Positions 1 through 64,000 of a DNA stretch of 64,000 bases are shown here, piece after piece. Source of the DNA: a bacterium (GTDB taxonomy: Bacteria; Planctomycetota; Planctomycetia; Planctomycetales; Planctomycetaceae); assembly GCA_016125225.1 (NCBI GenBank), contig WGME01000010.1, positions 62,001 through 126,000 on the forward strand, written 5' to 3'. The stretch's first letter is position 1. Every line of letters begins with the position of its first letter. Position numbers and translations under genes: made by a program. The notes below the pieces were generated by a model. It was not told the origin of the DNA and searched no databases. It worked only from the letters and a program-made list of their open reading frames with translations.

Positions 1-418
1 CGACGTACACATCTTTGCCGGCTTGGATGGCCCAAATCGCAGAGAGGGCATGCCAGTGGTTCGGGGTCGCGATGCTGATGATGTCAATCGATTTGTCTTC
101 GAAGCACTTCCGCATGTCGACGTAGATTTCGGGCTTGTAGCCGTAGGTCTTCTCAATGCCTTGCGAGACCCGCATCCCAACTGTCGCGTCGACATCGACA
201 ATCGCGGCGATTTCACAGTCTTTGCGCTTTCCGAAGCCCGCAATATGGGAACCGCCGCGGCCATTCACGCCCACCACGGCGACCCGCAGCTTTTCATTGG
301 GGCTGGACGACTGGGTTTCCTGAGCGAAAGCCGAGCGGGACAGGCCGGTGCTCATGGCGGCAGCCGCCGCAGCAAACAGCGAATCTTCGAGGAAATCGCG
401 GCGAGATGAACGTGACAT
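1..418 (-). CDS. Gfo/Idh/MocA-family oxidoreductase, N-terminal part (runs off the window)
   Basis: Translation from the ATG at 418 gives a twin-arginine-like leader (SRRDFLEDS followed by an alanine-rich stretch ending near AFAQE). A Rossmann nucleotide-binding strand follows (RVAVVGVNGRGGSH, a GxGxxG variant), then IATPNHWHA, which matches the NAD(P)-binding half of Gfo/Idh/MocA dehydrogenases. About 139 residues are visible; the substrate domain lies beyond the left edge. Planctomycetes carry many such exported paralogues, usually assumed to act on sugars or inositols in the periplasm. The substrate cannot be read here. It is divergent from purF. Confidence 0.85.
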   Translation of the reverse strand, partial: MSRSSRRDFLEDSLFAAAAAAMSTGLSRSAFAQETQSSSPNEKLRVAVVGVNGRGGSHIAGFGKRKDCEIAAIVDVDATVGMRVSQGIEKTYGYKPEIYVDMRKCFEDKSIDIISIATPNHWHALSAIWAIQAGKDVYV

Positions 419-525
419 GGGGTTCGTCCTCGGGTGGGTGAAGCGGTCGTTAAGCCGGCGATCAGCGCCGCTGGTGATGTTCCAGTCTTTAAGTTTACGC
501 CCGGAACGGATCAACCTGCAACCAT

Positions 526-545
526 ACATCTGTCGAAACAGATGT
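526..545. repeat. Perfect 8-bp inverted repeat in the oxidoreductase/purF divergent intergenic region
   Basis: ACATCTGT, spacer CGAA, then ACAGATGT: a perfect palindrome with a 4-base centre. It lies about 150 bases upstream of purF and 110 upstream of the divergent oxidoreductase. It could be an operator for either gene or a short hairpin. There is no T-run, so it does not look like a terminator. The rest of 419-692 shows nothing else I can name. Confidence 0.4.
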
Positions 546-692
546 CAAAGGGGGATCATGGAGGCGGTCGGCTGCCTGTTTCTCCGCGGTTCGCAAGAAT
601 GTTCACCCATCGCGATAGTTGGTCGTGAGTCGACAGTCGGGTATAGTTAAGGGGCGCACGACAGTCGCTCGTCCCTGCTGCAGAAAGAGATT

Positions 693-2306
693 ATGGCGGA
701 CTTATTTCACGAGTGCGGGATCGTAGCGATCTATCACCTGCCTAACCGGGGGATCAGTCGCTTCGCTGCCGATGGTGATCCCGCGACCACATCTCGCCAT
801 ATTCCGCGCTTGCTGCTGGAAATTCAGAACCGCGGTCAGCTCGCCGCCGGCATGACCAGTTACGACCCCGACCGGCTGGAACTGCTGCACACCCACAAGA
901 ACGTTGGTCAGGTTACGGAAGTCTTTCACCTCAACCATCGTGAGCGGTTTGAAGATCTCATGAAATTGCAGCGGGGAATCGCTGCCATTGGGCATGTGCG
1001 TTATGCCACCTGCGGCGATGACGATGTCAATTACGCCCAGCCGTTTGAACGCAAACACATCGAAAAGTCGAAGTGGTTCAGCTTCGGCTTCAATGGGCAG
1101 TTGGCCAACTATACGGAACTGCGGGATGAGATCCTCACTCAGCAGGATTTTCATCTCTCGCGGAAAAACGACACTGAAATTCTGATGCACCTGATTGCCC
1201 AGCAGCTTTCAGGAGACAAGCGTCCCACGCCGCTGGAATTGCTGGGTCAACTCGCCAGGCGACTCGATGGGGCCTACAACATTGCCTACCTGAACGCGCA
1301 AGGCGACATGATTATTGCCCGCGATCCGTTGGGCATTCGGCCGCTGTGCTACGCCATCGACGGACCGATGTTCGCCGCGGCGAGTGAGAGCGTGGCTCTT
1401 GCCAATCTTGGCTTTCATAACGAAGACATCAAAGACCTGCCGCCCGGTCATGCGGTGATTATTCGCAAGGGGGAACTGTCGGTCGAGCAATATGCCCCTT
1501 CGCCCAAGCGAGCCCATTGCTTCTTCGAATGGATCTACTTCGCGAACGTGGCCAGTCGACTGGATGACCGCAGCGTTTATCTCACGCGGAAACGACTCGG
1601 GGAAGAGTTAGCCCGGCAGGAAGAGCTGGAAATTGACCGGGATCTGCACGACACCATTGTCGTGCCTGTGCCCGATACCGCCAAAGCCGCCGCCGATGCC
1701 ATGGCCCACGCCTTGCGGGTCCCCTGTGTCGAAGGGCTGATCCGTCAACGCTATATGGGGCGGACCTTCATAGAAGGGGGGGCCAATCGCGGCGAAAAAG
1801 TCCGCATGAAATACACGCCGCTGCCCGACGTGCTGGAGGGCAAACGGGTCTTGCTGGTGGAAGACACCATCGTACGGTCGACCACCATGAAGGCTTTGAT
1901 TCATCAGCTGCGCGACCGCGGCCGTGCGAAAGAAGTCCATGTGCGTGTGGCCTGTCCGCCGATCATCGCCCCGTGCTTCTATGGCATTGATATGTCGACG
2001 GTCACAGAATTGTTCGCCCCACAATTCATGTCGGACAGCACGCTGACGGCTGAGACCGAGCGGAAGATGGCCAAGTCGCTCGAAGCCGACAGCTTGCGGT
2101 ATCTTTCATTACCCGCGATTGCCCGCAGCGTCGATTTGCCCACGGGAAGCTTGTGCCAGGCCTGCCTGGACAGCAACTATCCGACCGAAGCCGGGAAGCG
2201 ACTGTATCAGCTCGCGCTTGAGAAACACGAGAAACAACTCTCGACAGGTTGTAGTACCGGACGAGTCCTTGAGTCCTCGCCTCTGCTCGCCCCCGCGGTT
2301 CGTTGA
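693..2306 (+). CDS. purF: Amidophosphoribosyltransferase (glutamine PRPP amidotransferase)
   Basis: First committed step of purine biosynthesis: PRPP + glutamine to 5-phosphoribosylamine. The N-terminus [14 protein letters not shown] places the class II amidotransferase nucleophile at Cys8, implying removal of a seven-residue propeptide as in the Bacillus-type enzyme. The amidotransferase domain covers about residues 8-250 ([15 protein letters not shown]). The phosphoribosyltransferase domain follows, with its PRPP loop [13 protein letters not shown] near residue 390. Cysteines in [19 protein letters not shown] and LCQACLD match the 4Fe-4S ligand positions of the iron-sulfur PurF class. Length 537 aa is slightly above the usual ~475-505, with extra residues at the C-terminus. 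AGAAAGAG precedes the ATG. Confidence 0.9.
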
Positions 2307-2377
2307 AGGCACCAGGTGCCAGGGTGATGACCATTCGCCCTGCCACCATCTCCCACCGTTTCCGAACGATCCAGCCG

Positions 2378-2776
2378 ATGCTCACTGAACACGAAATGAC
2401 CATTCGCGTGCGGTACTGCGAAACCGATGCGATGGGGTTCCTGCATCATTCCCAGTTCGTCAATTACTACGAAACGGGACGCACAGAATTGCTGCGCGAG
2501 CAGGGGGGCAATTACCGCGAGATTGAAGAGTCGGGGTTGTTTCTGGTCGTCGTCAAACTGGAATGCCGGTATCACTCCCCAGCCAAATATGACGACCTGC
2601 TGACATTGAAAACGAAAGTCGAACGCGTTTCCGCCGCTAAAGTGGAACACAGTTATCGACTGTATCGAGGCGAGCAATTACTCGCGACAGCCTCTTCCGT
2701 GCTGGCTTGCGTCGACAAAGCCGGCCGCGTGGCCCGGTTGCCGGATTCGATTGCCGTCCACAATCCGAATGCCTGA
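2378..2776 (+). CDS. Acyl-CoA thioesterase, YbgC/FadM-like hotdog protein
   Basis: Single hotdog-fold (4HBT) thioesterase of about 132 aa. The motif RYCETDAMGFLHHSQFVNYYE matches the YbgC active-site segment, with the aspartate of TDAMG as the catalytic residue. The start at 2378 (MLTEHEM) is preferred over the upstream ATG at 2303, which overlaps purF and would add 25 residues not expected in the family. A start at 2396 is also possible. The enzyme probably hydrolyses acyl-CoA or acyl-carrier thioesters in the cytoplasm; the exact substrate is unknown. It follows purF by about 70 bases and is probably cotranscribed with it. Confidence 0.85.
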   Translation: MLTEHEMTIRVRYCETDAMGFLHHSQFVNYYETGRTELLREQGGNYREIEESGLFLVVVKLECRYHSPAKYDDLLTLKTKVERVSAAKVEHSYRLYRGEQLLATASSVLACVDKAGRVARLPDSIAVHNPNA

Positions 2777-2798
2777 TTGATGGCCGTGTTGCAACGAA

Positions 2799-2829
2799 AC
2801 AGCCCGGCGTCATGAAGACACCGGGCTGT
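2799..2829. terminator. Convergent hairpin terminator
   Basis: ACAGCCCGG pairs perfectly with CCGGGCTGT across a 13-base loop that can form a further GTC/GAC stem. It sits between the 3' ends of the thioesterase (+) and the acetylesterase (-), so it can serve both. T-runs on either side are weak. Confidence 0.65.
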
Positions 2830-2859
2830 GATTCCTTCGTCGTCTCGCAGGCGACAAAA

Positions 2860-4443
2860 CTACTTGGCTTCGGCGGTCACGCCTGGCCAATCATCGGTGC
2901 GGAACGGCGTCAACGGCAAACCTTCGTTGCTGTAAACGTTGACGACGGGGTTATCGGCCCAGCCATAACGCACAGCAACAGGGTCCGCGACGGCATCGGC
3001 CCAGACTTCGATGGTGTTCGGGCCGGTCACCTTGCCGTTGGCCCAAACCCACTTCTTGTCTTCCCCAGTGATGGCAAAACCGATGGCTTCGTTGACATCA
3101 AACGGACGGAAACCGTTCACATTGTCAAAGGTCAACGTCACCTTGTTGCCCGACTTGGCCATCGACTTGTAACGCGGGCTCTTATGAGCGATGGAGATGC
3201 CATACTCATTCGCCAACGCCCAGCGAGCCAGTCGCTTGCCGACATCGAGCTTGTTCTTCGGGTGAATGTCTTTGCCTTCACCAATGTCGATGATGACCGC
3301 CTCTCCGGTGTGAGTCAGCACATCCATCGTCATGGTTTGGGCTTCACGCAACTCTGCCCATGAGCTTTCGCCGGGTTCCGGCTTCTCGGCCAGGAAGTCG
3401 GCCAGTTGCACCCAGTAGAACGGAAAGTCGCCCTGGCCCCATTCATCGCGCCAGTGCTGAATCATCAGCGGGAAGAGGTGCCGATACTGGTAAGCACGGC
3501 CGGCATTGGTTTCGCCCTGATACCAGATCGCCCCTTTGATGCCGTAGCCAATGATGGGCTTCAACACGCCATTGTACAGGTTGGCCGGACGGTGCTGACC
3601 AGTCATCTGGCCATCAAGGCTTTGCGGAGGTCGTGGTGAAGGTTTGCCAGCGGCTTTAGCGGCTTCCACGTCCTTCTTCCATTGTTCCATCGCTGCGGCG
3701 AACTTCTCTTTTTCAACCGGATCGCTGGCCTTCTTCTCCATCTCCTCCCAGCGGGCGAGCAAGGGGCCATACATGTCCGCATTGGCAGCCAGCAGATCGC
3801 GTCGCACCCAGGCTTCGGCCGCTGAACCACCCCAGGCGTTGTCGATGAGACCCACGGGGACGTTCAACGTCTTGTGCAATTGACGACCGAAGAAATAGCC
3901 GACGGCGGAGAAGTCGCCCACGGTATCCGGTGTGCAGGGCTGCCACGATCCGTTGAAGTTCGACTGCGGCTCTTGCGTACCTACCTGCGGAACAGTGATG
4001 AAACGCAGGTTCGGATAGTTTGCGGTCAATCGTTCCAGATCGGGATCATTCGCCTGGTTGACCGACCACTGCATGTTCGACTGGCCCGAGCAGACCCAGA
4101 CTTCGCCGACGAGAACATCGGAAATCTTTAGTTCGTTCTTGCCCTTGATGGTCAAGGTCAGAGGGTCATGACTAACCGCCAGCGGTGCCAGCTCGACCAT
4201 CCAGCGGCCATCGTCAGCGGCCTTGCCTGAGACCGACTGATCGCCGATCGAAACCGTGACTTCTTCCCCGGCTTCGGCCCAGCCCCAGACCTTATTCTTC
4301 ATCCCCTGCTGCAACACCATATGATCGGTGAAGAGTGCCGGGACTTTCACATCGGCTGATGCCAGATCGGCAGCGCCGAAACAAACTCCCATAGCCCAGA
4401 CGGCGTGCAGCGCGGCACGTCGCCACGTTCCCCAAGTCCGCAT
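2860..4443 (-). CDS. Secreted sialate O-acetylesterase-like carbohydrate esterase
   Basis: About 527 aa from the ATG at 4443. The N-terminus has a basic start, a hydrophobic core and a likely cleavage after DLASA, so export is expected. The SGNH-hydrolase signature [11 protein letters not shown] (serine nucleophile near residue 120) and a late DIHPKNK, where Asp and His complete the triad, are characteristic of the sialate O-acetylesterase family (SASA). [11 protein letters not shown] is the conserved middle block. It presumably deacetylates sialic acids or other acetylated glycans in the periplasm. The longer ORF from 4563 is rejected because its extra 40 residues precede the signal peptide. 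It is last in a run of minus-strand genes. Confidence 0.85.
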
Positions 4444-4585
4444 AGCGATTCCCTCTTGAGTGTCGATCGTGAATTCACTCGCATCATTGGCCGACAAACA
4501 TATGCAGCGCGAGTGATGTGACCGCAGTATCAACCGCAAGAAGACGAACCGCAAGGGAGCCACCGGTCGAACTTCGCACGTTTCG

Positions 4586-5338
4586 TCAGGGAGCCAATGA
4601 AACGGCAGCGGCGCCGGTAATGGCCAGGGTTTCTGTGCCTTGCACGAAACCGATGATCTGGCTGCGAGATCGTTGCCAGTCCTTAGGCAGGCTCAATGTC
4701 GCCGTGCCCTGCGAGATGGGGCCACGTGAAATCGTCGTCCAATTGCGAACGGCATTCACATGAGTCAATGTTTCCCCCCGGTTTTCCCCCGCGGTCACTT
4801 TTGACGACAAGCCGCTCTCCACCAGCACGAGTTGTAGTTCCGCATTCTGAGCCGCCGGGGAGACGGTGTACGTGACCTGGCAAGTTTTGTCGGTCGTGTT
4901 GACCTGACATTTCAACGTCACTTGATGACGCACCGGTGTCTTCAGGGCATTGCCAATGGCGGTGTCTGCCAGTTTCCAGTTCGAACCGACAAATTCGTCA
5001 CGTCCGTTGACAATCATCTGCGGCGTATAGATCGCCGAGAGTTCTAGCTCATTTCCGTAATGCCGCTGCCGGGCGGTGTACTTGGCATGGGCAAAGCGAT
5101 CGGACCAGCCCAGGCGGTCCCAGTAATCGACATGCCAGCCAATGCAGTAGATGGCATGTCCCGATTTGGTCTGCGTTTCGGCAATCCGTTTGAGCAATTG
5201 ATCGGCGGGGGGACAACTGCTGCACCCTTCCGATGTAAAAAGCTCAACGACGGCGATGCCTGGAAACTCCGCAGCGCTCGCTGACTGAGTCAGAACGGCC
5301 AGAAGTGGTGCGATCCACAACACCAAGCCGGTTCGCAT
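4586..5338 (-). CDS. DUF1223 secreted thioredoxin-like protein
   Basis: About 250 aa with a signal peptide ([13 protein letters not shown]... SASA). The segment [20 protein letters not shown], with a CxxC in a thioredoxin-like context, and [15 protein letters not shown] are hallmarks of DUF1223 proteins. [16 protein letters not shown] is the second conserved block. The start at 5338 is chosen because GGAG lies eight bases upstream; the ATG at 5353 has no ribosome site. The role is not established; a periplasmic redox function is inferred from the cysteines. Confidence 0.85.
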
Positions 5339-5445
5339 GGCGAAAGCTCCCACATCTCATGTTGCTACAGACCCGCCTGCAGAAATCGTATAGATCGGCT
5401 GCGCGGACGTCGAGTGAGATTGGGATGCCGGGGGGCTGGCTTTGG

Positions 5446-6378
5446 TTACTTGACTCCCGGGTTTGAATCGGTTTTTTGGGCCAGTCGCTGCACGTGGTCC
5501 ACCTTCAGCACGTGCTGGATGCGAGTGTACTTCAGCGGATTGCTTTTGAAGCGGCGGCGAGATTCATCGGATTCAAACAGATACAAATCGCCATCGAAGA
5601 AGGCCCCGTAATCGGTGCTGCCCTGCACGGCCCGATCGGTCTCATTCAGCAAGACCGGATCGCAACCGAGTAGTCGGGGTGCAAATTCCTGGGGACGCGT
5701 CCGGAAGGCTTTCAGTTCGGCTTCATTCGCGAGGTAATACGTCAGGCCTTTGTACTCGTAGGCGAAATCGGCACTCCCGAGCACCCATTTGCGTTCCGCT
5801 CCCAAGGCCACCGGGGAATACCCATCCATTCCGACGATCGGCTGTGGGTCACCGAGGGTAATCTCCTGCTGCGGATCGGCGGTCTCTTCCGGTGGCGTCT
5901 CGGCTTGCGGCTGCTGCACAATGACAATTTGATTGAACTGATCAAACTGTCCACGTGAACGAACGGCCGTCGTGCGGTAGCGGTTCAGATCCTGGAAGCC
6001 TTCCACCTGGCTGATGAGTCGGCCGGAAAGTGGATCGATGATCACATCACAGGGCAACGCATGCACGCCGAATCGCTGCACCAGTTGTCCCCCTTTGATA
6101 TTCGCGGGGTTACCGGCATCGACCTTCACGGCAATATATTGTGTCGAGAGGATGCCCACCACATCAGGCTGATGGAGAACCTCCTGCTCCATGCGTCGGC
6201 AAGGGGGGCATTGTTGCCCGTAGAAGTGAACCAGCAAAGGTCGCTTGGCGCGAACCGCCTCGGCATAGGCAGCATCGTAATCGGCCCGCCAGACATCCGC
6301 GGCGTACAGCGACGCCGTAGACGCGGCCGCAACCACCATCCCCATCATCAGCACAAATCGGAAGAGGTGGTTCACCAT
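5446..6378 (-). CDS. Secreted thioredoxin-fold protein with two YHS-like C-terminal repeats
   Basis: About 310 aa. A signal peptide (VNHLFRFVLMMGMVVAAAS...) leads into a thioredoxin domain (residues ~30-130) with the active site GQQCPPCRRME and a cis-proline region HALPCDVIID. After a Gln/Pro/Glu-rich linker, residues ~190-285 show two YHS-like units: DGYSPVAL... YEYKGLTYYLANEAELKAF... and YGAFFDGDLYLFESDESRRRF, each with an aromatic strand followed by FxxxPxxY/F. YHS modules are often linked to metal binding. This suggests a periplasmic redox or metal-handling protein. The start at 6378 follows GGGGAA with good spacing. Downstream partners are the DUF1223 protein and the esterase. Confidence 0.75.
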   Translation of the reverse strand: MVNHLFRFVLMMGMVVAAASTASLYAADVWRADYDAAYAEAVRAKRPLLVHFYGQQCPPCRRMEQEVLHQPDVVGILSTQYIAVKVDAGNPANIKGGQLVQRFGVHALPCDVIIDPLSGRLISQVEGFQDLNRYRTTAVRSRGQFDQFNQIVIVQQPQAETPPEETADPQQEITLGDPQPIVGMDGYSPVALGAERKWVLGSADFAYEYKGLTYYLANEAELKAFRTRPQEFAPRLLGCDPVLLNETDRAVQGSTDYGAFFDGDLYLFESDESRRRFKSNPLKYTRIQHVLKVDHVQRLAQKTDSNPGVK

Positions 6379-6546
6379 CTCGGGCATTCCCCAAGCGTTG
6401 CCTTCACTCACAGACTGGGCTGCGGCCAAACACCGCAGATGGCGCACCAATCCTGTTCGTTCTGCATCGTCTGGAGACCGGGATGAACTCTGATAGAAAA
6501 GATTGCGGGCACACATCCACGAGAACCGGCAGACTTTGCCGGGCAA

Positions 6547-6996
6547 TCACTCGTGACGCATCGCACTCCGACCAACAATCAGCTTGTCTTCGAGGTAGTT
6601 GCCAGGAACCAGTGAAACCTTATTGAAAGGAATGGCAACTTTGACTTCGATCAGGTCGCGAGTATTGGCAGCGACACATTCATTGCCCGGGTTCGGATTG
6701 CCTTCTGCTGCGGTGATGGTGATATCAATATCGATGTCGCTCCCGGAAACCGACAGCGATGACTCCAGAAAGTCACGGACTGCACTGATCACCTGAGCGT
6801 TACTGGAACCATCGAGAATGGCCATGCGTGTGCCTTCGCGTGAAGCGTTGGTCACCATGTTGGCTACCCAGAGGGCGCGGCCGAATTCGATAATTCCCAT
6901 GGTCACCAGCATGAACACCGGTAAGACCATAGCCATTTCGACAATGGCGGCAGCGCGTCGGTGGTGCCGCCTCGAACGTACGTGGGCGGACAGCAT
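6547..6996 (-). CDS. TadE-like pilus-assembly pseudopilin
   Basis: 149 aa. The N-terminal RRAAAIVEMAMVLPVFMLVTMGIIEFGRALW is the TadE signature: a basic leader, a glutamate shortly after the processing site and one long hydrophobic helix. The remainder is a small exported domain. In Tad systems such minor pseudopilins work with TadF/TadG and the prepilin peptidase. Here only TadE and a TadG-like gene (8288) are present, as in many planctomycete genomes, so a role in a full pilus is not shown. The thioredoxin-YHS gene follows on the same strand. Confidence 0.8.
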   Translation of the reverse strand: MLSAHVRSRRHHRRAAAIVEMAMVLPVFMLVTMGIIEFGRALWVANMVTNASREGTRMAILDGSSNAQVISAVRDFLESSLSVSGSDIDIDITITAAEGNPNPGNECVAANTRDLIEVKVAIPFNKVSLVPGNYLEDKLIVGRSAMRHE

Positions 6997-7491
6997 TCGT
7001 CATCCTTTCTGAACGACCGAAGAACTTCGGATTCCGATGGAAGTCTGTGGCCCGCAATCCATCGCCATGGCGAACCCTATGTCATGCCAAAAACGAAGAT
7101 GGAAAAATTCAGACAAAAATTGGAAATGCGGTGGCTCACCTCAATCGATGTGCTATGGCAACAAACCGTGTTGCCAGATGATGCAGGCGTCTGTTGTCAA
7201 TTCGCCGCACGTTGCCGAATCTCCGCAAGCGAAGTAATAACCTGCATTTGCATCATTCCGGTGGGTCTCAACGATTTTTGCCGTCGTCGATTTCTGGCGT
7301 GAAATAGTTTGCCTTTGGTCGAGCGATTTTTCGTGATCGCTGCGACGCTCCTGGCGTCAATCACCGGAAGCGACATCGTGATCGATATGTTCATCGCGAT
7401 GTTCTTCGGGCCCACAGCGAGATGAGTTCACCTCGCTGCGAAGACCGGTCTAGCGCCTGTCTCACACATCTCCAGGAATGAAAGGTGACCA
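6997..7491. other. Non-coding divergent region between TadE and a TAT-exported protein
   Basis: About 495 bases between divergent genes. The only structure I see is an inverted repeat, CAGCGAG at 7415-7421 and CTCGCTG at 7432-7438. Its outer side has no T-run, so it may be a leader hairpin or operator. ORFs crossing this stretch have no recognisable domain. Promoters for both flanking genes must lie here, but no convincing -35/-10 pair stands out. Confidence 0.4.
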
Positions 7492-8181
7492 ATGTCGCGC
7501 CTGCCCGGATGGTCGAATGTGCGCGCCGTTGAGCCCGAGAAATTGCAGGCTCGGCGGAGGTTTCTACAGTTCGCGGGAGGGGCCAGCCTTGCGCTGCTGG
7601 CTCATCCTTTGTCGGCGGCTGATCCTGATGTGCCCTACGACCGAGTCGAAGAAGACTGGACGCTGGTCATTGGTGAACCGGAACCCGAGGCCCATGCTCC
7701 GCAACTGCTCAACGTCATCTCACCTACAGGTGATCTGGCCGGGAAGTATGGCATCCTCGAGTTGAACCATTCGACTCAGCCGGAATACTTCGAAGGTGGT
7801 CTGCAAATGCAGCTTTGGTCGGGGGATGAATGCCGCGAGCATGCCACCACCGCCGATTCCAGCCTGCTGATGACGACGGGAGAAACGATCAGCTATACGC
7901 TGGTAATGGCCGTGGGATATGGCCAATTGCGGTTCCGCGTCAAGAACGGCACGTCCACCACCTGGGGCAGCTTTGGCGGTTCTGATCTGCTGGTGACTTC
8001 TTCGACGTCACTTAACAACCTGACAGGTTATTCGCCGACGATTTCCGCATCCAAATCGCGGGTCGGGTTCGCCGGTCATCGCGTGGAAAAGTTCGCGTTG
8101 AAGCAGGTTCGCTACTACGTCGACAACACGGTCGTGAAAGTCGACGAAACCTATCGGCAGGTGCATCCGGCATTGGAATAG
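7492..8181 (+). CDS. Hypothetical TAT-leader protein upstream of TadG
   Basis: 229 aa, unknown family. Residues ~21-45 read RRRFLQFAGGASLALLAHPLSAA, a twin-arginine-like leader ending in a signal-peptidase site. The mature part looks beta-rich (SYTLVMAVGYGQLRFRVKNG, SRVGFAGHRVEKFALKQVRYYVD) with one cysteine and no catalytic motif I recognise. It could be a jelly-roll or laminin-G-like extracellular domain. It lies just upstream of the TadG-like gene on the same strand with a gap of about 105 bases. GAAAGGTGA precedes the ATG. Confidence 0.6.
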   Translation: MSRLPGWSNVRAVEPEKLQARRRFLQFAGGASLALLAHPLSAADPDVPYDRVEEDWTLVIGEPEPEAHAPQLLNVISPTGDLAGKYGILELNHSTQPEYFEGGLQMQLWSGDECREHATTADSSLLMTTGETISYTLVMAVGYGQLRFRVKNGTSTTWGSFGGSDLLVTSSTSLNNLTGYSPTISASKSRVGFAGHRVEKFALKQVRYYVDNTVVKVDETYRQVHPALE

Positions 8182-8287
8182 AGGCAGCGAGGATCGTTCT
8201 CCGTTGCAGCGATATTGAACATCAGGGCCGGGACTTCGTTCGAACAACCACTTCATCTACCTTCCCGCCAAGGGCGAAGGAGCACTT

Positions 8288-9487
8288 ATGCCTGCGCAGC
8301 CGATGGGCATCCGTCAGCGATTGACACCCCGATCTCTGATACAAACCAAGCCCAATCAACGACAAGGGGTGATTCTGGTACTGGCCGCGATTTTGATCGT
8401 CATCATCTTTGCAATGGTGGCCTTCTCGGTTGACCTGGGTTACGCCGCCCTCACGAAATCTCAGCTACAGATTGCCGCCGATGCCTCTGCGTTGGGAGCA
8501 TGCCTGGAATTGAGCGACGGCCTGGGACCGCAACCCATCAACACCGTGGCTGAGACAACAACCATTGCGAACGCAGCCGCACTCTCAATTGCCGGTTCAA
8601 ACAAGAACGGCGACCAGTCTGGCACTTACCTGGATACGAGTTCCGATATCCAATACGGCCAGGCCACGTACAACGCTCAAGCCAATACCTGGAATACCAC
8701 CTGGGGTGTGGCTCCGTACAATGCGATCCGGGTCAATGCACGTCGCAGCAAAACCTCTGGGGTCGGCGGAGATCGCAAACTTGATCTGATGTTCGCCCCG
8801 ATCATGGGGATTGACGATATCTCGTTGTCCTCGTCTGCGACCGCTGCGTTACTCCCCGGCATTGGGTTTCGCATTCCGCCCGGGAGTTCAGAAACCATCG
8901 ATGTCCTGCCGATCGCTCTCGATGTTCCGACATGGGAGGCACTCATGAACGGTACCGGGACAGATCAGTACACGTACAATGCCGCGTCAGGCACGGTCTC
9001 CGCTGGTCCCGACGGGATTCTGGAAGTTGACCTGTACCCCTACGGCAATGGAGCACTCCCCCCAGGAAACCGGGGGACGGTCGATATCGGTAGCCCCAAC
9101 AACAGCACCAACGACTTGAAGCGCCAGATCCTCTACGGGCTGAATGAGTACGACCTCAGCTTCTTCAATGGAGAACTCCGCACCGATGACGGCGAGATCA
9201 TATTGAATGGCGACACCGGCATTAGTGCGGGGATTAAAGATCAGCTCGAACAGATCAAAGGTCAACCGCGGTTGATTCCGTTGTTCTCGGCGGTCTCCGG
9301 CCCCGGCAACAATGCCATGTACACCGTCCCAAAGTTCGTGGGAATTCGCATTCTCTATGTGAAGCTGACCGGGGGAAGCAAGAAGGTGATCGTTCAACCG
9401 GCCCCCTTCGTCTCGGCCCAGGTGATTCGCGGTGGCAGCACGATCGGCCTCGACAGCTACTTTACTCCACCTCGGCTGATCAACTGA
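8288..9487 (+). CDS. TadG-like protein (putative Flp pilus-assembly/flp-locus protein)
   Basis: 399 aa. After a basic N-terminus comes a single helix (GVILVLAAILIVIIFAMVAFSVDLGYAAL) followed by QLQIAADASALGACLEL, the classic TadG N-terminal pattern in which ADAxALAAA follows the membrane anchor. The remaining ~330 residues form an extracytoplasmic domain rich in Asn/Gly/Ser with no clear MIDAS motif, so a von Willebrand fold is not demonstrated. AAGGGCGAAGGAG lies upstream of the ATG. The function is probably envelope-linked. The divergent TadE gene suggests a minimal TadE/TadG set. Confidence 0.75.
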   Translation: MPAQPMGIRQRLTPRSLIQTKPNQRQGVILVLAAILIVIIFAMVAFSVDLGYAALTKSQLQIAADASALGACLELSDGLGPQPINTVAETTTIANAAALSIAGSNKNGDQSGTYLDTSSDIQYGQATYNAQANTWNTTWGVAPYNAIRVNARRSKTSGVGGDRKLDLMFAPIMGIDDISLSSSATAALLPGIGFRIPPGSSETIDVLPIALDVPTWEALMNGTGTDQYTYNAASGTVSAGPDGILEVDLYPYGNGALPPGNRGTVDIGSPNNSTNDLKRQILYGLNEYDLSFFNGELRTDDGEIILNGDTGISAGIKDQLEQIKGQPRLIPLFSAVSGPGNNAMYTVPKFVGIRILYVKLTGGSKKVIVQPAPFVSAQVIRGGSTIGLDSYFTPPRLIN

Positions 9488-9527
9488 GAGGTGGAATGGT
9501 CGGCGACACGATTCGTGGATTGAATCA

Positions 9528-11189
9528 TCAATGGTTCAAAATGAATTCATTGGAATTCAAAATGGCCCAGAAGACATCCTGGAGGCCACGGATCGGGTCG
9601 CGGCTGCCGGCTCGGTTGTAGGCCGCGTTCAGTGATTGCAGTTCCGTGGGTGTTGGCTTGCGAGATAATGCCGTCAGATACAGCACTTCGATTTTGCCGG
9701 GTGTCGATCGTAGCGCTGGCGGTTTGAAATCGCTTTTGACGCGGCTGGCCGATTTTTGTGTCACCGCCGCGACTCGGCCTTCCAGGACCGATCGCAGAAA
9801 ACTCCCTGGCGCACCGCTGGTAGCACTTCGCACCAGTTCGCCGTTCATCAGCGTCAAGGCCTGGGGCACCGTGCCATTGAATGTGTCGGCTTCGTCATTC
9901 TCGTCAGTGCCAAACAACTGCACGAACTGTTGCAGCCACTCATTCCGCTTGGCTTCCGATTGATCAAAATTTCGCCCCGCAAGATGAGCCGCCGTCGCGA
10001 TCAGCATCGAATCATAAAGCTGCTCGGCAGTGAAGGGTTTCAGATAACGGTGCGAGAATAACGGCACGGCCCCGGCCGACGGATCATCGACGGCATTCTC
10101 TGCCGTCGATGCACTCGTCAATTGATAGGCATCGCTGGCCGTAATCCAGCGGCATAGACGTTTCACATCATGTCCGCTGGCTCGGAACTGCTCGGCCAGG
10201 TATGCGAGCAATTCGGGATGGGATGGCGGGTTGTGCGGGCCCATATCATCAACCGGTCGAGTGAATCCCTGTCCAAGAAAATGGCCCCACATGCGGTTCA
10301 CAAAGGCTTCAGAAAGGTACGGCTTGGAGGGGTCGATCACAATGGCGGCCAGTTGATGTCGAGGACCGCCGATACCAGCGTCTGGCGGTGTGCCATCGAT
10401 AAACTGCCGGGTGATGGCCTCCATCGTGCCGGCTCGTTTTTCAAAAAAGATCAGATCCTGCGTGTTGTCATCGCTGAGGTAGATAGTCTGCCGGCCATTA
10501 ACGTTCTGCCGCCGCGTTCCCCGAAAAAAAGCGTTCAGCCCCCAGAACTGGGCTTGTTTCCAGTCATTGAACGGATGGTTGTGGCACTGGGTGCACTGCA
10601 CCTGCATTCCGAGAAACAGCCGGGCGGTAATCGAAGTCGCGGGAACGGCCTCTTCGTTCAGATGGCTGGCGATGAAACCGATAGCGCCAAGATCATCTGA
10701 ACTGCCTGTCGCCGAGATCAGTTCGTAGGCAAATTTATCGTAGGGCATGTTCTGGGCGAACGCCGCCATCAACCAACGATCCAGATCGCCCCGCGCCGTG
10801 CCGTTTTGACGATTGGCCCGCCCCACGAGCCAGTTGCCCCACAGATTGCTCCACTGCCGAGCGTAATCGCTGTCGGCCAGTAACGAGTCCACCAGCCGGG
10901 TTCGCTTATCCGTTCCTCCATCGGCAAGATAGGGCATTAAGGTTTCCAGCGAGGGAATATGCCCGACCAGATCGAGACTGACTCGCCGGGCAAATTCGCC
11001 ATCGTCGGCTGGAGCGGAGGGCGTCACGCCGTTGTCGCGCCAACTTTGCTGCAGCTGCCGATTGATTTCGGCCACGACCTCGCTATCGGTCGGCAGAGCC
11101 GCGAGTGCCGTCTGAGCACTTGCCCACAGACAGTAGATGCCCAAGACAAGAGGCAAGACGCAAAGACGATGAGTGACCGGAACCGTCAT
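9528..11189 (-). CDS. DUF1549/DUF1553 planctomycete secreted protein
   Basis: 553 aa with a signal peptide (CVLPLVLGIYCLWASAQTALA). The DUF1549 part (residues ~35-235) includes ARRVSLDLVGHIPSL and YARQWSNLWGNWL. It ends in a c-type-like motif VQCTQCHNHPFNDWKQ. The DUF1553 part (residues ~300-540) includes FVNRMWGHFLGQGF and HPELLAYLAEQF. These families occur almost exclusively in Planctomycetes and relatives; their activity is unknown. They are commonly paired with a DUF1501 gene, but none is adjacent here (one lies at 42.2 kb). CTQCH could bind haem or metal. It is convergent with the TadG-like gene. Confidence 0.88.
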   Translation of the reverse strand: MTVPVTHRLCVLPLVLGIYCLWASAQTALAALPTDSEVVAEINRQLQQSWRDNGVTPSAPADDGEFARRVSLDLVGHIPSLETLMPYLADGGTDKRTRLVDSLLADSDYARQWSNLWGNWLVGRANRQNGTARGDLDRWLMAAFAQNMPYDKFAYELISATGSSDDLGAIGFIASHLNEEAVPATSITARLFLGMQVQCTQCHNHPFNDWKQAQFWGLNAFFRGTRRQNVNGRQTIYLSDDNTQDLIFFEKRAGTMEAITRQFIDGTPPDAGIGGPRHQLAAIVIDPSKPYLSEAFVNRMWGHFLGQGFTRPVDDMGPHNPPSHPELLAYLAEQFRASGHDVKRLCRWITASDAYQLTSASTAENAVDDPSAGAVPLFSHRYLKPFTAEQLYDSMLIATAAHLAGRNFDQSEAKRNEWLQQFVQLFGTDENDEADTFNGTVPQALTLMNGELVRSATSGAPGSFLRSVLEGRVAAVTQKSASRVKSDFKPPALRSTPGKIEVLYLTALSRKPTPTELQSLNAAYNRAGSRDPIRGLQDVFWAILNSNEFILNH

Positions 11190-11574
11190 GGATCTGTCTC
11201 TCGATAAGATGAAATGGCCAGCCAGACCGAGGGAAGGTCGCTGACAAAACTACCGCGACATGGCATGGACCAATTTCGTGCAAGGTCGCGGCTATTGGCC
11301 CATAACCCGTGCAGCGATCGCCTCAACGGGTGAACTGTTAAAACGAATATAACTACAACTCAGTGTCACTGAGAAGCATTCGCCTCCGAAAGTGTTCCAT
11401 CAATGACTCCACCAATGATCACAACCCTGAGATCTCGATAACTGACCTCGCGGGCCGCGAATTCCTTCGTGTGAATTGTGATTCTTCGTCGTGTCATCAA
11501 CGACATTCGAGTGAAACACCTTGAAATGAAGGCGATTTCCGCAACGTCTGGCTGGATCACCCGATAGCTTTGGG
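11190..11574. other. Non-coding divergent region upstream of the hybrid kinase
   Basis: About 385 bases between divergent starts. It is AT-richer around 11338-11365 (GTTAAAACGAATATAACTACAAC), which may hold a promoter. No ORF with a recognisable domain, no strong hairpin and no repeat were seen. Confidence 0.35.
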
Positions 11575-14073
11575 ATGCGTGAAATGACTGTGGACGAAGA
11601 GCCGTTGCATCTGCCAGACACCATTTCCTGCCTCGCCGCCATCCCTATTCCCACTCTGCTGCTCGATGAGCGCCGGATTGTCATCTACGCCAATCCTGCC
11701 TATTGCAAATTCCTGGGGACGGAACCGACCGCCTTGCTTCAGCGGCATTTCTTTGAAATTCATAACGGCTGCTGGTGTACGAGTTCGCTGCAGCGTTCGT
11801 TCGAGCATTCCGAATTTGACCAGACCGAATCTGTCCTTCAGTTTGAACTCCAACTGGAAGGGATTGGCAGTCACAACATCGCGATTCATCATCGCATTCT
11901 GGATCACGACTCTCAGCATCCCATGCGTCTGGTCTCGATTTTTGATCTCAACAATGTCAGCAAGCTCGAACAGGCATTGCGTCGGTGCGAAGCCCGAAAT
12001 CAGACTCTGCTGAATACCGCGGTCGATGCCATCGTCATCATCAACACCAGGGGAGTGATCAAGGCCTTCAATCCCGCCGCGGAACGACTGTTCGGCTATT
12101 CCAGCGATGAAGTTCTGGGACTCAATGTCAATGTGCTGATGCCGCCTCCGTATCAACAGGAGCATGACAATTATCTGAGACGTTACCTCGAAACCGACGA
12201 ACGTCGCGTGATTGGCATTGGCCGCGAAGTCGTGGGGCAGCGGAAGGACGGTACGACATTCCCCATGGAGTTGGCGATTTCCGAAATCTCTGATGGTCAG
12301 GAGCGCCAGTTCGTCGGAACCGTGCGGGATATCACGGTTTCAAAACGGACCAAGCAGGCCCTGCGAGACAGTGACGCACGGGCTCGGGCCATCCTCAGTA
12401 CCGCCGTCGATGCGATTGTCATCATTGACGAGACCGGGTTGATCAAGTCCCTCAACCCCGCCGCCCAGCGAATGTTCGGTTACACTTATCATGAAATGAT
12501 CGGCGAGAACGTCAGCCTGTTGATGCCGGCGCCGTACAAAGATGAGCACGACAGCTACCTGGCACAGTACTTGAAGACTGGTGTTCCGCGTGTCATTGGA
12601 ATTGGTCGAGAAGCGGTCGGTCGCCGACGTGATGGTTCCACCTTTCCCATGGAGCTATCCGTCAGCGAATTTCGTCAGGGCAGCCATCGCTACTTTACGG
12701 GGATTGTCCGCGACATCACGGAACGCAAGCGGTACGAAGCCCGCCTGCAGGAATCGTTTAACGAATCGCAACGCGCCCGCAAGCGATTACAGTCGCAAAC
12801 GATCGAACTCGAATTCCAAGCTAACGAACTGACCAAGGCACATCTGGCAGCCGATGCCGCAAACCAGGCAAAAAGTGAGTTTCTGGCCAACATGAGCCAT
12901 GAAATACGCACCCCGATGACGGCCATTCTGGGTTTTACGGAACTGCTCGAAGGCTCACTCGCTGACCCGGCCGATCGCGAATCGATCGAAATCATCCGAC
13001 GTAATGGCGAGCACCTGCTCGAAATCATCAACGACATCCTGGATATCTCGAAGATTGAATCTGGCCGTTTTGAGGTCATGCATACGCGCTGTAATCCGGT
13101 CGAAATCGTGAACGATGTGGTTTCGCTGTTACAGATCAAGGCCGAGCAGAAAGGGATTTCACTGATCGCCGAACTCATCGAGCCGTTGCCACAGGTCATC
13201 TTCAGCGACGCCTTGCGACTAAGGCAGGTTCTCTTGAATCTGGTGAGCAATGGGATCAAGTTCACTGATGCCGGCACGGTGAAAATCAAGCTGCAGCATG
13301 TTCAGATGCACGATCATACCTGGAACTTGGAAATTCAGATCTCCGATACCGGAATTGGCATTTCCGAAGCACAGATGCAACACCTCTTCAAACCGTTCAC
13401 TCAAGGCGACACCTCGGTCACGCGCCGCTATGGAGGAACCGGCTTGGGGTTGGCACTCAGTCATCATCTGGTTCAACTTCTCGGCGGAGAAATTGATGCG
13501 TCCAGTGTCGCAGGTGCCGGTTCATGCTTTACCATCCGTCTCCCTCATGAGCCGAACCAGCCCGACAGCTTGATGGTCAAAGACGGAACGCCCGAGCAAA
13601 TCGTCCCGTTGGCGCTCCCCATGCATGTCGAGGATGCGATATCGGAACCGCTCCTGAAAGCGAGGATTCTCCTCGTCGAAGACTGTGCCGATGTTCGCCG
13701 TTACGTTTCCTTTCTGCTCGTCAAGCTGGGAGCCGAAGTCGAGACAGCGATTCATGGTCAAGAGGCTCTGTCGATGGTGTTCCATACGTTGGAAGATACG
13801 CATCCCTTCGATCTTATTGTGCTCGACATGCAAATGCCGATTCTGGACGGGTACAACACGGCACGCCAGCTTCGAGCCAAGGGTTTCACGGGTCCAATTG
13901 TGGCACTGACGGCTCACGCCATGTCGGGTGACCGAGAAAAATGCCTCGCGGCTGGCTGTGACGATTACATCTCGAAGCCGATCGACAAAACCGAACTGTA
14001 CCAGACGATCGAATGGTTGCTGGCGAACTCGAAACCCCGGGTAATGTCTGCTCTCGACCATGCTCGCTCATGA
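11575..14073 (+). CDS. Hybrid sensor histidine kinase with three PAS domains, two of them FixL-like
   Basis: 832 aa, no membrane segment, so cytosolic. A degenerate PAS domain covers ~20-125. Two near-identical PAS domains follow at ~140-255 and ~265-385, both containing NPAAxRxFGY, LMPxPY and GIGREx. Each has a histidine in HDxYL (His197, His325) followed exactly 20 residues later by an arginine in GIGR (Arg217, Arg345). This is the spacing of the haem-ligand His and distal Arg of FixL. A coiled-coil linker (~385-430), HisKA (SHEIRTP, His442), HATPase (GTGLGLALSHH) and a receiver domain (VLDMQMP, Asp751; lysine in ISKPID) complete it. No separate response-regulator gene is adjacent. Oxygen or another diatomic gas is a plausible signal. 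Confidence 0.88.
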   Translation: MREMTVDEEPLHLPDTISCLAAIPIPTLLLDERRIVIYANPAYCKFLGTEPTALLQRHFFEIHNGCWCTSSLQRSFEHSEFDQTESVLQFELQLEGIGSHNIAIHHRILDHDSQHPMRLVSIFDLNNVSKLEQALRRCEARNQTLLNTAVDAIVIINTRGVIKAFNPAAERLFGYSSDEVLGLNVNVLMPPPYQQEHDNYLRRYLETDERRVIGIGREVVGQRKDGTTFPMELAISEISDGQERQFVGTVRDITVSKRTKQALRDSDARARAILSTAVDAIVIIDETGLIKSLNPAAQRMFGYTYHEMIGENVSLLMPAPYKDEHDSYLAQYLKTGVPRVIGIGREAVGRRRDGSTFPMELSVSEFRQGSHRYFTGIVRDITERKRYEARLQESFNESQRARKRLQSQTIELEFQANELTKAHLAADAANQAKSEFLANMSHEIRTPMTAILGFTELLEGSLADPADRESIEIIRRNGEHLLEIINDILDISKIESGRFEVMHTRCNPVEIVNDVVSLLQIKAEQKGISLIAELIEPLPQVIFSDALRLRQVLLNLVSNGIKFTDAGTVKIKLQHVQMHDHTWNLEIQISDTGIGISEAQMQHLFKPFTQGDTSVTRRYGGTGLGLALSHHLVQLLGGEIDASSVAGAGSCFTIRLPHEPNQPDSLMVKDGTPEQIVPLALPMHVEDAISEPLLKARILLVEDCADVRRYVSFLLVKLGAEVETAIHGQEALSMVFHTLEDTHPFDLIVLDMQMPILDGYNTARQLRAKGFTGPIVALTAHAMSGDREKCLAAGCDDYISKPIDKTELYQTIEWLLANSKPRVMSALDHARS

Positions 14074-14169
14074 TTTGCTGCCGCGACGCTTCAATTAGGG
14101 GGACTGGAGAACCTATACTGCCAAACTTCAACCGGTGCAGGTTCCTGGTTTCTGATAGAACGACGCGGA

Positions 14170-15366
14170 ATGCTCTCGACGGACGTTGCAATTATCGGTG
14201 GCGGCATTGTGGGCCTGGCCACGGCGTATCGCCTGCTGGAACGATATCCCGGCAAATCAGTGGTCGTGCTTGAGAAAGAGCGCGAACCGGCGATGCATCA
14301 GACCGGGCACAACTCCGGCGTGCTGCACTCGGGCATCTACTACAAACCCGGCTCGCTCCGCGCCATCAACTGCCGTCTCGGTAAGCTGGCCATGCAGGAG
14401 TTTTGCGAACGCGAACAGATCCCCTTTGAACTCTGCGGCAAGGTGATCGTGGCAACCTCATCGGCTGAGTTGCCACAGTTACAGCGAATCTACGAGCGCG
14501 GTCAGGCCAATGAGATTTCGTGCCGATTGATCGATGCCGCGGAACTCAAGGAGATCGAACCGCATGTGAAAGGAGTGAAGGCGATCCATGTCCCGGAGGC
14601 GGGCATCGTCGATTATCGCCAGGTCTGCGAGCGTCTTGCTTTGAAGATCATCGAAGCCGGCGGGACAATTCTCACACAGGCGAAGGTAACGGCGGTCTAT
14701 CGGCGTGGCAGCCGGATCATTCTGGCAAGCATGGCTGGTGAAGTCGAAGCACAGCACGTGATTACCTGTGCGGGATTGCAAAGCGACCGAGTGACACGCC
14801 TGACTGGTCAGACTCCCGTCGCACAGATTGTTCCCTTCCGTGGCGAGTATTTTGAAGTGAAGCCGTCGGCCCACAAGTTATGCCGGGGGCTGATTTATCC
14901 CGTTCCCGACCCCAACTTTCCCTTCCTGGGCGTGCACTTTACACGCATGATACATGGTGGCGTGGAATGTGGACCGAATGCTGTGTTCGCATTCTCGCGC
15001 GAAGGGTACTACCGCACCAGTTTTCAACTCTTCGATTTTCTAGAGTCGATCACCTATAGCGGTTTCTTGCGTCTTGTGTGGAAGCATGGCCGGGCAGGAT
15101 GTGAAGAGTTATGGCGGTCATTCAGCAAACCCGCGTTCGTCCGGGCTCTGCAGAAACTGGTCCCAGAGATTCAATCCGAGGATCTGGTTCCCGCTCCCTC
15201 GGGGGTTCGCGCGCAGGCGCTGCTACCAAATGGTGAGTTGGTCGATGACTTCCTGATTCTGGAATCTGACCAGGTCATCAACGTCTGCAATGCTCCATCG
15301 CCCGCGGCCACGGCCTCGCTCAACATCGGCAACCTGGTGGTTGACCGCCTCGCCACGCGCTTTTAG
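14170..15366 (+). CDS. lhgO: L-2-hydroxyglutarate oxidase/dehydrogenase
   Basis: 398 aa FAD-dependent oxidoreductase of the DAO superfamily. The N-terminus [20 protein letters not shown] is the dinucleotide-binding GxGxxG fold. The family-specific [19 protein letters not shown] follows, including the His region used for FAD attachment or binding. FRGEYFEVK and [16 protein letters not shown] are strongly LhgO-like. The enzyme oxidises L-2-hydroxyglutarate to 2-oxoglutarate and passes electrons to the quinone pool. It starts about 96 bases after the kinase gene and is codirectional; a functional link between the two is not evident. Confidence 0.92.
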
Positions 15367-15423
15367 TTGGTGCGATCCAGAGTCGTGTCCACAAGTTCAG
15401 ATGTGGTCCAATCTGATCTGCAG

Positions 15424-16086
15424 CTAACCATCAACCTTCCCAGGGAAAGGTGAGGCATTGGCGAATCTTGCACGTTCCGTGTCACTCAGAATGCCGCGAA
15501 AGGCGAATTCGACGACGGCATGGTACTGCTGACAGAGCGGGACCGATCGGCCGATGAAATAGTTCGTGAACATGGTGCCATAGAGCAGGTTGCTGATCGA
15601 ATCGAGCAGGTCTTCCAGCGGCAGGTCACTACGGATTCGACCGCTCTGGATCAAATCGAGATAAAACTCCCGCCAGCGCGATCGGCGGGCATCGCGATAG
15701 ACGAAAAAGGTTGGTTGTGGGCGATCTCGAAACATCGCCCGCTCCTGGATCAGCAATTCGATCTGCTGCGGATTCTGATCAAAGAATTCGAGGAACAGCC
15801 GGATTGACCGGGCGATTTTCTGAAACGGATCTTCGTCTGGCACCATCGCCCGGTCCATTACCTCCTGCAGTTCTGTCATTCCCTGATCGACGCAGGCCAG
15901 AAACAACTCCTGCTTGCCGCGGAAATAGAGATAGAGCGTACCCTTGGCAATTCCGAGCTCTGTTGCCACCCGTTCCATTTCACATTCGCTGTAGCCGAGG
16001 TCGGCGAACAGACGGGTAGCGGCTTGCACGATCTCTAATCGACGTTTGGCTTTACGGCGATCTGTCGAATCAGAAGTGGTCGACAT
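15424..16086 (-). CDS. TetR/AcrR-family repressor of the adjacent RND pump
   Basis: 220 aa. The DNA-binding domain near residues 15-60 contains AATRLFADLGYSECEMERVATELGIAKGTLYLYF, a canonical TetR helix-turn-helix ending in GTLYxYFxxKQELF. The C-terminal ligand/dimer domain is unspecific, as usual. The gene is divergent from the efflux adaptor, and a perfect 8+8 inverted repeat lies between them next to the adaptor start. This fits a local repressor whose ligand is a pump substrate. The start is the ATG at 16086. Confidence 0.9.
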   Translation of the reverse strand: MSTTSDSTDRRKAKRRLEIVQAATRLFADLGYSECEMERVATELGIAKGTLYLYFRGKQELFLACVDQGMTELQEVMDRAMVPDEDPFQKIARSIRLFLEFFDQNPQQIELLIQERAMFRDRPQPTFFVYRDARRSRWREFYLDLIQSGRIRSDLPLEDLLDSISNLLYGTMFTNYFIGRSVPLCQQYHAVVEFAFRGILSDTERARFANASPFPGKVDG

Positions 16087-16204
16087 GGTGTAAGAATTCG
16101 CGTGGTGACGGGTAACCCAACTTTAAGAAGAACTACTAACGGTGGACAGCGGTGAGGGGCCTTGCTTTCAGTGCGTCAGCCGTTAGGATAAATCATTATC
16201 AATA

Positions 16205-16222
16205 TGACTGACCAGTCAGTCA
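16205..16222. promoter_or_regulatory. TetR-type operator in front of the efflux operon
   Basis: TGACTGAC-CA-GTCAGTCA: perfect 8-base arms around a 2-base centre, placed 28 bases upstream of the adaptor start codon at 16250. An upstream TTGCTT (16162) and TAGGAT-like hexamer (16184) would put transcription initiation at or just before the palindrome, so repressor binding would block it. The hexamers are weak and the promoter is inferred; the palindrome is read directly. Confidence 0.75.
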
Positions 16223-16249
16223 ATGTGTGTTCGGTGGAAAGGTTTGGAA

Positions 16250-17494
16250 ATGCCACTTTGGGTCTTCCGTCAGGCCCCATTCATCGGCTTAACCCTTTTA
16301 GGCATTAGCCTTTCCGGCTGTAAGCCGAAACCGGTGGTGGGCCCCCCACCGAAACCGCCGGAAGTCTTTGTATCAACTCCGCTGGTTCGCACGGTGACCG
16401 ATTTTGAGGAATACACCGGGCGGATGGCGCCGGTGAAGATCGTGGATCTGCGGGCGCGCGTGAGCGGGTATCTCGAAGAGGTACAATTCACGGATGGAGC
16501 TGATGTCGCAGCGAATGCTCCACTGTTTCGGATCGATGCCCGGCCCTTTGTTGCCGCTTTGGCGGAAGCCGAAGCGAATGTCTTGCAGGCGGAGGCCCGA
16601 CTGGAGAGGGCGAGTCGACAGGAAGAGCGCCTGACGGTTCTGGCTGAGAAGAAGATCACGACCACCGAAGATTTTGAGCAGTCAAAGTTCGATCGCCTTG
16701 AAGCGGATGGTGTGCTGAAAGGGATGCTGGCCGCACGCGACATCGCCAAGCTGAATCTCGAATTCACCGAAATCAAAGCCCCGTTTGCTGGCCGGATCAG
16801 TCGCCGTCTGGTTGACCCGGGCAACTTGGTGATGGCTGACACCACACCGCTGGCGACAATTGTTTCTCTGGACCCGGTCTACGCCTACTTTGATGTCGAT
16901 GAGCGAACGGTCTTGCAGGTGCGGCGGTTGATTGCCGAAGGCAAAATGACCTCGGCCCGCGATCAGGCCATTGAAGTGGAACTGGCCTTGGCCGACGAAG
17001 CTGATTATTCGTTGACCGGCCGCGTGAACTTTGTGGACAACCAGATCTCCGCGACCACGGGCACATTGCGGTTGCGTGCCGAGGTCGAAAATCCCCGCAA
17101 GCTCCTTGCTCCGGGCATGTTTGTGCGGGTGAAGGTGCCGATCGGTGTGCCTCGACAAGCCGTGCTTGTCCCCGAAGAAGCCTTGGGATCAGACCAGGGC
17201 CAGCGTTTTGTCTATGTGGTTGATGCAGACAACAAGGTCGAATATCGGCGCATTAAGGCAGGACGGCTTAACGAAGGCATGCGGGTCGTCAATGATGGAC
17301 TGGCAAGCCATGACCGCGTAGTCGTCAATGGACTGCAGCGCGTCCGGCCGGGAATTACAGTCACACCGCAGGCTCAGCCGGAAGAGAAAAAGGAGGCTGT
17401 CGAACAGGCGGCCGCTGAATCAGCCCCCTCTGTCCTCGTTGAAACGCCTACCCCACAAGTCGGACGAGCCACGCCCACCGACCCCACCCGCTAG
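16250..17494 (+). CDS. RND efflux periplasmic adaptor (membrane fusion) lipoprotein
   Basis: About 414 aa. A lipobox GISLSGCK near residue 25 marks lipid anchoring, as in AcrA/MexA. VDLRARVSGYLEEVQFTDGADV starts the lipoyl half, EARLERASRQEERL is the alpha-hairpin, and FAGRISRRLVDPGNLV closes the barrel. The C-terminus is Ala/Pro/Glu-rich. The start at 16250 follows GGAAAGG; the upstream ATG at 16223 lacks a site and would bury the lipobox. It bridges the inner-membrane permease and an outer-membrane channel. It is the first gene of the TetR-controlled operon and the only adaptor serving two permeases. Confidence 0.9.
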   Translation: MPLWVFRQAPFIGLTLLGISLSGCKPKPVVGPPPKPPEVFVSTPLVRTVTDFEEYTGRMAPVKIVDLRARVSGYLEEVQFTDGADVAANAPLFRIDARPFVAALAEAEANVLQAEARLERASRQEERLTVLAEKKITTTEDFEQSKFDRLEADGVLKGMLAARDIAKLNLEFTEIKAPFAGRISRRLVDPGNLVMADTTPLATIVSLDPVYAYFDVDERTVLQVRRLIAEGKMTSARDQAIEVELALADEADYSLTGRVNFVDNQISATTGTLRLRAEVENPRKLLAPGMFVRVKVPIGVPRQAVLVPEEALGSDQGQRFVYVVDADNKVEYRRIKAGRLNEGMRVVNDGLASHDRVVVNGLQRVRPGITVTPQAQPEEKKEAVEQAAAESAPSVLVETPTPQVGRATPTDPTR

Positions 17495-17517
17495 TTTTCG
17501 CCGGACAGTGTGCGACT

Positions 17518-20500
17518 ATGTTCTGCCGGTTCTTCATTGATCGCCCCATCTTTGCTTCCGTGCTGTCGATCGTGGTGACACTCGCGGGAAGCATTGCGGC
17601 GATTCAACTGCCAATCGCCCAGTATCCGCCGGTGACGCCACCCACGGTGCAGGTCGACTGCAACTATCCAGGGGCTAATGCGCGCGTGGTCGCCGAAACC
17701 ATTGCCGCTCCAATCGAGCAGCAGGTCAACGGTGTCGAAGAGATGCTGTACATGTCCTCGCAGAGTACCAGCGATGGATCATACACGCTTACCGTGACCT
17801 TCAAACCGGGTGTCGATCTCGATCTGGCCCAGGTGCTTGTGCAGAATCGTGTGAGCCTCGCTTTGCCGCAACTTCCCGATGTGGTGCGAGCCACGGGGGT
17901 CACCACCAAGAAGCGATCGCCTGATATTCTGCTGGTGGCCAGCCTGAACTCACCCGATGGTCGGTATGACCAATTGTATCTCAGCAACTATGCGTTGCTG
18001 CATGTCCGCGACGAGCTGTCACGGCTGCCGGGTATCAGTGAAGTGCTGCTGTTCGGCCAACGCGACTATGCCATGCGAGTCTGGATCGATCCGGATCGGT
18101 TGGCGGTGCGCAGTCTCTCGGTGACCGATGTCATTACGGCACTTCGCGAACAAAACCTGCAGGTCGCGGCCGGTCATCTCGCGCAGTCACCCACCTATGA
18201 GGCACCCGATCGTCAGTTGCCAATTTCTGTGGTGGGCCGATTGAGTGACGTCGAAGAGTTCGAAAATGTGGTGGTGCGTGCCGAACATGATGGTGGCCTG
18301 GTCCGCATCCGTGATGTGGCTCGGGTGGAACTCGGTGCTCGCAGCCAGGACATCAACAACCGCTTCGATCAGAAACCGACCATTGGTTTGGCGATCTTTC
18401 AGCTACCCGATGCCAACGCCCTCGCCACGGCTGATCTTATTCAAGAGAAAATGGACGAACTGGCTCAGGCTTTTCCCGAAGGGGTGGCTTTCGAGATCGG
18501 CTACAACACCACGCCGTTCATTCGGGAATCGATTCAAGAAGTCTTTCATGCTCTGCGGGACGCCGTGATTCTCGTGGCGGTGGTGGTGCTGGTCTTCCTG
18601 CAGGGCTGGCGGCCCGCCATCATTCCACTGATTGCCGTGCCCGTGGCCATCATCGGCACCTTTGCGGCGATGGCCCTCGTCGGCTTCAGTCTCAACAACC
18701 TCACATTGTTCGGCCTGGTGCTCGCGATTGGCATTGTCGTCGATGATGCCATTGTGGTGGTCGAAGCGGTTGAACATCATATTGAACATGGCATGTTACC
18801 GCGCGAAGCTGCCATTCGTGCGATGGATGAAGTCGCCAGTCCTGTGATTGCGGTAGGACTGGTGTTGAGCGCCGTCTTTATCCCCTGTGCCTTCATCTCG
18901 GGCATCGTCGGACAGTTTTTCCGTCAGTTCGCGTTGACGATTGCCATCTCGACCATTTTGTCGATGATCAACTCGCTCACGTTAAGCCCGGCATTGGCAG
19001 CACTGTTGTTACGACCGCGGAATGCCAAACGCGATCCGCTCACGTGGCTGGTCGACCTGCTGTTGGGCTGGTTCTTTCGTTTGTTCAACATGACCTTCCG
19101 AACCAGTACGCGGGCTTATGTCGGCCTGGTCGGCCGATTGCTGCGAGTGCCGGCGTTGGTGCTGATTGTGTACGGCGGCCTGCTCGGACTGACGTGGTGG
19201 GGCATGGGCCAATTGCCCACCGGGTTTATTCCCCCGCAGGACAAAGGCTATTTGCTGGCAAGTGTGCAACTGCCCGACGCGGCATCCGCAGGGCGAACCC
19301 GAGACGTGATTGCCCGCATTGAAAAGATCGCGCTCGATACCCCCGGCGTCAGGAATGTGAACTCCGTCGCGGGCAATTCCTTCCTGCTCAGTGCCTACGG
19401 CTCAAACTTCGGTTCGATGTTCATCATTCTCGATGAATTCGAGCATCGCCGCGATCCCGAATTGTCCTCGAATAAGATTCTGGGCAAGTTGAGGCAGCGC
19501 TACACCGACGAGTTCCCGGAAGCGATTGTGAGCATCTTTCCGCCTCCTGCCGTTAACGGTCTGGGACGGGCTGGGGGCTTCCGCTTAATGGTGGAAGACC
19601 GCGGCGAAGGGAGCTTGCTTGGACTCCAGCAACAGACCGACAACATCATCGATCTGGGGAACAAGTCGCCGGGCATTTCGGGATTGTTCACGGTCTACAA
19701 AGCCAATTCCCCACAGTATTACGCCGACATCGATCGCACCGCCTGCCTGCAGAAAGGGCTGGAACTTTCTGATGTCTTCAGCACGCTGCAATCGAATCTG
19801 GGTTCTCGCTATGTGAATGACTTCAACCGCTTCGGCCGCACCTGGCAAGTGAATGTGCAGGCCGATATCCCCTTCCGCAATGATGTGGTCGATGTGCCAC
19901 GGTTGAAGGTCCGCAATCGTGATGGGGAAATGATCCCCTTGGGGGCAGTCTGCACGATCCGGGAGTCCAGCAGCCCGTTGGTGCTCACGCGGTACAACAT
20001 GTATCCCGCAGCGGCCATCAATGGCAATACGGCACCGGGCATCAGTACCGGGCAAGGGCTGGCCATTATGGAAGAGCTCTGTCGTCGCGAACTGCCTCTC
20101 AGCATGGCATTTGAATGGACCGAGCTGGCCTATCTCGAAAGCACGGCCGGTAGCACGGGCATGCTGGTGTTCGCGTTTTCCGTCGTCTTCGTGTTCCTGG
20201 TGCTGGCGGCCCTGTATGAAAGCTGGGCGTTGCCTCTCGCCGTAATTCTTGTGGTGCCGATGTGTGTGCTCAGCTCGATTGCCGGTGTGGCTGTTGCTGA
20301 GATGGACATCAACATTTTCACTCAGATTGGATTCGTCGTGCTAATCGGGCTGGCCTGCAAAAACGCCATTCTGATTGTGGAATTTGCCCGTGCCCGGCGC
20401 CATGAAGGAGTGGGCATTCGCGATTCCACTTTGCAAGCCTGTGAGTTGCGATTGCGGCCGATCATGATGACCTCATTCGCGTTCATCCTCGGTGTGCTGC

Positions 20501-20883
20501 CGCTGGTCGCTGCCAAGGGAGCCGGAGCGGAAATGCGTCGGGCGCTGGGAACCGCCGTCTTCAGCGGCATGCTGGGAGTCACACTGTTCGGCATCGTTCT
20601 GACGCCGGTGTTCTTTTATGTCATCGATCATCTGGCTGAATGGTCTCCCTTTGCGGGAGGAACCTTGCCGCGCGCTGGCCGCTGGATTCTAGACTGGTTA
20701 CGCCTCGGTCCTGTGTGGCGCTTGGGCCAAAAGGCTGGCGTTCAGCTTCTGAAATCGATCAATGTGCTAGACCGTCGTTCCCCACCGCCGCGGCCATCCC
20801 CCGCCGATCAGTCGCAACCACCAACCCGCTCCGCGGAGTCGACCGAGTCGCCAGACCCGGTGCGAACCGTCGATCATGTTTGA
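17518..20883 (+). CDS. RND multidrug efflux permease, HAE1 family (first copy)
   Basis: 1121 aa. The N-terminus FFIDRPIFASVLSIVVTLAG is typical of AcrB/MexB-like pumps, with 12 expected membrane helices and two large periplasmic loops. The proton-relay residues are present: Asp409-Asp410 in GIVVDDAIVVVEA (helix 4) and Lys948 in GLACKNAILIVEFA (helix 10). The pump would export hydrophobic compounds using the proton gradient. The C-terminal ~90 residues after the last helix are Pro/Ser-rich and longer than usual. It starts 23 bases after the adaptor and ends 11 bases before the second permease. Confidence 0.92.
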   Translation: MFCRFFIDRPIFASVLSIVVTLAGSIAAIQLPIAQYPPVTPPTVQVDCNYPGANARVVAETIAAPIEQQVNGVEEMLYMSSQSTSDGSYTLTVTFKPGVDLDLAQVLVQNRVSLALPQLPDVVRATGVTTKKRSPDILLVASLNSPDGRYDQLYLSNYALLHVRDELSRLPGISEVLLFGQRDYAMRVWIDPDRLAVRSLSVTDVITALREQNLQVAAGHLAQSPTYEAPDRQLPISVVGRLSDVEEFENVVVRAEHDGGLVRIRDVARVELGARSQDINNRFDQKPTIGLAIFQLPDANALATADLIQEKMDELAQAFPEGVAFEIGYNTTPFIRESIQEVFHALRDAVILVAVVVLVFLQGWRPAIIPLIAVPVAIIGTFAAMALVGFSLNNLTLFGLVLAIGIVVDDAIVVVEAVEHHIEHGMLPREAAIRAMDEVASPVIAVGLVLSAVFIPCAFISGIVGQFFRQFALTIAISTILSMINSLTLSPALAALLLRPRNAKRDPLTWLVDLLLGWFFRLFNMTFRTSTRAYVGLVGRLLRVPALVLIVYGGLLGLTWWGMGQLPTGFIPPQDKGYLLASVQLPDAASAGRTRDVIARIEKIALDTPGVRNVNSVAGNSFLLSAYGSNFGSMFIILDEFEHRRDPELSSNKILGKLRQRYTDEFPEAIVSIFPPPAVNGLGRAGGFRLMVEDRGEGSLLGLQQQTDNIIDLGNKSPGISGLFTVYKANSPQYYADIDRTACLQKGLELSDVFSTLQSNLGSRYVNDFNRFGRTWQVNVQADIPFRNDVVDVPRLKVRNRDGEMIPLGAVCTIRESSSPLVLTRYNMYPAAAINGNTAPGISTGQGLAIMEELCRRELPLSMAFEWTELAYLESTAGSTGMLVFAFSVVFVFLVLAALYESWALPLAVILVVPMCVLSSIAGVAVAEMDINIFTQIGFVVLIGLACKNAILIVEFARARRHEGVGIRDSTLQACELRLRPIMMTSFAFILGVLPLVAAKGAGAEMRRALGTAVFSGMLGVTLFGIVLTPVFFYVIDHLAEWSPFAGGTLPRAGRWILDWLRLGPVWRLGQKAGVQLLKSINVLDRRSPPPRPSPADQSQPPTRSAESTESPDPVRTVDHV

Positions 20884-20894
20884 CAGGTGAGAGC

Positions 20895-23800
20895 ATGTTT
20901 TCGCGTTTCTTTATCGATCGGCCGATTTTTGCCTCGGTGTTATCGATTGTGGTGACTCTCGCCGGTGGGATCGCGGTCTTTTCCTTGCCGGTCACTCAGT
21001 ATCCCGAAATCACCCCGCCGACGGTGGAAGTCTCGGCCTACTATCCCGGGGCCAATTCGCGCGTGGTGAGTGATACCGTTGCCGCGCCGATTGAGCAGTA
21101 CGTGAATGGCGTGGAAGGCATGATTTACATGTCTTCGCAGTGTACCAACGACGGCACCTACACATTAACCGTCACCTTCCGGCCGGAAACTGACCTGAAT
21201 CTGGCTCAGGTGCTGGTGCAGAATCGCGTGGCACTCGCTCAACCCGTGCTGCCGAATCTCGTCACCCGGCGGGGCGTGAATGTCAAAAAGAAATCCCCTA
21301 GCGTGCTGATGATTGTTAATCTGTTTTCCCCCGATAATAGCCGCGACAATCTGTACCTCAGCAACTATGCCACCATTCAATTGCGGGATGAACTCTCGCG
21401 TCTTCCGGGCGTGGGGGACATCACCTTTCTGGGTCAACGCGACTACAGCATGCGTGTCTGGCTCGATCCGGACAAACTTTCGACGTTGTCGATCTCGGCC
21501 AGTGATGTCATTCACACCATCGAACAACAGAACGTGCAAGTCGCGGCGGGACAGATTGGCCAACCCCCGGCCAACAACGATCAGGTCTTTCAATTCACGA
21601 TGACCACCTTGGGCCGCCTCAGTGATCCTGCGGAATTTGCGGAAATGATTCTGCGATCCGATGCTGATGGCCGGGTGATCCGTCTCAAAGATGTGGCTCG
21701 CACTGAACTCGGTGCCTTGGGGTACGATCAGATCTGCACCCTCGATGGCAAACCTTCCGTCGCGTTGTCGGTCTATCAGCTCCCCGGTTCCAATGCCTTG
21801 AATACAGCGGACAGCGTGCGGGAGAAAATGTCGGAACTGCGGGACCGGTTTCCAGAAGGGGTGGACTATGCCATTGTCTACGACACTACGCCGTTTATTG
21901 AAGAGTCTGTGAATGAAGTGTTCCATTCGCTACGGGATGCCGTGATTCTGGTGGCCGTGGTGGTGCTCATCTTCCTGCAAGGATGGCGTGCCGCTGTCAT
22001 TCCTCTGGTGGCGGTTCCTGTGGCGATCGTGGGCACTTTTGCAGCCATGGTGGCCTTCGGTTTCAGTCTGAATTCGCTGACCCTGTTCGGCCTGGTGCTG
22101 GCCATCGGAATTGTAGTCGATGATGCCATTGTGGTCGTGGAAGCCATCGAACATCACATTGAGCACGGGTTGTCACCGCGTGAGGCCGCCTTCCAGGCCA
22201 TGGATGAAGTCTCGGGGCCAGTCATCGCTGTGGCTCTGGTCTTGTCAGCCGTCTTTGTGCCTTGCGTCTTCATTACGGGGATTGTCGGCAAGTTCTTCCA
22301 GCAGTTCGCGTTGACCATTGCGATCTCGACGGTCATCTCGGCGTTCAATTCGCTCACACTCAGCCCGGCTTTGGCCGTGTTGCTGCTGAAGCCTCGGAAG
22401 GATGGCCATCACGAACCCTTGCCACGAATCGTCTTTCCGCTCGCGGGTGCCTGGGTGGGCTATCTCTGGCTCAGTTCCTGGATGACCCCCTGGTTGAGCT
22501 CTCTGCATATCGCAGAAAGCTGGATGCCGTGGATTGGGGCCGCTATCGGCTTGCTGGTCGGCGCACTTCTCGGTCGCTGGCTCAACGTGGCATTATCGGG
22601 CTTCTTCCGGGTGTTTAACCGTGTCTTCAATTTTACCACCGATGGCTATGTGGCGACCGTTGCGGGATTGTTGAGAGTCAACTGGTTGATTCTCGGTGTC
22701 TATGGCGGGCTGCTGTATGCCACCTGGTATCTATTCGACACCACGCCCACCGGCTTCATTCCCGCTCAGGACAAGGGTTATCTCCTCGTCAACGTGCAGC
22801 TCCCTGATTCCGCATCGCTCGATCGAACCAGTGCAGTGATGCGGCAGATGGAAGAGTCATTACGCAAAATTCCGGGTGTGCGAAACACTGTCGGAATTGC
22901 CGGGCAGTCACTGCTGCTGGGTGCGAATGCCCCGAATTTCGGATCGTATTATCTAATGCTCGATGACTTTCATCATCGCGCGCATGAAGGATTAAGTGCC
23001 GATGCTATCAGTGCGAAAGTGAAAACGACGCTGGATCACGAAATCCCTGAAGCATTGGTCAATGTCCTCGGAGCTCCGCCGATTGACGGACTCGGCACTG
23101 CGGGGGGCTTCAAGATCGTGATTGAAGACCGTGGCGACAATGGGATGAATGCCTTGCAGCAGGTCAGCCAGTCGATTGTCGATGAAGGGGTTCGCACACC
23201 GGGGCTGACATCGTTGTTCACAAGTTTCCGCGCCGACACGCCGTGGCTGTTCCTCGATGTCGACCGTCTGGCTGCCAAGTCGATGGGCGTTTCGATCGGG
23301 GAACTCTTCAACACGCTGCAGACCTATTTCGGATCGTTGTATGTCAACGACTTCAACCGCTTCGGCCGTACCTGGCAGGTGAATCTGCAGGCCGATGCGA
23401 AATATCGTATGCAGGTTGAAGACCTTAAACGTCTGAAGATTCGCAATGATGCAGGCCACATGGTGCCACTTGCTGCGGTGGCGACTCCCCGGGAAACCAG
23501 CGGCCCGGTGATGATCGTGCGGTACAACCTATATCCGTCAGCCACGATCAACGTGAACGCCGCAACCGGTACCAGTTCTGGTCAGGCGATTGACCGCATG
23601 CGGGCCGTCGCCGATGAGAAGCTGCTGCCCTCCATGCGTGCAGAATGGACAGAGTTGGCGTACCTGCAACTTCAAGCCGGAAACACCGCCATGTATGCCT
23701 TCGTTCTGGCGGTGGTGCTCGTCTTTCTAGTATTAGCGGCCCAATATGAAAGCTGGGCGTTGCCACTGGCTGTGATCCTCGTGGTGCCGATGTGCCTTTT

Positions 23801-24233
23801 GTGCTCCGTCGCCGGGGTGCAGGGAGCCCATCATGACGTGAATATTTTCACGCAGATCGGGTTTGTGGTACTGGTGGGACTCGCCTGCAAAAACGCCATT
23901 CTGATCGTGGAGTTCGCCCGGGCCAAACGGACGGCCGGGGAATCCCGCCGACAGGCCACACTCGAAGCCTGCCGCCTGCGGTTGCGGCCGATCATCATGA
24001 CGTCGTTCGCCTTCATTCTCGGCGTTGTGCCCCTGATGATCGGCGAAGGAGCCGGAGCGGAAATGCGGCAAACCCTGGGAACAGCAGTCTTCTGGGGTAT
24101 GCTCGGCGTGACGCTGTTCGGCATCTTCCTGACGCCGGTCTTCTACGAGGTCATCCAGGCGGGCACTGACTGGCGGCTCGCTCGCCGCGGCGAGCCCGAG
24201 CCTGAACCGATTCCCGAACATTCCAGCAATTGA
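20895..24233 (+). CDS. RND multidrug efflux permease, HAE1 family (second copy, with a two-helix insertion)
   Basis: 1112 aa from the ATG at 20895, preceded by AGGTGAG. The longer ORF from 20640 overlaps the first permease out of frame and is discounted. It is a close paralogue of the preceding gene: same FFIDRPIFASVLSIVV start, Asp409-Asp410 and the helix-10 lysine. That lysine is at position 999 instead of 948, because about 50 net residues are inserted after KPRKDGHHEP (residues ~505-570). The insert holds two hydrophobic stretches (FPLAGAWVGYLWLSSW, WIGAAIGLLVGALL). The two permeases may form a mixed trimer, as in MdtBC, or be separate pumps. No TolC-like gene is adjacent. Confidence 0.92.
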   Translation: MFSRFFIDRPIFASVLSIVVTLAGGIAVFSLPVTQYPEITPPTVEVSAYYPGANSRVVSDTVAAPIEQYVNGVEGMIYMSSQCTNDGTYTLTVTFRPETDLNLAQVLVQNRVALAQPVLPNLVTRRGVNVKKKSPSVLMIVNLFSPDNSRDNLYLSNYATIQLRDELSRLPGVGDITFLGQRDYSMRVWLDPDKLSTLSISASDVIHTIEQQNVQVAAGQIGQPPANNDQVFQFTMTTLGRLSDPAEFAEMILRSDADGRVIRLKDVARTELGALGYDQICTLDGKPSVALSVYQLPGSNALNTADSVREKMSELRDRFPEGVDYAIVYDTTPFIEESVNEVFHSLRDAVILVAVVVLIFLQGWRAAVIPLVAVPVAIVGTFAAMVAFGFSLNSLTLFGLVLAIGIVVDDAIVVVEAIEHHIEHGLSPREAAFQAMDEVSGPVIAVALVLSAVFVPCVFITGIVGKFFQQFALTIAISTVISAFNSLTLSPALAVLLLKPRKDGHHEPLPRIVFPLAGAWVGYLWLSSWMTPWLSSLHIAESWMPWIGAAIGLLVGALLGRWLNVALSGFFRVFNRVFNFTTDGYVATVAGLLRVNWLILGVYGGLLYATWYLFDTTPTGFIPAQDKGYLLVNVQLPDSASLDRTSAVMRQMEESLRKIPGVRNTVGIAGQSLLLGANAPNFGSYYLMLDDFHHRAHEGLSADAISAKVKTTLDHEIPEALVNVLGAPPIDGLGTAGGFKIVIEDRGDNGMNALQQVSQSIVDEGVRTPGLTSLFTSFRADTPWLFLDVDRLAAKSMGVSIGELFNTLQTYFGSLYVNDFNRFGRTWQVNLQADAKYRMQVEDLKRLKIRNDAGHMVPLAAVATPRETSGPVMIVRYNLYPSATINVNAATGTSSGQAIDRMRAVADEKLLPSMRAEWTELAYLQLQAGNTAMYAFVLAVVLVFLVLAAQYESWALPLAVILVVPMCLLCSVAGVQGAHHDVNIFTQIGFVVLVGLACKNAILIVEFARAKRTAGESRRQATLEACRLRLRPIIMTSFAFILGVVPLMIGEGAGAEMRQTLGTAVFWGMLGVTLFGIFLTPVFYEVIQAGTDWRLARRGEPEPEPIPEHSSN

Positions 24234-24302
24234 GCGCGGCAGTTATTCGACGACTGGATCAGACTTCCGGGGTGCCTCTTAGCGAAGAGTGCGAATTCTG
24301 AG

Positions 24303-24315
24303 TTCGTGACACGAA
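24303..24315. repeat. Short palindrome upstream of the BlaI gene
   Basis: TTCGTG-A-CACGAA, perfect 6-base arms. The same intergenic stretch holds two direct copies of TCAAAGACAA (24332-24341 and 24375-24384) flanking TTGACT (24343-24348), which could be a -35 element. These may be control sites for the regulator at 24431. They do not show the TACA/TGTA arrangement of known BlaI/MecI operators, so the assignment is tentative. Confidence 0.3.
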
Positions 24316-24430
24316 ATGTCGTAGCCACCGATCAAAGACAACTTGACTTTATCCGCCCGGTTGTTTTCAATGGGTCAAAGACAATGCGTCTGTGATCTGT
24401 TGCAAGCTGGCATCGGGAGGTGAAGTCGGA

Positions 24431-24826
24431 ATGGCATCCAGGAAGCATCACGTTACCGATGCCGAGTTAGCCGTGCTGCAGTACCTGTGGGACAACGGGG
24501 CGGCTTCCACACGCGACATCTGCAACCAACTCTATCCTCAGAACACCGTCTCTCAATATTACACCGTACAAAAGCTGCTCGATCGGCTGGAAACCCGTGG
24601 TTGCGTGACCCGGGATCGGTCGGAAAGAGTGCACCGGTTCTCCGCAGCGATTGATCGGGATGTGTTGCTGGCAGAACGACTGCAAGATCTGTCGGAGTCG
24701 CTGTGTGACGGTTCGCTGATGCCATTGCTCAGCGGCCTGCTCAAGCTGAAACGCTGGACCACCGACGAACAACAGCAGCTTCAGCAACTGATTGATGAAC
24801 TGATGCCCAAGAAACGCAAGCAATAA
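24431..24826 (+). CDS. BlaI/MecI/CopY-family transcriptional repressor
   Basis: 131 aa winged-helix repressor: VTDAELAVLQYLWDNGAASTRDICNQL, then YYTVQKLLDRLETRGCVTRDRS, the BlaI recognition and wing segment, then a C-terminal dimerisation helix pair. The start at 24431 (MASRKHHVT) follows GGGAGGTGA with nine-base spacing, so the 13 upstream residues of the longer ORF are excluded. BlaI repressors are usually inactivated by a partner BlaR1/M56 metallopeptidase encoded next door. None is present here, so either the sensor is elsewhere or this copy works by another mechanism. Confidence 0.9.
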   Translation: MASRKHHVTDAELAVLQYLWDNGAASTRDICNQLYPQNTVSQYYTVQKLLDRLETRGCVTRDRSERVHRFSAAIDRDVLLAERLQDLSESLCDGSLMPLLSGLLKLKRWTTDEQQQLQQLIDELMPKKRKQ

Positions 24827-25261
24827 TCGCAGTCATTGGAGACAGGGGACGCCTTTCGCGAATCTCCTGGCGGCCTGAATCTGCGCGGAGCGGACTGGCA
24901 TGATTCAACCAGCGACCCTGACCTTGCCCCGACTGGAGTCCAATCGGAGTGCAGGTCAATAAGAGGAGATCCCGAACGGTACGGTGATGAGAAGCGTTCC
25001 GGGTTGACGGCCGAAGTCGTCGAAAGGCGCAAAAACCATTTGGAATTTAATCTCTTTCAGTAGCTTGCTTCTGCTTTCACCAGTCAAGTACCACAGCGTC
25101 TGGGCTGAACTGCTTGGTAACCGATGTTTGAGGGCACTCCGAATTGGGTGCCTGTCCCAAACTCGGTATACTAAAGAGACATTGCCTGAAGCCCATCGCC
25201 CAGAAAACGCGGAAGTGCCCATCCAAATTGCGTCAGTGATCCTGATTCCCGAAAGACTAGT
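24827..25261. other. Intergenic stretch with no recognisable gene
   Basis: About 435 bases between the BlaI gene and the membrane protein. ORFs in several frames cross it, but none has a domain, ribosome site or codon pattern I trust. GGTGCCTGTCCC near 25148 resembles a short motif often scattered in planctomycete intergenic DNA. No terminator hairpin with a T-run was found. Confidence 0.35.
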
Positions 25262-27439
25262 ATGAGGTGGATGCAAGGGAATAGCCCAGATATGTCGAGG
25301 CGGCACAAATTGTACTTGGCTGGCATCTGGCTGGCTGCACTTCCTATCGCGTTTCATCCTGTATCGACGGACAGCTTGTGGTGGGAGTTGGGCAAGGGCC
25401 GGGCCGTTGTGAGCGGTCATCTGCATCCGACCGCTGATCTGATCGCCGGAATGGCAGGGGCGGATGCGGACTGGTTAAGCGGGCTGCTTCCCTACCTTTT
25501 GATGTCGTTGTTTGGCATGTCAGGGGTGATGGGATTAAAAGTCGCCGTCGTCCTAGGGCTCACGTGGCTATTTGTCAGACGGTCTGCCGAAACCGTGTGT
25601 CAATCGGATCGCCCCATGATCGGCATCGCTGTTCTCGCAATGCTGGTGGTTATGCATTCGGCTGGAGAGCCGGGTTTGCTGTCTGATGTTGTGTGCCTGG
25701 CAGCGTTGTATTGTGCGACGGAAAAGCTAACGACGAATCCTGATCATCCAAGGTTGGGACTCGTTTTCACAATTCTGGCTGTGTGGGCGAACCTTGGACC
25801 ACGTGTGATCATGGGTTTGTTCGTTGCGGGACCAGCCCTGTGGGCTAGACCAGCCAAGCTAGCCCAGCGACTCGGCATGGCCGTGGCCATGCTGGGGTGT
25901 CTCTGTCTCACGCCAGCGGGGTGGATGACACTGCGAAACTCACTGATTCAGACATGGCCGTCCGTAAATGAGCAATTGATCGACGTGCAGGCCGCCGGTT
26001 GGCACCCCTGGTGGAACTATCTGTTCGCCGCAGAGTCGATCTCCTTCCTGGTGTTGAGTGCGGCCTATTTATCAGTGACGTGGCTTCGTGCATCCTGGCA
26101 GCAGTTGTTTGTGTTTGGAGTCGCTCAGGTTCTGGCGTGTTGTTCCGCCGAAAATCTGCCGCTCGCGGCCTTGTGGATGATGCTGGCCATGACGGCTGCG
26201 TCGGGCAAGATGCCGAGCCTCTCCACACACTCGCGGATGCCTTCATCGCCTTCTGTACCACGAAGAACCGAGTATTTGACGGCGAACTTTGAAAAGCCGT
26301 TGAGGCTTACGTGGAAGGGAGCTGCCTACGGGATTGTATTTCTTTGGGTGTCCTGGGTGGCAACGCATCCCTGGCCGGGATGCGAAAGTAGTGTTGGTTG
26401 GGGATTGGACCCACGATTAAATCCCGATGCTTTCGCCGCTTCTCTGGCGGAAACGAACCTTGCGGGGAATGCACACTGCGTGGGAGTGCGCGAAGCCGGT
26501 CTGCTCATCTGGCATAAGCGGACTGGTATCCGTCCGTTCGACACGCCTGTGTCCGCTTTATTGAACCATCGTTTGCATGAGCATGTTTTGCTGACCAGCG
26601 ATCTCACCCGCCGCTGGCAGACGCCTCACCGCAGAATCAACGGCGAGTGGGGGGGCTGGTGGGCAATCACCCAAGCCCGAAACATCAAACTGCTGGTTAT
26701 TCCGTCGGAGAGTCTGGATTTGATCACAGCACTGGAACCGACGATCTGGAAGCCACTCTCCCTCAATGCAACGAGCCTGGCCTACGGAGTGGCTGGCGAT
26801 CCGGGCGTGACGCCTCAAATCGTGAAGACGCTATCGCTGAGGCACATCGTCGATCGCGGCACGTGGACTTACCAGCCGGAGGGAGAGTCTGCCTCCGGTC
26901 TGATGGAATTCTTCGCCTGGCGTGATAACTCCACGGCCACTCTTCAAAGCCTGCGCTTGGCACGTGTTTTCCGGTCGATGGAGTTGAACGTCGCCGCATT
27001 GAAGGTGCTTAACAGCATGCCCGGGCGCAATTGTCCGGCGGCCCGCGAGGAATTCTTCGCGAATCAAATGGCCTTGGGATATCGAGAACGGATTATCGCT
27101 GGCCACAGCAGCGAATTTCGACTGAGAACAAGCCTGGGCAATGATCAACTCGATGGTGTCGACGTGCTGACGCGATTGAACTGGCCGTTGCAGGCAGAGC
27201 TCTCAGACAAAACTCTGATGTCAGAAATCACGGCTTTGTATGTGAGCGGCGAGCGCACTCGTGCATTGTCTAAGCCTTCCGGAAAGCAACCGGAAGAGAT
27301 TTATGCCAAGGCACTGCTGCTACTAGAAGCCGGAGAGTCGAGGCAGACCGCGCAGGCGTTTCAGGGATTGATCGGCCACGCGACAGAACGCCGACTGTCC
27401 ATTCTGTCGCGTGGCTGGGTCGAATCGCTTGGCGAGTGA
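25262..27439 (+). CDS. Large multi-pass membrane protein of unknown function (GT-C-like layout)
   Basis: 725 aa. The N-terminal ~370 residues are strongly hydrophobic with roughly eight to ten helices (LYLAGIWLAALPIAF, LLPYLLMSLFGMSGVMGLKVAVVLGLTWLFV, LAMLVVMHS). The C-terminal ~350 residues are soluble and include a helical, TPR-like tail (YAKALLLLEAGESRQTAQAFQGL). An Asp near the first periplasmic loop (STDSLWWELGKGR) and the many-helices-then-soluble-domain plan recall GT-C glycosyltransferase-like proteins, but no diagnostic motif is present, so I do not assign activity. The start may be 25262 or the ATG at 25292. Confidence 0.65.
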   Translation: MRWMQGNSPDMSRRHKLYLAGIWLAALPIAFHPVSTDSLWWELGKGRAVVSGHLHPTADLIAGMAGADADWLSGLLPYLLMSLFGMSGVMGLKVAVVLGLTWLFVRRSAETVCQSDRPMIGIAVLAMLVVMHSAGEPGLLSDVVCLAALYCATEKLTTNPDHPRLGLVFTILAVWANLGPRVIMGLFVAGPALWARPAKLAQRLGMAVAMLGCLCLTPAGWMTLRNSLIQTWPSVNEQLIDVQAAGWHPWWNYLFAAESISFLVLSAAYLSVTWLRASWQQLFVFGVAQVLACCSAENLPLAALWMMLAMTAASGKMPSLSTHSRMPSSPSVPRRTEYLTANFEKPLRLTWKGAAYGIVFLWVSWVATHPWPGCESSVGWGLDPRLNPDAFAASLAETNLAGNAHCVGVREAGLLIWHKRTGIRPFDTPVSALLNHRLHEHVLLTSDLTRRWQTPHRRINGEWGGWWAITQARNIKLLVIPSESLDLITALEPTIWKPLSLNATSLAYGVAGDPGVTPQIVKTLSLRHIVDRGTWTYQPEGESASGLMEFFAWRDNSTATLQSLRLARVFRSMELNVAALKVLNSMPGRNCPAAREEFFANQMALGYRERIIAGHSSEFRLRTSLGNDQLDGVDVLTRLNWPLQAELSDKTLMSEITALYVSGERTRALSKPSGKQPEEIYAKALLLLEAGESRQTAQAFQGLIGHATERRLSILSRGWVESLGE

Positions 27440-27634
27440 CGATGCACTGAGCGTACCGGTCGGGAATTGGTATAGGTCACAAGCCCCCTGTTTCAGGTGA
27501 CTTTGGAAAAAAAATTTGCACACGGCGATCCTTCGGATTCGCAACCTTGGATACGAGAAGTTAAACTGAAGCACATCCCGAATTGACCTGCACCGTCACG
27601 CCAGCTTCCTGCTGGCACTGAAAAGGCTCTCACA

Positions 27635-27808
27635 ATGAAGTCGTTTTCTCAGTTTTTGAGCTTTGCCGTCCTGACATCCGTCCTGAGTCTTGCCGGGTGC
27701 GGCAGTTCGATGCCCAATGCAGATGTTCCAGAAGAGAAGCTTGCTCCCCCCGCGACTGACCTGGGCAGCGATCCAGAGTATGCTAAGCAATTCAGCAAGA
27801 AAAAATAG
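27635..27808 (+). CDS. Small lipoprotein (57 aa)
   Basis: MKSFSQFLSFAVLTSVLSLAGCGSS is a complete lipoprotein signal with lipobox LAGC. The mature part is only ~36 residues, acidic then basic (PEEKLAPPATDLGSDPEYAKQF, ending SKKK). AAAAGG lies eight bases before the ATG. The gene stands alone about 195 bases after the membrane protein and 430 before the DUF1559 gene. The function is unknown; tiny lipoproteins next to DUF1559 genes are a recurring planctomycete pattern as far as I recall. Confidence 0.7.
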   Translation: MKSFSQFLSFAVLTSVLSLAGCGSSMPNADVPEEKLAPPATDLGSDPEYAKQFSKKK

Positions 27809-28234
27809 CTCTTTGCCGGGCAGCTTCTCTCGGTCTGCAACGTCTCAAATCTGAATCAGTTAACGCGAAGTCAGCCCCTCATATCGATGGTAACGGCAGC
27901 AAATTCTCGCTGAATCCGTTTTGGTATTTCCCGAAATGTGCCTTGGATTGCATGGGAAGTTTCGTCGAAACTGACGGAAATTTCAGAACTTATGTTGTTT
28001 TCTCGTCACTAATTATGAATTTTCCACTGGAGTGAACTCGGGAATGTCGATATGGTCAAGTGGCGTAATCTCGAGAGAAATTCAATTCGTCCCGAGCGTT
28101 CTTTGAATACGTTTCCTGTATTCGTTTCCGCTGGATCAGTTTTTCAATCCTGGTTTTAGTGAGATTCTCCACGGGACCTCATCCCGAGGGTCCGTCACAT
28201 TCTGTTTCCCTACTTTTTTTCAGAGAGACTACTC
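27809..28234. other. Long leader region of the DUF1559 gene, with two hairpins
   Basis: About 425 AT-richer bases. AGTTTCG-T-CGAAACT (27958-27972) is a perfect 7-base palindrome that could be an operator. Near the gene, GGGACCTC-atccc-GAGGGTCC (28173-28193) forms a bulged hairpin followed by a pyrimidine tract with TTTTTTT (about 28214-28220), just before the ribosome site AGAGAG. This may be a leader structure. No ORF is credible here. Confidence 0.4.
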
Positions 28235-29335
28235 ATGAAAACAGCTGTCCGCAGGTCACGAGGAAGTCGCTGGCTCGGCTTCACGCTGATTGAATTGCTC
28301 GTGGTTATCGCGATCATTGCGATCCTTATCGCGCTGCTGCTGCCTGCCGTGCAACAAGCCCGGGAAGCCGCCCGTCGTACTCAGTGCCGTAACAATCTCA
28401 AACAGATTGGCTTGGCCCTGCATAACTATCAGGACACGCACAACGTATTCCCGCCCTACAAAACGTGGAACAACGGCACGGATTGCGCCGGTGGGCCGGA
28501 CAGTTGGACGAACCAGGGGGGATATAGTTGGCGTGTTATGATTCTTCCCTTCATGGATCAGGCGCCGGCTTACAGCAAGATCGACTTCACGAACCATCAC
28601 TCACAGGCGAACTGCCCAGGATCGACGAACTCGTGGGGACAGGTGAATGCTCAAGCCCTTCCGGGATACATCTGCCCCTCGGATTCTACGCCTCCCGTGA
28701 TTGGTGGCTCGGGCGGGGCCAACTATGCCGGTGTCGTTTCTTCGAGCGCTCAATCGAAGCTGAGTTTCTCCACAGCTTCCGGAACAATTCCCGCTGAACA
28801 ACTGAAGGCCTTCTTCCAGATGGATAACGTCGGCGCGACGCGCGTCAGCGTGACGGACTTGAAAGACGGTTCCAGCAATACAATTGCAGTGGCGGAAGTC
28901 TGGCGCGGCCGCCGTACAGTGGTACGGGGCGGTGGAACTTACGGCGTGGATGGGAATGGGCGTTGCTACCGCTGGATGGTTGAAGGCGGTTGCGGTGTCA
29001 CCGGAACTTTGGGACGTGGCGGCTCCAAGGGCAGTATGTCTGGCGGATTTGAAGCGAGCGGCGGGAATCCCGGCGGTCAGCTTCAGCCCGGTGCCACATC
29101 CGCTCCTGCCGGCGATGGTGGACCTAACGACAAGCGTGCCGACCAGGTGACATGGAACGGTGAAAACGACGAAGGCGTTCACGATGGTTTCCGTCCGGCC
29201 TCCAGCAGCCACACTGGTGGCGTCCACGTCCTGATGGGCGATGGTTCGGTGAGGTTTGCCTCCGATAACGTCGATTCCAATGTGTGGAATGCAGCTCACT
29301 CGCGATCCGGTGGCGAAGTACAGGCGGAATTCTAA
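28235..29335 (+). CDS. DUF1559 prepilin-like protein (type II secretion pseudopilin fold, H-X9-DG C-terminus)
   Basis: 366 aa. The N-terminus [34 protein letters not shown] is a type IV prepilin/pseudopilin signal: cleavage before Phe, glutamate at +5 and one long helix. [19 protein letters not shown] is the DUF1559 core. The tail [16 protein letters not shown] is the H-X9-DG motif. Planctomycetes encode dozens of these; they are thought to be exported and envelope- or pseudopilus-associated, but their role is unproven. The Gly-rich middle ([20 protein letters not shown]) is unusual in its glycine content. A strong terminator follows, so the gene is monocistronic. Confidence 0.92.
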
Positions 29336-29366
29336 AGTCCGCAGGCCGACTCGGGTGACCCCAACT

Positions 29367-29402
29367 AAGGCACAGTCTGTTGATCGCAGGGTGTGCCTTT
29401 TT
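29367..29402 (+). terminator. Intrinsic terminator of the DUF1559 gene
   Basis: AAGGCACA pairs perfectly with TGTGCCTT across a 17-base loop, and the stem runs into TTTTT. It ends about 20 bases before the ATG of the next gene (29423). That rules out the in-frame GTG at 29393, which lies in the stem, as the cytochrome start. Confidence 0.8.
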
Positions 29403-29422
29403 CCTTGAGCGCGCACAGCCTC

Positions 29423-30565
29423 ATGATTCGCCGTTTTTTCTTGCCCGCCGGTCTCGTTTTGCTTGCGCTTTGCGGCGTCTGGGCAGGTCTCTCTGCGTAC
29501 TGGCTTAATCCGCGCTCAGCGCTAGTCCCGAATACGCCCCAACGTCCCCGCATCGTGGGAACTGCAGCTTGTCAAGATTGCCATCAGTCAATGGCTGACC
29601 GCTACGAAACGAGCGGGCATGCTCACACATTTTCGCTCACAATTCGTTCTGATATCGCCCGTCAACTGGCGGGAGACACTTTTGAGGACCCGCAGCGCAA
29701 GCAAACCTTTCGGTACCATTTCGACGCTGAGGGATTGTCGGCCTCATTACCCGATGTCTTCGGCGAAGAGCGGTTTCCCCTGACCTATGCACTCGGATCG
29801 GGAACGCATGCCGTCACCTTCCTGACGCTGCTGCCGCGGCGTGACGGTGCCACGGTCGGACTGGAGCACCGGGTGAGTTATTATCACGACCTGCATGGAC
29901 TGGGCCTGACAGTCGGGCATCCCTTCGTCAAAGATCCGGTCGAAGATTCCGAGCAGTTCGGCAAGATCGTGAATGAACGCCAACTCGCCCAGTGCATTGA
30001 TTGTCACACGACACAAGCCAGAATTGAGCATCATGAGTTAATCGATGTCATCCCACATGTCGGTTGCGAAAGCTGTCACGGCCCAGGTAGCGTCCACGTC
30101 GCAGCACAGCAAGCAGGACGAACGGATACCAGCTTCCAAGTTACGGACCACTGGCCGACGGCGCTGGATGAATTAAAGACCTGTGGAAAATGCCATCGGA
30201 TGCCAGAGTCGCTGAAAGCGTCGGAATTGGTACGGACTTCGCCTGTTCTGCCCCGCTTTCAACCGGCGGGGATGATGCAGAGCCGTTGCTATACAGAATC
30301 TGAAGGGGCGCTGCGCTGCACCACCTGCCACGATCCCCATGCGAAAGTTTCGAGCGATCGTCAGCACTATGAACAAATCTGCGCGAACTGCCATCGCCAG
30401 CAGAGTGTTGCCGCATGTCCGCAGGGAACCGAGTCGTGCATTACATGCCACATGCCAGCCATCAGGTTCGAAGGGGTGGCATCCTTCCATGATCACTGGA
30501 TCCGGGTGAGAACGGCCGATGATCCCGCTGCCGTTTCCATGGAGGAAGCAGTTGCTACGGAGTAG
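29423..30565 (+). CDS. Seven-haem c-type cytochrome, membrane-anchored (copy 1)
   Basis: About 380 aa. A single N-terminal helix (FFLPAGLVLLALCGVWAGLSAYW) anchors or exports the protein. Seven CxxCH motifs follow: CQDCH, CIDCH, CESCH, CGKCH, CTTCH, CANCH and CITCH. The spacing between the first and second (~150 residues) leaves room for a non-haem domain. The end CITCHMPAIRF...FHDHWIRVR matches the end of the cytochrome at 36493. It probably carries electrons in the periplasm. The 3' end overlaps the convergent TPR gene by 11 bases. It forms the left wall of the mirror-image haem/TPR/CRTAC1 block. Confidence 0.85.
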   Translation: MIRRFFLPAGLVLLALCGVWAGLSAYWLNPRSALVPNTPQRPRIVGTAACQDCHQSMADRYETSGHAHTFSLTIRSDIARQLAGDTFEDPQRKQTFRYHFDAEGLSASLPDVFGEERFPLTYALGSGTHAVTFLTLLPRRDGATVGLEHRVSYYHDLHGLGLTVGHPFVKDPVEDSEQFGKIVNERQLAQCIDCHTTQARIEHHELIDVIPHVGCESCHGPGSVHVAAQQAGRTDTSFQVTDHWPTALDELKTCGKCHRMPESLKASELVRTSPVLPRFQPAGMMQSRCYTESEGALRCTTCHDPHAKVSSDRQHYEQICANCHRQQSVAACPQGTESCITCHMPAIRFEGVASFHDHWIRVRTADDPAAVSMEEAVATE

Positions 30566-31610
30566 CTGCACGACTTTTCTGGAGTAACTCTTCGACCGAC
30601 TGATAGAGCTTGCGGGCTTCGTCCCGTTCTCCGGCCGCCGCGGCGGATCGCGACAACGCTCCCAGGTACCGCACCGTGGTCGAGTGAGAGTCGTACAATT
30701 CTTTGAGCCGCTCGTATGCCGCCTGTGGCTGACGTTGATACAGCAGCAGATCCGCTTCCAGAATCCGGCAATCGAGGTCCTCGGGTCGTACCTTGAGTGC
30801 CTGCGCCAACCATTTTTCTGCGTCATCAAACCGTCCTTCGCTTCGTGCCACAGAGGCCAAGATCCGCAGAGCCGCGACCTCGCGCGAGTTCTTCTTCAGA
30901 CACCACTCCGCCTGCGTGGTGGCTTCAGCAAGCTGACCGATACGGTGATGCGCATACGCCAGATTCAGATGGGCCGCATAGAAATCGGGATCAATGTCCA
31001 CTGCTATCTGGAGCGGTTCGATCATCATCGCATAATTCTGCAGTACGTCATGGATGTCGGCGATGAGGAGAAATGTCTGCGCTCGGTTCGGCTCAAGCTT
31101 CGCCGCCACCTGCGCATGAGGCAGTGCTTTCTTCGGATCATGGTTGTTGAAATAGAGCTCAGCCAAAGACAGCTGCGCGCCAAAGTGCTCAGGTTCAACA
31201 GCGACGAGTGCTTCCAAGGCTGCCGAGGCTTCATCGGTCTGTCCCGACAGCATGTGAATGATGGCTGTCTCCTGCAGAGCCGCGGTCCAGTTCGCATCGG
31301 ACTCAGGAATCACTCTCAGAACAGCCAAAGCCTCATCCGGATCGGACTCCCGTAAGAGTGACGCGAGTTGGAGTCGTGTCTTGCTCGATTCGGGAGCGAT
31401 GGCCAATTGCGACTTCATTGCGGAAATAGCGGCGACCGTATCACCGCGCATTTGAGCGGCGCGTGCTTCCTCAAGGTAATTCGGAGTGGTTCTGCCAAAC
31501 CGTGTGACCGCGACAAACAGTGCCAAGGCTATCGTCACGCCGATAACTGGCAGCAAGAGATGCCCACGGCCCCCTTTCCGAGTCGGGGTGCTGGCTATGT
31601 TATCGGACAA
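30555..31610 (-). CDS. Membrane-anchored TPR protein (copy 1)
   Basis: 351 aa from a TTG start at 31610. A short cytoplasmic tail and one helix (GHLLLPVIGVTIALALFVAVTRF) precede about eight tetratricopeptide-like repeats (e.g. AQLSLAELYFNNHDPKKALPHAQVAAKLEP, AAHLNLAYAHHRIGQLAEATTQAEWCL). TPR arrays mediate protein contacts, here probably on the periplasmic side. The start overlaps the end of the CRTAC1 gene by 11 bases, with GGACGAGG upstream, so translation is probably coupled. The gene ends inside the 3' end of the cytochrome gene. Confidence 0.85.
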   Translation of the reverse strand: MSDNIASTPTRKGGRGHLLLPVIGVTIALALFVAVTRFGRTTPNYLEEARAAQMRGDTVAAISAMKSQLAIAPESSKTRLQLASLLRESDPDEALAVLRVIPESDANWTAALQETAIIHMLSGQTDEASAALEALVAVEPEHFGAQLSLAELYFNNHDPKKALPHAQVAAKLEPNRAQTFLLIADIHDVLQNYAMMIEPLQIAVDIDPDFYAAHLNLAYAHHRIGQLAEATTQAEWCLKKNSREVAALRILASVARSEGRFDDAEKWLAQALKVRPEDLDCRILEADLLLYQRQPQAAYERLKELYDSHSTTVRYLGALSRSAAAAGERDEARKLYQSVEELLQKSRAATP

Positions 31611-33300
31611 CGCCTCGTCCTTCGATCAAGAGATGGGCTCGATCATGGACAAGCGGTCCCAACGTTTCCACGCGTCCAGTCGGCCAGCGAACTGTGACCG
31701 CGTCGGCCTGCTCCGCATCGCCGATCCCAATCAGCAAAGGCCGCTCATCACATGCCAGGTAACTACTGCTGCCGAGGACAACTCGCACGATTTTCCGGTC
31801 ACCAGCCACAATCTCGACCCTGGCACCGAGGGCTTCCCGGTTGCTTTCAACTCCGATCAGTCGCAGTGTCAGCGAGTGCCCCACTTCGTCGGTCTCGTTC
31901 TTCAATAGCGCGACCGGGCCGTTCAGATGTTGAATTGCGACATCGATACGTCCATCGTGATCATAATCGGCCAGGGCAGTGGCGCGGCCGACGAGGTTCT
32001 GTTGAAAGTATGCCCCGGCGTCCGACGAAATTTCCTCAAACCGTACCCCTCGCTGGTTATGAAACACCTGTGGCTGTTGGGCGAAGGGTTCACGCCGATC
32101 GAGTTCCGGCGGGTAGGATTGGACGTGCCCATTGACAACGATGAGATCCAGCCAGCCGTCATTGTCGGGATCGAAAAACGAAGTGCCGAAGCCCAGCCGC
32201 TGTTGACTGGGAGCTGCGAGGCCGTACTCCGCCGTCACTTCCGTAAAAGCCGTTTGGTCGTTTCGGTAGAACGTGTTCGTTTCGTTGAAATAGTTGGTGA
32301 CGAAGAGGTCAATCCGTCCATCGCCATCCACATCCCCGGCGGCGATACCCATGCTGGCTTCGGCGACACCGAGGCCATTCACGGCAGCTCCCATTAACAG
32401 AGCGTCATCAGCGAAAGTTCCTTTCCCGGAATTCAACCACAACTGATTGTTGACGGTATCATTGGCGACATAGAAATCCTGGTCACCGTCTTCATCGAAG
32501 TCACAGGCCACGACTCCAAGACCTGCGCGGGGTGTTTCCGCCAGCAGTCCGGCGGCTTCCGTCATATCGGCGAATGTGCCGTCGCCACGATTGATCAGTA
32601 ACAGATCGGATTCATGTTGCTGATACCGCGGATGGCAACCGCCGGGATAGCGTTTTCGATTCACTACCTCGGAACAAAGGGGGTAATTGGCGGGATCAAG
32701 CTTCAAATAGTTCGTGACATACAAATCGAGATCGCCGTCTTTATCGATATCGGCCCAAGTGCAACTGGCACCGAACCGCGGATCATTCAGGACCGGTTGA
32801 TCTGTGACCTCGGCCCAAGTCCCATCACCCAGATTGCGAAACAATCGATTCGGACCATATGCGGAGACATACAGATCAGGGAATCCATCATTGTCGTAGT
32901 CCCCAACAGCGATGCCCATCGAGTAGCCGAAGCAAGTCAGCCTGGCGGCTGCCGTAACACTTTCGAATTTCCCCTGAACATTCCGAAAGAGCTGATTGCT
33001 GTGTGCGAGATCTGAATCGGCAACTGGCGGCCAGGCTGCTCCCTGGCACAGATATATGTCGGGCCAGCCGTCCAAATCATAGTCACACCAAGCTAGCCCA
33101 GAACCCATGAAAAGGTGCAGGTGCCGTTCCGGAGTGAGTGGGGAATCGTGGGTAAAATTCAAGCCGACATCATGGGCGACATCCTGAAAATGGATACCGG
33201 GTGGCTGTGCCGATGCCAGCGTTGCCAGCGACAGCAACACTGTCGAGAACCAACAACGAAGGAGACTGACAGCAGTCTGACGAGATTTGTTCAATCGCAT
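31600..33300 (-). CDS. CRTAC1/ASPIC-UnbV FG-GAP repeat protein, secreted (copy 1)
   Basis: 566 aa with a signal peptide (FSTVLLSLATLASAQ). Seven calcium-loop repeats of the DxDxDGxxD type are visible (DYDLDGWPDIYL, DYDNDGFPDLYV, DIDKDGDLDLYV, DFDEDGDQDFYV, DVDGDGRIDLFV, DPDNDGWLDLIV, DYDHDGRIDVAI), consistent with an FG-GAP/VCBS beta-propeller. The C-terminus (EALGARVEIVAGDRK... VTVRWPTGRVETL) is an ASPIC/UnbV domain. The protein is presumably extracytoplasmic and calcium-stabilised; the ligand is unknown. It is the first gene of a two-gene unit with the TPR protein. Confidence 0.9.
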   Translation of the reverse strand: MRLNKSRQTAVSLLRCWFSTVLLSLATLASAQPPGIHFQDVAHDVGLNFTHDSPLTPERHLHLFMGSGLAWCDYDLDGWPDIYLCQGAAWPPVADSDLAHSNQLFRNVQGKFESVTAAARLTCFGYSMGIAVGDYDNDGFPDLYVSAYGPNRLFRNLGDGTWAEVTDQPVLNDPRFGASCTWADIDKDGDLDLYVTNYLKLDPANYPLCSEVVNRKRYPGGCHPRYQQHESDLLLINRGDGTFADMTEAAGLLAETPRAGLGVVACDFDEDGDQDFYVANDTVNNQLWLNSGKGTFADDALLMGAAVNGLGVAEASMGIAAGDVDGDGRIDLFVTNYFNETNTFYRNDQTAFTEVTAEYGLAAPSQQRLGFGTSFFDPDNDGWLDLIVVNGHVQSYPPELDRREPFAQQPQVFHNQRGVRFEEISSDAGAYFQQNLVGRATALADYDHDGRIDVAIQHLNGPVALLKNETDEVGHSLTLRLIGVESNREALGARVEIVAGDRKIVRVVLGSSSYLACDERPLLIGIGDAEQADAVTVRWPTGRVETLGPLVHDRAHLLIEGRGVVR

Positions 33301-33386
33301 AGCGACCCAGTTGTGAGGGGATCAGTCCATGATAGCGGCATTCCTGAAGTAATGCCGCGCTAAGAATTGCCAGTTCGCATGAACTG

Positions 33387-35171
33387 TTATTGAGTGGCGG
33401 AGTGCCAACCGGTCTGCACGATGAACCGTCGTCCTTCGATCACGGTGACACGGCTTCCCGCGGGGATCGCCTGCAATTCCTCACGTAATCCACTCGGCCA
33501 GACGAGACGAATTGTCTCCGCCGACGTCTCTGCCCCCAATCCGATAGTGATTACGCCATCATTCGACGAGAGATATCCGGCGTTCCGTGACAAGGAATGC
33601 ACGGTCGTCCCGGCGGGGCATTCCACCTCAATGATCGCCCCTTCCGCAGAGCGCGGCGATGCAGTCCCGATCAGTTGCAATTGAATCCGGTTTCCCGGGT
33701 TAGCCGTGGTGTTCAATAAAATGGCGGCAGGATCGTCGATCAGGCTGACGACGAGGTCGTCCAATCCATCGCGGTTCAGGTCCGCGCGGCAGGCCCCGCG
33801 TGCGTGCCTGGGGTGTTCCAGCCACAGTGATCCGCGCTGCGCATCTTGAAAGCCAGCACGACTGTTCTTCAGCAAGGTCGATAGCTGAGCCCATTGCTCG
33901 CCGGGCATTTGGGTGACATGACCGTTCGCCACAAACAGATCCACGAATCGATCGGCGTCCGCATCGATGGGAATCGCCGACCAGCCCACCAGCGGGCGAC
34001 TGATGCGGTCGATGATGGTTCCCTGTGTGTTATCGAGGAACACCAACGGTTCCTGTTGCTGAAAGAGAGAGTTGGACTCATTGGAGAAATTGGTGGTGAA
34101 CAAATCGAGTTGTCCATTCTGATCAAAGTCGGCACAGGCGATCCCCATCGAACCCATCGTTTCGCCTTGCCCGTTGAAGGCCACGCCGCTGCTGAGGGCC
34201 ATTTCTTCATAGACCCAGGCCGATGTCTGATGAAATAACAGATTGCGATCGCCATCATTCGCGACAAAAATTTCCTGCGTTCCATCGCGATCCAGATCCA
34301 CGGCGATCACACCGAGGCCATACTCTCGATACTGAGCGATTCCAGAGGAATCGGAGCGATCTACGAAACCCCCGTCGCCCGTGTTCTCAAGTAAAAGATC
34401 TGGAACCGGACCATAGGAGTGCGGATTACAGTGAACGCGCATGCCCTTCGATTCGCAGACTGGCGTCGGCAGCGAACGGGAACAATCGGCGTAACAGGCG
34501 ATGTACACGTCGAGATCGCCATCGCTATCCAGGTCCGACCAGCATGCCGTTGCACACCAGCGTTCACCGGCGAGTTCCCGAAAGAGAGGCAGTTCCTGAA
34601 ACGTGCCGTCGCCCTGATTCAGAAAGAGTCCGCTCTGCTGGTATCCCGTAATCAGTACATCGTCAAAGCCGTCATTGTTCATGTCGGCAATCGCACAGCC
34701 GTGTGCGTATCCGGTCCAGGAAAGCCCCCAGTCCGCATTCACCGGAGTGAAGCGACCCTCGCCATTACTGCGATAAAGCGTAACCCGTTCGGTGCGATTC
34801 TGTGGCCATGTGATTGGATCGCCGCCATCGACGAAGATCAGATCCGGATGGGTATCGAGATCAAAATCGATCGCGCCGACACCGCCCCCTAAAGTTTCCG
34901 CGAGATGAAACTGCCCCTCGGGACCATTGTCATAGGCAAACGACACGCCGGAATTCGGCAACTCTTCGAACTGCAAGCCGGCATCTGTCACGGTACTCCG
35001 TTCCACATCCGGTATGGTCGGCAGGGCCGTGGGGCGAACTCCCAACCGCGCGAGCAATCCCCGGTCGGCGTGCCAAGATTGAAAGCGCTCCTCAATGGCA
35101 CCGATCCCATACCCCACCACAACCAGGAGTGTCAGTCCGATGCTGAAAAGCCAGCGGCGACGAGGTAGCAT
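33387..35171 (-). CDS. CRTAC1/ASPIC-UnbV FG-GAP repeat protein (copy 2)
   Basis: 594 aa. An N-terminal helix (RRRWLFSIGLTLLVVVGYGIGA) precedes seven calcium-loop repeats (DFDLDTHPDLIF, DMNNDGFDDVLI, DLDSDGDLDVYI, DLDRDGTQEIFV, DFDQNGQLDLFT, DADADRFVDLFV, DLNRDGLDDLVV). A C-terminal ASPIC/UnbV domain follows (RSAEGAIIEVECPAG... IRLVWPSGLREEL). It is a paralogue of the neighbour at 31600 but with degenerate loops (DTHPD, DADRFVD) and an uncleaved-looking anchor. The ATG lies three bases after the stop of the TPR gene, so it is the second gene of that unit. Confidence 0.88.
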   Translation of the reverse strand: MLPRRRWLFSIGLTLLVVVGYGIGAIEERFQSWHADRGLLARLGVRPTALPTIPDVERSTVTDAGLQFEELPNSGVSFAYDNGPEGQFHLAETLGGGVGAIDFDLDTHPDLIFVDGGDPITWPQNRTERVTLYRSNGEGRFTPVNADWGLSWTGYAHGCAIADMNNDGFDDVLITGYQQSGLFLNQGDGTFQELPLFRELAGERWCATACWSDLDSDGDLDVYIACYADCSRSLPTPVCESKGMRVHCNPHSYGPVPDLLLENTGDGGFVDRSDSSGIAQYREYGLGVIAVDLDRDGTQEIFVANDGDRNLLFHQTSAWVYEEMALSSGVAFNGQGETMGSMGIACADFDQNGQLDLFTTNFSNESNSLFQQQEPLVFLDNTQGTIIDRISRPLVGWSAIPIDADADRFVDLFVANGHVTQMPGEQWAQLSTLLKNSRAGFQDAQRGSLWLEHPRHARGACRADLNRDGLDDLVVSLIDDPAAILLNTTANPGNRIQLQLIGTASPRSAEGAIIEVECPAGTTVHSLSRNAGYLSSNDGVITIGLGAETSAETIRLVWPSGLREELQAIPAGSRVTVIEGRRFIVQTGWHSATQ

Positions 35172-35174
35172 GGA

Positions 35175-36269
35175 TTACTGGCCCACAGACTTGGAGAGCA
35201 GGGCTGCGGCCTCGTCAGCGCCGACACTCCGGCACATCTGTTCGAGTTCAAGCAGCGATTCTCGTTGCGTCGCGAGTCCGGGTAGCTTGGAAAGGTGAGC
35301 GATACGGACCACCGTGTCGAAACGGCTGACTTCACGTTCCAGCAATGCAGGATGATTCCGTCGCAAGACCGCGCAATAGCGGGAACGAAATGCTTGATCC
35401 AAGGGACGAATTTGCACCGCCTTCGCGAGTGCCATTTCTGCCGCGGCCCAATCGCTGTCTTCGATGGCGATCAAACCACGAGTGAACCAATAGTCGGCTT
35501 TCAATGCCGTCGGCTCTTGCGATGGAAGATACTCGACGGCGGCGGTCTTGTCTTTCAGCGTCGCATGGGCACGCGCGAGAAGCACTGCCATCTGCGGGTC
35601 GTCTGCATGATCTGCAAGCAAAACGATGCACTCCGCATAACGTCCCATCGCCAGATAGGTTCGAGCCAGTCCCAAGCGGGAATCGCCATCCGAGGCGTCC
35701 GCTTCCAGGGCCGATCGGAGCCAGCTTTCGGAAGGCGTCGCTCCGCGCGTATCAATCGACCACAAGCCCAAAGACATCACCACCATGTCGGACGTGGGTC
35801 GGCCATGTTCTGCCCATTGGGATAATCGCCGCTGCATCTCTTCCGCATCAAGTCGCAATCCGCTTAACGCGACCCATTGACGTTGCAATGTTGCACTCTT
35901 GGGATACTGCCGCACTCCCGTGGCAAAGTATTCATCTGCCAGCCGAAACCATTGAGACGCCATCGCCAGTCGGCCGAGTTCTATCAGCGATCGCTCCGAC
36001 GGATGCCGTTCGTACTCGTTGAGCAGAATCGCCAGCGGAATTTCGGGGCGTTGGAGGACATCGCCCACGCGGAACAATACCTCGCGCGCTCGAGTTGCCT
36101 CCGGAGTGCGGCCGAATGCTTCTCGGGCTCGTTGCTCAGCGACGGCAAGGTTCTGCTCATTCCAGGCAACCGTCGCGGCCAGTTCCAAGTCTTCCACATC
36201 CGGACGCTGGCATCGCTGCAGACCGTAGCCCAATGCGAAGCAGGCCGCGGCGAGCAGGGTCAATTTCAT
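35175..36269 (-). CDS. TPR protein, secreted or membrane-anchored (copy 2)
   Basis: 364 aa. A hydrophobic N-terminus (LTLLAAACFALGYGLQ) is followed by helical repeats: EDLELAATVAWNEQNLAVAEQRAREAFGR, DSRLGLARTYLAMGRYAECIVLLADH, ADYWFTRGLIAIEDSDWAAAEMALAKAVQIRP. The TPR consensus is looser than in copy 1. The ATG is divergent from the cytochrome at 36493 across about 220 bases. The gene is followed three bases later by the CRTAC1 copy 2, the reverse of the order in copy 1. Confidence 0.82.
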   Translation of the reverse strand: MKLTLLAAACFALGYGLQRCQRPDVEDLELAATVAWNEQNLAVAEQRAREAFGRTPEATRAREVLFRVGDVLQRPEIPLAILLNEYERHPSERSLIELGRLAMASQWFRLADEYFATGVRQYPKSATLQRQWVALSGLRLDAEEMQRRLSQWAEHGRPTSDMVVMSLGLWSIDTRGATPSESWLRSALEADASDGDSRLGLARTYLAMGRYAECIVLLADHADDPQMAVLLARAHATLKDKTAAVEYLPSQEPTALKADYWFTRGLIAIEDSDWAAAEMALAKAVQIRPLDQAFRSRYCAVLRRNHPALLEREVSRFDTVVRIAHLSKLPGLATQRESLLELEQMCRSVGADEAAALLSKSVGQ

Positions 36270-36492
36270 GGTACGAAATCTTGCAAAGCGGGATGGCGAC
36301 GTCGAGAATTCAACGGGGACGGGATAGCATGGAAATCGATCACTCGATCATAAAAGCCACTGCGACGAGAAGCAATCACCATCATGTCACATGTCGTAGG
36401 GCAAACCAGTTGCGGTCCGCCGTCAGCCGTGTCAAACTAAACTCCTGGGCCCCTGTTGGCCGCATTGAAATCTGCGATCGAAGCAAGTCGGA

Positions 36493-37668
36493 ATGCTCCA
36501 GCGAATGAGCCGGTTGTCCGGATACTACTTATCTGCCATTTTCTTCGTACTACTCGTCATCGGCGTGCAATCCTGGCAACTCCGGCAAGCCACAGTACAA
36601 GATGCCTTCGAACCGCTGGTTCGCACTTCCACGCCTCACCTACCGTCAAGTCAGGTTTGTGCGGAGTGCCATCAGACCGTTTGCGAACATTTTGCTACCG
36701 CGCCTCACGGAAAGACACTGACTTCGGCAGAGGAACCCTGGGTACGCGAGCGCTTCGCCGGAAAGCAGTTTTCATTCACGGCAGACGGCCCGGTTGTGAC
36801 CTTTTCTGAACGCAATCAGCAACTCTGGATGGAATGCGATGCTGCACCAGACGCCCTTCGCATCGAGTGGGTGTTCGGCTCCGGGCGGCATGCGATCACA
36901 CCGGTCAGCTTGCTCGAAAACCCCGATGGTGCCACGGAACTGTATGAGTGCAGCGTCTCGTGGTATGCCTCGGATGTGCTCGGTTTGACACCCGGCGCCA
37001 AGGGACCTGGGGCGACGGGCATGAGTCTTCTAGGAGCCCACCAGGATCATCGCACGACTCAGGAATGCTTTGGTTGCCACGTGACACAATTGCCCATGGA
37101 TGGTGGCAGAATTCAGACCGAGGCAATGCTCACCGGTGTCTCCTGCAACCGTTGTCATCCCGGTAGCACTGAGCATGCCCAGGCAATGCAACTGGGACAA
37201 CCAAGCTTCATGCCGCGGTGGTCGGAACTGACGCCGCTGGAATCGGTCAATCTTTGTGGAGAATGTCATCGACGTGCCGACCAGTTGACCGAGGCAGAAT
37301 TGTTGCCAGAGCGGACAGTGCTAGTCCGGTTCGCATCTGTGGGTCTGGCGATGAGTCCGTGCTTCATCCATCAGGACAAGGCTCCGGGCGATGGATCAGC
37401 ACAACGGCTGGACTGCCTGACATGTCATGATCCCCACCGTCCTGCCGAGACGAAGCCTGAGTATTACCTAGCCAGATGCCGGCTCTGTCATGCTGACGCG
37501 GCAGATTTGCCGGTCGTCTGTAGGTCAGACAAGACCGACACCGATTGTCTCAGTTGTCACATGCCCAAAGTTGGTATCACTGAGAACCTCGCATTCACCG
37601 ATCACTGGATTCGAGTCCGAAAACCGACGGACCCACATTCCAGCAGTAAAACGCCCGAGACCGAATAG
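36493..37668 (+). CDS. Seven-haem c-type cytochrome, membrane-anchored (copy 2)
   Basis: 391 aa. It has an N-terminal helix (YYLSAIFFVLLVIGVQSW) and seven CxxCH motifs: CAECH, CFGCH, CNRCH, CGECH, CLTCH, CRLCH and CLSCH. The C-terminal CLSCHMPKVG...AFTDHWIRVR is shared with the cytochrome at 29423. The ~130-residue stretch between haems 1 and 2 also matches in position (WVFGSGRHAITPVSLL against YALGSGTHAVTFLTLL). It is probably a periplasmic electron carrier. It closes the mirror block and is followed by an IS remnant. Confidence 0.85.
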   Translation: MLQRMSRLSGYYLSAIFFVLLVIGVQSWQLRQATVQDAFEPLVRTSTPHLPSSQVCAECHQTVCEHFATAPHGKTLTSAEEPWVRERFAGKQFSFTADGPVVTFSERNQQLWMECDAAPDALRIEWVFGSGRHAITPVSLLENPDGATELYECSVSWYASDVLGLTPGAKGPGATGMSLLGAHQDHRTTQECFGCHVTQLPMDGGRIQTEAMLTGVSCNRCHPGSTEHAQAMQLGQPSFMPRWSELTPLESVNLCGECHRRADQLTEAELLPERTVLVRFASVGLAMSPCFIHQDKAPGDGSAQRLDCLTCHDPHRPAETKPEYYLARCRLCHADAADLPVVCRSDKTDTDCLSCHMPKVGITENLAFTDHWIRVRKPTDPHSSSKTPETE

Positions 37669-37767
37669 TTCATGCCCAGTATTGGCAGCAATGTAATCGT
37701 GGACTTGCTCTCTATTTCTTGATCCGTCTGCGATGTTAGCCTTTTTGTTGAAAAGGCATTCAGAAAA

Positions 37768-37796
37768 TGGACCTTCCTACTTGTTTTGGGCGCTGG
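37768..37796 (+). repeat. Left terminal inverted repeat of the IS3 remnant
   Basis: Begins TGGACCTTCCTAC and ends GGGCGCTGG. It matches the complement of 38503-38533 with a few substitutions and one single-base length difference in the T-run. Confidence 0.7.
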
Positions 37797-37841
37797 ATGC
37801 GGCGCGTACCAAGGAACAAGAGGAGCGTTTGGGATATCAGA

Positions 37842-38496
37842 ACCGCGTCGTCCGTTTTCGTTAGAGTTCAAGCGGGAAGCTGTATAGTTGATTTGTGCAG
37901 CAGGGGTTGTCGGTCACGGAAGCGGCCCGGTGGCTGGATGTGCGGGAGTCGCTGCTGCGGCGCTGGCGGAAGGCCCTGGAGCCGCAATTTCCAACCTTCC
38001 GGGAAGAATCAAACGTGGACAGCGGACATCATCTACCTAGCCACCGAAGAGGGCTGGTTGTATCTGGCGGCCATCGAAGATCTGTTCACGCGCGAGATCG
38101 TCGGCTGGTCGATGCCCTGGCAATGGCTCTCGCCCGACAGAGTCCCGGTGAGAACCTCGTGGCTCATTCGGATCGAGGCGTGCGGTACGCCGGTGAGCAC
38201 TATCAACAGCTGCTGACAGACCAAGGCATCAAGTGTTCGATGAGCCGCAAGGCCAACTGCTGGGAAGCAACCGAGACCATCGAGGCCTCGCGAGGATGAA
38301 GGCCGAAGGGCGGTAGCGTCCTCGCCCCGTTGGAAAGCTCCATCGCCACCTTGAAGAAAGAAATCGTCCACCACGAAAAGTACGAAACGCGATCCAAAGT
38401 ACGGCACAGCCTGTTTGAATCCATCGAAGTCTTTTACAACCGAGTCCGTCGGATCTCGGCTACCAGTCGCCCGCCCAGTTCGCCAAAGCCGCATAA
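37842..38496 (+). pseudogene. Frameshifted transposase orfA-orfB fragments (IS3 family)
   Basis: Reading across frames: RRPFSLEFKREAV then an in-frame TAG (orfA start), then VQQGLSVTEAARWLDVRESLLRRWRKALE (orfA helix-turn-helix) in another frame. Next comes the orfB rve core NQTWTADIIYLATEEGWLYLAAIEDLF, then ENLVAHSDRGVRYAGEHYQQLL, then LESSIATLKKEIVHHEKYET and the end YQSPAQFAKAA with stop at 38494-38496. The orfA tail and the N-terminal half of orfB are missing, and at least three frame changes break the rest. It is not functional. Confidence 0.8.
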
Positions 38497-38502
38497 CCCA
38501 AA

Positions 38503-38533
38503 CCCTGCGCCCAAAAAAACGTGGGAAAGTCCA
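38503..38533 (-). repeat. Right terminal inverted repeat of the IS3 remnant
   Basis: Read on the minus strand it begins TGGACTTTCCCACG and ends GGGCGCAGGG. It starts six bases after the orfB stop, which is the normal distance for the right end of such elements. Confidence 0.7.
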
Positions 38534-38557
38534 ACGTACGATCCAGGACTGCAGGCG

Positions 38558-38986
38558 TCATTTCTTGAACTGGGCCACCGGTAATGCGCCACAATACCGA
38601 AACAGATCGTTCAGCCAAACGGAAGAATTGTCGCGGTGCCTGCAGCTGATCGTGCCGTTCACAGCATTGCAGATAGTCCGAACTGACCCGTGCAACAATC
38701 CATTCTCGAGCAGATGCCTCCCCGCTTCGTTAGCCCACGATAGCTTCTCGCGTGCCAACGTTACCTCGGCTGCGCTTTCATTCTCCCGGCCGCTGATGCG
38801 CTCTCCTTTGTCATCAAAGAGCGCCACCCGTTTCTTCGTACCCGGCAGGGTGTAGTACCAGCAGTCGGTCAGGCCCCAGTACCAGGCCGAACCGTGCGAC
38901 TGACGACGTTGTTTGGCCTTCCGTCCCACCGTTGAGTCCCTTCGAATGCCGGTGCCGAAGATTGACCTCGACAACCGGTCGTTCAA
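38558..38986 (-). pseudogene. Truncated planctomycete-type tyrosine integrase, N-terminal part
   Basis: 142 residues: SAWYWGLTDCWYYTLPGTKKRVALFDDKGERI, REKLSWANE, and the core-binding segment HRDNSSVWLNDLFRYCGALPVAQFKK. From memory this matches the N-terminal arm and SAM-like core-binding domain of planctomycete site-specific integrases. The catalytic domain with the Arg/His/Tyr residues is absent. The frame stops 24 bases from the IS right end, so IS insertion or the linked deletion probably removed the rest. The family match is by recall and should be checked by search. Confidence 0.5.
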
Positions 38987-39060
38987 TACTATCCGAATAC
39001 GTCCAAGCCCAGCCCGTTGCTCGGAACATTCTCATGCCAGTCACGTATCCCACGTTGTCC

Positions 39061-40542
39061 ATGACTCGCAGCGATTCTCCTCGCCGATTCCTACACAGAA
39101 TTGCTACACTCATCCTTACTGCCGCGACCGCTGCGTTGTCAGTCAATTCGACAAATCAGGCACGATGTGCTGAACCAACCCGTGGCCCCAATCTCATCTT
39201 TATCCTGGCGGATGACCTGGGGTACGGAGACTTGGGGTGTTATGGCCAGGCGGTTATTGAGACGCCTCAGCTGGATCAGATGGCCCGTGAGGGGCTGCGT
39301 TTTACGCACTTCTATGCCGGGGCGACGGTGTGTGCTCCGTCGCGAAGTGTGTTGATGACGGGGCAGCATCATGGGCATACCCGGGTGCGTGGTAATGCCG
39401 GGGCTGTGAATCCGCTGGCGCAGGCCCTGCGGCCGGAAGACACCACGGTGGCGGAAGTGCTGCAGCAGGCGGGGTATCACACGGCTTTGATGGGGAAGTG
39501 GGGACTCGGTGATGCTGGCCCGGCGGAATCGGGATTGCCGAGAAAGCAGGGGTTCGACGAGTTCTTTGGCTTTCTGAATCAACAGCATGCCCATAATCAT
39601 TTCCCGGACTTTTTGTGGCGCAATGAAGAGCGGGTGCCGTTGCCGAATGTGATCACGCCGGTCGGAACAACGGGGGCGGGCTATGCGACAGAAGCGATCC
39701 AGTTTGCTGACGATCTGTTTGCAGAGGCAGCCTTGGAGTATGTCGCCGACCATCAGTCGCAGCCCTTTTTTCTCTACTGGAGCATGGTGATTCCCCATGC
39801 AAACAATGAACGCACGCGGGCTTTGAGGAATGGTGCCGAGGTGCCCGACTTCGGTCCCTATGCCACCGCCGATTGGCCTGACCCCGACAAAGGGCAGGCG
39901 GCGATGATCACCCGCATGGATAGTTATGTGGGCAGGATGCTGAAGCGGCTGCGGGAACTCGGACTGGCCGAGAAGACGCTGGTGGTCTTTACCAGCGACA
40001 ATGGTCCGCACAATGAAAGCAATCACGATCTGCGTCGCTTCGAGCCTGCCGGTCCTTATACCGGCATTAAACGAAGTCTGACCGATGGTGGCATTCGTGT
40101 TCCCATGATTGCCTGGTGGCCCGGTAAGATCGCCCCGAATACGGAATCGGGCCATGTTGGTTACTTCGGTGACTGGATGGCCACGGCCGCGGAACTCGCG
40201 GGAACTACAGTGCCGCAGGGTTGTGACTCGATCAGTCTCGTGCCGACATTGTTGGGCCATGCCGACAAGCAATCCGAGCATGAATTTCTGTATTGGGAAT
40301 TTCATGAAGGTGGCTTCAAGCAAGCGGCACTCTACCAGGGACGCTGGAAAGGGATTCGCATGGGCGGTCCCGACGCGCCGATCGCCTTATATGATCAGAA
40401 CGCTGATGTGCCTGAGAAGGTGGATGTCGCGGCTCAGCATCCCGACATTGCGAGCAAGGTGGCGGCCTATCTGTCTCAGGCACGCAGTCCGTCTGCGGAC
40501 TGGCAACCTGTATGGAAGAGTGGTCAAGGCAAGCGGAAATGA
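39061..40542 (+). CDS. Secreted arylsulfatase-type sulfatase
   Basis: About 493 aa. The leader (SPRRFLHRIATLILTAATAALS) predicts export. The sulfatase N-terminal block PNLIFILADDLGYGDLGCYG provides metal-binding aspartates. CAPSRSVLMTG holds the cysteine converted to formylglycine, and GKWGLGD and TSDNGPHNE are further active-site blocks. It removes sulfate esters, probably from sulfated polysaccharides in the periplasm or outside. The start at 39061 is chosen from the signal peptide; ATGs at 39034 and 38932 are possible but without ribosome sites. A second sulfatase follows by 83 bases. Confidence 0.9.
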   Translation: MTRSDSPRRFLHRIATLILTAATAALSVNSTNQARCAEPTRGPNLIFILADDLGYGDLGCYGQAVIETPQLDQMAREGLRFTHFYAGATVCAPSRSVLMTGQHHGHTRVRGNAGAVNPLAQALRPEDTTVAEVLQQAGYHTALMGKWGLGDAGPAESGLPRKQGFDEFFGFLNQQHAHNHFPDFLWRNEERVPLPNVITPVGTTGAGYATEAIQFADDLFAEAALEYVADHQSQPFFLYWSMVIPHANNERTRALRNGAEVPDFGPYATADWPDPDKGQAAMITRMDSYVGRMLKRLRELGLAEKTLVVFTSDNGPHNESNHDLRRFEPAGPYTGIKRSLTDGGIRVPMIAWWPGKIAPNTESGHVGYFGDWMATAAELAGTTVPQGCDSISLVPTLLGHADKQSEHEFLYWEFHEGGFKQAALYQGRWKGIRMGGPDAPIALYDQNADVPEKVDVAAQHPDIASKVAAYLSQARSPSADWQPVWKSGQGKRK

Positions 40543-40625
40543 GGCACCGCGTCTGTTGAAGTGATCAGCCCATCTGTCTACCCGCGACATTCATCGATCG
40601 ACCCACACTGATATGCGAGCCTGTC

Positions 40626-42137
40626 ATGAAGCTTTTGTCGCCACGTTCTTTGTCTTTGCATCCCGTGATGTTGTTATGGGTCGGCTGGTGGCTCTATTCG
40701 AGTACGGTCGCTGCCGCAGAAAAACGGCCGAATGTCCTGTTCATCGCAATCGATGATCAGAACGATTGGGTCGGACATCTTGGGGGGCATCCTCTGGCGA
40801 AGACCCCGCATCTTGATGCCCTGGCGGCGCGCGGGACCACCTTTCTGAATGCCCATTGCCAGGCCCCGCTGTGTAATCCTTCTCGCACCAGTCTCATGCT
40901 CAGTCTGCGTCCGACGACGACCGGTGTGTACGGGCTCGCTCCGTGGTTTCGCACGCTTGACGATTGGAAAGATCGCGTCGCGTTGCCCCAGCACTTCAAG
41001 GCGCATGGGTATCGCACATTAACCGTGGGCAAAGTCTACCACGGCGGAGTTGGTGGGCCACAGTTGCGAGCCCGGGAATTCGATGTGTGGGGGCAAGCCG
41101 GTGGGATTGGAGTGAAGCCGCCCCAGAAGTTGATCCCACCTACGCCGATGGGAAATCACCCGTTGATGGACTGGGGCGTCTTTCCGCACAAAGATGAAGA
41201 CAAAGGCGACTACCAGGTGGCCAGTTGGGCCATTGAGCAGATTCAATCGGCATCGCGTGATGAACCCTTCTTCCTCGCGGCGGGTTTCTTCCTGCCTCAT
41301 GTTCCCTGTTATGTCACACCGCACTGGTACAACCAGTTCCCGGATGATGACAGTCTGTTGCCAATAGTGAAACCGAATGATCGCGACGACACGCCGCGGT
41401 TTTCATGGTACCTCCACTGGAACCTGCCGGAGCCACGGCTGAAGTGGGTTGAGGAAAATCATCAGTGGCGGAATCTGGCCCGTTCGTATCTGGCGAGCAC
41501 CAGCTTTGTCGATGCGCAGATCGGCCGCATGCTGGCGGCACTCGATGCGGCCGGTTTGACCGACAACACCATTGTGGTGGTCTGGGGCGATCATGGCTGG
41601 CATCTGGGCGAAAAAGGCATCACCGGCAAGAACACACTGTGGACCGATGGAACGCGGGTTCCGCTGATCTTCGCGGGACCGGGTGTGACCGCCGGACAAC
41701 GTTGCACGCAACCTGCTGAACTGCTCGACATCTATCCGTCACTCATCGACCTTTGTCAGCTCACGCCGCGCGACGATCTGGAAGGGATCAGCTTGCAGCC
41801 GCAACTTCAACGAGCCGAGACCCCACGGTCACGACCTGCCATCACCAGCCACAATCAGGGAAATCATGCGGTGCGCAGCGAACGCTGGCGGTTCATTCAA
41901 TATGCCGATGGCAGCGAAGAACTTTACGACACGACAGCTGATCCCCATGAATGGACGAACGTGATCAATTACCCGGAGTTCGCGACGGTGGCGGCGGAGC
42001 ATCGCCGCTGGTTGCCGAAGGTCGATGTTCCGCCCGCCCCCAATAGTGCCCAGCGGGTTCTGACCTATGATCCCGAGACCGATGAAGCGGTCTGGGAAGG
42101 GCAAACGGTGAAACGCACCGACCCCATTCCTGAATAG
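40626..42137 (+). CDS. Secreted sulfatase, iduronate-2-sulfatase-like
   Basis: 503 aa with a signal peptide (SLHPVMLLWVGWWLYSSTVAAAE). RPNVLFIAIDDQNDWVGHLGGHP and LCNPSRTSLMLSLRPTTTGVY contain the metal Asp pair and the formylglycine cysteine (CxPSR). GKVYHGG, FFLAAGFFLPHVPC and WGDHGWHLGEKG are characteristic of the iduronate-2-sulfatase-like subgroup. It probably acts on sulfated uronic-acid glycans together with the sulfatase upstream. It is convergent with the DUF1501 gene, 38 bases away. Confidence 0.9.
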   Translation: MKLLSPRSLSLHPVMLLWVGWWLYSSTVAAAEKRPNVLFIAIDDQNDWVGHLGGHPLAKTPHLDALAARGTTFLNAHCQAPLCNPSRTSLMLSLRPTTTGVYGLAPWFRTLDDWKDRVALPQHFKAHGYRTLTVGKVYHGGVGGPQLRAREFDVWGQAGGIGVKPPQKLIPPTPMGNHPLMDWGVFPHKDEDKGDYQVASWAIEQIQSASRDEPFFLAAGFFLPHVPCYVTPHWYNQFPDDDSLLPIVKPNDRDDTPRFSWYLHWNLPEPRLKWVEENHQWRNLARSYLASTSFVDAQIGRMLAALDAAGLTDNTIVVVWGDHGWHLGEKGITGKNTLWTDGTRVPLIFAGPGVTAGQRCTQPAELLDIYPSLIDLCQLTPRDDLEGISLQPQLQRAETPRSRPAITSHNQGNHAVRSERWRFIQYADGSEELYDTTADPHEWTNVINYPEFATVAAEHRRWLPKVDVPPAPNSAQRVLTYDPETDEAVWEGQTVKRTDPIPE

Positions 42138-42175
42138 CGGAAGGGCAGTCCCTCAACCAGCGATCTTTCACAGCC

Positions 42176-43546
42176 TTACGAGACCCGGCTGCCTGAATAG
42201 AGGTGCGAAATCACTTCACCATTCAGCAGATGATTCGGACGACCGAGCGGATCGTGCAACACCGCCTCATGGCCGACGCCGAGGGCTTCGAACAAGGTGG
42301 TGCAGACATCGGCCGGAGTCCACGACCGCGTGATCGGGTAGGCCGCGATGGCGTCAGTTTGACCAAGCACTTGACCGCCCTGAACTCCGGCACCCGCGAA
42401 CAAAGCGGAATAGGTATGAGCCCAGTGATCACGTCCCGGTACAGTCTGACCTGGCAATGTCGAAATCTTTGGTGTGCGGCCGAATTCCCCCATCACCACC
42501 ACCAGCGTGTGTTCCAATAACCCACTCGCCGATAGATCATCCATCAAGGCGGCGAGACCGGTATCCAACTGCGGCAGCAGCGTGTTCTTCAAGCGGCCCC
42601 AGTTATCGACATGGGTATCCCACGTCTGCACAATTCCCATGGCCGCCTGCACCACGGGCACACCGGCTTGCACCAACCGCCGAGCCAGCAACAACGACTG
42701 ACCGAATTTGTTACGGCCATACCGATCGCGAGTCGCGTCCGCTTCCGTTTCAATATGAAACGCCTGTTCGACGCGATCCGAGGTCAACAGGTTAAAGGCC
42801 AGCGACTGCTGCTCGCTGAAGGCGCTCAAACGGGATTGATCGATGCTGACCGGGCGATCGTTCAGCGTCTCCAGCAATTCGCGGCGCGATGACAACCGTG
42901 GCCGTGTCACTCCCGGTTGCAAGGCCAAGGCATCCATCTTGAACTTGGCATCGTTGGGGTCATGGTTGATCTGCCACGGATCATGCTTCGCACCCAGGAA
43001 CCCGGCGTGTTGACCCGGCCACGTCAGCGGACCTTCGATGAAGTAGTTCGGCAACGAGACCGCTGTCGGTACGCCATCATTTCGAGGATGGAGGTAGTCA
43101 ACCGCCGCTGCGAAGTTCGGGAAGTCATAACGCGACTCGACCCGATCGAGGTCGCTGCCACCACGGGGAATCGGTGTCGGTCGGCCTGTGAGCGCGACAT
43201 GGGTAGCCAGCAGGTGGTTGTGTTCGGGATGGGCCAGCGTGCGGATGATGCTCCAGCGGTTGAGTTGCTGAGCCAGCCGCGGCATGTGCTCGCCGATGTA
43301 GGTTCCGGGAATCGCGGTTTCAATCGCCGAGAACTCGCCCCGGATTTCAGCGGCGGCGTCAGGCTTCGGGTCCCACATATCGAGCTGGCTGGGACCGCCG
43401 CTCAAATGCACGAGCAGCACCGACTTGGCCCGCCGCGCCCCTGCATTCGCCAATGTCGAGCGAGGTTGAGCGAACGGCAACGCCGAACCGACAACTCCGG
43501 CGGCACCAATTTTCAAAGCGGAACGGCGAGTCAACGCACCGAACAT
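42176..43546 (-). CDS. DUF1501 secreted protein
   Basis: About 456 aa from the ATG at 43546. The TAT motif TRRSALKIGAAGVVGSALPF near the N-terminus is followed by KSVLLVHLSGGPSQLDMWDPKPDA, the DUF1501 opening, and by LVVVMGEFGRTPK, EHNHLLATHVALTGRP and GRDHWAHTYSALFAGAG. The fold resembles the sulfatase/alkaline phosphatase superfamily, with Asp/His metal positions in these blocks. Its activity is unknown. The reading frame continues upstream to a GTG at 43591. It usually pairs with DUF1549/DUF1553 genes but here stands between a sulfatase and fhcA. Confidence 0.88.
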   Translation of the reverse strand: MFGALTRRSALKIGAAGVVGSALPFAQPRSTLANAGARRAKSVLLVHLSGGPSQLDMWDPKPDAAAEIRGEFSAIETAIPGTYIGEHMPRLAQQLNRWSIIRTLAHPEHNHLLATHVALTGRPTPIPRGGSDLDRVESRYDFPNFAAAVDYLHPRNDGVPTAVSLPNYFIEGPLTWPGQHAGFLGAKHDPWQINHDPNDAKFKMDALALQPGVTRPRLSSRRELLETLNDRPVSIDQSRLSAFSEQQSLAFNLLTSDRVEQAFHIETEADATRDRYGRNKFGQSLLLARRLVQAGVPVVQAAMGIVQTWDTHVDNWGRLKNTLLPQLDTGLAALMDDLSASGLLEHTLVVVMGEFGRTPKISTLPGQTVPGRDHWAHTYSALFAGAGVQGGQVLGQTDAIAAYPITRSWTPADVCTTLFEALGVGHEAVLHDPLGRPNHLLNGEVISHLYSGSRVS

Positions 43547-43675
43547 GGCGGGTTCCAGCAAGGCAGGCGGGACGAACGGGCAGGTATGCACTACATATTC
43601 ATATCGGCTTACGCGTCGTGCGGCAAGACAATTCTTGCCGGTGGGTACGGTTGTACCGTGGGTGTCGAACTCCCC

Positions 43676-45295
43676 TCAATGCGATGTCACCGGGTAATTC
43701 GCGAACCGCAGTGTGTAATGATCTTCGAACCAGTCACGGATGGTCGGGACAGCGGCGGTGTCATAGCCCGGCGAAAACGACAAGGTGTCGCCTTCCGGAG
43801 CCGCTCGCAACTCGCCGTCATCAATGACGATCTCGCCCCCTTTGATCACATACCGCGGCAACTCGAACATGCGGGCCACATCGTCTTGCGGAGTATAGAC
43901 GGCGACATCGGCGGCTGCCCCGATACCGAGATGGCCTTTATCTTTCAGGCCGAGCATCTTCGCCGGCGCGGCGCGGGTGATGATCGCAATTTCGTACAAC
44001 GAGTATTCCCGATCGATCTCCGCGAGCGTGCTGATCTCCTTCAGTTTCGCGGGCAACGTATTGATCACATCCTGCCGTCGCGAGCGATCCATCAGTAACG
44101 CCATCACCTGCGGATAGGCCAGGAACGACGCACCATTCGGATGATCGGTACTTAGCGCGATTTGCCACGGATCATTGATTAGCAGATACCATTCGAGACC
44201 GACCGCCCATTGCAGGGCATGCACAAAACTTTTGTTGCGGTAGACGATGGGGACAATGCCGCAGCCCGATTCGAGTTCGAGATCGCCGCTGAACCATTTC
44301 CCGCCGATCACCTTGTGCAGGTAATGGCCTAGCGGCCCATCACCGGTCATTGAAACCGTGTTGCCGAACATCACCTGGCCGACATCGACCGTGATCTCGG
44401 GATGGGCATTCACGTAATCAACGAGGTCGGGCACGCGGGAGTGGAACGTCGCTTGATCATCCGGGTCGCCGCCGTAGCTGTGAAATTGAATGTGCGTGAT
44501 GTGCCCTCGATGGCCGTCGAGCGACCGCATGGTGTCGAGCGTGGTCGACCAGTTGCCTGGCATGCCAAGATTGTTGCAATGAACGTGAACCGGATGGGGC
44601 ACCTGCAGATCATCCGCCGCCGCCGCCAGTTCACGCAGGATATCGCACGGCGTGATCCCGAAGCCGGGCACCTCGGCATCGAGATTCGCAATGTTCCCCG
44701 CACCCGCTTTCCAGGCTTCCACACCGCCAGGGTTCACAATCTTCAGGCCATAACCGCGGACCGATTCGAGCAGCCAGCCGAGGAACGACCGCACCAGTTC
44801 CGGCTGCTGCTTCCGCATCTGCTCCATTAGGAAATGATTGTTGCCGACGAGCGTGAAGAAGCCCTTGTCGAGAACCGGCGTATCATGAAACTCTTCATGC
44901 ACATGTCGGGCGGCGAGCGGGGGGATCGCGGCATCAAACGCGGTGGTGTAACCGAGACCGGCGTAAAGATAACCCGTTGCAAAGGTGCTCGGCACGCTGC
45001 CGATGGTTCCCGAACGAAAGCCTTCCTTGCGGAGATACGGCTTCGACTTCCGGCGGTCTTCCGGCAGCATCTTCCGCGCAGCATTCACCTTCGGCCCGGC
45101 GATATGACAATGCAGATCAATCCCACCCGGCATAACGATGCAGCCGGTGATATCGATCACCCGATCGGCCTTGGCCGATGGATCGTTCGGAGCCTCAACG
45201 ATGCGGCCGCGATCAATCCACACATCGCCTACGACCCCATCAACACCGTTGGTCGGGTCATACAACGTACCGCCGCGGAGACAGAGAGTGGGCAT
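43676..45295 (-). CDS. fhcA: Formylmethanofuran dehydrogenase-type subunit A (Fhc complex)
   Basis: 539 aa amidohydrolase-fold protein. IVMPGGIDLHCHIAGPKVNAARKM carries the HxH metal ligands; VHVHCNNLGMPGNW, FHSYGG and ALSTDHPNGASF supply further ligands. These are diagnostic of FwdA/FmdA/FhcA. In bacteria the Fhc complex transfers the formyl group from formyl-tetrahydromethanopterin to methanofuran and releases formate, the last part of formaldehyde oxidation. fhcB is at 51003 on the same strand. fhcC and fhcD are not in the window. No Shine-Dalgarno is visible; an 8-base tandem repeat lies directly upstream of the start. Confidence 0.92.
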   Translation of the reverse strand: MPTLCLRGGTLYDPTNGVDGVVGDVWIDRGRIVEAPNDPSAKADRVIDITGCIVMPGGIDLHCHIAGPKVNAARKMLPEDRRKSKPYLRKEGFRSGTIGSVPSTFATGYLYAGLGYTTAFDAAIPPLAARHVHEEFHDTPVLDKGFFTLVGNNHFLMEQMRKQQPELVRSFLGWLLESVRGYGLKIVNPGGVEAWKAGAGNIANLDAEVPGFGITPCDILRELAAAADDLQVPHPVHVHCNNLGMPGNWSTTLDTMRSLDGHRGHITHIQFHSYGGDPDDQATFHSRVPDLVDYVNAHPEITVDVGQVMFGNTVSMTGDGPLGHYLHKVIGGKWFSGDLELESGCGIVPIVYRNKSFVHALQWAVGLEWYLLINDPWQIALSTDHPNGASFLAYPQVMALLMDRSRRQDVINTLPAKLKEISTLAEIDREYSLYEIAIITRAAPAKMLGLKDKGHLGIGAAADVAVYTPQDDVARMFELPRYVIKGGEIVIDDGELRAAPEGDTLSFSPGYDTAAVPTIRDWFEDHYTLRFANYPVTSH

Positions 45296-45305
45296 GGGGG
45301 GGAAG

Positions 45306-45345
45306 GAGTCTAAGAGTAGAAAAGTAGCAGAGTATCAGAGTCGCT
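45306..45345. repeat. Five tandem 8-base degenerate repeats upstream of fhcA
   Basis: GAGTCTAA GAGTAGAA AAGTAGCA GAGTATCA GAGTCGCT: an exact 8-base period with consensus (G/A)AGT at each unit. It starts 11 bases from the fhcA start codon, in the fhcA-phoH divergent region. It lies where the leader and ribosome site of fhcA would be. The rest of 45296-45688 shows nothing I can name beyond the phoH ribosome site. Confidence 0.6.
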
Positions 45346-45688
45346 GGCGACATGCGAATGGGCTGTCTCCTTCATTCACATCGCGATCGGCTTTGCTTCG
45401 CAGTTCATCGTGTTTGGGTTTCCGCTCCTTGGATCACTGAACGCGAAAGGCATAAGACCAGCGGCACGTTGGCCGCAGCTTCCGCACGCTGGACGGTTTA
45501 TCACTCTGACAACACGAACCTTACGGAGTGGGGCGGTGTCTGCGGCCCAGACAGTTTTTCGGGAAAATCTTCGTTCGGCAGCCGGGTTTCCCGCTTGGGA
45601 TGCAGGAATGTCTCGCGATAGAATACTGGGGACGAAGATCAGGTCATCGGCAGCGAGGGCCGTGAATTCACACTCGCAGGTGGAGCGC

Positions 45689-46717
45689 ATGACACAAGGA
45701 AAGATTCCGTTTCGCAGTCACGAAGACGTTCGCAGTCTGTTCGGCACCCGCGACCGCAATCTCCGCCGCCTCCGCGAGGCGCTGCAACTCGATATCACAT
45801 TGCGTGGTGACGATCTCTTTCTGCACGGAGAGACCCAGCATGTGGAACGGGGCACCGAAGTGCTCACCGAGCTGCGCGGACTGATCGAACGCAAGGGACA
45901 CCTTTCGGACGATGAGTTCGATCGCATCGTCCAGGGAACGGTCGCGTTTGCACAAGGGGGTGACGACTCCATCGAAGTCTTTCACAAGGCCCGTCGCGTG
46001 TTGCCCCGCAGTCCGGGTCAGAAAGCCTATGTGCAGGCGATCCGCGAGCACGATCTGGCGTTTTGTGCGGGACCGGCTGGGTCTGGCAAAACGTATCTGG
46101 CCGTCGCCATGGCGATCAATGCGCTCCGGCAAGATCTGGTGCGCAAAATTGTGCTGGTAAGACCGGCCGTCGAAGCCGGGGAAAAGCTTGGCTTTCTGCC
46201 GGGCGACATGTTCGAGAAGGTTAACCCGTTTCTGCGGCCGTTGCTCGATGCCCTGGGTGATATTCTGGACTACGATCAGGTGCAACGGTATCTCGATCGC
46301 GATGTGATCGAGATTGTCCCGCTGGCCTTCATGCGGGGTCGCACGTTGAACAATACGTTCATGATTCTGGACGAAGCCCAGAATACCACGATCACGCAGA
46401 TGAAAATGTTCCTGACCCGCATGGGACAGTCATCGAAGATCGTGGTGACGGGAGATGCTACACAAACCGACTTACCCGAGAATGTGGAAAGCGGATTGCA
46501 CGATGCTCTGCGGCGTTTGCGGAATGTGCCGGGAATTGCGATGGTGCATCTTTCCGGGGAAGACATTGTCCGCCATCCGCTCGTCAAACGGATTGTCGCC
46601 GCGTATGATGACGGGCCAACGGGACGCTCGGTCCCGGTTCGGGCCAACCCTGGGGAACCGACCGCATCAGAGGTCGTTCCTGAGGTTCCTGCTGTTTCGA
46701 CAGCCGGGCAAGACTGA
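45689..46717 (+). CDS. phoH: PhoH family ATPase
   Basis: 342 aa from the ATG at 45689, preceded by AGGTGGAG; the longer ORF from 45410 lacks any such site. Walker A GPAGSGKTYLAVAMA (residues ~125-140) and Walker B FMILDEAQN define the PhoH ATPase domain. VRPAVEAGEKLGFLPGD and GDATQTDLP are the conserved helicase-like blocks. PhoH proteins are implicated in RNA metabolism and are very often next to ybeY and a PgpH-type HD phosphohydrolase, exactly as here. It is the first gene of the cluster. Confidence 0.92.
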   Translation: MTQGKIPFRSHEDVRSLFGTRDRNLRRLREALQLDITLRGDDLFLHGETQHVERGTEVLTELRGLIERKGHLSDDEFDRIVQGTVAFAQGGDDSIEVFHKARRVLPRSPGQKAYVQAIREHDLAFCAGPAGSGKTYLAVAMAINALRQDLVRKIVLVRPAVEAGEKLGFLPGDMFEKVNPFLRPLLDALGDILDYDQVQRYLDRDVIEIVPLAFMRGRTLNNTFMILDEAQNTTITQMKMFLTRMGQSSKIVVTGDATQTDLPENVESGLHDALRRLRNVPGIAMVHLSGEDIVRHPLVKRIVAAYDDGPTGRSVPVRANPGEPTASEVVPEVPAVSTAGQD

Positions 46718-46719
46718 CA

Positions 46720-49035
46720 ATGCGGATTTTTTCGCCGCGGAAAACTCGAAATATCAAAGCTGCGAACCTGACGGCCGGTACCCGCTGGACCGGTCGTCTC
46801 AGTACGCAATTGCGCAATGTCGATGTGATTCTGCGATTGTCGATCTGCCTCGTCTTTCTCGCCTTGCTGGTGGTGGTGCTGGAAAGCTGGAAGGCTCCGT
46901 TTCGCTACCGCCTCGGCGATTTTCTGCCGGATGGTCTGCTGGCCCGCATCGACTTCAACCGCGTCAATCAGCGGAAGACCGAACTGGCTCGGCTGGAAAG
47001 CGAACGGCAGGTTCCATTGGTTTTCCGGCACAGCGTGCAACCCCTGCGTGATCTGGAATACCGTTTACGGACTGATCTCTTCAGCGTCTCCAGCGTGCAT
47101 GATCTGAACGATCTCGCCGCCGATGTCCGCACGGCATTCGGTTTGAGTGGGACCGCCCCGCTTCCTGATCCGCTGCTGAAAGACTGGCAACTGCTGCAGG
47201 CCACCATTGGCCCGAGTTCGATGGCGGAACGACAGATCGATGAGATCGTCGGCGAGTTCACGCAGCTCACCGCACCGCTCCGCGTTTCCGGGGTGATGGA
47301 CCCGCAGGATGTCACGCGGCTCGATATGACGCTGGATCAGAAGATTTCCGTGCTCGGGCCTACGGAGCGCGTCGATGATGACGCGCTCCTGCCCTCAGTT
47401 GTCGTTTCCGACGCCTTGCTGGAAGAAAACCTGAAAGCCGGGGGACGGTTGGCCCGGCAATGGAATCAGTATCCGACGTTATCGCGGATTCAACCGATCC
47501 TCGAACGCTGGTTGATTCAACGGGTTCCGGCGACTTTATCTTTCGACGAATCCGCCACCAATCTGCGATTGGCGAAGAGCCGCCGTGATACCCCCGAGGT
47601 CAGCGATCAGTTCAAACGTGGGCAGGTGCTCGCAGCGCCGGGAACATATCTCGAAGAAGAAACCATCGACATCCTGCGGTCGCAGTACAATACCTTGGAA
47701 GCCTTGGTTCCCTGGTCCGACCGCTTGATTCACGTCAGCATGGGGGCCGCGTTGCTGATCGTGCTCGGCGGTGTCAACACGTTTTATCTGGTCCGCAATG
47801 AACCCCGGCTGATTCTGAACGCCTCACGGCTGGCGATTTACTTGGCGGCCATCACATCGAGTGTCGGCTTCGCGCGGCTCCTGTCGAGTGGTAGCTGGCG
47901 GGCAGAGATTCTGCCGATTCTCACCGTCGTGATGATGCTGGCCATCTCTTACAACCAGGTGCTCGCCGCCATCACCGGTTTCTCGCTGTCGCTGTTGCTT
48001 ACGTTGTCGACGGGCGGCAATGTCGGTGACTTCGTGTTGATCATGAGTGCTATCGCGGCGGCCGTGGTGCAGTTGAATCAGGTGCCATCGCGATCCAAGG
48101 TGGTGATCGTTGGCTTCTGGACGGCGGTGACGTACCTGTTCGTGGCCTGGGGGGTCGCTATTATCGATTCGCAGCGGTTGGGGCGGCTCTGGACCGACTG
48201 GTTCCTCTATACCGACAGTCTTTCCGCGGCGGGCTGGTGCTTCGCGGCAGGGTTCCTCGTCTCCGGCAGCTTGCCATTCATTGAAAAGCTGTTCGGCGTG
48301 GTGACCGACATCAGCCTGCTGGAACTCAGCGACATCTCGCATCCGCTTTTGCAGGAACTGGTGAGTCGCGCTCCGGGCACCTACAACCACTCGATTACCG
48401 TGGCGACCATTTCCGAAACCGCCGCCGATTCGATTGGGGCCAACGGATTACTTTGCCGAGTGGGGGCCTACTTCCACGATGTCGGCAAGATGCTGAAGCC
48501 GCAGTACTTCGTGGAGAACATGGCGGCGGGGCAGGCCAATCGGCATGACCAACTCAATCCCGCCATGAGTACACTGATCATCATCGGTCACGTGAAAGAT
48601 GGTGTCGATCTCGCGCGGCAACAGAATCTACCGCAACCACTCATCGACTTCATTGAGCAACATCACGGCACAACCCTGGTGGAGTTCTTCTATCGGCAGG
48701 CGACCAAAGCGGCCACGGCGTTGCCGGAAGAGCGGCGGCCGACCGTTGAAGAATCGGCGTTCCGATATCCCGGTCCAAAACCGCAAACGCGCGAAGCTGC
48801 CGTGATGATGATTGCCGATGCCGTGGAATCGGCCAGTCGCACCCTGAGCGAACCGACGCCCAAACGCATCGAGACCCTGGTGCACGATTTGGCGATGAAA
48901 CGGCTGCTGGACGGCCAATTCGATGAATGTTCGCTGACACTCAGTGAACTGGCCATCGTGGAAGATTCTTTGACGAAATCGCTCATCGGCATCTACCACG
49001 GCCGCATCAAATATCCCGATCAGAAGTCGGCCTGA
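46720..49035 (+). CDS. 7TM-HD phosphohydrolase, PgpH/YqfF type (probable cyclic di-AMP phosphodiesterase)
   Basis: 771 aa. One N-terminal helix (VILRLSICLVFLALLVVVLE) is followed by an extracytoplasmic 7TMR-HDED region (~55-335), seven helices (~340-535), then a cytosolic HD domain: GTYNHSITVA, YFHDVGKM, IIIGHVKDG, FIEQHHGT. These are the metal-binding His/Asp residues of PgpH-like enzymes, several of which hydrolyse c-di-AMP. The ATG is two bases after the phoH stop, and ybeY starts two bases after its own stop, so the three form a tight operon. Substrate assignment rests on family knowledge. Confidence 0.9.
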   Translation: MRIFSPRKTRNIKAANLTAGTRWTGRLSTQLRNVDVILRLSICLVFLALLVVVLESWKAPFRYRLGDFLPDGLLARIDFNRVNQRKTELARLESERQVPLVFRHSVQPLRDLEYRLRTDLFSVSSVHDLNDLAADVRTAFGLSGTAPLPDPLLKDWQLLQATIGPSSMAERQIDEIVGEFTQLTAPLRVSGVMDPQDVTRLDMTLDQKISVLGPTERVDDDALLPSVVVSDALLEENLKAGGRLARQWNQYPTLSRIQPILERWLIQRVPATLSFDESATNLRLAKSRRDTPEVSDQFKRGQVLAAPGTYLEEETIDILRSQYNTLEALVPWSDRLIHVSMGAALLIVLGGVNTFYLVRNEPRLILNASRLAIYLAAITSSVGFARLLSSGSWRAEILPILTVVMMLAISYNQVLAAITGFSLSLLLTLSTGGNVGDFVLIMSAIAAAVVQLNQVPSRSKVVIVGFWTAVTYLFVAWGVAIIDSQRLGRLWTDWFLYTDSLSAAGWCFAAGFLVSGSLPFIEKLFGVVTDISLLELSDISHPLLQELVSRAPGTYNHSITVATISETAADSIGANGLLCRVGAYFHDVGKMLKPQYFVENMAAGQANRHDQLNPAMSTLIIIGHVKDGVDLARQQNLPQPLIDFIEQHHGTTLVEFFYRQATKAATALPEERRPTVEESAFRYPGPKPQTREAAVMMIADAVESASRTLSEPTPKRIETLVHDLAMKRLLDGQFDECSLTLSELAIVEDSLTKSLIGIYHGRIKYPDQKSA

Positions 49036-49037
49036 CC

Positions 49038-49517
49038 ATGTCGGAATGCCACACATCGACCACGGGTCTGGAACTGACGCTGGTGAATCGTCAGTCGCAA
49101 CCGGTGGATGTTTCCCGTTTAGTGGCTGCCGCGTTGCAGATTGCCGAGGCACAGCAGGCCACGGGGTCCCTCACCGTCACGTTGGTGACCGACAACGAAA
49201 TTCATCGCATCAATCGGGAGTTTCTGCAGCACGACTGGCCGACCGATGTCATCAGCTTCAGCTATCACGATGACTCGGCGGGCATGGAAAGCCACGTCAT
49301 CGAGGGAGAATTGGTCATCAGTGTTGAGACCGCGTGCACTCAGGCGGAAAAACATGGCTGGCGACTCGATGACGAATTGCTACTCTACTGGACGCATGGT
49401 TTTCTGCACCTGTGCGGTTATGATGATCTTGCGGATGAGGAGCGACCCCGTATGAGACAGCGGGAACGCGAGTTACTAGCCCCCTTTGGTCTCTGCCCGC
49501 GCGGGCTTGAAGAATGA
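49038..49517 (+). CDS. ybeY: Endoribonuclease YbeY (rRNA maturation), with an altered third zinc ligand
   Basis: 159 aa. DNEIHRINREFLQHDWPTDVISFSY and IEGELVISVETACTQA are typical YbeY blocks; the metal-binding region reads HGFLHLCGYDDLADEE. The family motif has three histidines (H-x3-H-x5-H, ending GYDH). Here the third is aspartate (GYDD). Asp could still bind zinc, so loss of activity is not implied. YbeY acts in 16S rRNA 3'-end processing and ribosome quality control. It overlaps no neighbour and follows pgpH by two bases. Confidence 0.9.
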   Translation: MSECHTSTTGLELTLVNRQSQPVDVSRLVAAALQIAEAQQATGSLTVTLVTDNEIHRINREFLQHDWPTDVISFSYHDDSAGMESHVIEGELVISVETACTQAEKHGWRLDDELLLYWTHGFLHLCGYDDLADEERPRMRQRERELLAPFGLCPRGLEE

Positions 49518-49577
49518 GAGTTTACCCCCTGAATGATCGAATGCTGATGTGTCGAACACCCTCGACTCATCCTGTGA

Positions 49578-49602
49578 CCGGGCAATGTATGCATTGTCCC
49601 GG
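49578..49602. repeat. Hairpin between ybeY and the CorC-like gene
   Basis: CCGGG-CAATG pairs with CATTG-T-CCCGG across a TATG loop; ten pairs with one bulged T. There is no T-run after it, so it may be an mRNA processing or stability element rather than a true terminator. Confidence 0.45.
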
Positions 49603-49674
49603 AGACTCTCGCCGTATCGAATGTCATGGCCCGCTCCATCGGCCTTGTTCCTGCTATGAAAAGGCTCATTAACC

Positions 49675-50988
49675 ATGCCGTGGGAGGCCATCGGCGTTAT
49701 TGCAATTTTGTTGTTCGGGCATTGGGCAGCCATCGGTTGCTATTCCCTGCGCGACTTTGCTTACAGTCGCCTGGAACAGCTTTGTGAAGATCGCGGCCAT
49801 CCCGAACGTTTTCGCACGATCCTCAAGCAGCAACATCTGGCGCTGCTGGTCCTGGAACTGAGTGTCACCACGGCAAGCATGATTTATGGCCTGTATCTTG
49901 GCTACTGGATCGGCTGGCCCGGTACCGATGAAACGCTCGCCTTGTTGATGTCTCTCGGAGCGTATGCTCTGGGCATTTTTGTGGGCTGGCTCGTCGTCGA
50001 TCTCTTTCCCTGGACGCTCGGCCAAGTGGTGGGAGAAAGTTATCTCTTCCGTTGCTGGCCCGTGATCCATCTGCTTCTCATCTGTGCCCAACCGCTGTTG
50101 GCGATGGTGCGTCTTGCCGATCGGTATGCCTTTCAGTTTACAGGCCGGGGAGATCCCGAGCAGGACGATGCGTCGGTCATCGATGAAGAAATCCGGACGG
50201 TGGTTGATGAAGGCACACGTGAAGGCGTGATCCCCACCGCGGCCGGGATGATGATTGAACGCGTGATGGAACTGCAGGACGAAGATGTCGGCGCCATCAT
50301 GACCCCGCGTACCGACATGCTCTGTATTCATGTCGATGCCAGTCTGGAAGCCGCCCGGCAACAGCTTCTGGAAGCCGGGCATTCCCGCATGCCCATCATC
50401 GGCGATTCCACCGACGATATCATGGGCATTCTCTACGCCAAGGATCTGCTCAAAGCCCTTGATCCGCGGCGGCAACCGGGCGAGCCGATTCCCGTCCTGC
50501 GCGACATCGTCCGCGAACCGGTCTATGTCCCCATCACGACGCAGATCCCCAGCCTGCTGGAACTGATGAAGAAACGGCACGTGCAGATCGCCATCGTCAT
50601 GGATGAATACGGCGGCGTGTCCGGCCTAGTGACAATGGAAGATATTCTCGAGGAAATCGTCGGCGAAATTGAAGACGAATACGACGAAGACATTATTCGT
50701 CAGCGCATCCACCAGATTTCAGAGAACGTGCTGGAGGTCGATGCCCGCGTGCATCTCGATGATCTCAATGAGCGTTTCGATTTCCATCTGCCCGAAGATG
50801 CCGAGTTCGATACCATCGGCGGCCTGATCTTCTCTTTGGTCGGACAGGTCCCCGTTGTGGGCGAGACCGTCCGCTATGAAAAATTGCTCTTCACGGTTTT
50901 GGCCGCGGACCGGCGCAAGATTACACAAGCCCGGATTGAAGTGATCCCCGAAGACTCCGCCGTAGAATCAGCCAGCGAAGCGGACTGA
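49675..50988 (+). CDS. CorC/TlyC-type (hemolysin-related) CBS-domain membrane protein
   Basis: 437 aa. The N-terminal ~150 residues form about four hydrophobic segments in the position of the CNNM/DUF21 domain, though divergent. Then come VIDEEIRTVVDEGTREGVI and MELQDEDVGAIMTPRTDM, a CBS pair (~205-330; GHSRMPIIGDSTDDIMGILYAKDLL, MDEYGGVSGLVTMEDILEEIVGEI), and a C-terminal CorC_HlyC domain (DFHLPEDAEFDTIGG). Such proteins are linked to magnesium or divalent cation export. It follows ybeY by 157 bases in the usual phoH-ybeY-corC order. Confidence 0.88.
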   Translation: MPWEAIGVIAILLFGHWAAIGCYSLRDFAYSRLEQLCEDRGHPERFRTILKQQHLALLVLELSVTTASMIYGLYLGYWIGWPGTDETLALLMSLGAYALGIFVGWLVVDLFPWTLGQVVGESYLFRCWPVIHLLLICAQPLLAMVRLADRYAFQFTGRGDPEQDDASVIDEEIRTVVDEGTREGVIPTAAGMMIERVMELQDEDVGAIMTPRTDMLCIHVDASLEAARQQLLEAGHSRMPIIGDSTDDIMGILYAKDLLKALDPRRQPGEPIPVLRDIVREPVYVPITTQIPSLLELMKKRHVQIAIVMDEYGGVSGLVTMEDILEEIVGEIEDEYDEDIIRQRIHQISENVLEVDARVHLDDLNERFDFHLPEDAEFDTIGGLIFSLVGQVPVVGETVRYEKLLFTVLAADRRKITQARIEVIPEDSAVESASEAD

Positions 50989-51002
50989 CTGGCCGGGATA
51001 TT

Positions 51003-52319
51003 TCAAGTGAGCCGTGCTGTGATCTCCTGTAACACATCCGCATCGCATGGCAAGTCGGTGGTCAGCGAGGCTCGCAAAGGGATGGGGACGTCGTCCATTC
51101 GGTAAGCGGTCCCCGGCAAATGCACGCCATAGGTTGCCACGTTGATCCGCAGACGTGGCTTCCATCCGCCCGTGTTTTCCAAAGTGTTCAATGGCGAATC
51201 GAGCAGAATCGTGGGAATTGTGGCCAGGTAATCCAACGCGGCTCGGGAAAAGTGTTCGACCCGCTCACTTCCCACAAGCAAGGCCACATCGGGTTCTCCA
51301 CGGGCCAGCATTTCGGCAGCGGAAAATTCGCCGGGTGAATACCGTGGATAGCCCCGTGACAGATTCACCGCAAAGGGGAACCCCGTCTGCCAGCAGAGCA
51401 CGTTGTCGGCCCCGGCCACATCTCCGAGCATTCGCAGCCGTCGCGCATGAAACCGGGTATGCTCATTCAAATCAATCACCAGCCGCAGCAGTGCTTCCAC
51501 CACGCGATGACCCAGCGGTTGCCGAGCGACACCATAGCCAAAGAAGATCACTCCGCTCCGGCAATTCCGCATCCGTTCGGCCAGTTCTTTCAATTGATCC
51601 AGCGGTAAACCGACCGTGAACTCCGGTGTCGGCTGTTCGCCCTGCACCAGTAGCCGCAAAACCCATAACGCCCGGAAGTCGTCATGGTCCTTCAGCTTGA
51701 TCACGACATCGGCATGGGGATCGGTCTGGTTGCGGAACTCGCGATGATCGATCACCACCAGGGTGCGGTCTTTCCGCCCGTCGGGAATCTGCTCGCCTTT
51801 GGCGAACAGGCTGTACCGTTCGAGATGCCGGGGGTGGGTGGTTTCGGGATCGGCTCCCCAGAAGATAACGAGGTCGGACCGATGCCGAATCTCCCCGAGT
51901 GAACCCGTCGATTCCCCCGATTGCTGCAACGCGAGGAGTGACGGGGCGTGACCTTCCGAGGCCGTGGTATCGATCGAGGCTCCCAGCAGGTCGGCGAGCG
52001 CGACCGCAGCCCGTTGACCCGGCGTACTGCTCCCCGACAGCCCATAAATCAACGGGAACTTCGATTGCGATAACCATGCCGCTGCCGTATCGATCGCCGT
52101 GGACAGTTCACAGGGTTGCTCATCCAGCATCGCCGAATTGGCATCAATCGTATTCTGTTGCAGGTACCAATTCTCAGCGAGATGGCAAGCCCGCTCCGTT
52201 GCAATGATACGGTTCTGCCGCACGGTCAACGTCAGGTCATCGCACACACAGGCGCAGCGCGTGCAAGCCACGTCGGTAACTGTGATGTCGTTCGCGGGAA
52301 TCGGGCTAGAGTCGCTCAT
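51003..52319 (-). CDS. fhcB: Formylmethanofuran dehydrogenase-type subunit B (Fhc complex)
   Basis: About 438 aa from the ATG at 52319 (MSDSSPIP). VACTRCACVCDDLTL near residue 20 is the N-terminal cysteine cluster of FmdB/FhcB. LIYGLSGSSTPGQRAAVALADLLGA and DLVIFWGADPETTHPRH belong to the molybdopterin-oxidoreductase-like core. In the bacterial Fhc hydrolase, FhcB is not thought to act as a redox enzyme. It pairs with FhcA (43676), which is separated by the plus-strand phoH cluster. The longer ORF to 52445 runs into dus and is rejected. It starts 14 bases after the dus stop, so the two are probably cotranscribed. Confidence 0.85.
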   Translation of the reverse strand: MSDSSPIPANDITVTDVACTRCACVCDDLTLTVRQNRIIATERACHLAENWYLQQNTIDANSAMLDEQPCELSTAIDTAAAWLSQSKFPLIYGLSGSSTPGQRAAVALADLLGASIDTTASEGHAPSLLALQQSGESTGSLGEIRHRSDLVIFWGADPETTHPRHLERYSLFAKGEQIPDGRKDRTLVVIDHREFRNQTDPHADVVIKLKDHDDFRALWVLRLLVQGEQPTPEFTVGLPLDQLKELAERMRNCRSGVIFFGYGVARQPLGHRVVEALLRLVIDLNEHTRFHARRLRMLGDVAGADNVLCWQTGFPFAVNLSRGYPRYSPGEFSAAEMLARGEPDVALLVGSERVEHFSRAALDYLATIPTILLDSPLNTLENTGGWKPRLRINVATYGVHLPGTAYRMDDVPIPLRASLTTDLPCDADVLQEITARLT

Positions 52320-52332
52320 GCTGCCATCATGA

Positions 52333-53424
52333 CTACCAGCGCTCGTTCGGTCCACTCGGAACCGGAATCGAGAGTTCTGGCAGTTGATCGCGTGTGCCGC
52401 GTGTCGGGCCGAAGTCGATGATCGCGGCCAATGTCTCATCGACATCGCCGACCGTGCGGGCTCGCTGAAACTGTTCGCGGAGCGGCGAGGGAACGCACAT
52501 CCCCTTGAGATACCAGTGGGCCATCTTGCGGAAGAGCACGATGCCCCGCTCCTCGCCGTGCTGCTGCATGAGATAACCCAACTGCTGCCGCAGGAGCTTC
52601 AGGCGATCATCAAAGCCGCCGGCGGGCGACCATGCCCCAGTGGTTTCCCATTCGACGAATTGCCGGAAGATCCACGGATTCGCCAATGCACCGCGGCCCA
52701 TGGAGATCCCCTGGCAACCGGTCTCGGCGAACATCCGCACGCCATCGGCCACCGAACGGATGTCGCCATTCCCGATCACCGGAATTCGTTCGACCGCCTC
52801 GACCACTTGTCGAATTCCGACAAGGTTGACGGAGCCCGAAAAGCCTTGGGCGCGGGTGCGGCCATGAATCGCCACCGCCGCGACACCGATCTGCTCGAAT
52901 TCCCGTGCGAAGAACGGGGCCGTCAAATTCTGATCGTCCCAGCCGAGCCGCATTTTCACCGTCACCGGCAAGGGGACCGACTCCACGACTGCCTGTACCA
53001 GCTTCACCGTCGAATCCGGGGCACACATCAAACTGGCTCCGGCACCATTTTTGGTGACTCGATTCACCGGGCAGCCCATATTGATATCGATTGAATCCAC
53101 GCCGCGCGTGTGGAGCAACTGGGCACAATCCCGCATCACCGCCGGGTCATTCCCGAAGATCTGCACGGCGAAAGGGCGGTCTTCGGGGCAGGTTTCAATC
53201 AGGGTCAGGGACTTGGTGCTGCCATCGAGCAATCCGCGTGCGTTCACCAGGTCTGTCGTGCCCAATCCGACCCCGCCGATTTCACGCACAATGCGTCGAA
53301 AGGGCAGGTTGGTGAACCCGGCCAAAGGTGAAAGGAGATAACGCGACGGCAGCGTCAACCCGCCGTATTGCACGGCTGGCAGTGACTTAAGTCTTTGGCG
53401 GACATTCTCTTGCGGTGACTGCAC
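52333..53424 (-). CDS. dusB: tRNA-dihydrouridine synthase
   Basis: 363 aa. SPLAGFTNLPFRRIVREIGG opens the FMN-binding TIM barrel. INMGCPVNRVTKNGAGASLM contains the catalytic cysteine (GCP), VTVKMRLGWDD and IHGRTRAQGFSG the FMN and tRNA contacts, and IPVIGNGDIRSVAD the phosphate loop. It reduces uridines in the tRNA D-loop. The DusB-type assignment is from overall similarity; other Dus classes share the motifs. fhcB is 14 bases downstream. Confidence 0.9.
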   Translation of the reverse strand: MQSPQENVRQRLKSLPAVQYGGLTLPSRYLLSPLAGFTNLPFRRIVREIGGVGLGTTDLVNARGLLDGSTKSLTLIETCPEDRPFAVQIFGNDPAVMRDCAQLLHTRGVDSIDINMGCPVNRVTKNGAGASLMCAPDSTVKLVQAVVESVPLPVTVKMRLGWDDQNLTAPFFAREFEQIGVAAVAIHGRTRAQGFSGSVNLVGIRQVVEAVERIPVIGNGDIRSVADGVRMFAETGCQGISMGRGALANPWIFRQFVEWETTGAWSPAGGFDDRLKLLRQQLGYLMQQHGEERGIVLFRKMAHWYLKGMCVPSPLREQFQRARTVGDVDETLAAIIDFGPTRGTRDQLPELSIPVPSGPNERW

Positions 53425-53577
53425 GAAGCCGTAACCCTGACAGAGAGCGGAACATCCGGGATGGAAAACAGCGGCACTCTTCCCGGCTGAAACTCTTCAT
53501 GATAAACTATACTGCTCAAAATTTGCGACCCGCGCTGGCGGGAGGCCCCCGGGGATTCCAGATTGGATTCGAGGATC

Positions 53578-53661
53578 ATGAAGCGTACGACCAAGCAAAA
53601 GCGAAATCTGCGTCAGAAGGCCAAGCGGCGCGCTCTGCGAAAAGTGAAGCGTGGCCTCTAA
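53578..53661 (+). CDS. Candidate 27-residue basic peptide
   Basis: ATG at 53578 to TAA at 53661 encodes MKRTTKQKRNLRQKAKRRA followed by LRKVKRGL: 14 Lys/Arg in 27 residues with no acidic residue. GAGGATC immediately precedes the ATG, so any ribosome site is closer than ideal. A strong hairpin terminator follows 40 bases later. The composition resembles very small ribosomal or nucleic-acid-binding proteins, but I cannot name the family. It could be a conserved small planctomycete protein or chance. Confidence 0.45.
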   Translation: MKRTTKQKRNLRQKAKRRALRKVKRGL

Positions 53662-53701
53662 GCGAGACGCGTGCAGTTCACTGCGTTTGTGTCACACAAT
53701 A

Positions 53702-53730
53702 AAGCCCCCGGATGTTCGTCCGAGGGCTTC
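53702..53730. terminator. Bidirectional hairpin terminator
   Basis: AAGCCCCCGGA pairs with TCCGAGGGCTT (one C-A mismatch in 11) around a six-base loop, followed by CGTTGTTTT on the plus strand and TTTATTG on the minus strand. It lies downstream of the basic peptide (+) and of the sugar isomerase-like gene (-). Confidence 0.7.
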
Positions 53731-53814
53731 GTTGTTTTCCGATACTGAGATCTGGCAATCGCACACCGCGATCAGATCGAGCGTAACCCGATCTGATCAT
53801 GGTGTTACTCGTGG

Positions 53815-54864
53815 CTATTCATGCCAGCCGTGAGCGTCGCGGACCTGAATCATCGAAGCGAGGATGTTGTTCCACGTCTTCGGATCGCTCATGACGGCAT
53901 TCGGGAACATGCAGCCATCCCAGCAGATGTGACGGTATCGGCGGTGTGGCGTGCCTTCATCCCGCAGCCAGTAACCCGCCCGACGGACGACATCGAGCTT
54001 GCCGTTCGGGTCATTCACCAGGCAGTGCTTGCCGGTTTTGTCATGCGTGCCCGACCCATGCACCGTGGCATCGTTCTGGGCGACGTGGAAGTCGATCGTC
54101 CACGGCCGCAGTTCGTCGGTGAGTTGGGTGTAGGCGGCATCGAGCGCGGCTTCATCTTTCCAGTTGAAGTCGGCCGGTAACAGAGCATGTTCCGGAGCGT
54201 TATAGCCCATGAGGTAGAGCAGCGTATGAGCCATGTCGGCCTGAAAGCCAAGCGTTTCCGGACGACCGACGCGTTCCAGCAGATCGACCATGGTCACCCA
54301 CGACTGCATGCCGCCCCAGCAAATTTCCCCTTCCGCCGCGAGCATTTCGCCATAGTCTTCGGCGATGTCGCAGGCCATGTCGAACGTCTCGGCGATGCGG
54401 CGTTGATTGCCAATCGGATCTTTGGCCCAATCGCTGACCCCGCAAGCCGAGTCAATCCGGACCACGCCATACGGGCGGATGCCGATCTCGCGCAGAATAC
54501 GGGCGATGCGGCAACCCTTCTGCACCTGAGCGAGGAAATTGTTGCGGCCTTCCTCTTCGTCCAAAGCGGGGCCACCACCCGTTGGCGGCCAGACCGGGGC
54601 GACCACCGAACCGATATTGAGATCGCGCGACGCCGCCTTGTCAGCAAGCTTCTTCAGATCATCTTCCGAGGCATCGATGCTGATGTGCGGATCGAACAGG
54701 AAGAGATCAAAACCGTCGAACTTCACGCCATCGACTTCGGCCTTCGCCGTGTGATCGAGCATGGTGTCGAGATCAATAAACGGCTCGGCCCCTTCGGACC
54801 CTTTGCCCACGACCCCCGGCCAGGCCGCGTTATGCAGTTTCGGATAGTTGTTACGTTTGGTCAT
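53815..54864 (-). CDS. Sugar phosphate isomerase/epimerase-like TIM-barrel protein
   Basis: 349 aa from the ATG at 54864, with AAGGA nine bases upstream. The longer frame to 54918 is coded by the cassette repeat and is not real. [53 protein letters not shown] and [11 protein letters not shown] show the acidic and histidine metal positions of xylose-isomerase-like (AP endonuclease family 2) proteins. It probably isomerises or epimerises a sugar in the cytoplasm; the substrate is unknown. It is last of a minus-strand unit with the cupin-like gene; a four-helix-bundle cassette sits between them. Confidence 0.82.
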
Positions 54865-54880
54865 GGATGCGAGTCCTTGA

Positions 54881-55359
54881 ATGTCGAATGAGGAAGGCCG
54901 AATGTCGAAAGAAAACATGCCAACTTGGTGGGCTGACTAGGAACCATTCTTACGATGTTTGCGATGAATTGCGGCGAAAATACGATTGAGTTCATTGGAT
55001 TCAGACCACAGAACCCGTGCTGCATCGCGGCAGTTGGGTTCCGCTGCGACAATCATCCGTAACCAATGCATGGTTTCGCGAGATTCCCGCTGGCAGAGGC
55101 TGATCCGATGAAAGAACTCCTTACGCGAACCTGAGTCATCAGCCTCTGAATAGTTGGCACCGATACTTGTAGCTGAGCGTACCAATTGAGAGATCAATGG
55201 CCTTGTGATCTCGTCTCGTAATATGGATTTGACGAACCGAATGACTTGCTCACCGAAGACTGCTGTCCGCTCAGAAAGGTCAAATCGTCGCTCCGCATGT
55301 TGACCTCCATCAGCCTGCGTTACTTCTTCTTTCGTCATTCGGGCTTCGTCATTCGACAT
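54881..55359 (-). mobile_element. Inverted-repeat-bounded segment carrying a four-helix-bundle gene (cassette 1)
   Basis: The 33-base ends (54881-54913 and 55327-55359) are inverted copies matching at 30 of 33 positions, and the 479-base segment contains one gene. The arms themselves contain GAATGTCGAA/GAATGACGAA-like internal repeats. The segment separates two codirectional metabolic genes. One arm supplies the first codons of the four-helix gene and the other ends just upstream of the isomerase ribosome site. Mobility is inferred, not shown. Confidence 0.6.
54937..55359 (-). CDS. Four-helix-bundle protein (S23 ribosomal-insert family-like), cassette 1
   Basis: 140 aa. RTAVFGEQVIRFVKSILRDEITRPLISQLVRSATSIGANYSEADDSGSRKEF is the NYxEAD subgroup of S23/four-helix-bundle proteins. 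CQRESRETMHWLRMI is the fourth helix. The first ~12 residues (MSNDEARMTKEE) are coded by the right repeat arm, so the native start might be the ATG at 55338. Relatives are found in 23S rRNA intervening sequences and as Avd-like accessory proteins of retroelements; no reverse transcriptase is nearby. The molecular role is unknown. Confidence 0.8.
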   Translation of the reverse strand: MSNDEARMTKEEVTQADGGQHAERRFDLSERTAVFGEQVIRFVKSILRDEITRPLISQLVRSATSIGANYSEADDSGSRKEFFHRISLCQRESRETMHWLRMIVAAEPNCRDAARVLWSESNELNRIFAAIHRKHRKNGS

Positions 55360-55366
55360 CGCACGA

Positions 55367-56590
55367 TTACTTCTTATACGCCCCCACTTCCGGAGCGTCC
55401 TTCTGTGCCTCGGGACCGAAGTATCGCAGGCCGACCAGCGGTTCGGTGCCGGTGTTTTCGAAGACCACGCCTTCCGCGGCGGCTTTGGCGGTGACGAAGA
55501 CTTCGTCCATGGTCATCTGGCCGAAACGGATCATCGCCGGGGTTTGCAGCTTGAGGCCATTGACGGTCCCTTCACCCTGCACGGTAATCCAGCCGTATGC
55601 ACCGCCATCCTTGATGGTGACCTTGGTGCCGGGGTTGATGGTCAGTTCCTTCGCGGTGAAGTCCTGGGCCTTCTTGATGCGGCCGTAGACGATCCACTTG
55701 TCGAAGAAGCCTTCCTTCTCGCTGCCACTGCAGATGATCGGTTCGAGGTAATGGCTGTCCTTGAAGTTCGGATCGACGTTGCCTTCCCAGTCGAGGGCAT
55801 CGACAAGGTAGGTGTTGTCGTTGTGCTTCTCGGCGGGGAAGTCTTTGGTGAGCAGCGACCGGGGCACCGCCCGGCCTTCCACCATCGACTGATACATACC
55901 GAAGACATCGCTACCCCACTGCGGTTCATAGGTGAGCAGCGAACCGGGAGCGTGCAGCACGCACGGCGGAATGAGCCAACCGGTGCCGACCTTCAGCCGG
56001 TAGGCCTTGGACAGGTCAAGAATGCCGTTGTCGCCATCGTTCCAGCGATCGAGACAGGCGATGACGTCTTCCTTCTTGGTGCCAGGTTCGAGGCCCATGA
56101 AGGTGTAGGGGAAGTTGTTGCCGACGTTGTTGAGTTGCGGCGGGAAGTAATAGCTTTCGGGCTTCCCTTCCTGCCCCACCAGCTTGGCCTGCTCGGCATT
56201 CTGGTGCATGTGATGCGGAATTGGGCCCATGTTATCGAAGAACTTCGAGTAAACCGGCCACTTGTGATATTTGTTCCAGATGTAGTCGCCGACGATTTCG
56301 GCACCCAACTCGGCGACCACGTCGCGCAGCAGGAACTTCTCGGACCCGGCGACGCAGTAGCTCAGGCCTTCGTCGTGGCTGCGGCCTTCGTTCGCGGCTT
56401 CCGTGGTGCTGGCAAACCAGCGTTCATCGATGCCGCCGCGGTGCGTGCCCAGGGCATAGTAATCGTGTGGGTGGAGCTTCAAGCGGCGTCCCGGTTGCAG
56501 GAACGACCGCGGCACCCACGTGGGAGCCAACCGCAACACACCCTTGCCCTCGGACAACGCCGCCGACGCCAACGACTTCACACTGGCCAT
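55367..56590 (-). CDS. Cupin-fold mannose-6-phosphate-isomerase-like protein
   Basis: 407 aa, cytosolic (no leader). PIPHHMHQNAEQAKLVGQEGKPESYYF is an RmlC/ManA-type metal site with clustered histidines and a following Glu. KVGTGWLIPPCVLHAPGSLLTYEPQWGSDVFGMYQ gives the second cupin strand set, with a further His. TVTIKDGG-like and TVQGEGTVNG elements mark the C-terminal cupin barrel. It may be a sugar isomerase acting with the TIM-barrel protein downstream; this pairing supports a carbohydrate pathway, but the substrate is unknown. It begins the minus-strand unit. Confidence 0.7.
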   Translation of the reverse strand: MASVKSLASAALSEGKGVLRLAPTWVPRSFLQPGRRLKLHPHDYYALGTHRGGIDERWFASTTEAANEGRSHDEGLSYCVAGSEKFLLRDVVAELGAEIVGDYIWNKYHKWPVYSKFFDNMGPIPHHMHQNAEQAKLVGQEGKPESYYFPPQLNNVGNNFPYTFMGLEPGTKKEDVIACLDRWNDGDNGILDLSKAYRLKVGTGWLIPPCVLHAPGSLLTYEPQWGSDVFGMYQSMVEGRAVPRSLLTKDFPAEKHNDNTYLVDALDWEGNVDPNFKDSHYLEPIICSGSEKEGFFDKWIVYGRIKKAQDFTAKELTINPGTKVTIKDGGAYGWITVQGEGTVNGLKLQTPAMIRFGQMTMDEVFVTAKAAAEGVVFENTGTEPLVGLRYFGPEAQKDAPEVGAYKK

Positions 56591-56712
56591 GAATCGAATT
56601 CCTGATCTCTAACGACAGAGGAACATCTGTGAATGGAAGACTTGAGGCGATCCACATCGCGAACCGGTATTGTGACGTGAACCACGCCGTTTTGCCAAGT
56701 CAGGCATCGGGG

Positions 56713-58962
56713 TCATTCGTGCCGTGGTTCGATGTGTAGCAGATGTCTCACGAGAAAGTCAGCCCGGCGACGTTTGCCGTAGGGGCTTTCTGCCGCTCCA
56801 TGCCCCGCGCCCGGAATGACGAGCAAGTCGAAATCCTTGTCGGCCCGAATGAGGGCATCGACCACCTGCATCGTGGAGGCCGGGTCGACATTGCGATCGA
56901 GTTCGCCGACCACGAGCAACAGCTTCCCTTGAAGCCGATGGGCCTGCGTCACGTTTGATTGCTCGGCGTAATGCGGGCCGACGGGATAGCCCATCCAGAG
57001 TTCGTTCCACCAGACTTTATCCATGCGGTTATCGTGGCAACCACAATCGGCGACGCCCACTTTGTAGAAATCGGGATACATCAGCAGCCCGCGCACGGTG
57101 CTTTGCCCGCCCGCCGAGCCGCCGTAAATCCCGACGCGGCTCAGGTCCATCACGGGTTCTGCTTTCGCGGCCGCCTGCATCCATAACAATCGATCGGGGA
57201 AACCGGCGTCGCCGAGGTTCTTCCAGGCGACATCATGAAACGCCTTCGAGCGGTTCGAGGTCCCCATGCCATCGATCTGCACGGTGATGAAGCCTAACTC
57301 CGCCAGGGCTTGAGCACCCTGCATGGCCCGGAACGACTTCGGCACGAAACTGCCATGCGGACCGGCATAAATCTGTTCGACCACCGGGTACTTCTTCGCG
57401 GGATCGAAATTCGTCGGCCGAAAGATCACACCATAAATCGGCGTCTTGCCATCCCGTCCCGCGGTCACAAACCGCTGCGGCATTTTCCAACCGAGTTTCT
57501 CCAGATCTGTAATGTCAGCCCTCTCCAGTTCACAGACCAGCGAACCATCCTCACTGCGGCGTAGCTCCGTCACCGGCGGCAAATCGACCCGTGAATAGCG
57601 ATCAATCAGAAATCGGCCATCGGGTGAATACTCCACTTCATGCGTCCCATCGCCCGGCGTGAGAATCACCAGGCCGCTGCCATCGAAATTGATCCGACAA
57701 TACAGCACATGATACGGGTCCTGCTGCGGATCGATGCCCCCGGCTCGGAACCAGATTTGACGCTTCGTCTCATCGACCCGGTCTACCCCACGGACCACCC
57801 ACTCCCCGTTTGTGATCTGCTGCTTCACGGCGCCAGTGGTCAAGTCATAAAGATAAAGGTGATTCCAGCCGTCGCGTTCCGACATCCAGATCGCTTCGTG
57901 CGTCTCATCCATGCGATGCAGATATTGCTTGTAGGCATAGTCGATGAAGGTGGGACTCTGCTCATCGATCAGCACGCGGACTGACCCGTCCGGCACGGTG
58001 ACTTCGATCAGCCGCAGCGTCTGATGTCCCCGTTCGTTATCGACAAACGTGAACCGCCGGCTGTCCGCCGACCATGCCCCGGCGGTCAAACTCCACGGGC
58101 TCGGGAACAGGGCATCATCGATGGCGATCACCCGTCCCGTAGCGATTTCCATCAGCACCGGCTTGGTGATCGGCAGGCGATCGCCCGGCTTGTGATAGAA
58201 ATACTTGTGCTGCTTCGGTTCGACCTGATCGCGCGGCGACGACTCGATGAGATGCACCCAGTGTTCGTCGCCGGAAATGGTCCGCCAGACGATGAGCCAG
58301 CGACTATCTGGCGACCAGTCGCCACGGCCTTCGTAAAAGTGTTTGCTCGTGCCATCGGTGGTCAGCGGCTGGGCCTGACCGGTCGCGGTCTCGATGCGTT
58401 GCAGATTGTGATCCCGCAGCCGCACCTGCCAGCGGCCATCGGGCGAAGTCATGTCACGCCGCCCGCGTCGTCGGTTCGGCAATGCTTCTGGCAAAGCCGG
58501 GGCCGGGGGAATCAGGAGTCCGGGGGAGACGCGGAGCGGCTCCAGCTGCACCGTCCAGCGCCAATGCTGCCAGTCGTAATATAAGGTGTCATTCGCTGAC
58601 CAGTGGTATTCCAGCCGTGCGAGTTCATCGAGGGTGATCACGGTCCCGGTGGTCGCCTGCATCTGTAACGCCAGATCGGTCGGCGTGAACGAGACACGAC
58701 GACCCGTGGTGACATCGACGACCACCGTCGTCTGATCATCCTGCGGATCATTGTGCCGAAACAGCAACCGGTCTCCCGACGGCGACCACTCCGGCCGCAC
58801 TCGCTCGTGCAGCACACGGCGACCCGCCTCGCGACCCAGCCGTTCCATGCGGGCATAATCGGCCGCCGTCCCCTGAGCCACGGCAGCACAGGGAAACGCG
58901 ATCGCCCCACACAACCCCATCATGAGTCCACAACGCCACAACATCACGAGGTCCACCATCAT
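56713..58962 (-). CDS. Secreted S9-family prolyl oligopeptidase/DPP-IV-like peptidase
   Basis: 749 aa. The signal peptide (LWRCGLMMGLCGAIAFPCAAVAQG) precedes a WD40-like beta-propeller domain (~50-500; blocks WSPSGDRLLFRHND, TSPDGRWQVRLRD, WSPDSRWLIVWR, YSPDGRFLIDRY). The alpha/beta-hydrolase domain follows. The nucleophile serine is in GIYGGSAGGQSTVRG (~residue 615), the aspartate near GELDRNVDPAS, and the histidine in GAGHGAAES near the C-terminus. It cleaves short peptides, probably in the periplasm. It is divergent from the DUF1592 gene across about 415 bases. Confidence 0.9.
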   Translation of the reverse strand: MMVDLVMLWRCGLMMGLCGAIAFPCAAVAQGTAADYARMERLGREAGRRVLHERVRPEWSPSGDRLLFRHNDPQDDQTTVVVDVTTGRRVSFTPTDLALQMQATTGTVITLDELARLEYHWSANDTLYYDWQHWRWTVQLEPLRVSPGLLIPPAPALPEALPNRRRGRRDMTSPDGRWQVRLRDHNLQRIETATGQAQPLTTDGTSKHFYEGRGDWSPDSRWLIVWRTISGDEHWVHLIESSPRDQVEPKQHKYFYHKPGDRLPITKPVLMEIATGRVIAIDDALFPSPWSLTAGAWSADSRRFTFVDNERGHQTLRLIEVTVPDGSVRVLIDEQSPTFIDYAYKQYLHRMDETHEAIWMSERDGWNHLYLYDLTTGAVKQQITNGEWVVRGVDRVDETKRQIWFRAGGIDPQQDPYHVLYCRINFDGSGLVILTPGDGTHEVEYSPDGRFLIDRYSRVDLPPVTELRRSEDGSLVCELERADITDLEKLGWKMPQRFVTAGRDGKTPIYGVIFRPTNFDPAKKYPVVEQIYAGPHGSFVPKSFRAMQGAQALAELGFITVQIDGMGTSNRSKAFHDVAWKNLGDAGFPDRLLWMQAAAKAEPVMDLSRVGIYGGSAGGQSTVRGLLMYPDFYKVGVADCGCHDNRMDKVWWNELWMGYPVGPHYAEQSNVTQAHRLQGKLLLVVGELDRNVDPASTMQVVDALIRADKDFDLLVIPGAGHGAAESPYGKRRRADFLVRHLLHIEPRHE

Positions 58963-58987
58963 GTTGGCTAATATGCCCCTGAAACAT

Positions 58988-59035
58988 GAGATGTTACCTC
59001 AGACTCGCACGGCTGTCGTGGGAAGGTAACGTCTC
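58988..59035. repeat. Long inverted repeat with nested hairpin in the divergent region
   Basis: GAGATGTTACCT (58988-58999) and AGGTAACGTCTC (59024-59035) pair at 11 of 12 positions, with an internal CACG/CGTG stem in the 24-base loop. It lies 26 bases upstream of the S9 peptidase start on its strand. It may be an operator or leader structure. The rest of 58963-59378 shows no gene I trust. Confidence 0.5.
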
Positions 59036-59378
59036 TTATGAACCAGCCCGCAGCGCCAGCAAGGGAACTGAAGTCAATCCGCAGAAAACGCCCCTTCTGC
59101 CAGCGTAGCTTCACGATGTGCACAGGTTCCCAAACGCAGTACAGATCGCTCTGCAACAGCACTGCGTTTGATCAATCTTATGGCTTTGCCACATCCAGTT
59201 TCCGGATCCCGACGGGTTTTATCTCTTTGAACAGTTCGGTCGGCCAGTCAAGGATGATGGATTGAGAAAGCCTTGTTGGTTTGTAGGGAATGACTTGCAG
59301 AGAGTGAAACACCCTCCGATGATGGACATATCAACGGCATGAATGCATCCACAAAAGCTGCCTGAGACGAAACAACAC

Positions 59379-61835
59379 ATGAAACGCGTGCCCTACGACT
59401 TCGCTTCGGTGCGAATTGCTTTATTGGCCACAGGAACCTTCTTATGTTTAGCACCGATTCTACAAGGAGATGATTCCTTCGAGGGGTTTCTGGAGAAGCA
59501 TTGTGTCCGCTGTCATGGCCCGGCGAAAGTTGAAGGGGATGTGCGGATCGATCAGTTTTCTCGCGATTTCAAATCGGGCGCGGATGCGCACCACTGGGGC
59601 GAAGTCCTCGATCGGATCAATTCCGGGCAGATGCCGCCGAGTGATGAGCCCAAGCCCATGCAGGATGAGATTGCGGCGTTTGTGACGAGTCTCGACTCAC
59701 GGCTCAAAGAGGGACGAGCCGCGCGGATGGCAGCCCGTGCAGCCGTGGCTCATTACCGACTCAGCCGGAAAGAGTATGAGAACACTGTCTATGACTTGCT
59801 CGGCGTGCGCTATGATCCCGCCAAACCCGGGGAGCTGAATGAAGATACCTTGTGGCATGGATTTGAACGCATTGGGTCAGAACTCTCGCTCTCGCCGTCG
59901 CATGTCGATCGTTATTACCGTGCCGCTGAGATCGTGCTCGACCGTGCCTTTCCGGCAACTTCCGGTGAAGCGCGCACGGTGCGAAAAACCGCGCTCGATC
60001 TCCGCTACCACGGTGGCAAGGCCCAGCAGGAAGTGCTCGATCGGTTCGGCATCAAGCGGCCTCTGCGCTATCTTCTCTTTCCCGGTCGCGTGGAGACCGC
60101 ACTCTCGCCGAACTGGTTTGGAAGAACGGGTCCGGAACACTCCGGGCTTTACAAGTTCCGTATTCAAGCCAGCGGCATTCGTCCACTCGGAGGTCAGCTG
60201 GCCCACCTCAGCATCGGCAAGTCGACTGGTGAAGAAACCGTAGCGGGTCTCATCGAATTCGACATCACCGCCTCGGAAGACAAGCCGGCGGTGCATGAGT
60301 TTGAAGTCTTTCTGGAGATGCCCGCAACACTGCACTTCGCCGTCGTTGCGACGGATGTTGTAGACCGAAGAGCCGGGGCCGCCTTTCGTAATGCGCTCGC
60401 CAGTCCCAACTACCTGTTTACTCACAGCAGTGAAACGCTGCTACTGAACCCGAACGCTCCGCAGATGTTTGATGACCAGGGAAACGGTTTGTTCTCGACA
60501 GTGCTGATCGATTGGATTGAATGGGAGGGGCCGCTGGAAACCGAGGCGGAGAAGTCACGACGAATTGCCTTGGTACCTCCCGATGACGCCACGCCTGAAG
60601 TTGTCGCCGAGCATCTGCAGCGCTTCGCCCAACGAGCTTGGCGGAGGCAGGTCAAGCAGGAAGAACTGACCGACTATCTTCATGCTTACCAGGCAGAATG
60701 CGAGGCAGGAGAAAAGACCGCCGATGCCTACCGCGTTGCGATGGCGGGTGTGCTGACTTCCCGGCATTTCATTTACATCGTCGAGGGAGATCTCGCCGCT
60801 CGCGAACGTCTCAATGAGTCGGAACTCGCGACGCGACTCTCGTATTTCCTATGGAGTTCGATGCCAGACGAGAGGCTTTTCGCTGCCGCTCAGAATGGCA
60901 ATCTGAATGGCGAAACGCTGAAAAATGAAGTCGACCGGCTACTGGCCGATAGCAAATCCAGCCGTTTTGTGGAGGACTTCGCACGGCAATGGCTTCAATT
61001 ACACCGTCTGGGAATGTTTCCGCCAGATAAGAAACTGTATCCCGCCTATGACCCTTGGCTGGAAACCAGTATGCGTGCCGAACCGGTTGAGTTTTTCCGC
61101 GAGATGTTTGCAAAGAATCTGCCAATCGACAGCCTGATTGATTCAGACTGGACGATGGCCAATGCTCGACTGTGCGACTTCTACGGTCTGCCTGAGCCCC
61201 AAACTGGCGGCTTCCAACGCGTAACGCTCCAGCCAGAAGATCACCGTGGCGGCCTGTTGACGATGGGGGCGGTATTGGGCCTCACCTCGGACGGTACCCG
61301 CCACCGCCCTGTTCACCGTGGAGTCTGGGTCAGTGAAGTGATTTTTGGTCGAACTCCGCCTCCTCCTCCCGCAAATGTCGACCCGATTGAACCTAACCCG
61401 CCCGAAAGCCCGAAGGCGACCATTCGCCAGAAGATCGAAGCCCACCGCAGCCATGCAAGTTGTGCCGCCTGTCATGCGAAGATCGACCATTTTGGTATCG
61501 CCTGGGATAACTACGACGCGATCGGACAATGGCGTACACGAGAATCCGTTGCCAAAGGAACCGGAGAAGATCCGCAGATTGATGCCTCCGGCGTGATGCC
61601 GGACGGACGAGCGTTTCAGGATTCCGTCCAATTCAAACAGCTGTTACTCGAAGACTGCGACCAGATCGCGCGGGCCTTCATCGAGCATCTTTGCACTTAT
61701 GCTCTCCGCCGTGTACTCACCGTGGACGACCAGGACGACCTGAAGTTCATCACGGCTGAAGCGAAGGCGAGCGGGTACCGCATCAAGGACATCGTTCGAG
61801 CGGTGGCCTTGTCGGACTTGATGAAAAAGCGGTGA
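59379..61835 (+). CDS. DUF1592/DUF1588/DUF1587/DUF1585 planctomycete protein with cytochrome-like N-terminus
   Basis: About 818 aa. A signal peptide ([20 protein letters not shown]) is followed by a PSCyt1-type motif [16 protein letters not shown]. Then come [18 protein letters not shown] (DUF1587), a carbohydrate-binding-like middle (~200-360), [15 protein letters not shown] (DUF1595), [18 protein letters not shown] (DUF1592), [25 protein letters not shown] (DUF1588) and the C-terminal [16 protein letters not shown] (DUF1585). A second CAACHAKID motif lies near residue 700. Such proteins are almost always followed by DUF1552, which here is displaced by the 4HB cassette. A start at 59343 is possible. 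Confidence 0.9.
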
Positions 61836-61846
61836 GCTAGAAGTAA

Positions 61847-62307
61847 TTAGCGATTAGCCAAACCAAAATGCATGTTGTTCGCCCGTAGCTAAACGCTTAT
61901 GAAGAACTTTCGAGACTTGCAGATTTGGGATCGTTCCCATCAACTTACGCTGGCGATTTATCGCCTGACGCAGGAATTTCCGAAAACAGAAACCTATGGA
62001 CTCGTCAGTCAAATGCGTCGCTCTGCTTCATCCATTCCCACCAATATCGCAGAAGGTTGTGGAAGGAATACCGAGCGAGATTTTGCAAGGTTTCTCGATA
62101 ATGCTATGGGCTCTGCGTCGGAACTCGAATACCAACTCATCCTGACACGCGACCTGAAGTACATCTCGCTCGACATATTTGAAGTAACATTCGCTGAACT
62201 GACAGAAATCAAACGTATGCTGAATGCTTTTATGCAAAGGTTGAGGGCTGCTAACGAATAACAGTGATCTTTGAGTCGATTTGCCACCGCTAGCTGCTAA
62301 TCGCTAA
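61847..62307 (+). mobile_element. Inverted-repeat-bounded segment carrying a four-helix-bundle gene (cassette 2)
   Basis: TTAGCGATTAGC (61847-61858) and its exact complement GCTAATCGCTAA (62296-62307) bound a 461-base segment with one gene between two genes that are normally neighbours (DUF1592-type and DUF1552). The arms start 12 bases after one stop codon and end 21 bases before the next start. The size and codirectional insertion match cassette 1. No clear target duplication was seen. Mobility is inferred. Confidence 0.55.
61899..62261 (+). CDS. Four-helix-bundle protein (S23-like), cassette 2
   Basis: 120 aa. FRDLQIWDRSHQLTLAIYRLTQEFPKTETYGLVSQMRRSASSIPTNIAEGCGR is the NIAEG subgroup of S23/four-helix-bundle proteins. 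FARFLDNAMGSASELEYQLILTRDL is the conserved third and fourth helices. It is cytosolic with no leader, unlike the exported products on both sides, which supports its being an insertion in that operon. The role is unknown; homologues occur in rRNA intervening sequences and as Avd-like accessory factors. Confidence 0.88.
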   Translation: MKNFRDLQIWDRSHQLTLAIYRLTQEFPKTETYGLVSQMRRSASSIPTNIAEGCGRNTERDFARFLDNAMGSASELEYQLILTRDLKYISLDIFEVTFAELTEIKRMLNAFMQRLRAANE

Positions 62308-62328
62308 CAGCCATCAAGGAGCTTTCTC

Positions 62329-63684
62329 ATGAACTTCCTTTCGCAATCCTGGTTGATCGACCGTCGACATGCCCTGCGGGCGATGGGGACGTGCATCGCT
62401 TTGCCGTTTCTGGAATGCATGGTGCCGCTTCGGGCTGCCGAAGAGAAATCTGCCACTCCGCGACGCAGTGCATTCATTTATCTGGCGAACGGCGTCCATT
62501 CGCTGAACTACCAGATCACAACGCCGGGGAAAGATTATCAGTTTTCGCGGTCACTCAAGCCCCTGGAAAAGCACCGTGACGTGATCACGCCAATCAGCGG
62601 CCTGCATCATCCGGGTGCGCTCAGCCACCATCACAACTGTATCTCGGTCTGGCTGACAGGCGGCAAGCTTGGCCCTTCGGATCGGAACACCATCTCTGTG
62701 GACCAGAAGATGGCCGAGATCACTGCGAAACATACTCGGTATTCTTCCCTGGAAATCGCCATCACTCAGGATTCTCTGGCCTGGACCGCAGACGGCGTCC
62801 GGCTTCCCGCGATGCGTCGTTGCAGCGAGATTTTCGCATCTCTGTTCGAAGAACCCAAAGGTGGCACGGGAGTACAGCGACGTGCGTTGCGACGCAAAGG
62901 GAGCGTGCTGGACGCCAATCTAGCCGAAGTACGCAAGCTTGAGCAAAGCATGGGATCTGCTGACAAAGGACGCATGGAACAGTACCTCACATCGGTTCGT
63001 GAGGCAGAGATTCGGACACGCCGGGCCGACGCCTGGCTCGACACGCCGCTTCCCGCCATCTCTGACGCCGACCGACAACGCACGAACCGCGACATTGCTC
63101 ATACGATGGCGGGCGACTATTTCCGCACCGTCTATGATCTGATCGTACTCGCGTTCCAGACCGATGTGACCCGCGTGGCTACGTTCAGCCTGGGTGGCGA
63201 GGGAGATGCGATCTCTATTCCCGAAATCGGTATCACCGAGTCGCGTCACCAACTCAGCCATCATGGCGGCGATCCGGGCTATATGGAAAAACTCACTAAG
63301 TATGACACCTTCGCTATCGAGCAATACAGTTACTTCCTGACACGGCTTGCGGAAACAAACGACCTGAACGGGAAGCCGCTCCTTGGTACGACTATGGCCC
63401 TCTTTGGCAGCGGGATGTCTTATGGACATAGCCACGGCAACGCCAATCTGCCACTTGTGCTGGCTGGCGGATCGGAGTTGGGATTGAAGCACGGCAGTCA
63501 TCTCGATTTCAACCAGGGGCATTTCAAGGGATATCAGCTCGACAAACCCACCGAGCACTATTCGCTCTGCAGCCGACCTGCCAACTCCGATGCTCACATG
63601 AGCAATCTCCTCCTCTTGATGGCCCAGCGAATGGGCGTGGATACCGATACGTTTGGCGATAGCAATAAGGCCATCGAATTATGA
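62329..63684 (+). CDS. DUF1552 secreted protein
   Basis: 451 aa. The N-terminus [23 protein letters not shown] is a TAT-type leader. [40 protein letters not shown] and [25 protein letters not shown] are DUF1552 blocks rich in His. The function is unknown; the gene is the standard partner of DUF1592-type cytochrome proteins in planctomycetes. AAGGAG lies eight bases upstream of the ATG. Its stop overlaps the next start (ATGA). Confidence 0.9.
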
Positions 63685-64000
63685 TTCGTTCCCACAATCC
63701 AGCTTGGCTCGTTCTGGTCTGCTTCGTCTTTTGCTTGATCTCGCATGCCGCGCCAGCGGCGGATGAGCCGTTTCGACCAGAAGTGGGTCAGTTTCCTCCT
63801 TTGGAAAAATCTCGCGAATACCGTGGTGTGCTGGCATTCGTGGATCATGTGAATCGCCGTGGCAGTCTGCGCGTGGAATCCACGGGTGAGTTCTTTCGCA
63901 ATCCTCCGCATCCTTTTGCGATGCTCCCCTACGGTATGGTTCGCCAGCACGGTGCACCGGCCGATCTTCGAGATATTCCGCTGGGGACCGTCTTACACGT
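63681..64000 (+). CDS. Hypothetical secreted protein, N-terminal part (runs off the window)
   Basis: Starts with the ATG of the ATGA overlap with the DUF1552 stop, so it is translationally coupled. About 106 residues are visible. A signal peptide ([21 protein letters not shown]) is followed by [36 protein letters not shown] and [16 protein letters not shown]. The pattern of a small exported protein following DUF1552 is recurrent in planctomycetes as far as I recall. No catalytic motif is seen in the visible part. Confidence 0.75.

Follow-up and report, generated by a model that had tools for sequence, protein, structure and literature searches.

The 479-bp segment at positions 54881–55359 of the 64,000-nucleotide planctomycete stretch analysed here (the window) is, with a probability of about 70%, one copy of a widespread, tiny selfish element that is both REPIN-like and IVS-like and whose S23 protein recognises the element's own heptad arms. 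Its architecture, one S23-like gene enclosed by inverted arms made of 7-base repeats, is the general rule of the S23-like gene family. To our knowledge, this "four helix bundle" family, which occurs across the bacteria and for which structures have been solved (2gsc, 2rld), is without a known function; its near-universal tie to heptad arms that match each other offers a role that can be tested.

The unit at 54881–55359 and its host operon

Two 33-nt arms, at 54881–54913 and 55327–55359, match in inverted orientation at 30 of 33 positions (91% complementary) with a spacing of 413 nt. The right-arm sequence, with up to 3 mismatches allowed, is found at 2 sites in the 64-kb window, namely the two arms themselves, and at 0 in 100 shuffles. 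Between the arms lies a single S23-like ORF (54937–55359, minus strand, 140 aa), which scores 44.6 bits against PF05635 (cut-off 33.8) and 62.9 bits against TIGR02436 (cut-off 24) and so exceeds both curated cut-offs. The ATG and first 11 codons of this gene lie inside the right arm. The initial annotation, made from the letters of the window, had described the arms and their 30/33 match, the enclosure of exactly one S23-like gene and the contribution of the right arm to its first codons, and all of these are borne out. The arms carry an internal 14-base repeat that corresponds to two heptads. The features of this unit, its neighbours and a second unit in the window are as follows.

55367..56590, minus strand: upstream host gene, cupin-type, 407 aa; no Pfam or NCBIfam match
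55327..55359, minus strand: 5' terminal arm, gene-strand sequence ATGTCGAATGACGAAGCCCGAATGACGAAAGAA; two heptad repeats; gives the start codon of the S23-like gene
54937..55359, minus strand: S23-like four-helix-bundle gene, 140 aa; PF05635 / TIGR02436; ANYSEAD variant of the NIAEG motif; structure relative 2rld
54881..54913, plus strand: 3' terminal arm; inverted copy of the 5' arm, 30/33
54881..55359, minus strand: whole unit, 479 bp; arm–arm terminal stem in the RNA fold
53815..54864, minus strand: downstream host gene, xylose-isomerase-like TIM barrel; PF01261
61846..61860, plus strand: 5' arm of the second unit, short and weak, AATTAGCGATTAGCC, heptad TTAGCGA; score 12, under the survey threshold of 15
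61899..62261, plus strand: second S23-like gene, between two codirectional genes; joined flanks contiguous (bare site) in genomes G020 and G024
62294..62313, minus strand: 3' arm of the second unit, short and weak, GCTGCTAATCGCTAACAGCC

The stop codon of the cupin-type gene is followed by 7 bases and then by the unit, and the unit in turn by 16 bases (54865–54880; 17 had been given originally) and the isomerase ATG. Both flanking genes are on the minus strand, and the segment does split a codirectional cupin–isomerase pair, as was first proposed. In the predicted fold of the unit RNA the two arms form a terminal stem (z = -3.84). No transposase, nuclease or recombinase signature was found in the unit, PF05635 being the sole domain that it encodes. 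The isomerase frame is open upstream through the left arm (window 54865–54918), and annotation tools may consequently call an over-long isomerase with arm-encoded residues.

The source genome (6.35 Mb in 42 contigs) has three S23-like genes: this one, the one at 61899–62261, and one on another contig (L002). The second window unit has arms of merely 12 bases (TTAGCGATTAGC) and the L002 gene has inverted arms of other sequence (GGTCGATGGTTGA...); a 7-base period is what the arm pairs of all three share. The initial annotation had suggested looking for arm copies around S23-like genes at other loci. Gene-less copies of the 54881–55359 arms are present elsewhere in the source genome (L006, L007). 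The arm pattern of the unit gives 18 matches in the source genome, 91 in G003, 58 in G010 and 132 in G028, and none in four S23-less genomes. At L007 (1382–1569) the gene-less heptad palindrome is nested in a RAYT-type REP palindrome. The gene-less heptad element at L006 (1448–1480) starts within the last codons of a prephenate-dehydrogenase-like gene, so that the arm encodes the C-terminus of that protein.

Inverted arms accompany S23-like genes in general

For a family survey, 92 S23-like genes were gathered from genomes of the same taxonomic family, of which 89 loci were usable, and each was given an arm score, for which the 240 bases on one side of the gene were compared with the 240 bases on the other and the best inverted match was taken. 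The median score was 21, versus 10 in shifted intervals or mismatched flank pairs, and scores of at least 16 were reached at 84% of the loci versus 0 of 176 shifted intervals and 3% of mismatched flank pairs. A cross-phylum scan with one genome per species brought in another 80 loci, which span about 20 phyla and include one from an archaeon; among the 76 of these genes that were scored, 89.5% had a score of at least 15, versus about 4% in both controls. Taken over the one planctomycete family and the roughly 20 phyla, inverted arms surround 89% of 165 S23-like genes. Copies on cyanobacterial plasmids had arms in all 8 cases examined, and full units measure about 430–500 bp. The idea that any small intercistronic gene has such arms was rejected, since two control families of small genes from the same genomes had none (DUF433, 0/28; bS16, 0/27).

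Anatomy of the arms

The arms are heptad arrays. Identity within an arm is 0.61–0.63 at a lag of 7 and 0.58–0.61 at a lag of 14; most other lags give 0.21–0.30, with 0.37 at a lag of 8 in the cross-phylum set. The best lag is 7 in 71 of 77 family arms and in 46 of 65 cross-phylum arms; in a further 18 of these 65 it is 8. Arm pairs are inverted in 89% and direct in 13% of cases, and on the gene strand they have a strong polarity (AGT:ACT 565:58; GGG:CCC 372:6). The repeated word differs from gene to gene, for example AATGACG, AGTTGAG, GGCTAAG, TAGTGGG, GGATTCA, GTGGTCA and GGGAGTA. Shared words alone are disfavoured as the explanation of the arm match, since the order of the heptads matters: in 94% of 82 loci the two arms of a unit are more complementary as they stand than they are on average after permutation of their heptads. 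Likewise, in-register arm identity is 0.78, versus 0.67 after a slide of one heptad. The number of heptads varies among close copies (L282 and L283 differ by 14 bases). The locus L196 is an exception in that its two ACAATATACATT-type arms appear to be direct, and its close relatives L164 and L178 are unlike it.

Genomic position of the units

Units sit between the stop codon of one gene and the start codon of the next. Where the flanking genes are concordant in direction, the S23 gene runs the same way in 80 cases and the opposite way in 10 (p = 1e-14), and in codirectional cases no more than 10 nt separate the upstream stop codon from the start of the unit in 56% of the family set and 75% of the cross-phylum set (medians -4 and -2). 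The sites include atpG–atpD, cysD–cysN, microcompartment operons (gene names assigned by reading of the sequence) and a conjugation operon. In five genera (L043, L050, L056, L078 and L100) a unit lies between atpG and atpD; the arm words of these units differ and their S23 proteins are merely about 50–68% identical. On plasmid pANA02 of Anabaena sp. 90 (L286), an S23 unit with GGTGACA heptad arms separates cas6 from cas4 in a type I-D CRISPR operon. The 23S rRNA IVP has been listed among CRISPR-linked domains (PMC10910872), and this cas6–cas4 unit may explain that listing of the S23 family. Around 147 units there was no excess of direct flank repeats of the kind expected of a target-site duplication. 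Nor was there an excess of outer inverted repeats, that is, of an outer hairpin, around 147 full units, and targeting of hairpin tips was rejected on this ground.

Signs of mobility

Filled, bare and miniature alleles were identified by joined-flank searches and reading of the sites in one genus and its nearest relatives. At the cysD–cysN junction, G001 has a full unit, where G002 has a gene-less miniature of 102 bases that uses the same words. At the acetate-kinase junction, the full unit of G001 corresponds to a miniature with different words in G000 and to no element in G003; the L083 site, occupied in G001, is bare in G000. Of two closely related Nostoc plasmids, one has an additional gene-less heptad insertion of 270 bases, which lies about 500 bases away from an S23 unit built of the same words. 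In addition, homology limited to arm, gene and arm was found across unrelated contexts (79–87% among L282, L284 and L293; 80–82% among L164, L178 and L196), and such element-only homology links plasmids and chromosomes.

Outside S23 neighbourhoods, 449 kb of sequence contained 27 gene-less heptad pairs, versus 0–3 pairs for periods 5, 6 and 8–12, and no such pairs in the same 449 kb after shuffling. Compared with the S23 arms of other loci, those of the same locus are the better match for the words of gene-less pairs (6 of 14 in the top 5%; combined p about 1e-5). Samples of 400 kb gave 7 and 10 gene-less pairs in the S23-bearing genomes G003 and G015, and 0, 0 and 3 in the S23-less genomes G020, G054 and G064. 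One of the gene-less pairs of G003 has arms nearly identical to those of an S23 unit in the same genome (L123). In G028, 27 arm-pattern pairs are gene-less and one, spanning 437 bases, is an S23 unit. All four gene-less copies inspected in G028 (L416, L422, L428 and L434) are nested in RAYT-type REP palindromes, so that RAYTs may have spread them and the copy number in this genome is confounded. Such nested palindromes, in G028 and at L007, are possibly composite elements spread by RAYTs.

Some S23 genes at the same site are each other's nearest relatives, and part of the distribution thus reflects vertical inheritance. For the class as a whole, the arms, the filled, miniature and bare alleles, the element-only homology and the gene-less copies all favour the original suggestion of an insertion unit rather than a native operon gene.

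The cupin–isomerase locus in relatives

The initial annotation had also proposed a search of this locus in relatives for an empty site, and a bare gap of 84 bp was seen at L022. A gene-less miniature occupies the gap at L024 and probably at L031. Genes of other kinds are found there as well: a RAYT-like gene between REP palindromes at L013, L016 and L021 (named by reading of the sequence), and Uma2/DUF433/DUF5615-like genes at L011 and L034 (also read from the sequence; DUF433 in G001 is a Pfam match). Thus, one small gap is used by two kinds of small elements, the RAYT-like one and the S23 unit. No S23 gene was found in the gap in those relatives whose gap was readable, and the case of the same gene in the same place without arms in all relatives was looked for and not found.

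In G008 and G028, the nearest S23 relatives of this copy (66–68% identical; L024 and L032, with AATGAC/AATGTC words) are found immediately 3' of the same isomerase. Two further S23 genes, at L109 and L112, stand beside the isomerase in other genomes. This copy may therefore be an old resident that has shifted locally and not a recent arrival. Long residence near the isomerase with at least one local shift is the simplest account, with recurrent insertion as the alternative. For this particular locus the insertion reading is supported by the S23-free gaps, with a reservation over the position of the nearest relatives beside the same isomerase, and movement here is something that we infer.

The S23 protein and a proposed mechanism

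Six residues (Q35, R38, S42, N46, E49 and E72) are 97–100% conserved in 147 proteins from about 20 phyla, a degree of constraint that points to an active or binding site rather than to decay; by their spacing, Q35, R38, S42, N46 and E49 fall on one helix face. Covariation between protein and arms over all loci is weak but significant (Mantel r 0.10–0.22). Agreement between protein and word is clearer in one clade, where L003, L024, L032 and L122 all have AATGAC/AATGTC words (AATG enrichment near the clade, p = 8e-5). The clade-level agreement and the weak global covariation fit recognition of the arms by the S23 protein. Because of the constraint on these residues, the agreement between protein and word, and an arm stem like that of the Coxiella IVS (below), our preferred reading is a selfish element with an S23 protein specific to that element.

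In the mechanism that we propose, the element would consist of an S23-like gene between two inverted heptad arms and would lodge at the stop/start junctions of operons. The S23-like protein would most likely be the element's own factor, binding the arms through their heptad words in the form of a DNA hairpin or an RNA stem, and would, with host enzymes or through an activity of its own, cause the copying or moving of anything between matching arms; we infer the binding, the movement and its chemistry alike. Miniatures that lack the gene would, on this view, be non-autonomous and depend on the protein in trans, much as REPINs depend on RAYT transposases. Units within operons, being codirectional, would depend on host transcription, and their arms could pair in mRNA as the ends of the 23S rRNA IVS do. 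The element might be tolerated in operons owing to this codirectionality and possibly to being cut out of the mRNA.

Alternative explanations

The arms might act at the level of RNA only, pairing in the transcript into a stem that RNase III cuts, whereby the S23 message is removed from the operon mRNA; they would then be kept for processing or autoregulation, and the units would be inherited mostly vertically, with rare spread by general recombination. The terminal stem that closes the predicted RNA, the in-register complementarity that is retained despite changes of word, the codirectionality with operons and the RNase III excision of the Coxiella IVS (PMC4990558) are all compatible with this. 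However, it leaves unexplained the gene-less copies away from S23 genes, the insertion polymorphisms, the element-only homology between plasmids and chromosomes and the paucity of gene-less pairs in S23-less genomes, and we regard it as unlikely. A long-standing membership of the S23-like gene in the cupin–isomerase operon, with the arms as regulatory palindromes of that operon, appears quite improbable. It draws on the nearest S23 relatives (66–68%), which follow that isomerase directly in G008 and G028, and on the S23 genes beside the isomerase of other relatives at L109 and L112, but the position differs (before versus after the isomerase), and the gap has no S23 gene in the other relatives read. 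Moreover, S23 genes of unrelated operons (atp, cys, cas, tra) have arms of the same kind, and the source genome contains gene-less copies of the present arms at other places.

We consider it very improbable that units and miniatures are moved by RAYT transposases, with the heptad arms as degenerate REP-like sequences and S23 as cargo. Although RAYT-like genes occupy the same cupin–isomerase gap in three relatives and the gene-less copies of G028 and L007 lie inside REP palindromes, the 147 full units have no outer hairpin, the heptad arms have no constant REP core, and the arms track S23 in about 20 phyla. Chance, or a low-complexity artefact of intergenic DNA, might be suspected from the simple, tandem-like nature of the arms; given the controls at 0/55, the shifted intervals at 0–4%, the shuffles at 0 and the specificity for period 7, its probability is negligible.

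Comparison with known systems

The 23S rRNA IVS of Coxiella burnetii has an S23-family ORF, a length of about 430 nt and 28-bp inverted ends that form a stem (Warrier et al. 2016, PMC4990558). It also has tandem heptameric repeats (GACAGAT) at its 5' end, the number of which varies among strains, and its excision by RNase III has been proven by experiment (PMC4990558). The present units share the S23 ORF, the stem-forming inverted ends and the heptameric repeats with the IVS. In contrast, the IVS sits in rRNA helices, whereas the present units sit at stop/start junctions of protein operons in about 20 phyla, with gene-less miniatures and many words, and the heptads of the IVS were treated as a local feature (PMC4990558). 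The 54881–55359 unit itself lies between two protein genes and outside a 23S rRNA gene, and thus lacks the location that defines an IVS.

The REP/REPIN and RAYT (TnpA-REP) system likewise consists of short intergenic palindromes with more gene-less than gene-bearing copies, and RAYT-like genes share a gap with S23 units. The dispersed gene-less palindromic derivatives that characterise REPINs are present here (L006, L007 and the 18 arm matches) and in the class at large. However, RAYT has an HUH/Y1 tyrosine transposase and a fixed GTAG-type hairpin; S23 units are without this enzyme and their arms are gene-specific iterations of heptads. Of the features of insertion sequences and MITEs, the unit has terminal inverted repeats, and neither a target-site duplication nor a recognised transposase was found. 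Because the units miss a defining feature of each of the IVS, RAYT and IS classes, we regard them as relatives of the IVS that stand on their own and have REPIN-like behaviour. The accessory protein bAvd of diversity-generating retroelements belongs to the same four-helix-bundle superfamily as the S23-like proteins. An identity as a DGR Avd protein was rejected: this gene has no DivGenRetAVD match, the second gene gives 30 bits, far under the cut-off of 80, and there is no adjacent reverse transcriptase.

Dispersed heptameric repeats have been described as G-quadruplex repeats in Xanthomonas (GGGAATC) and Nostoc (GGGGAYT), with 70–75 convergent inverted pairs per Xanthomonas genome (Rehm et al. 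2015, PMC4692102). Like the present arms they are 7-base and dispersed; they were not linked to a mobile element there and S23 is unmentioned. Xanthomonas has S23 (PDB 2gsc), and, compared by description, the Xanthomonas and Nostoc repeats are possibly gene-less arms of the S23 family. The TAACTGA heptamers of Beggiatoaceae and cyanobacteria are tandem, lie next to start codons and have a patchy phylogeny and no known mechanism (PMC4679880). These are mostly direct, in contrast to the inverted S23 arms, and the S23 arm at L158 has the word TCAGTTA, the reverse complement of TAACTGA.

IVS ORFs, REP/RAYT and heptameric repeats are each known. A search of the open literature, with subscription journals outside its scope, gave no earlier general account of S23 genes bounded by in-register inverted heptad arms outside rRNA, of their gene-less derivatives and of a joint origin; on this basis the rule outside rRNA, the gene-less derivatives and the unifying of scattered observations appear to be new. 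Carried further, S23-like proteins might be unrecognised mobility factors with no kinship to known transposases, which would recognise element-specific heptad hairpins and bring short units to the stop/start junctions of bacterial operons, with the IVS and the repeats of Xanthomonas, cyanobacteria and Beggiatoaceae as branches of one family. We offer this wider proposal tentatively, as possible and somewhat short of probable. If S23 does move the units, it would be a transposition protein unrelated to known ones, and if the whole proposal is true, the 23S rRNA IVS and the heptameric repeats of Xanthomonas, cyanobacteria and Beggiatoaceae would have one origin.
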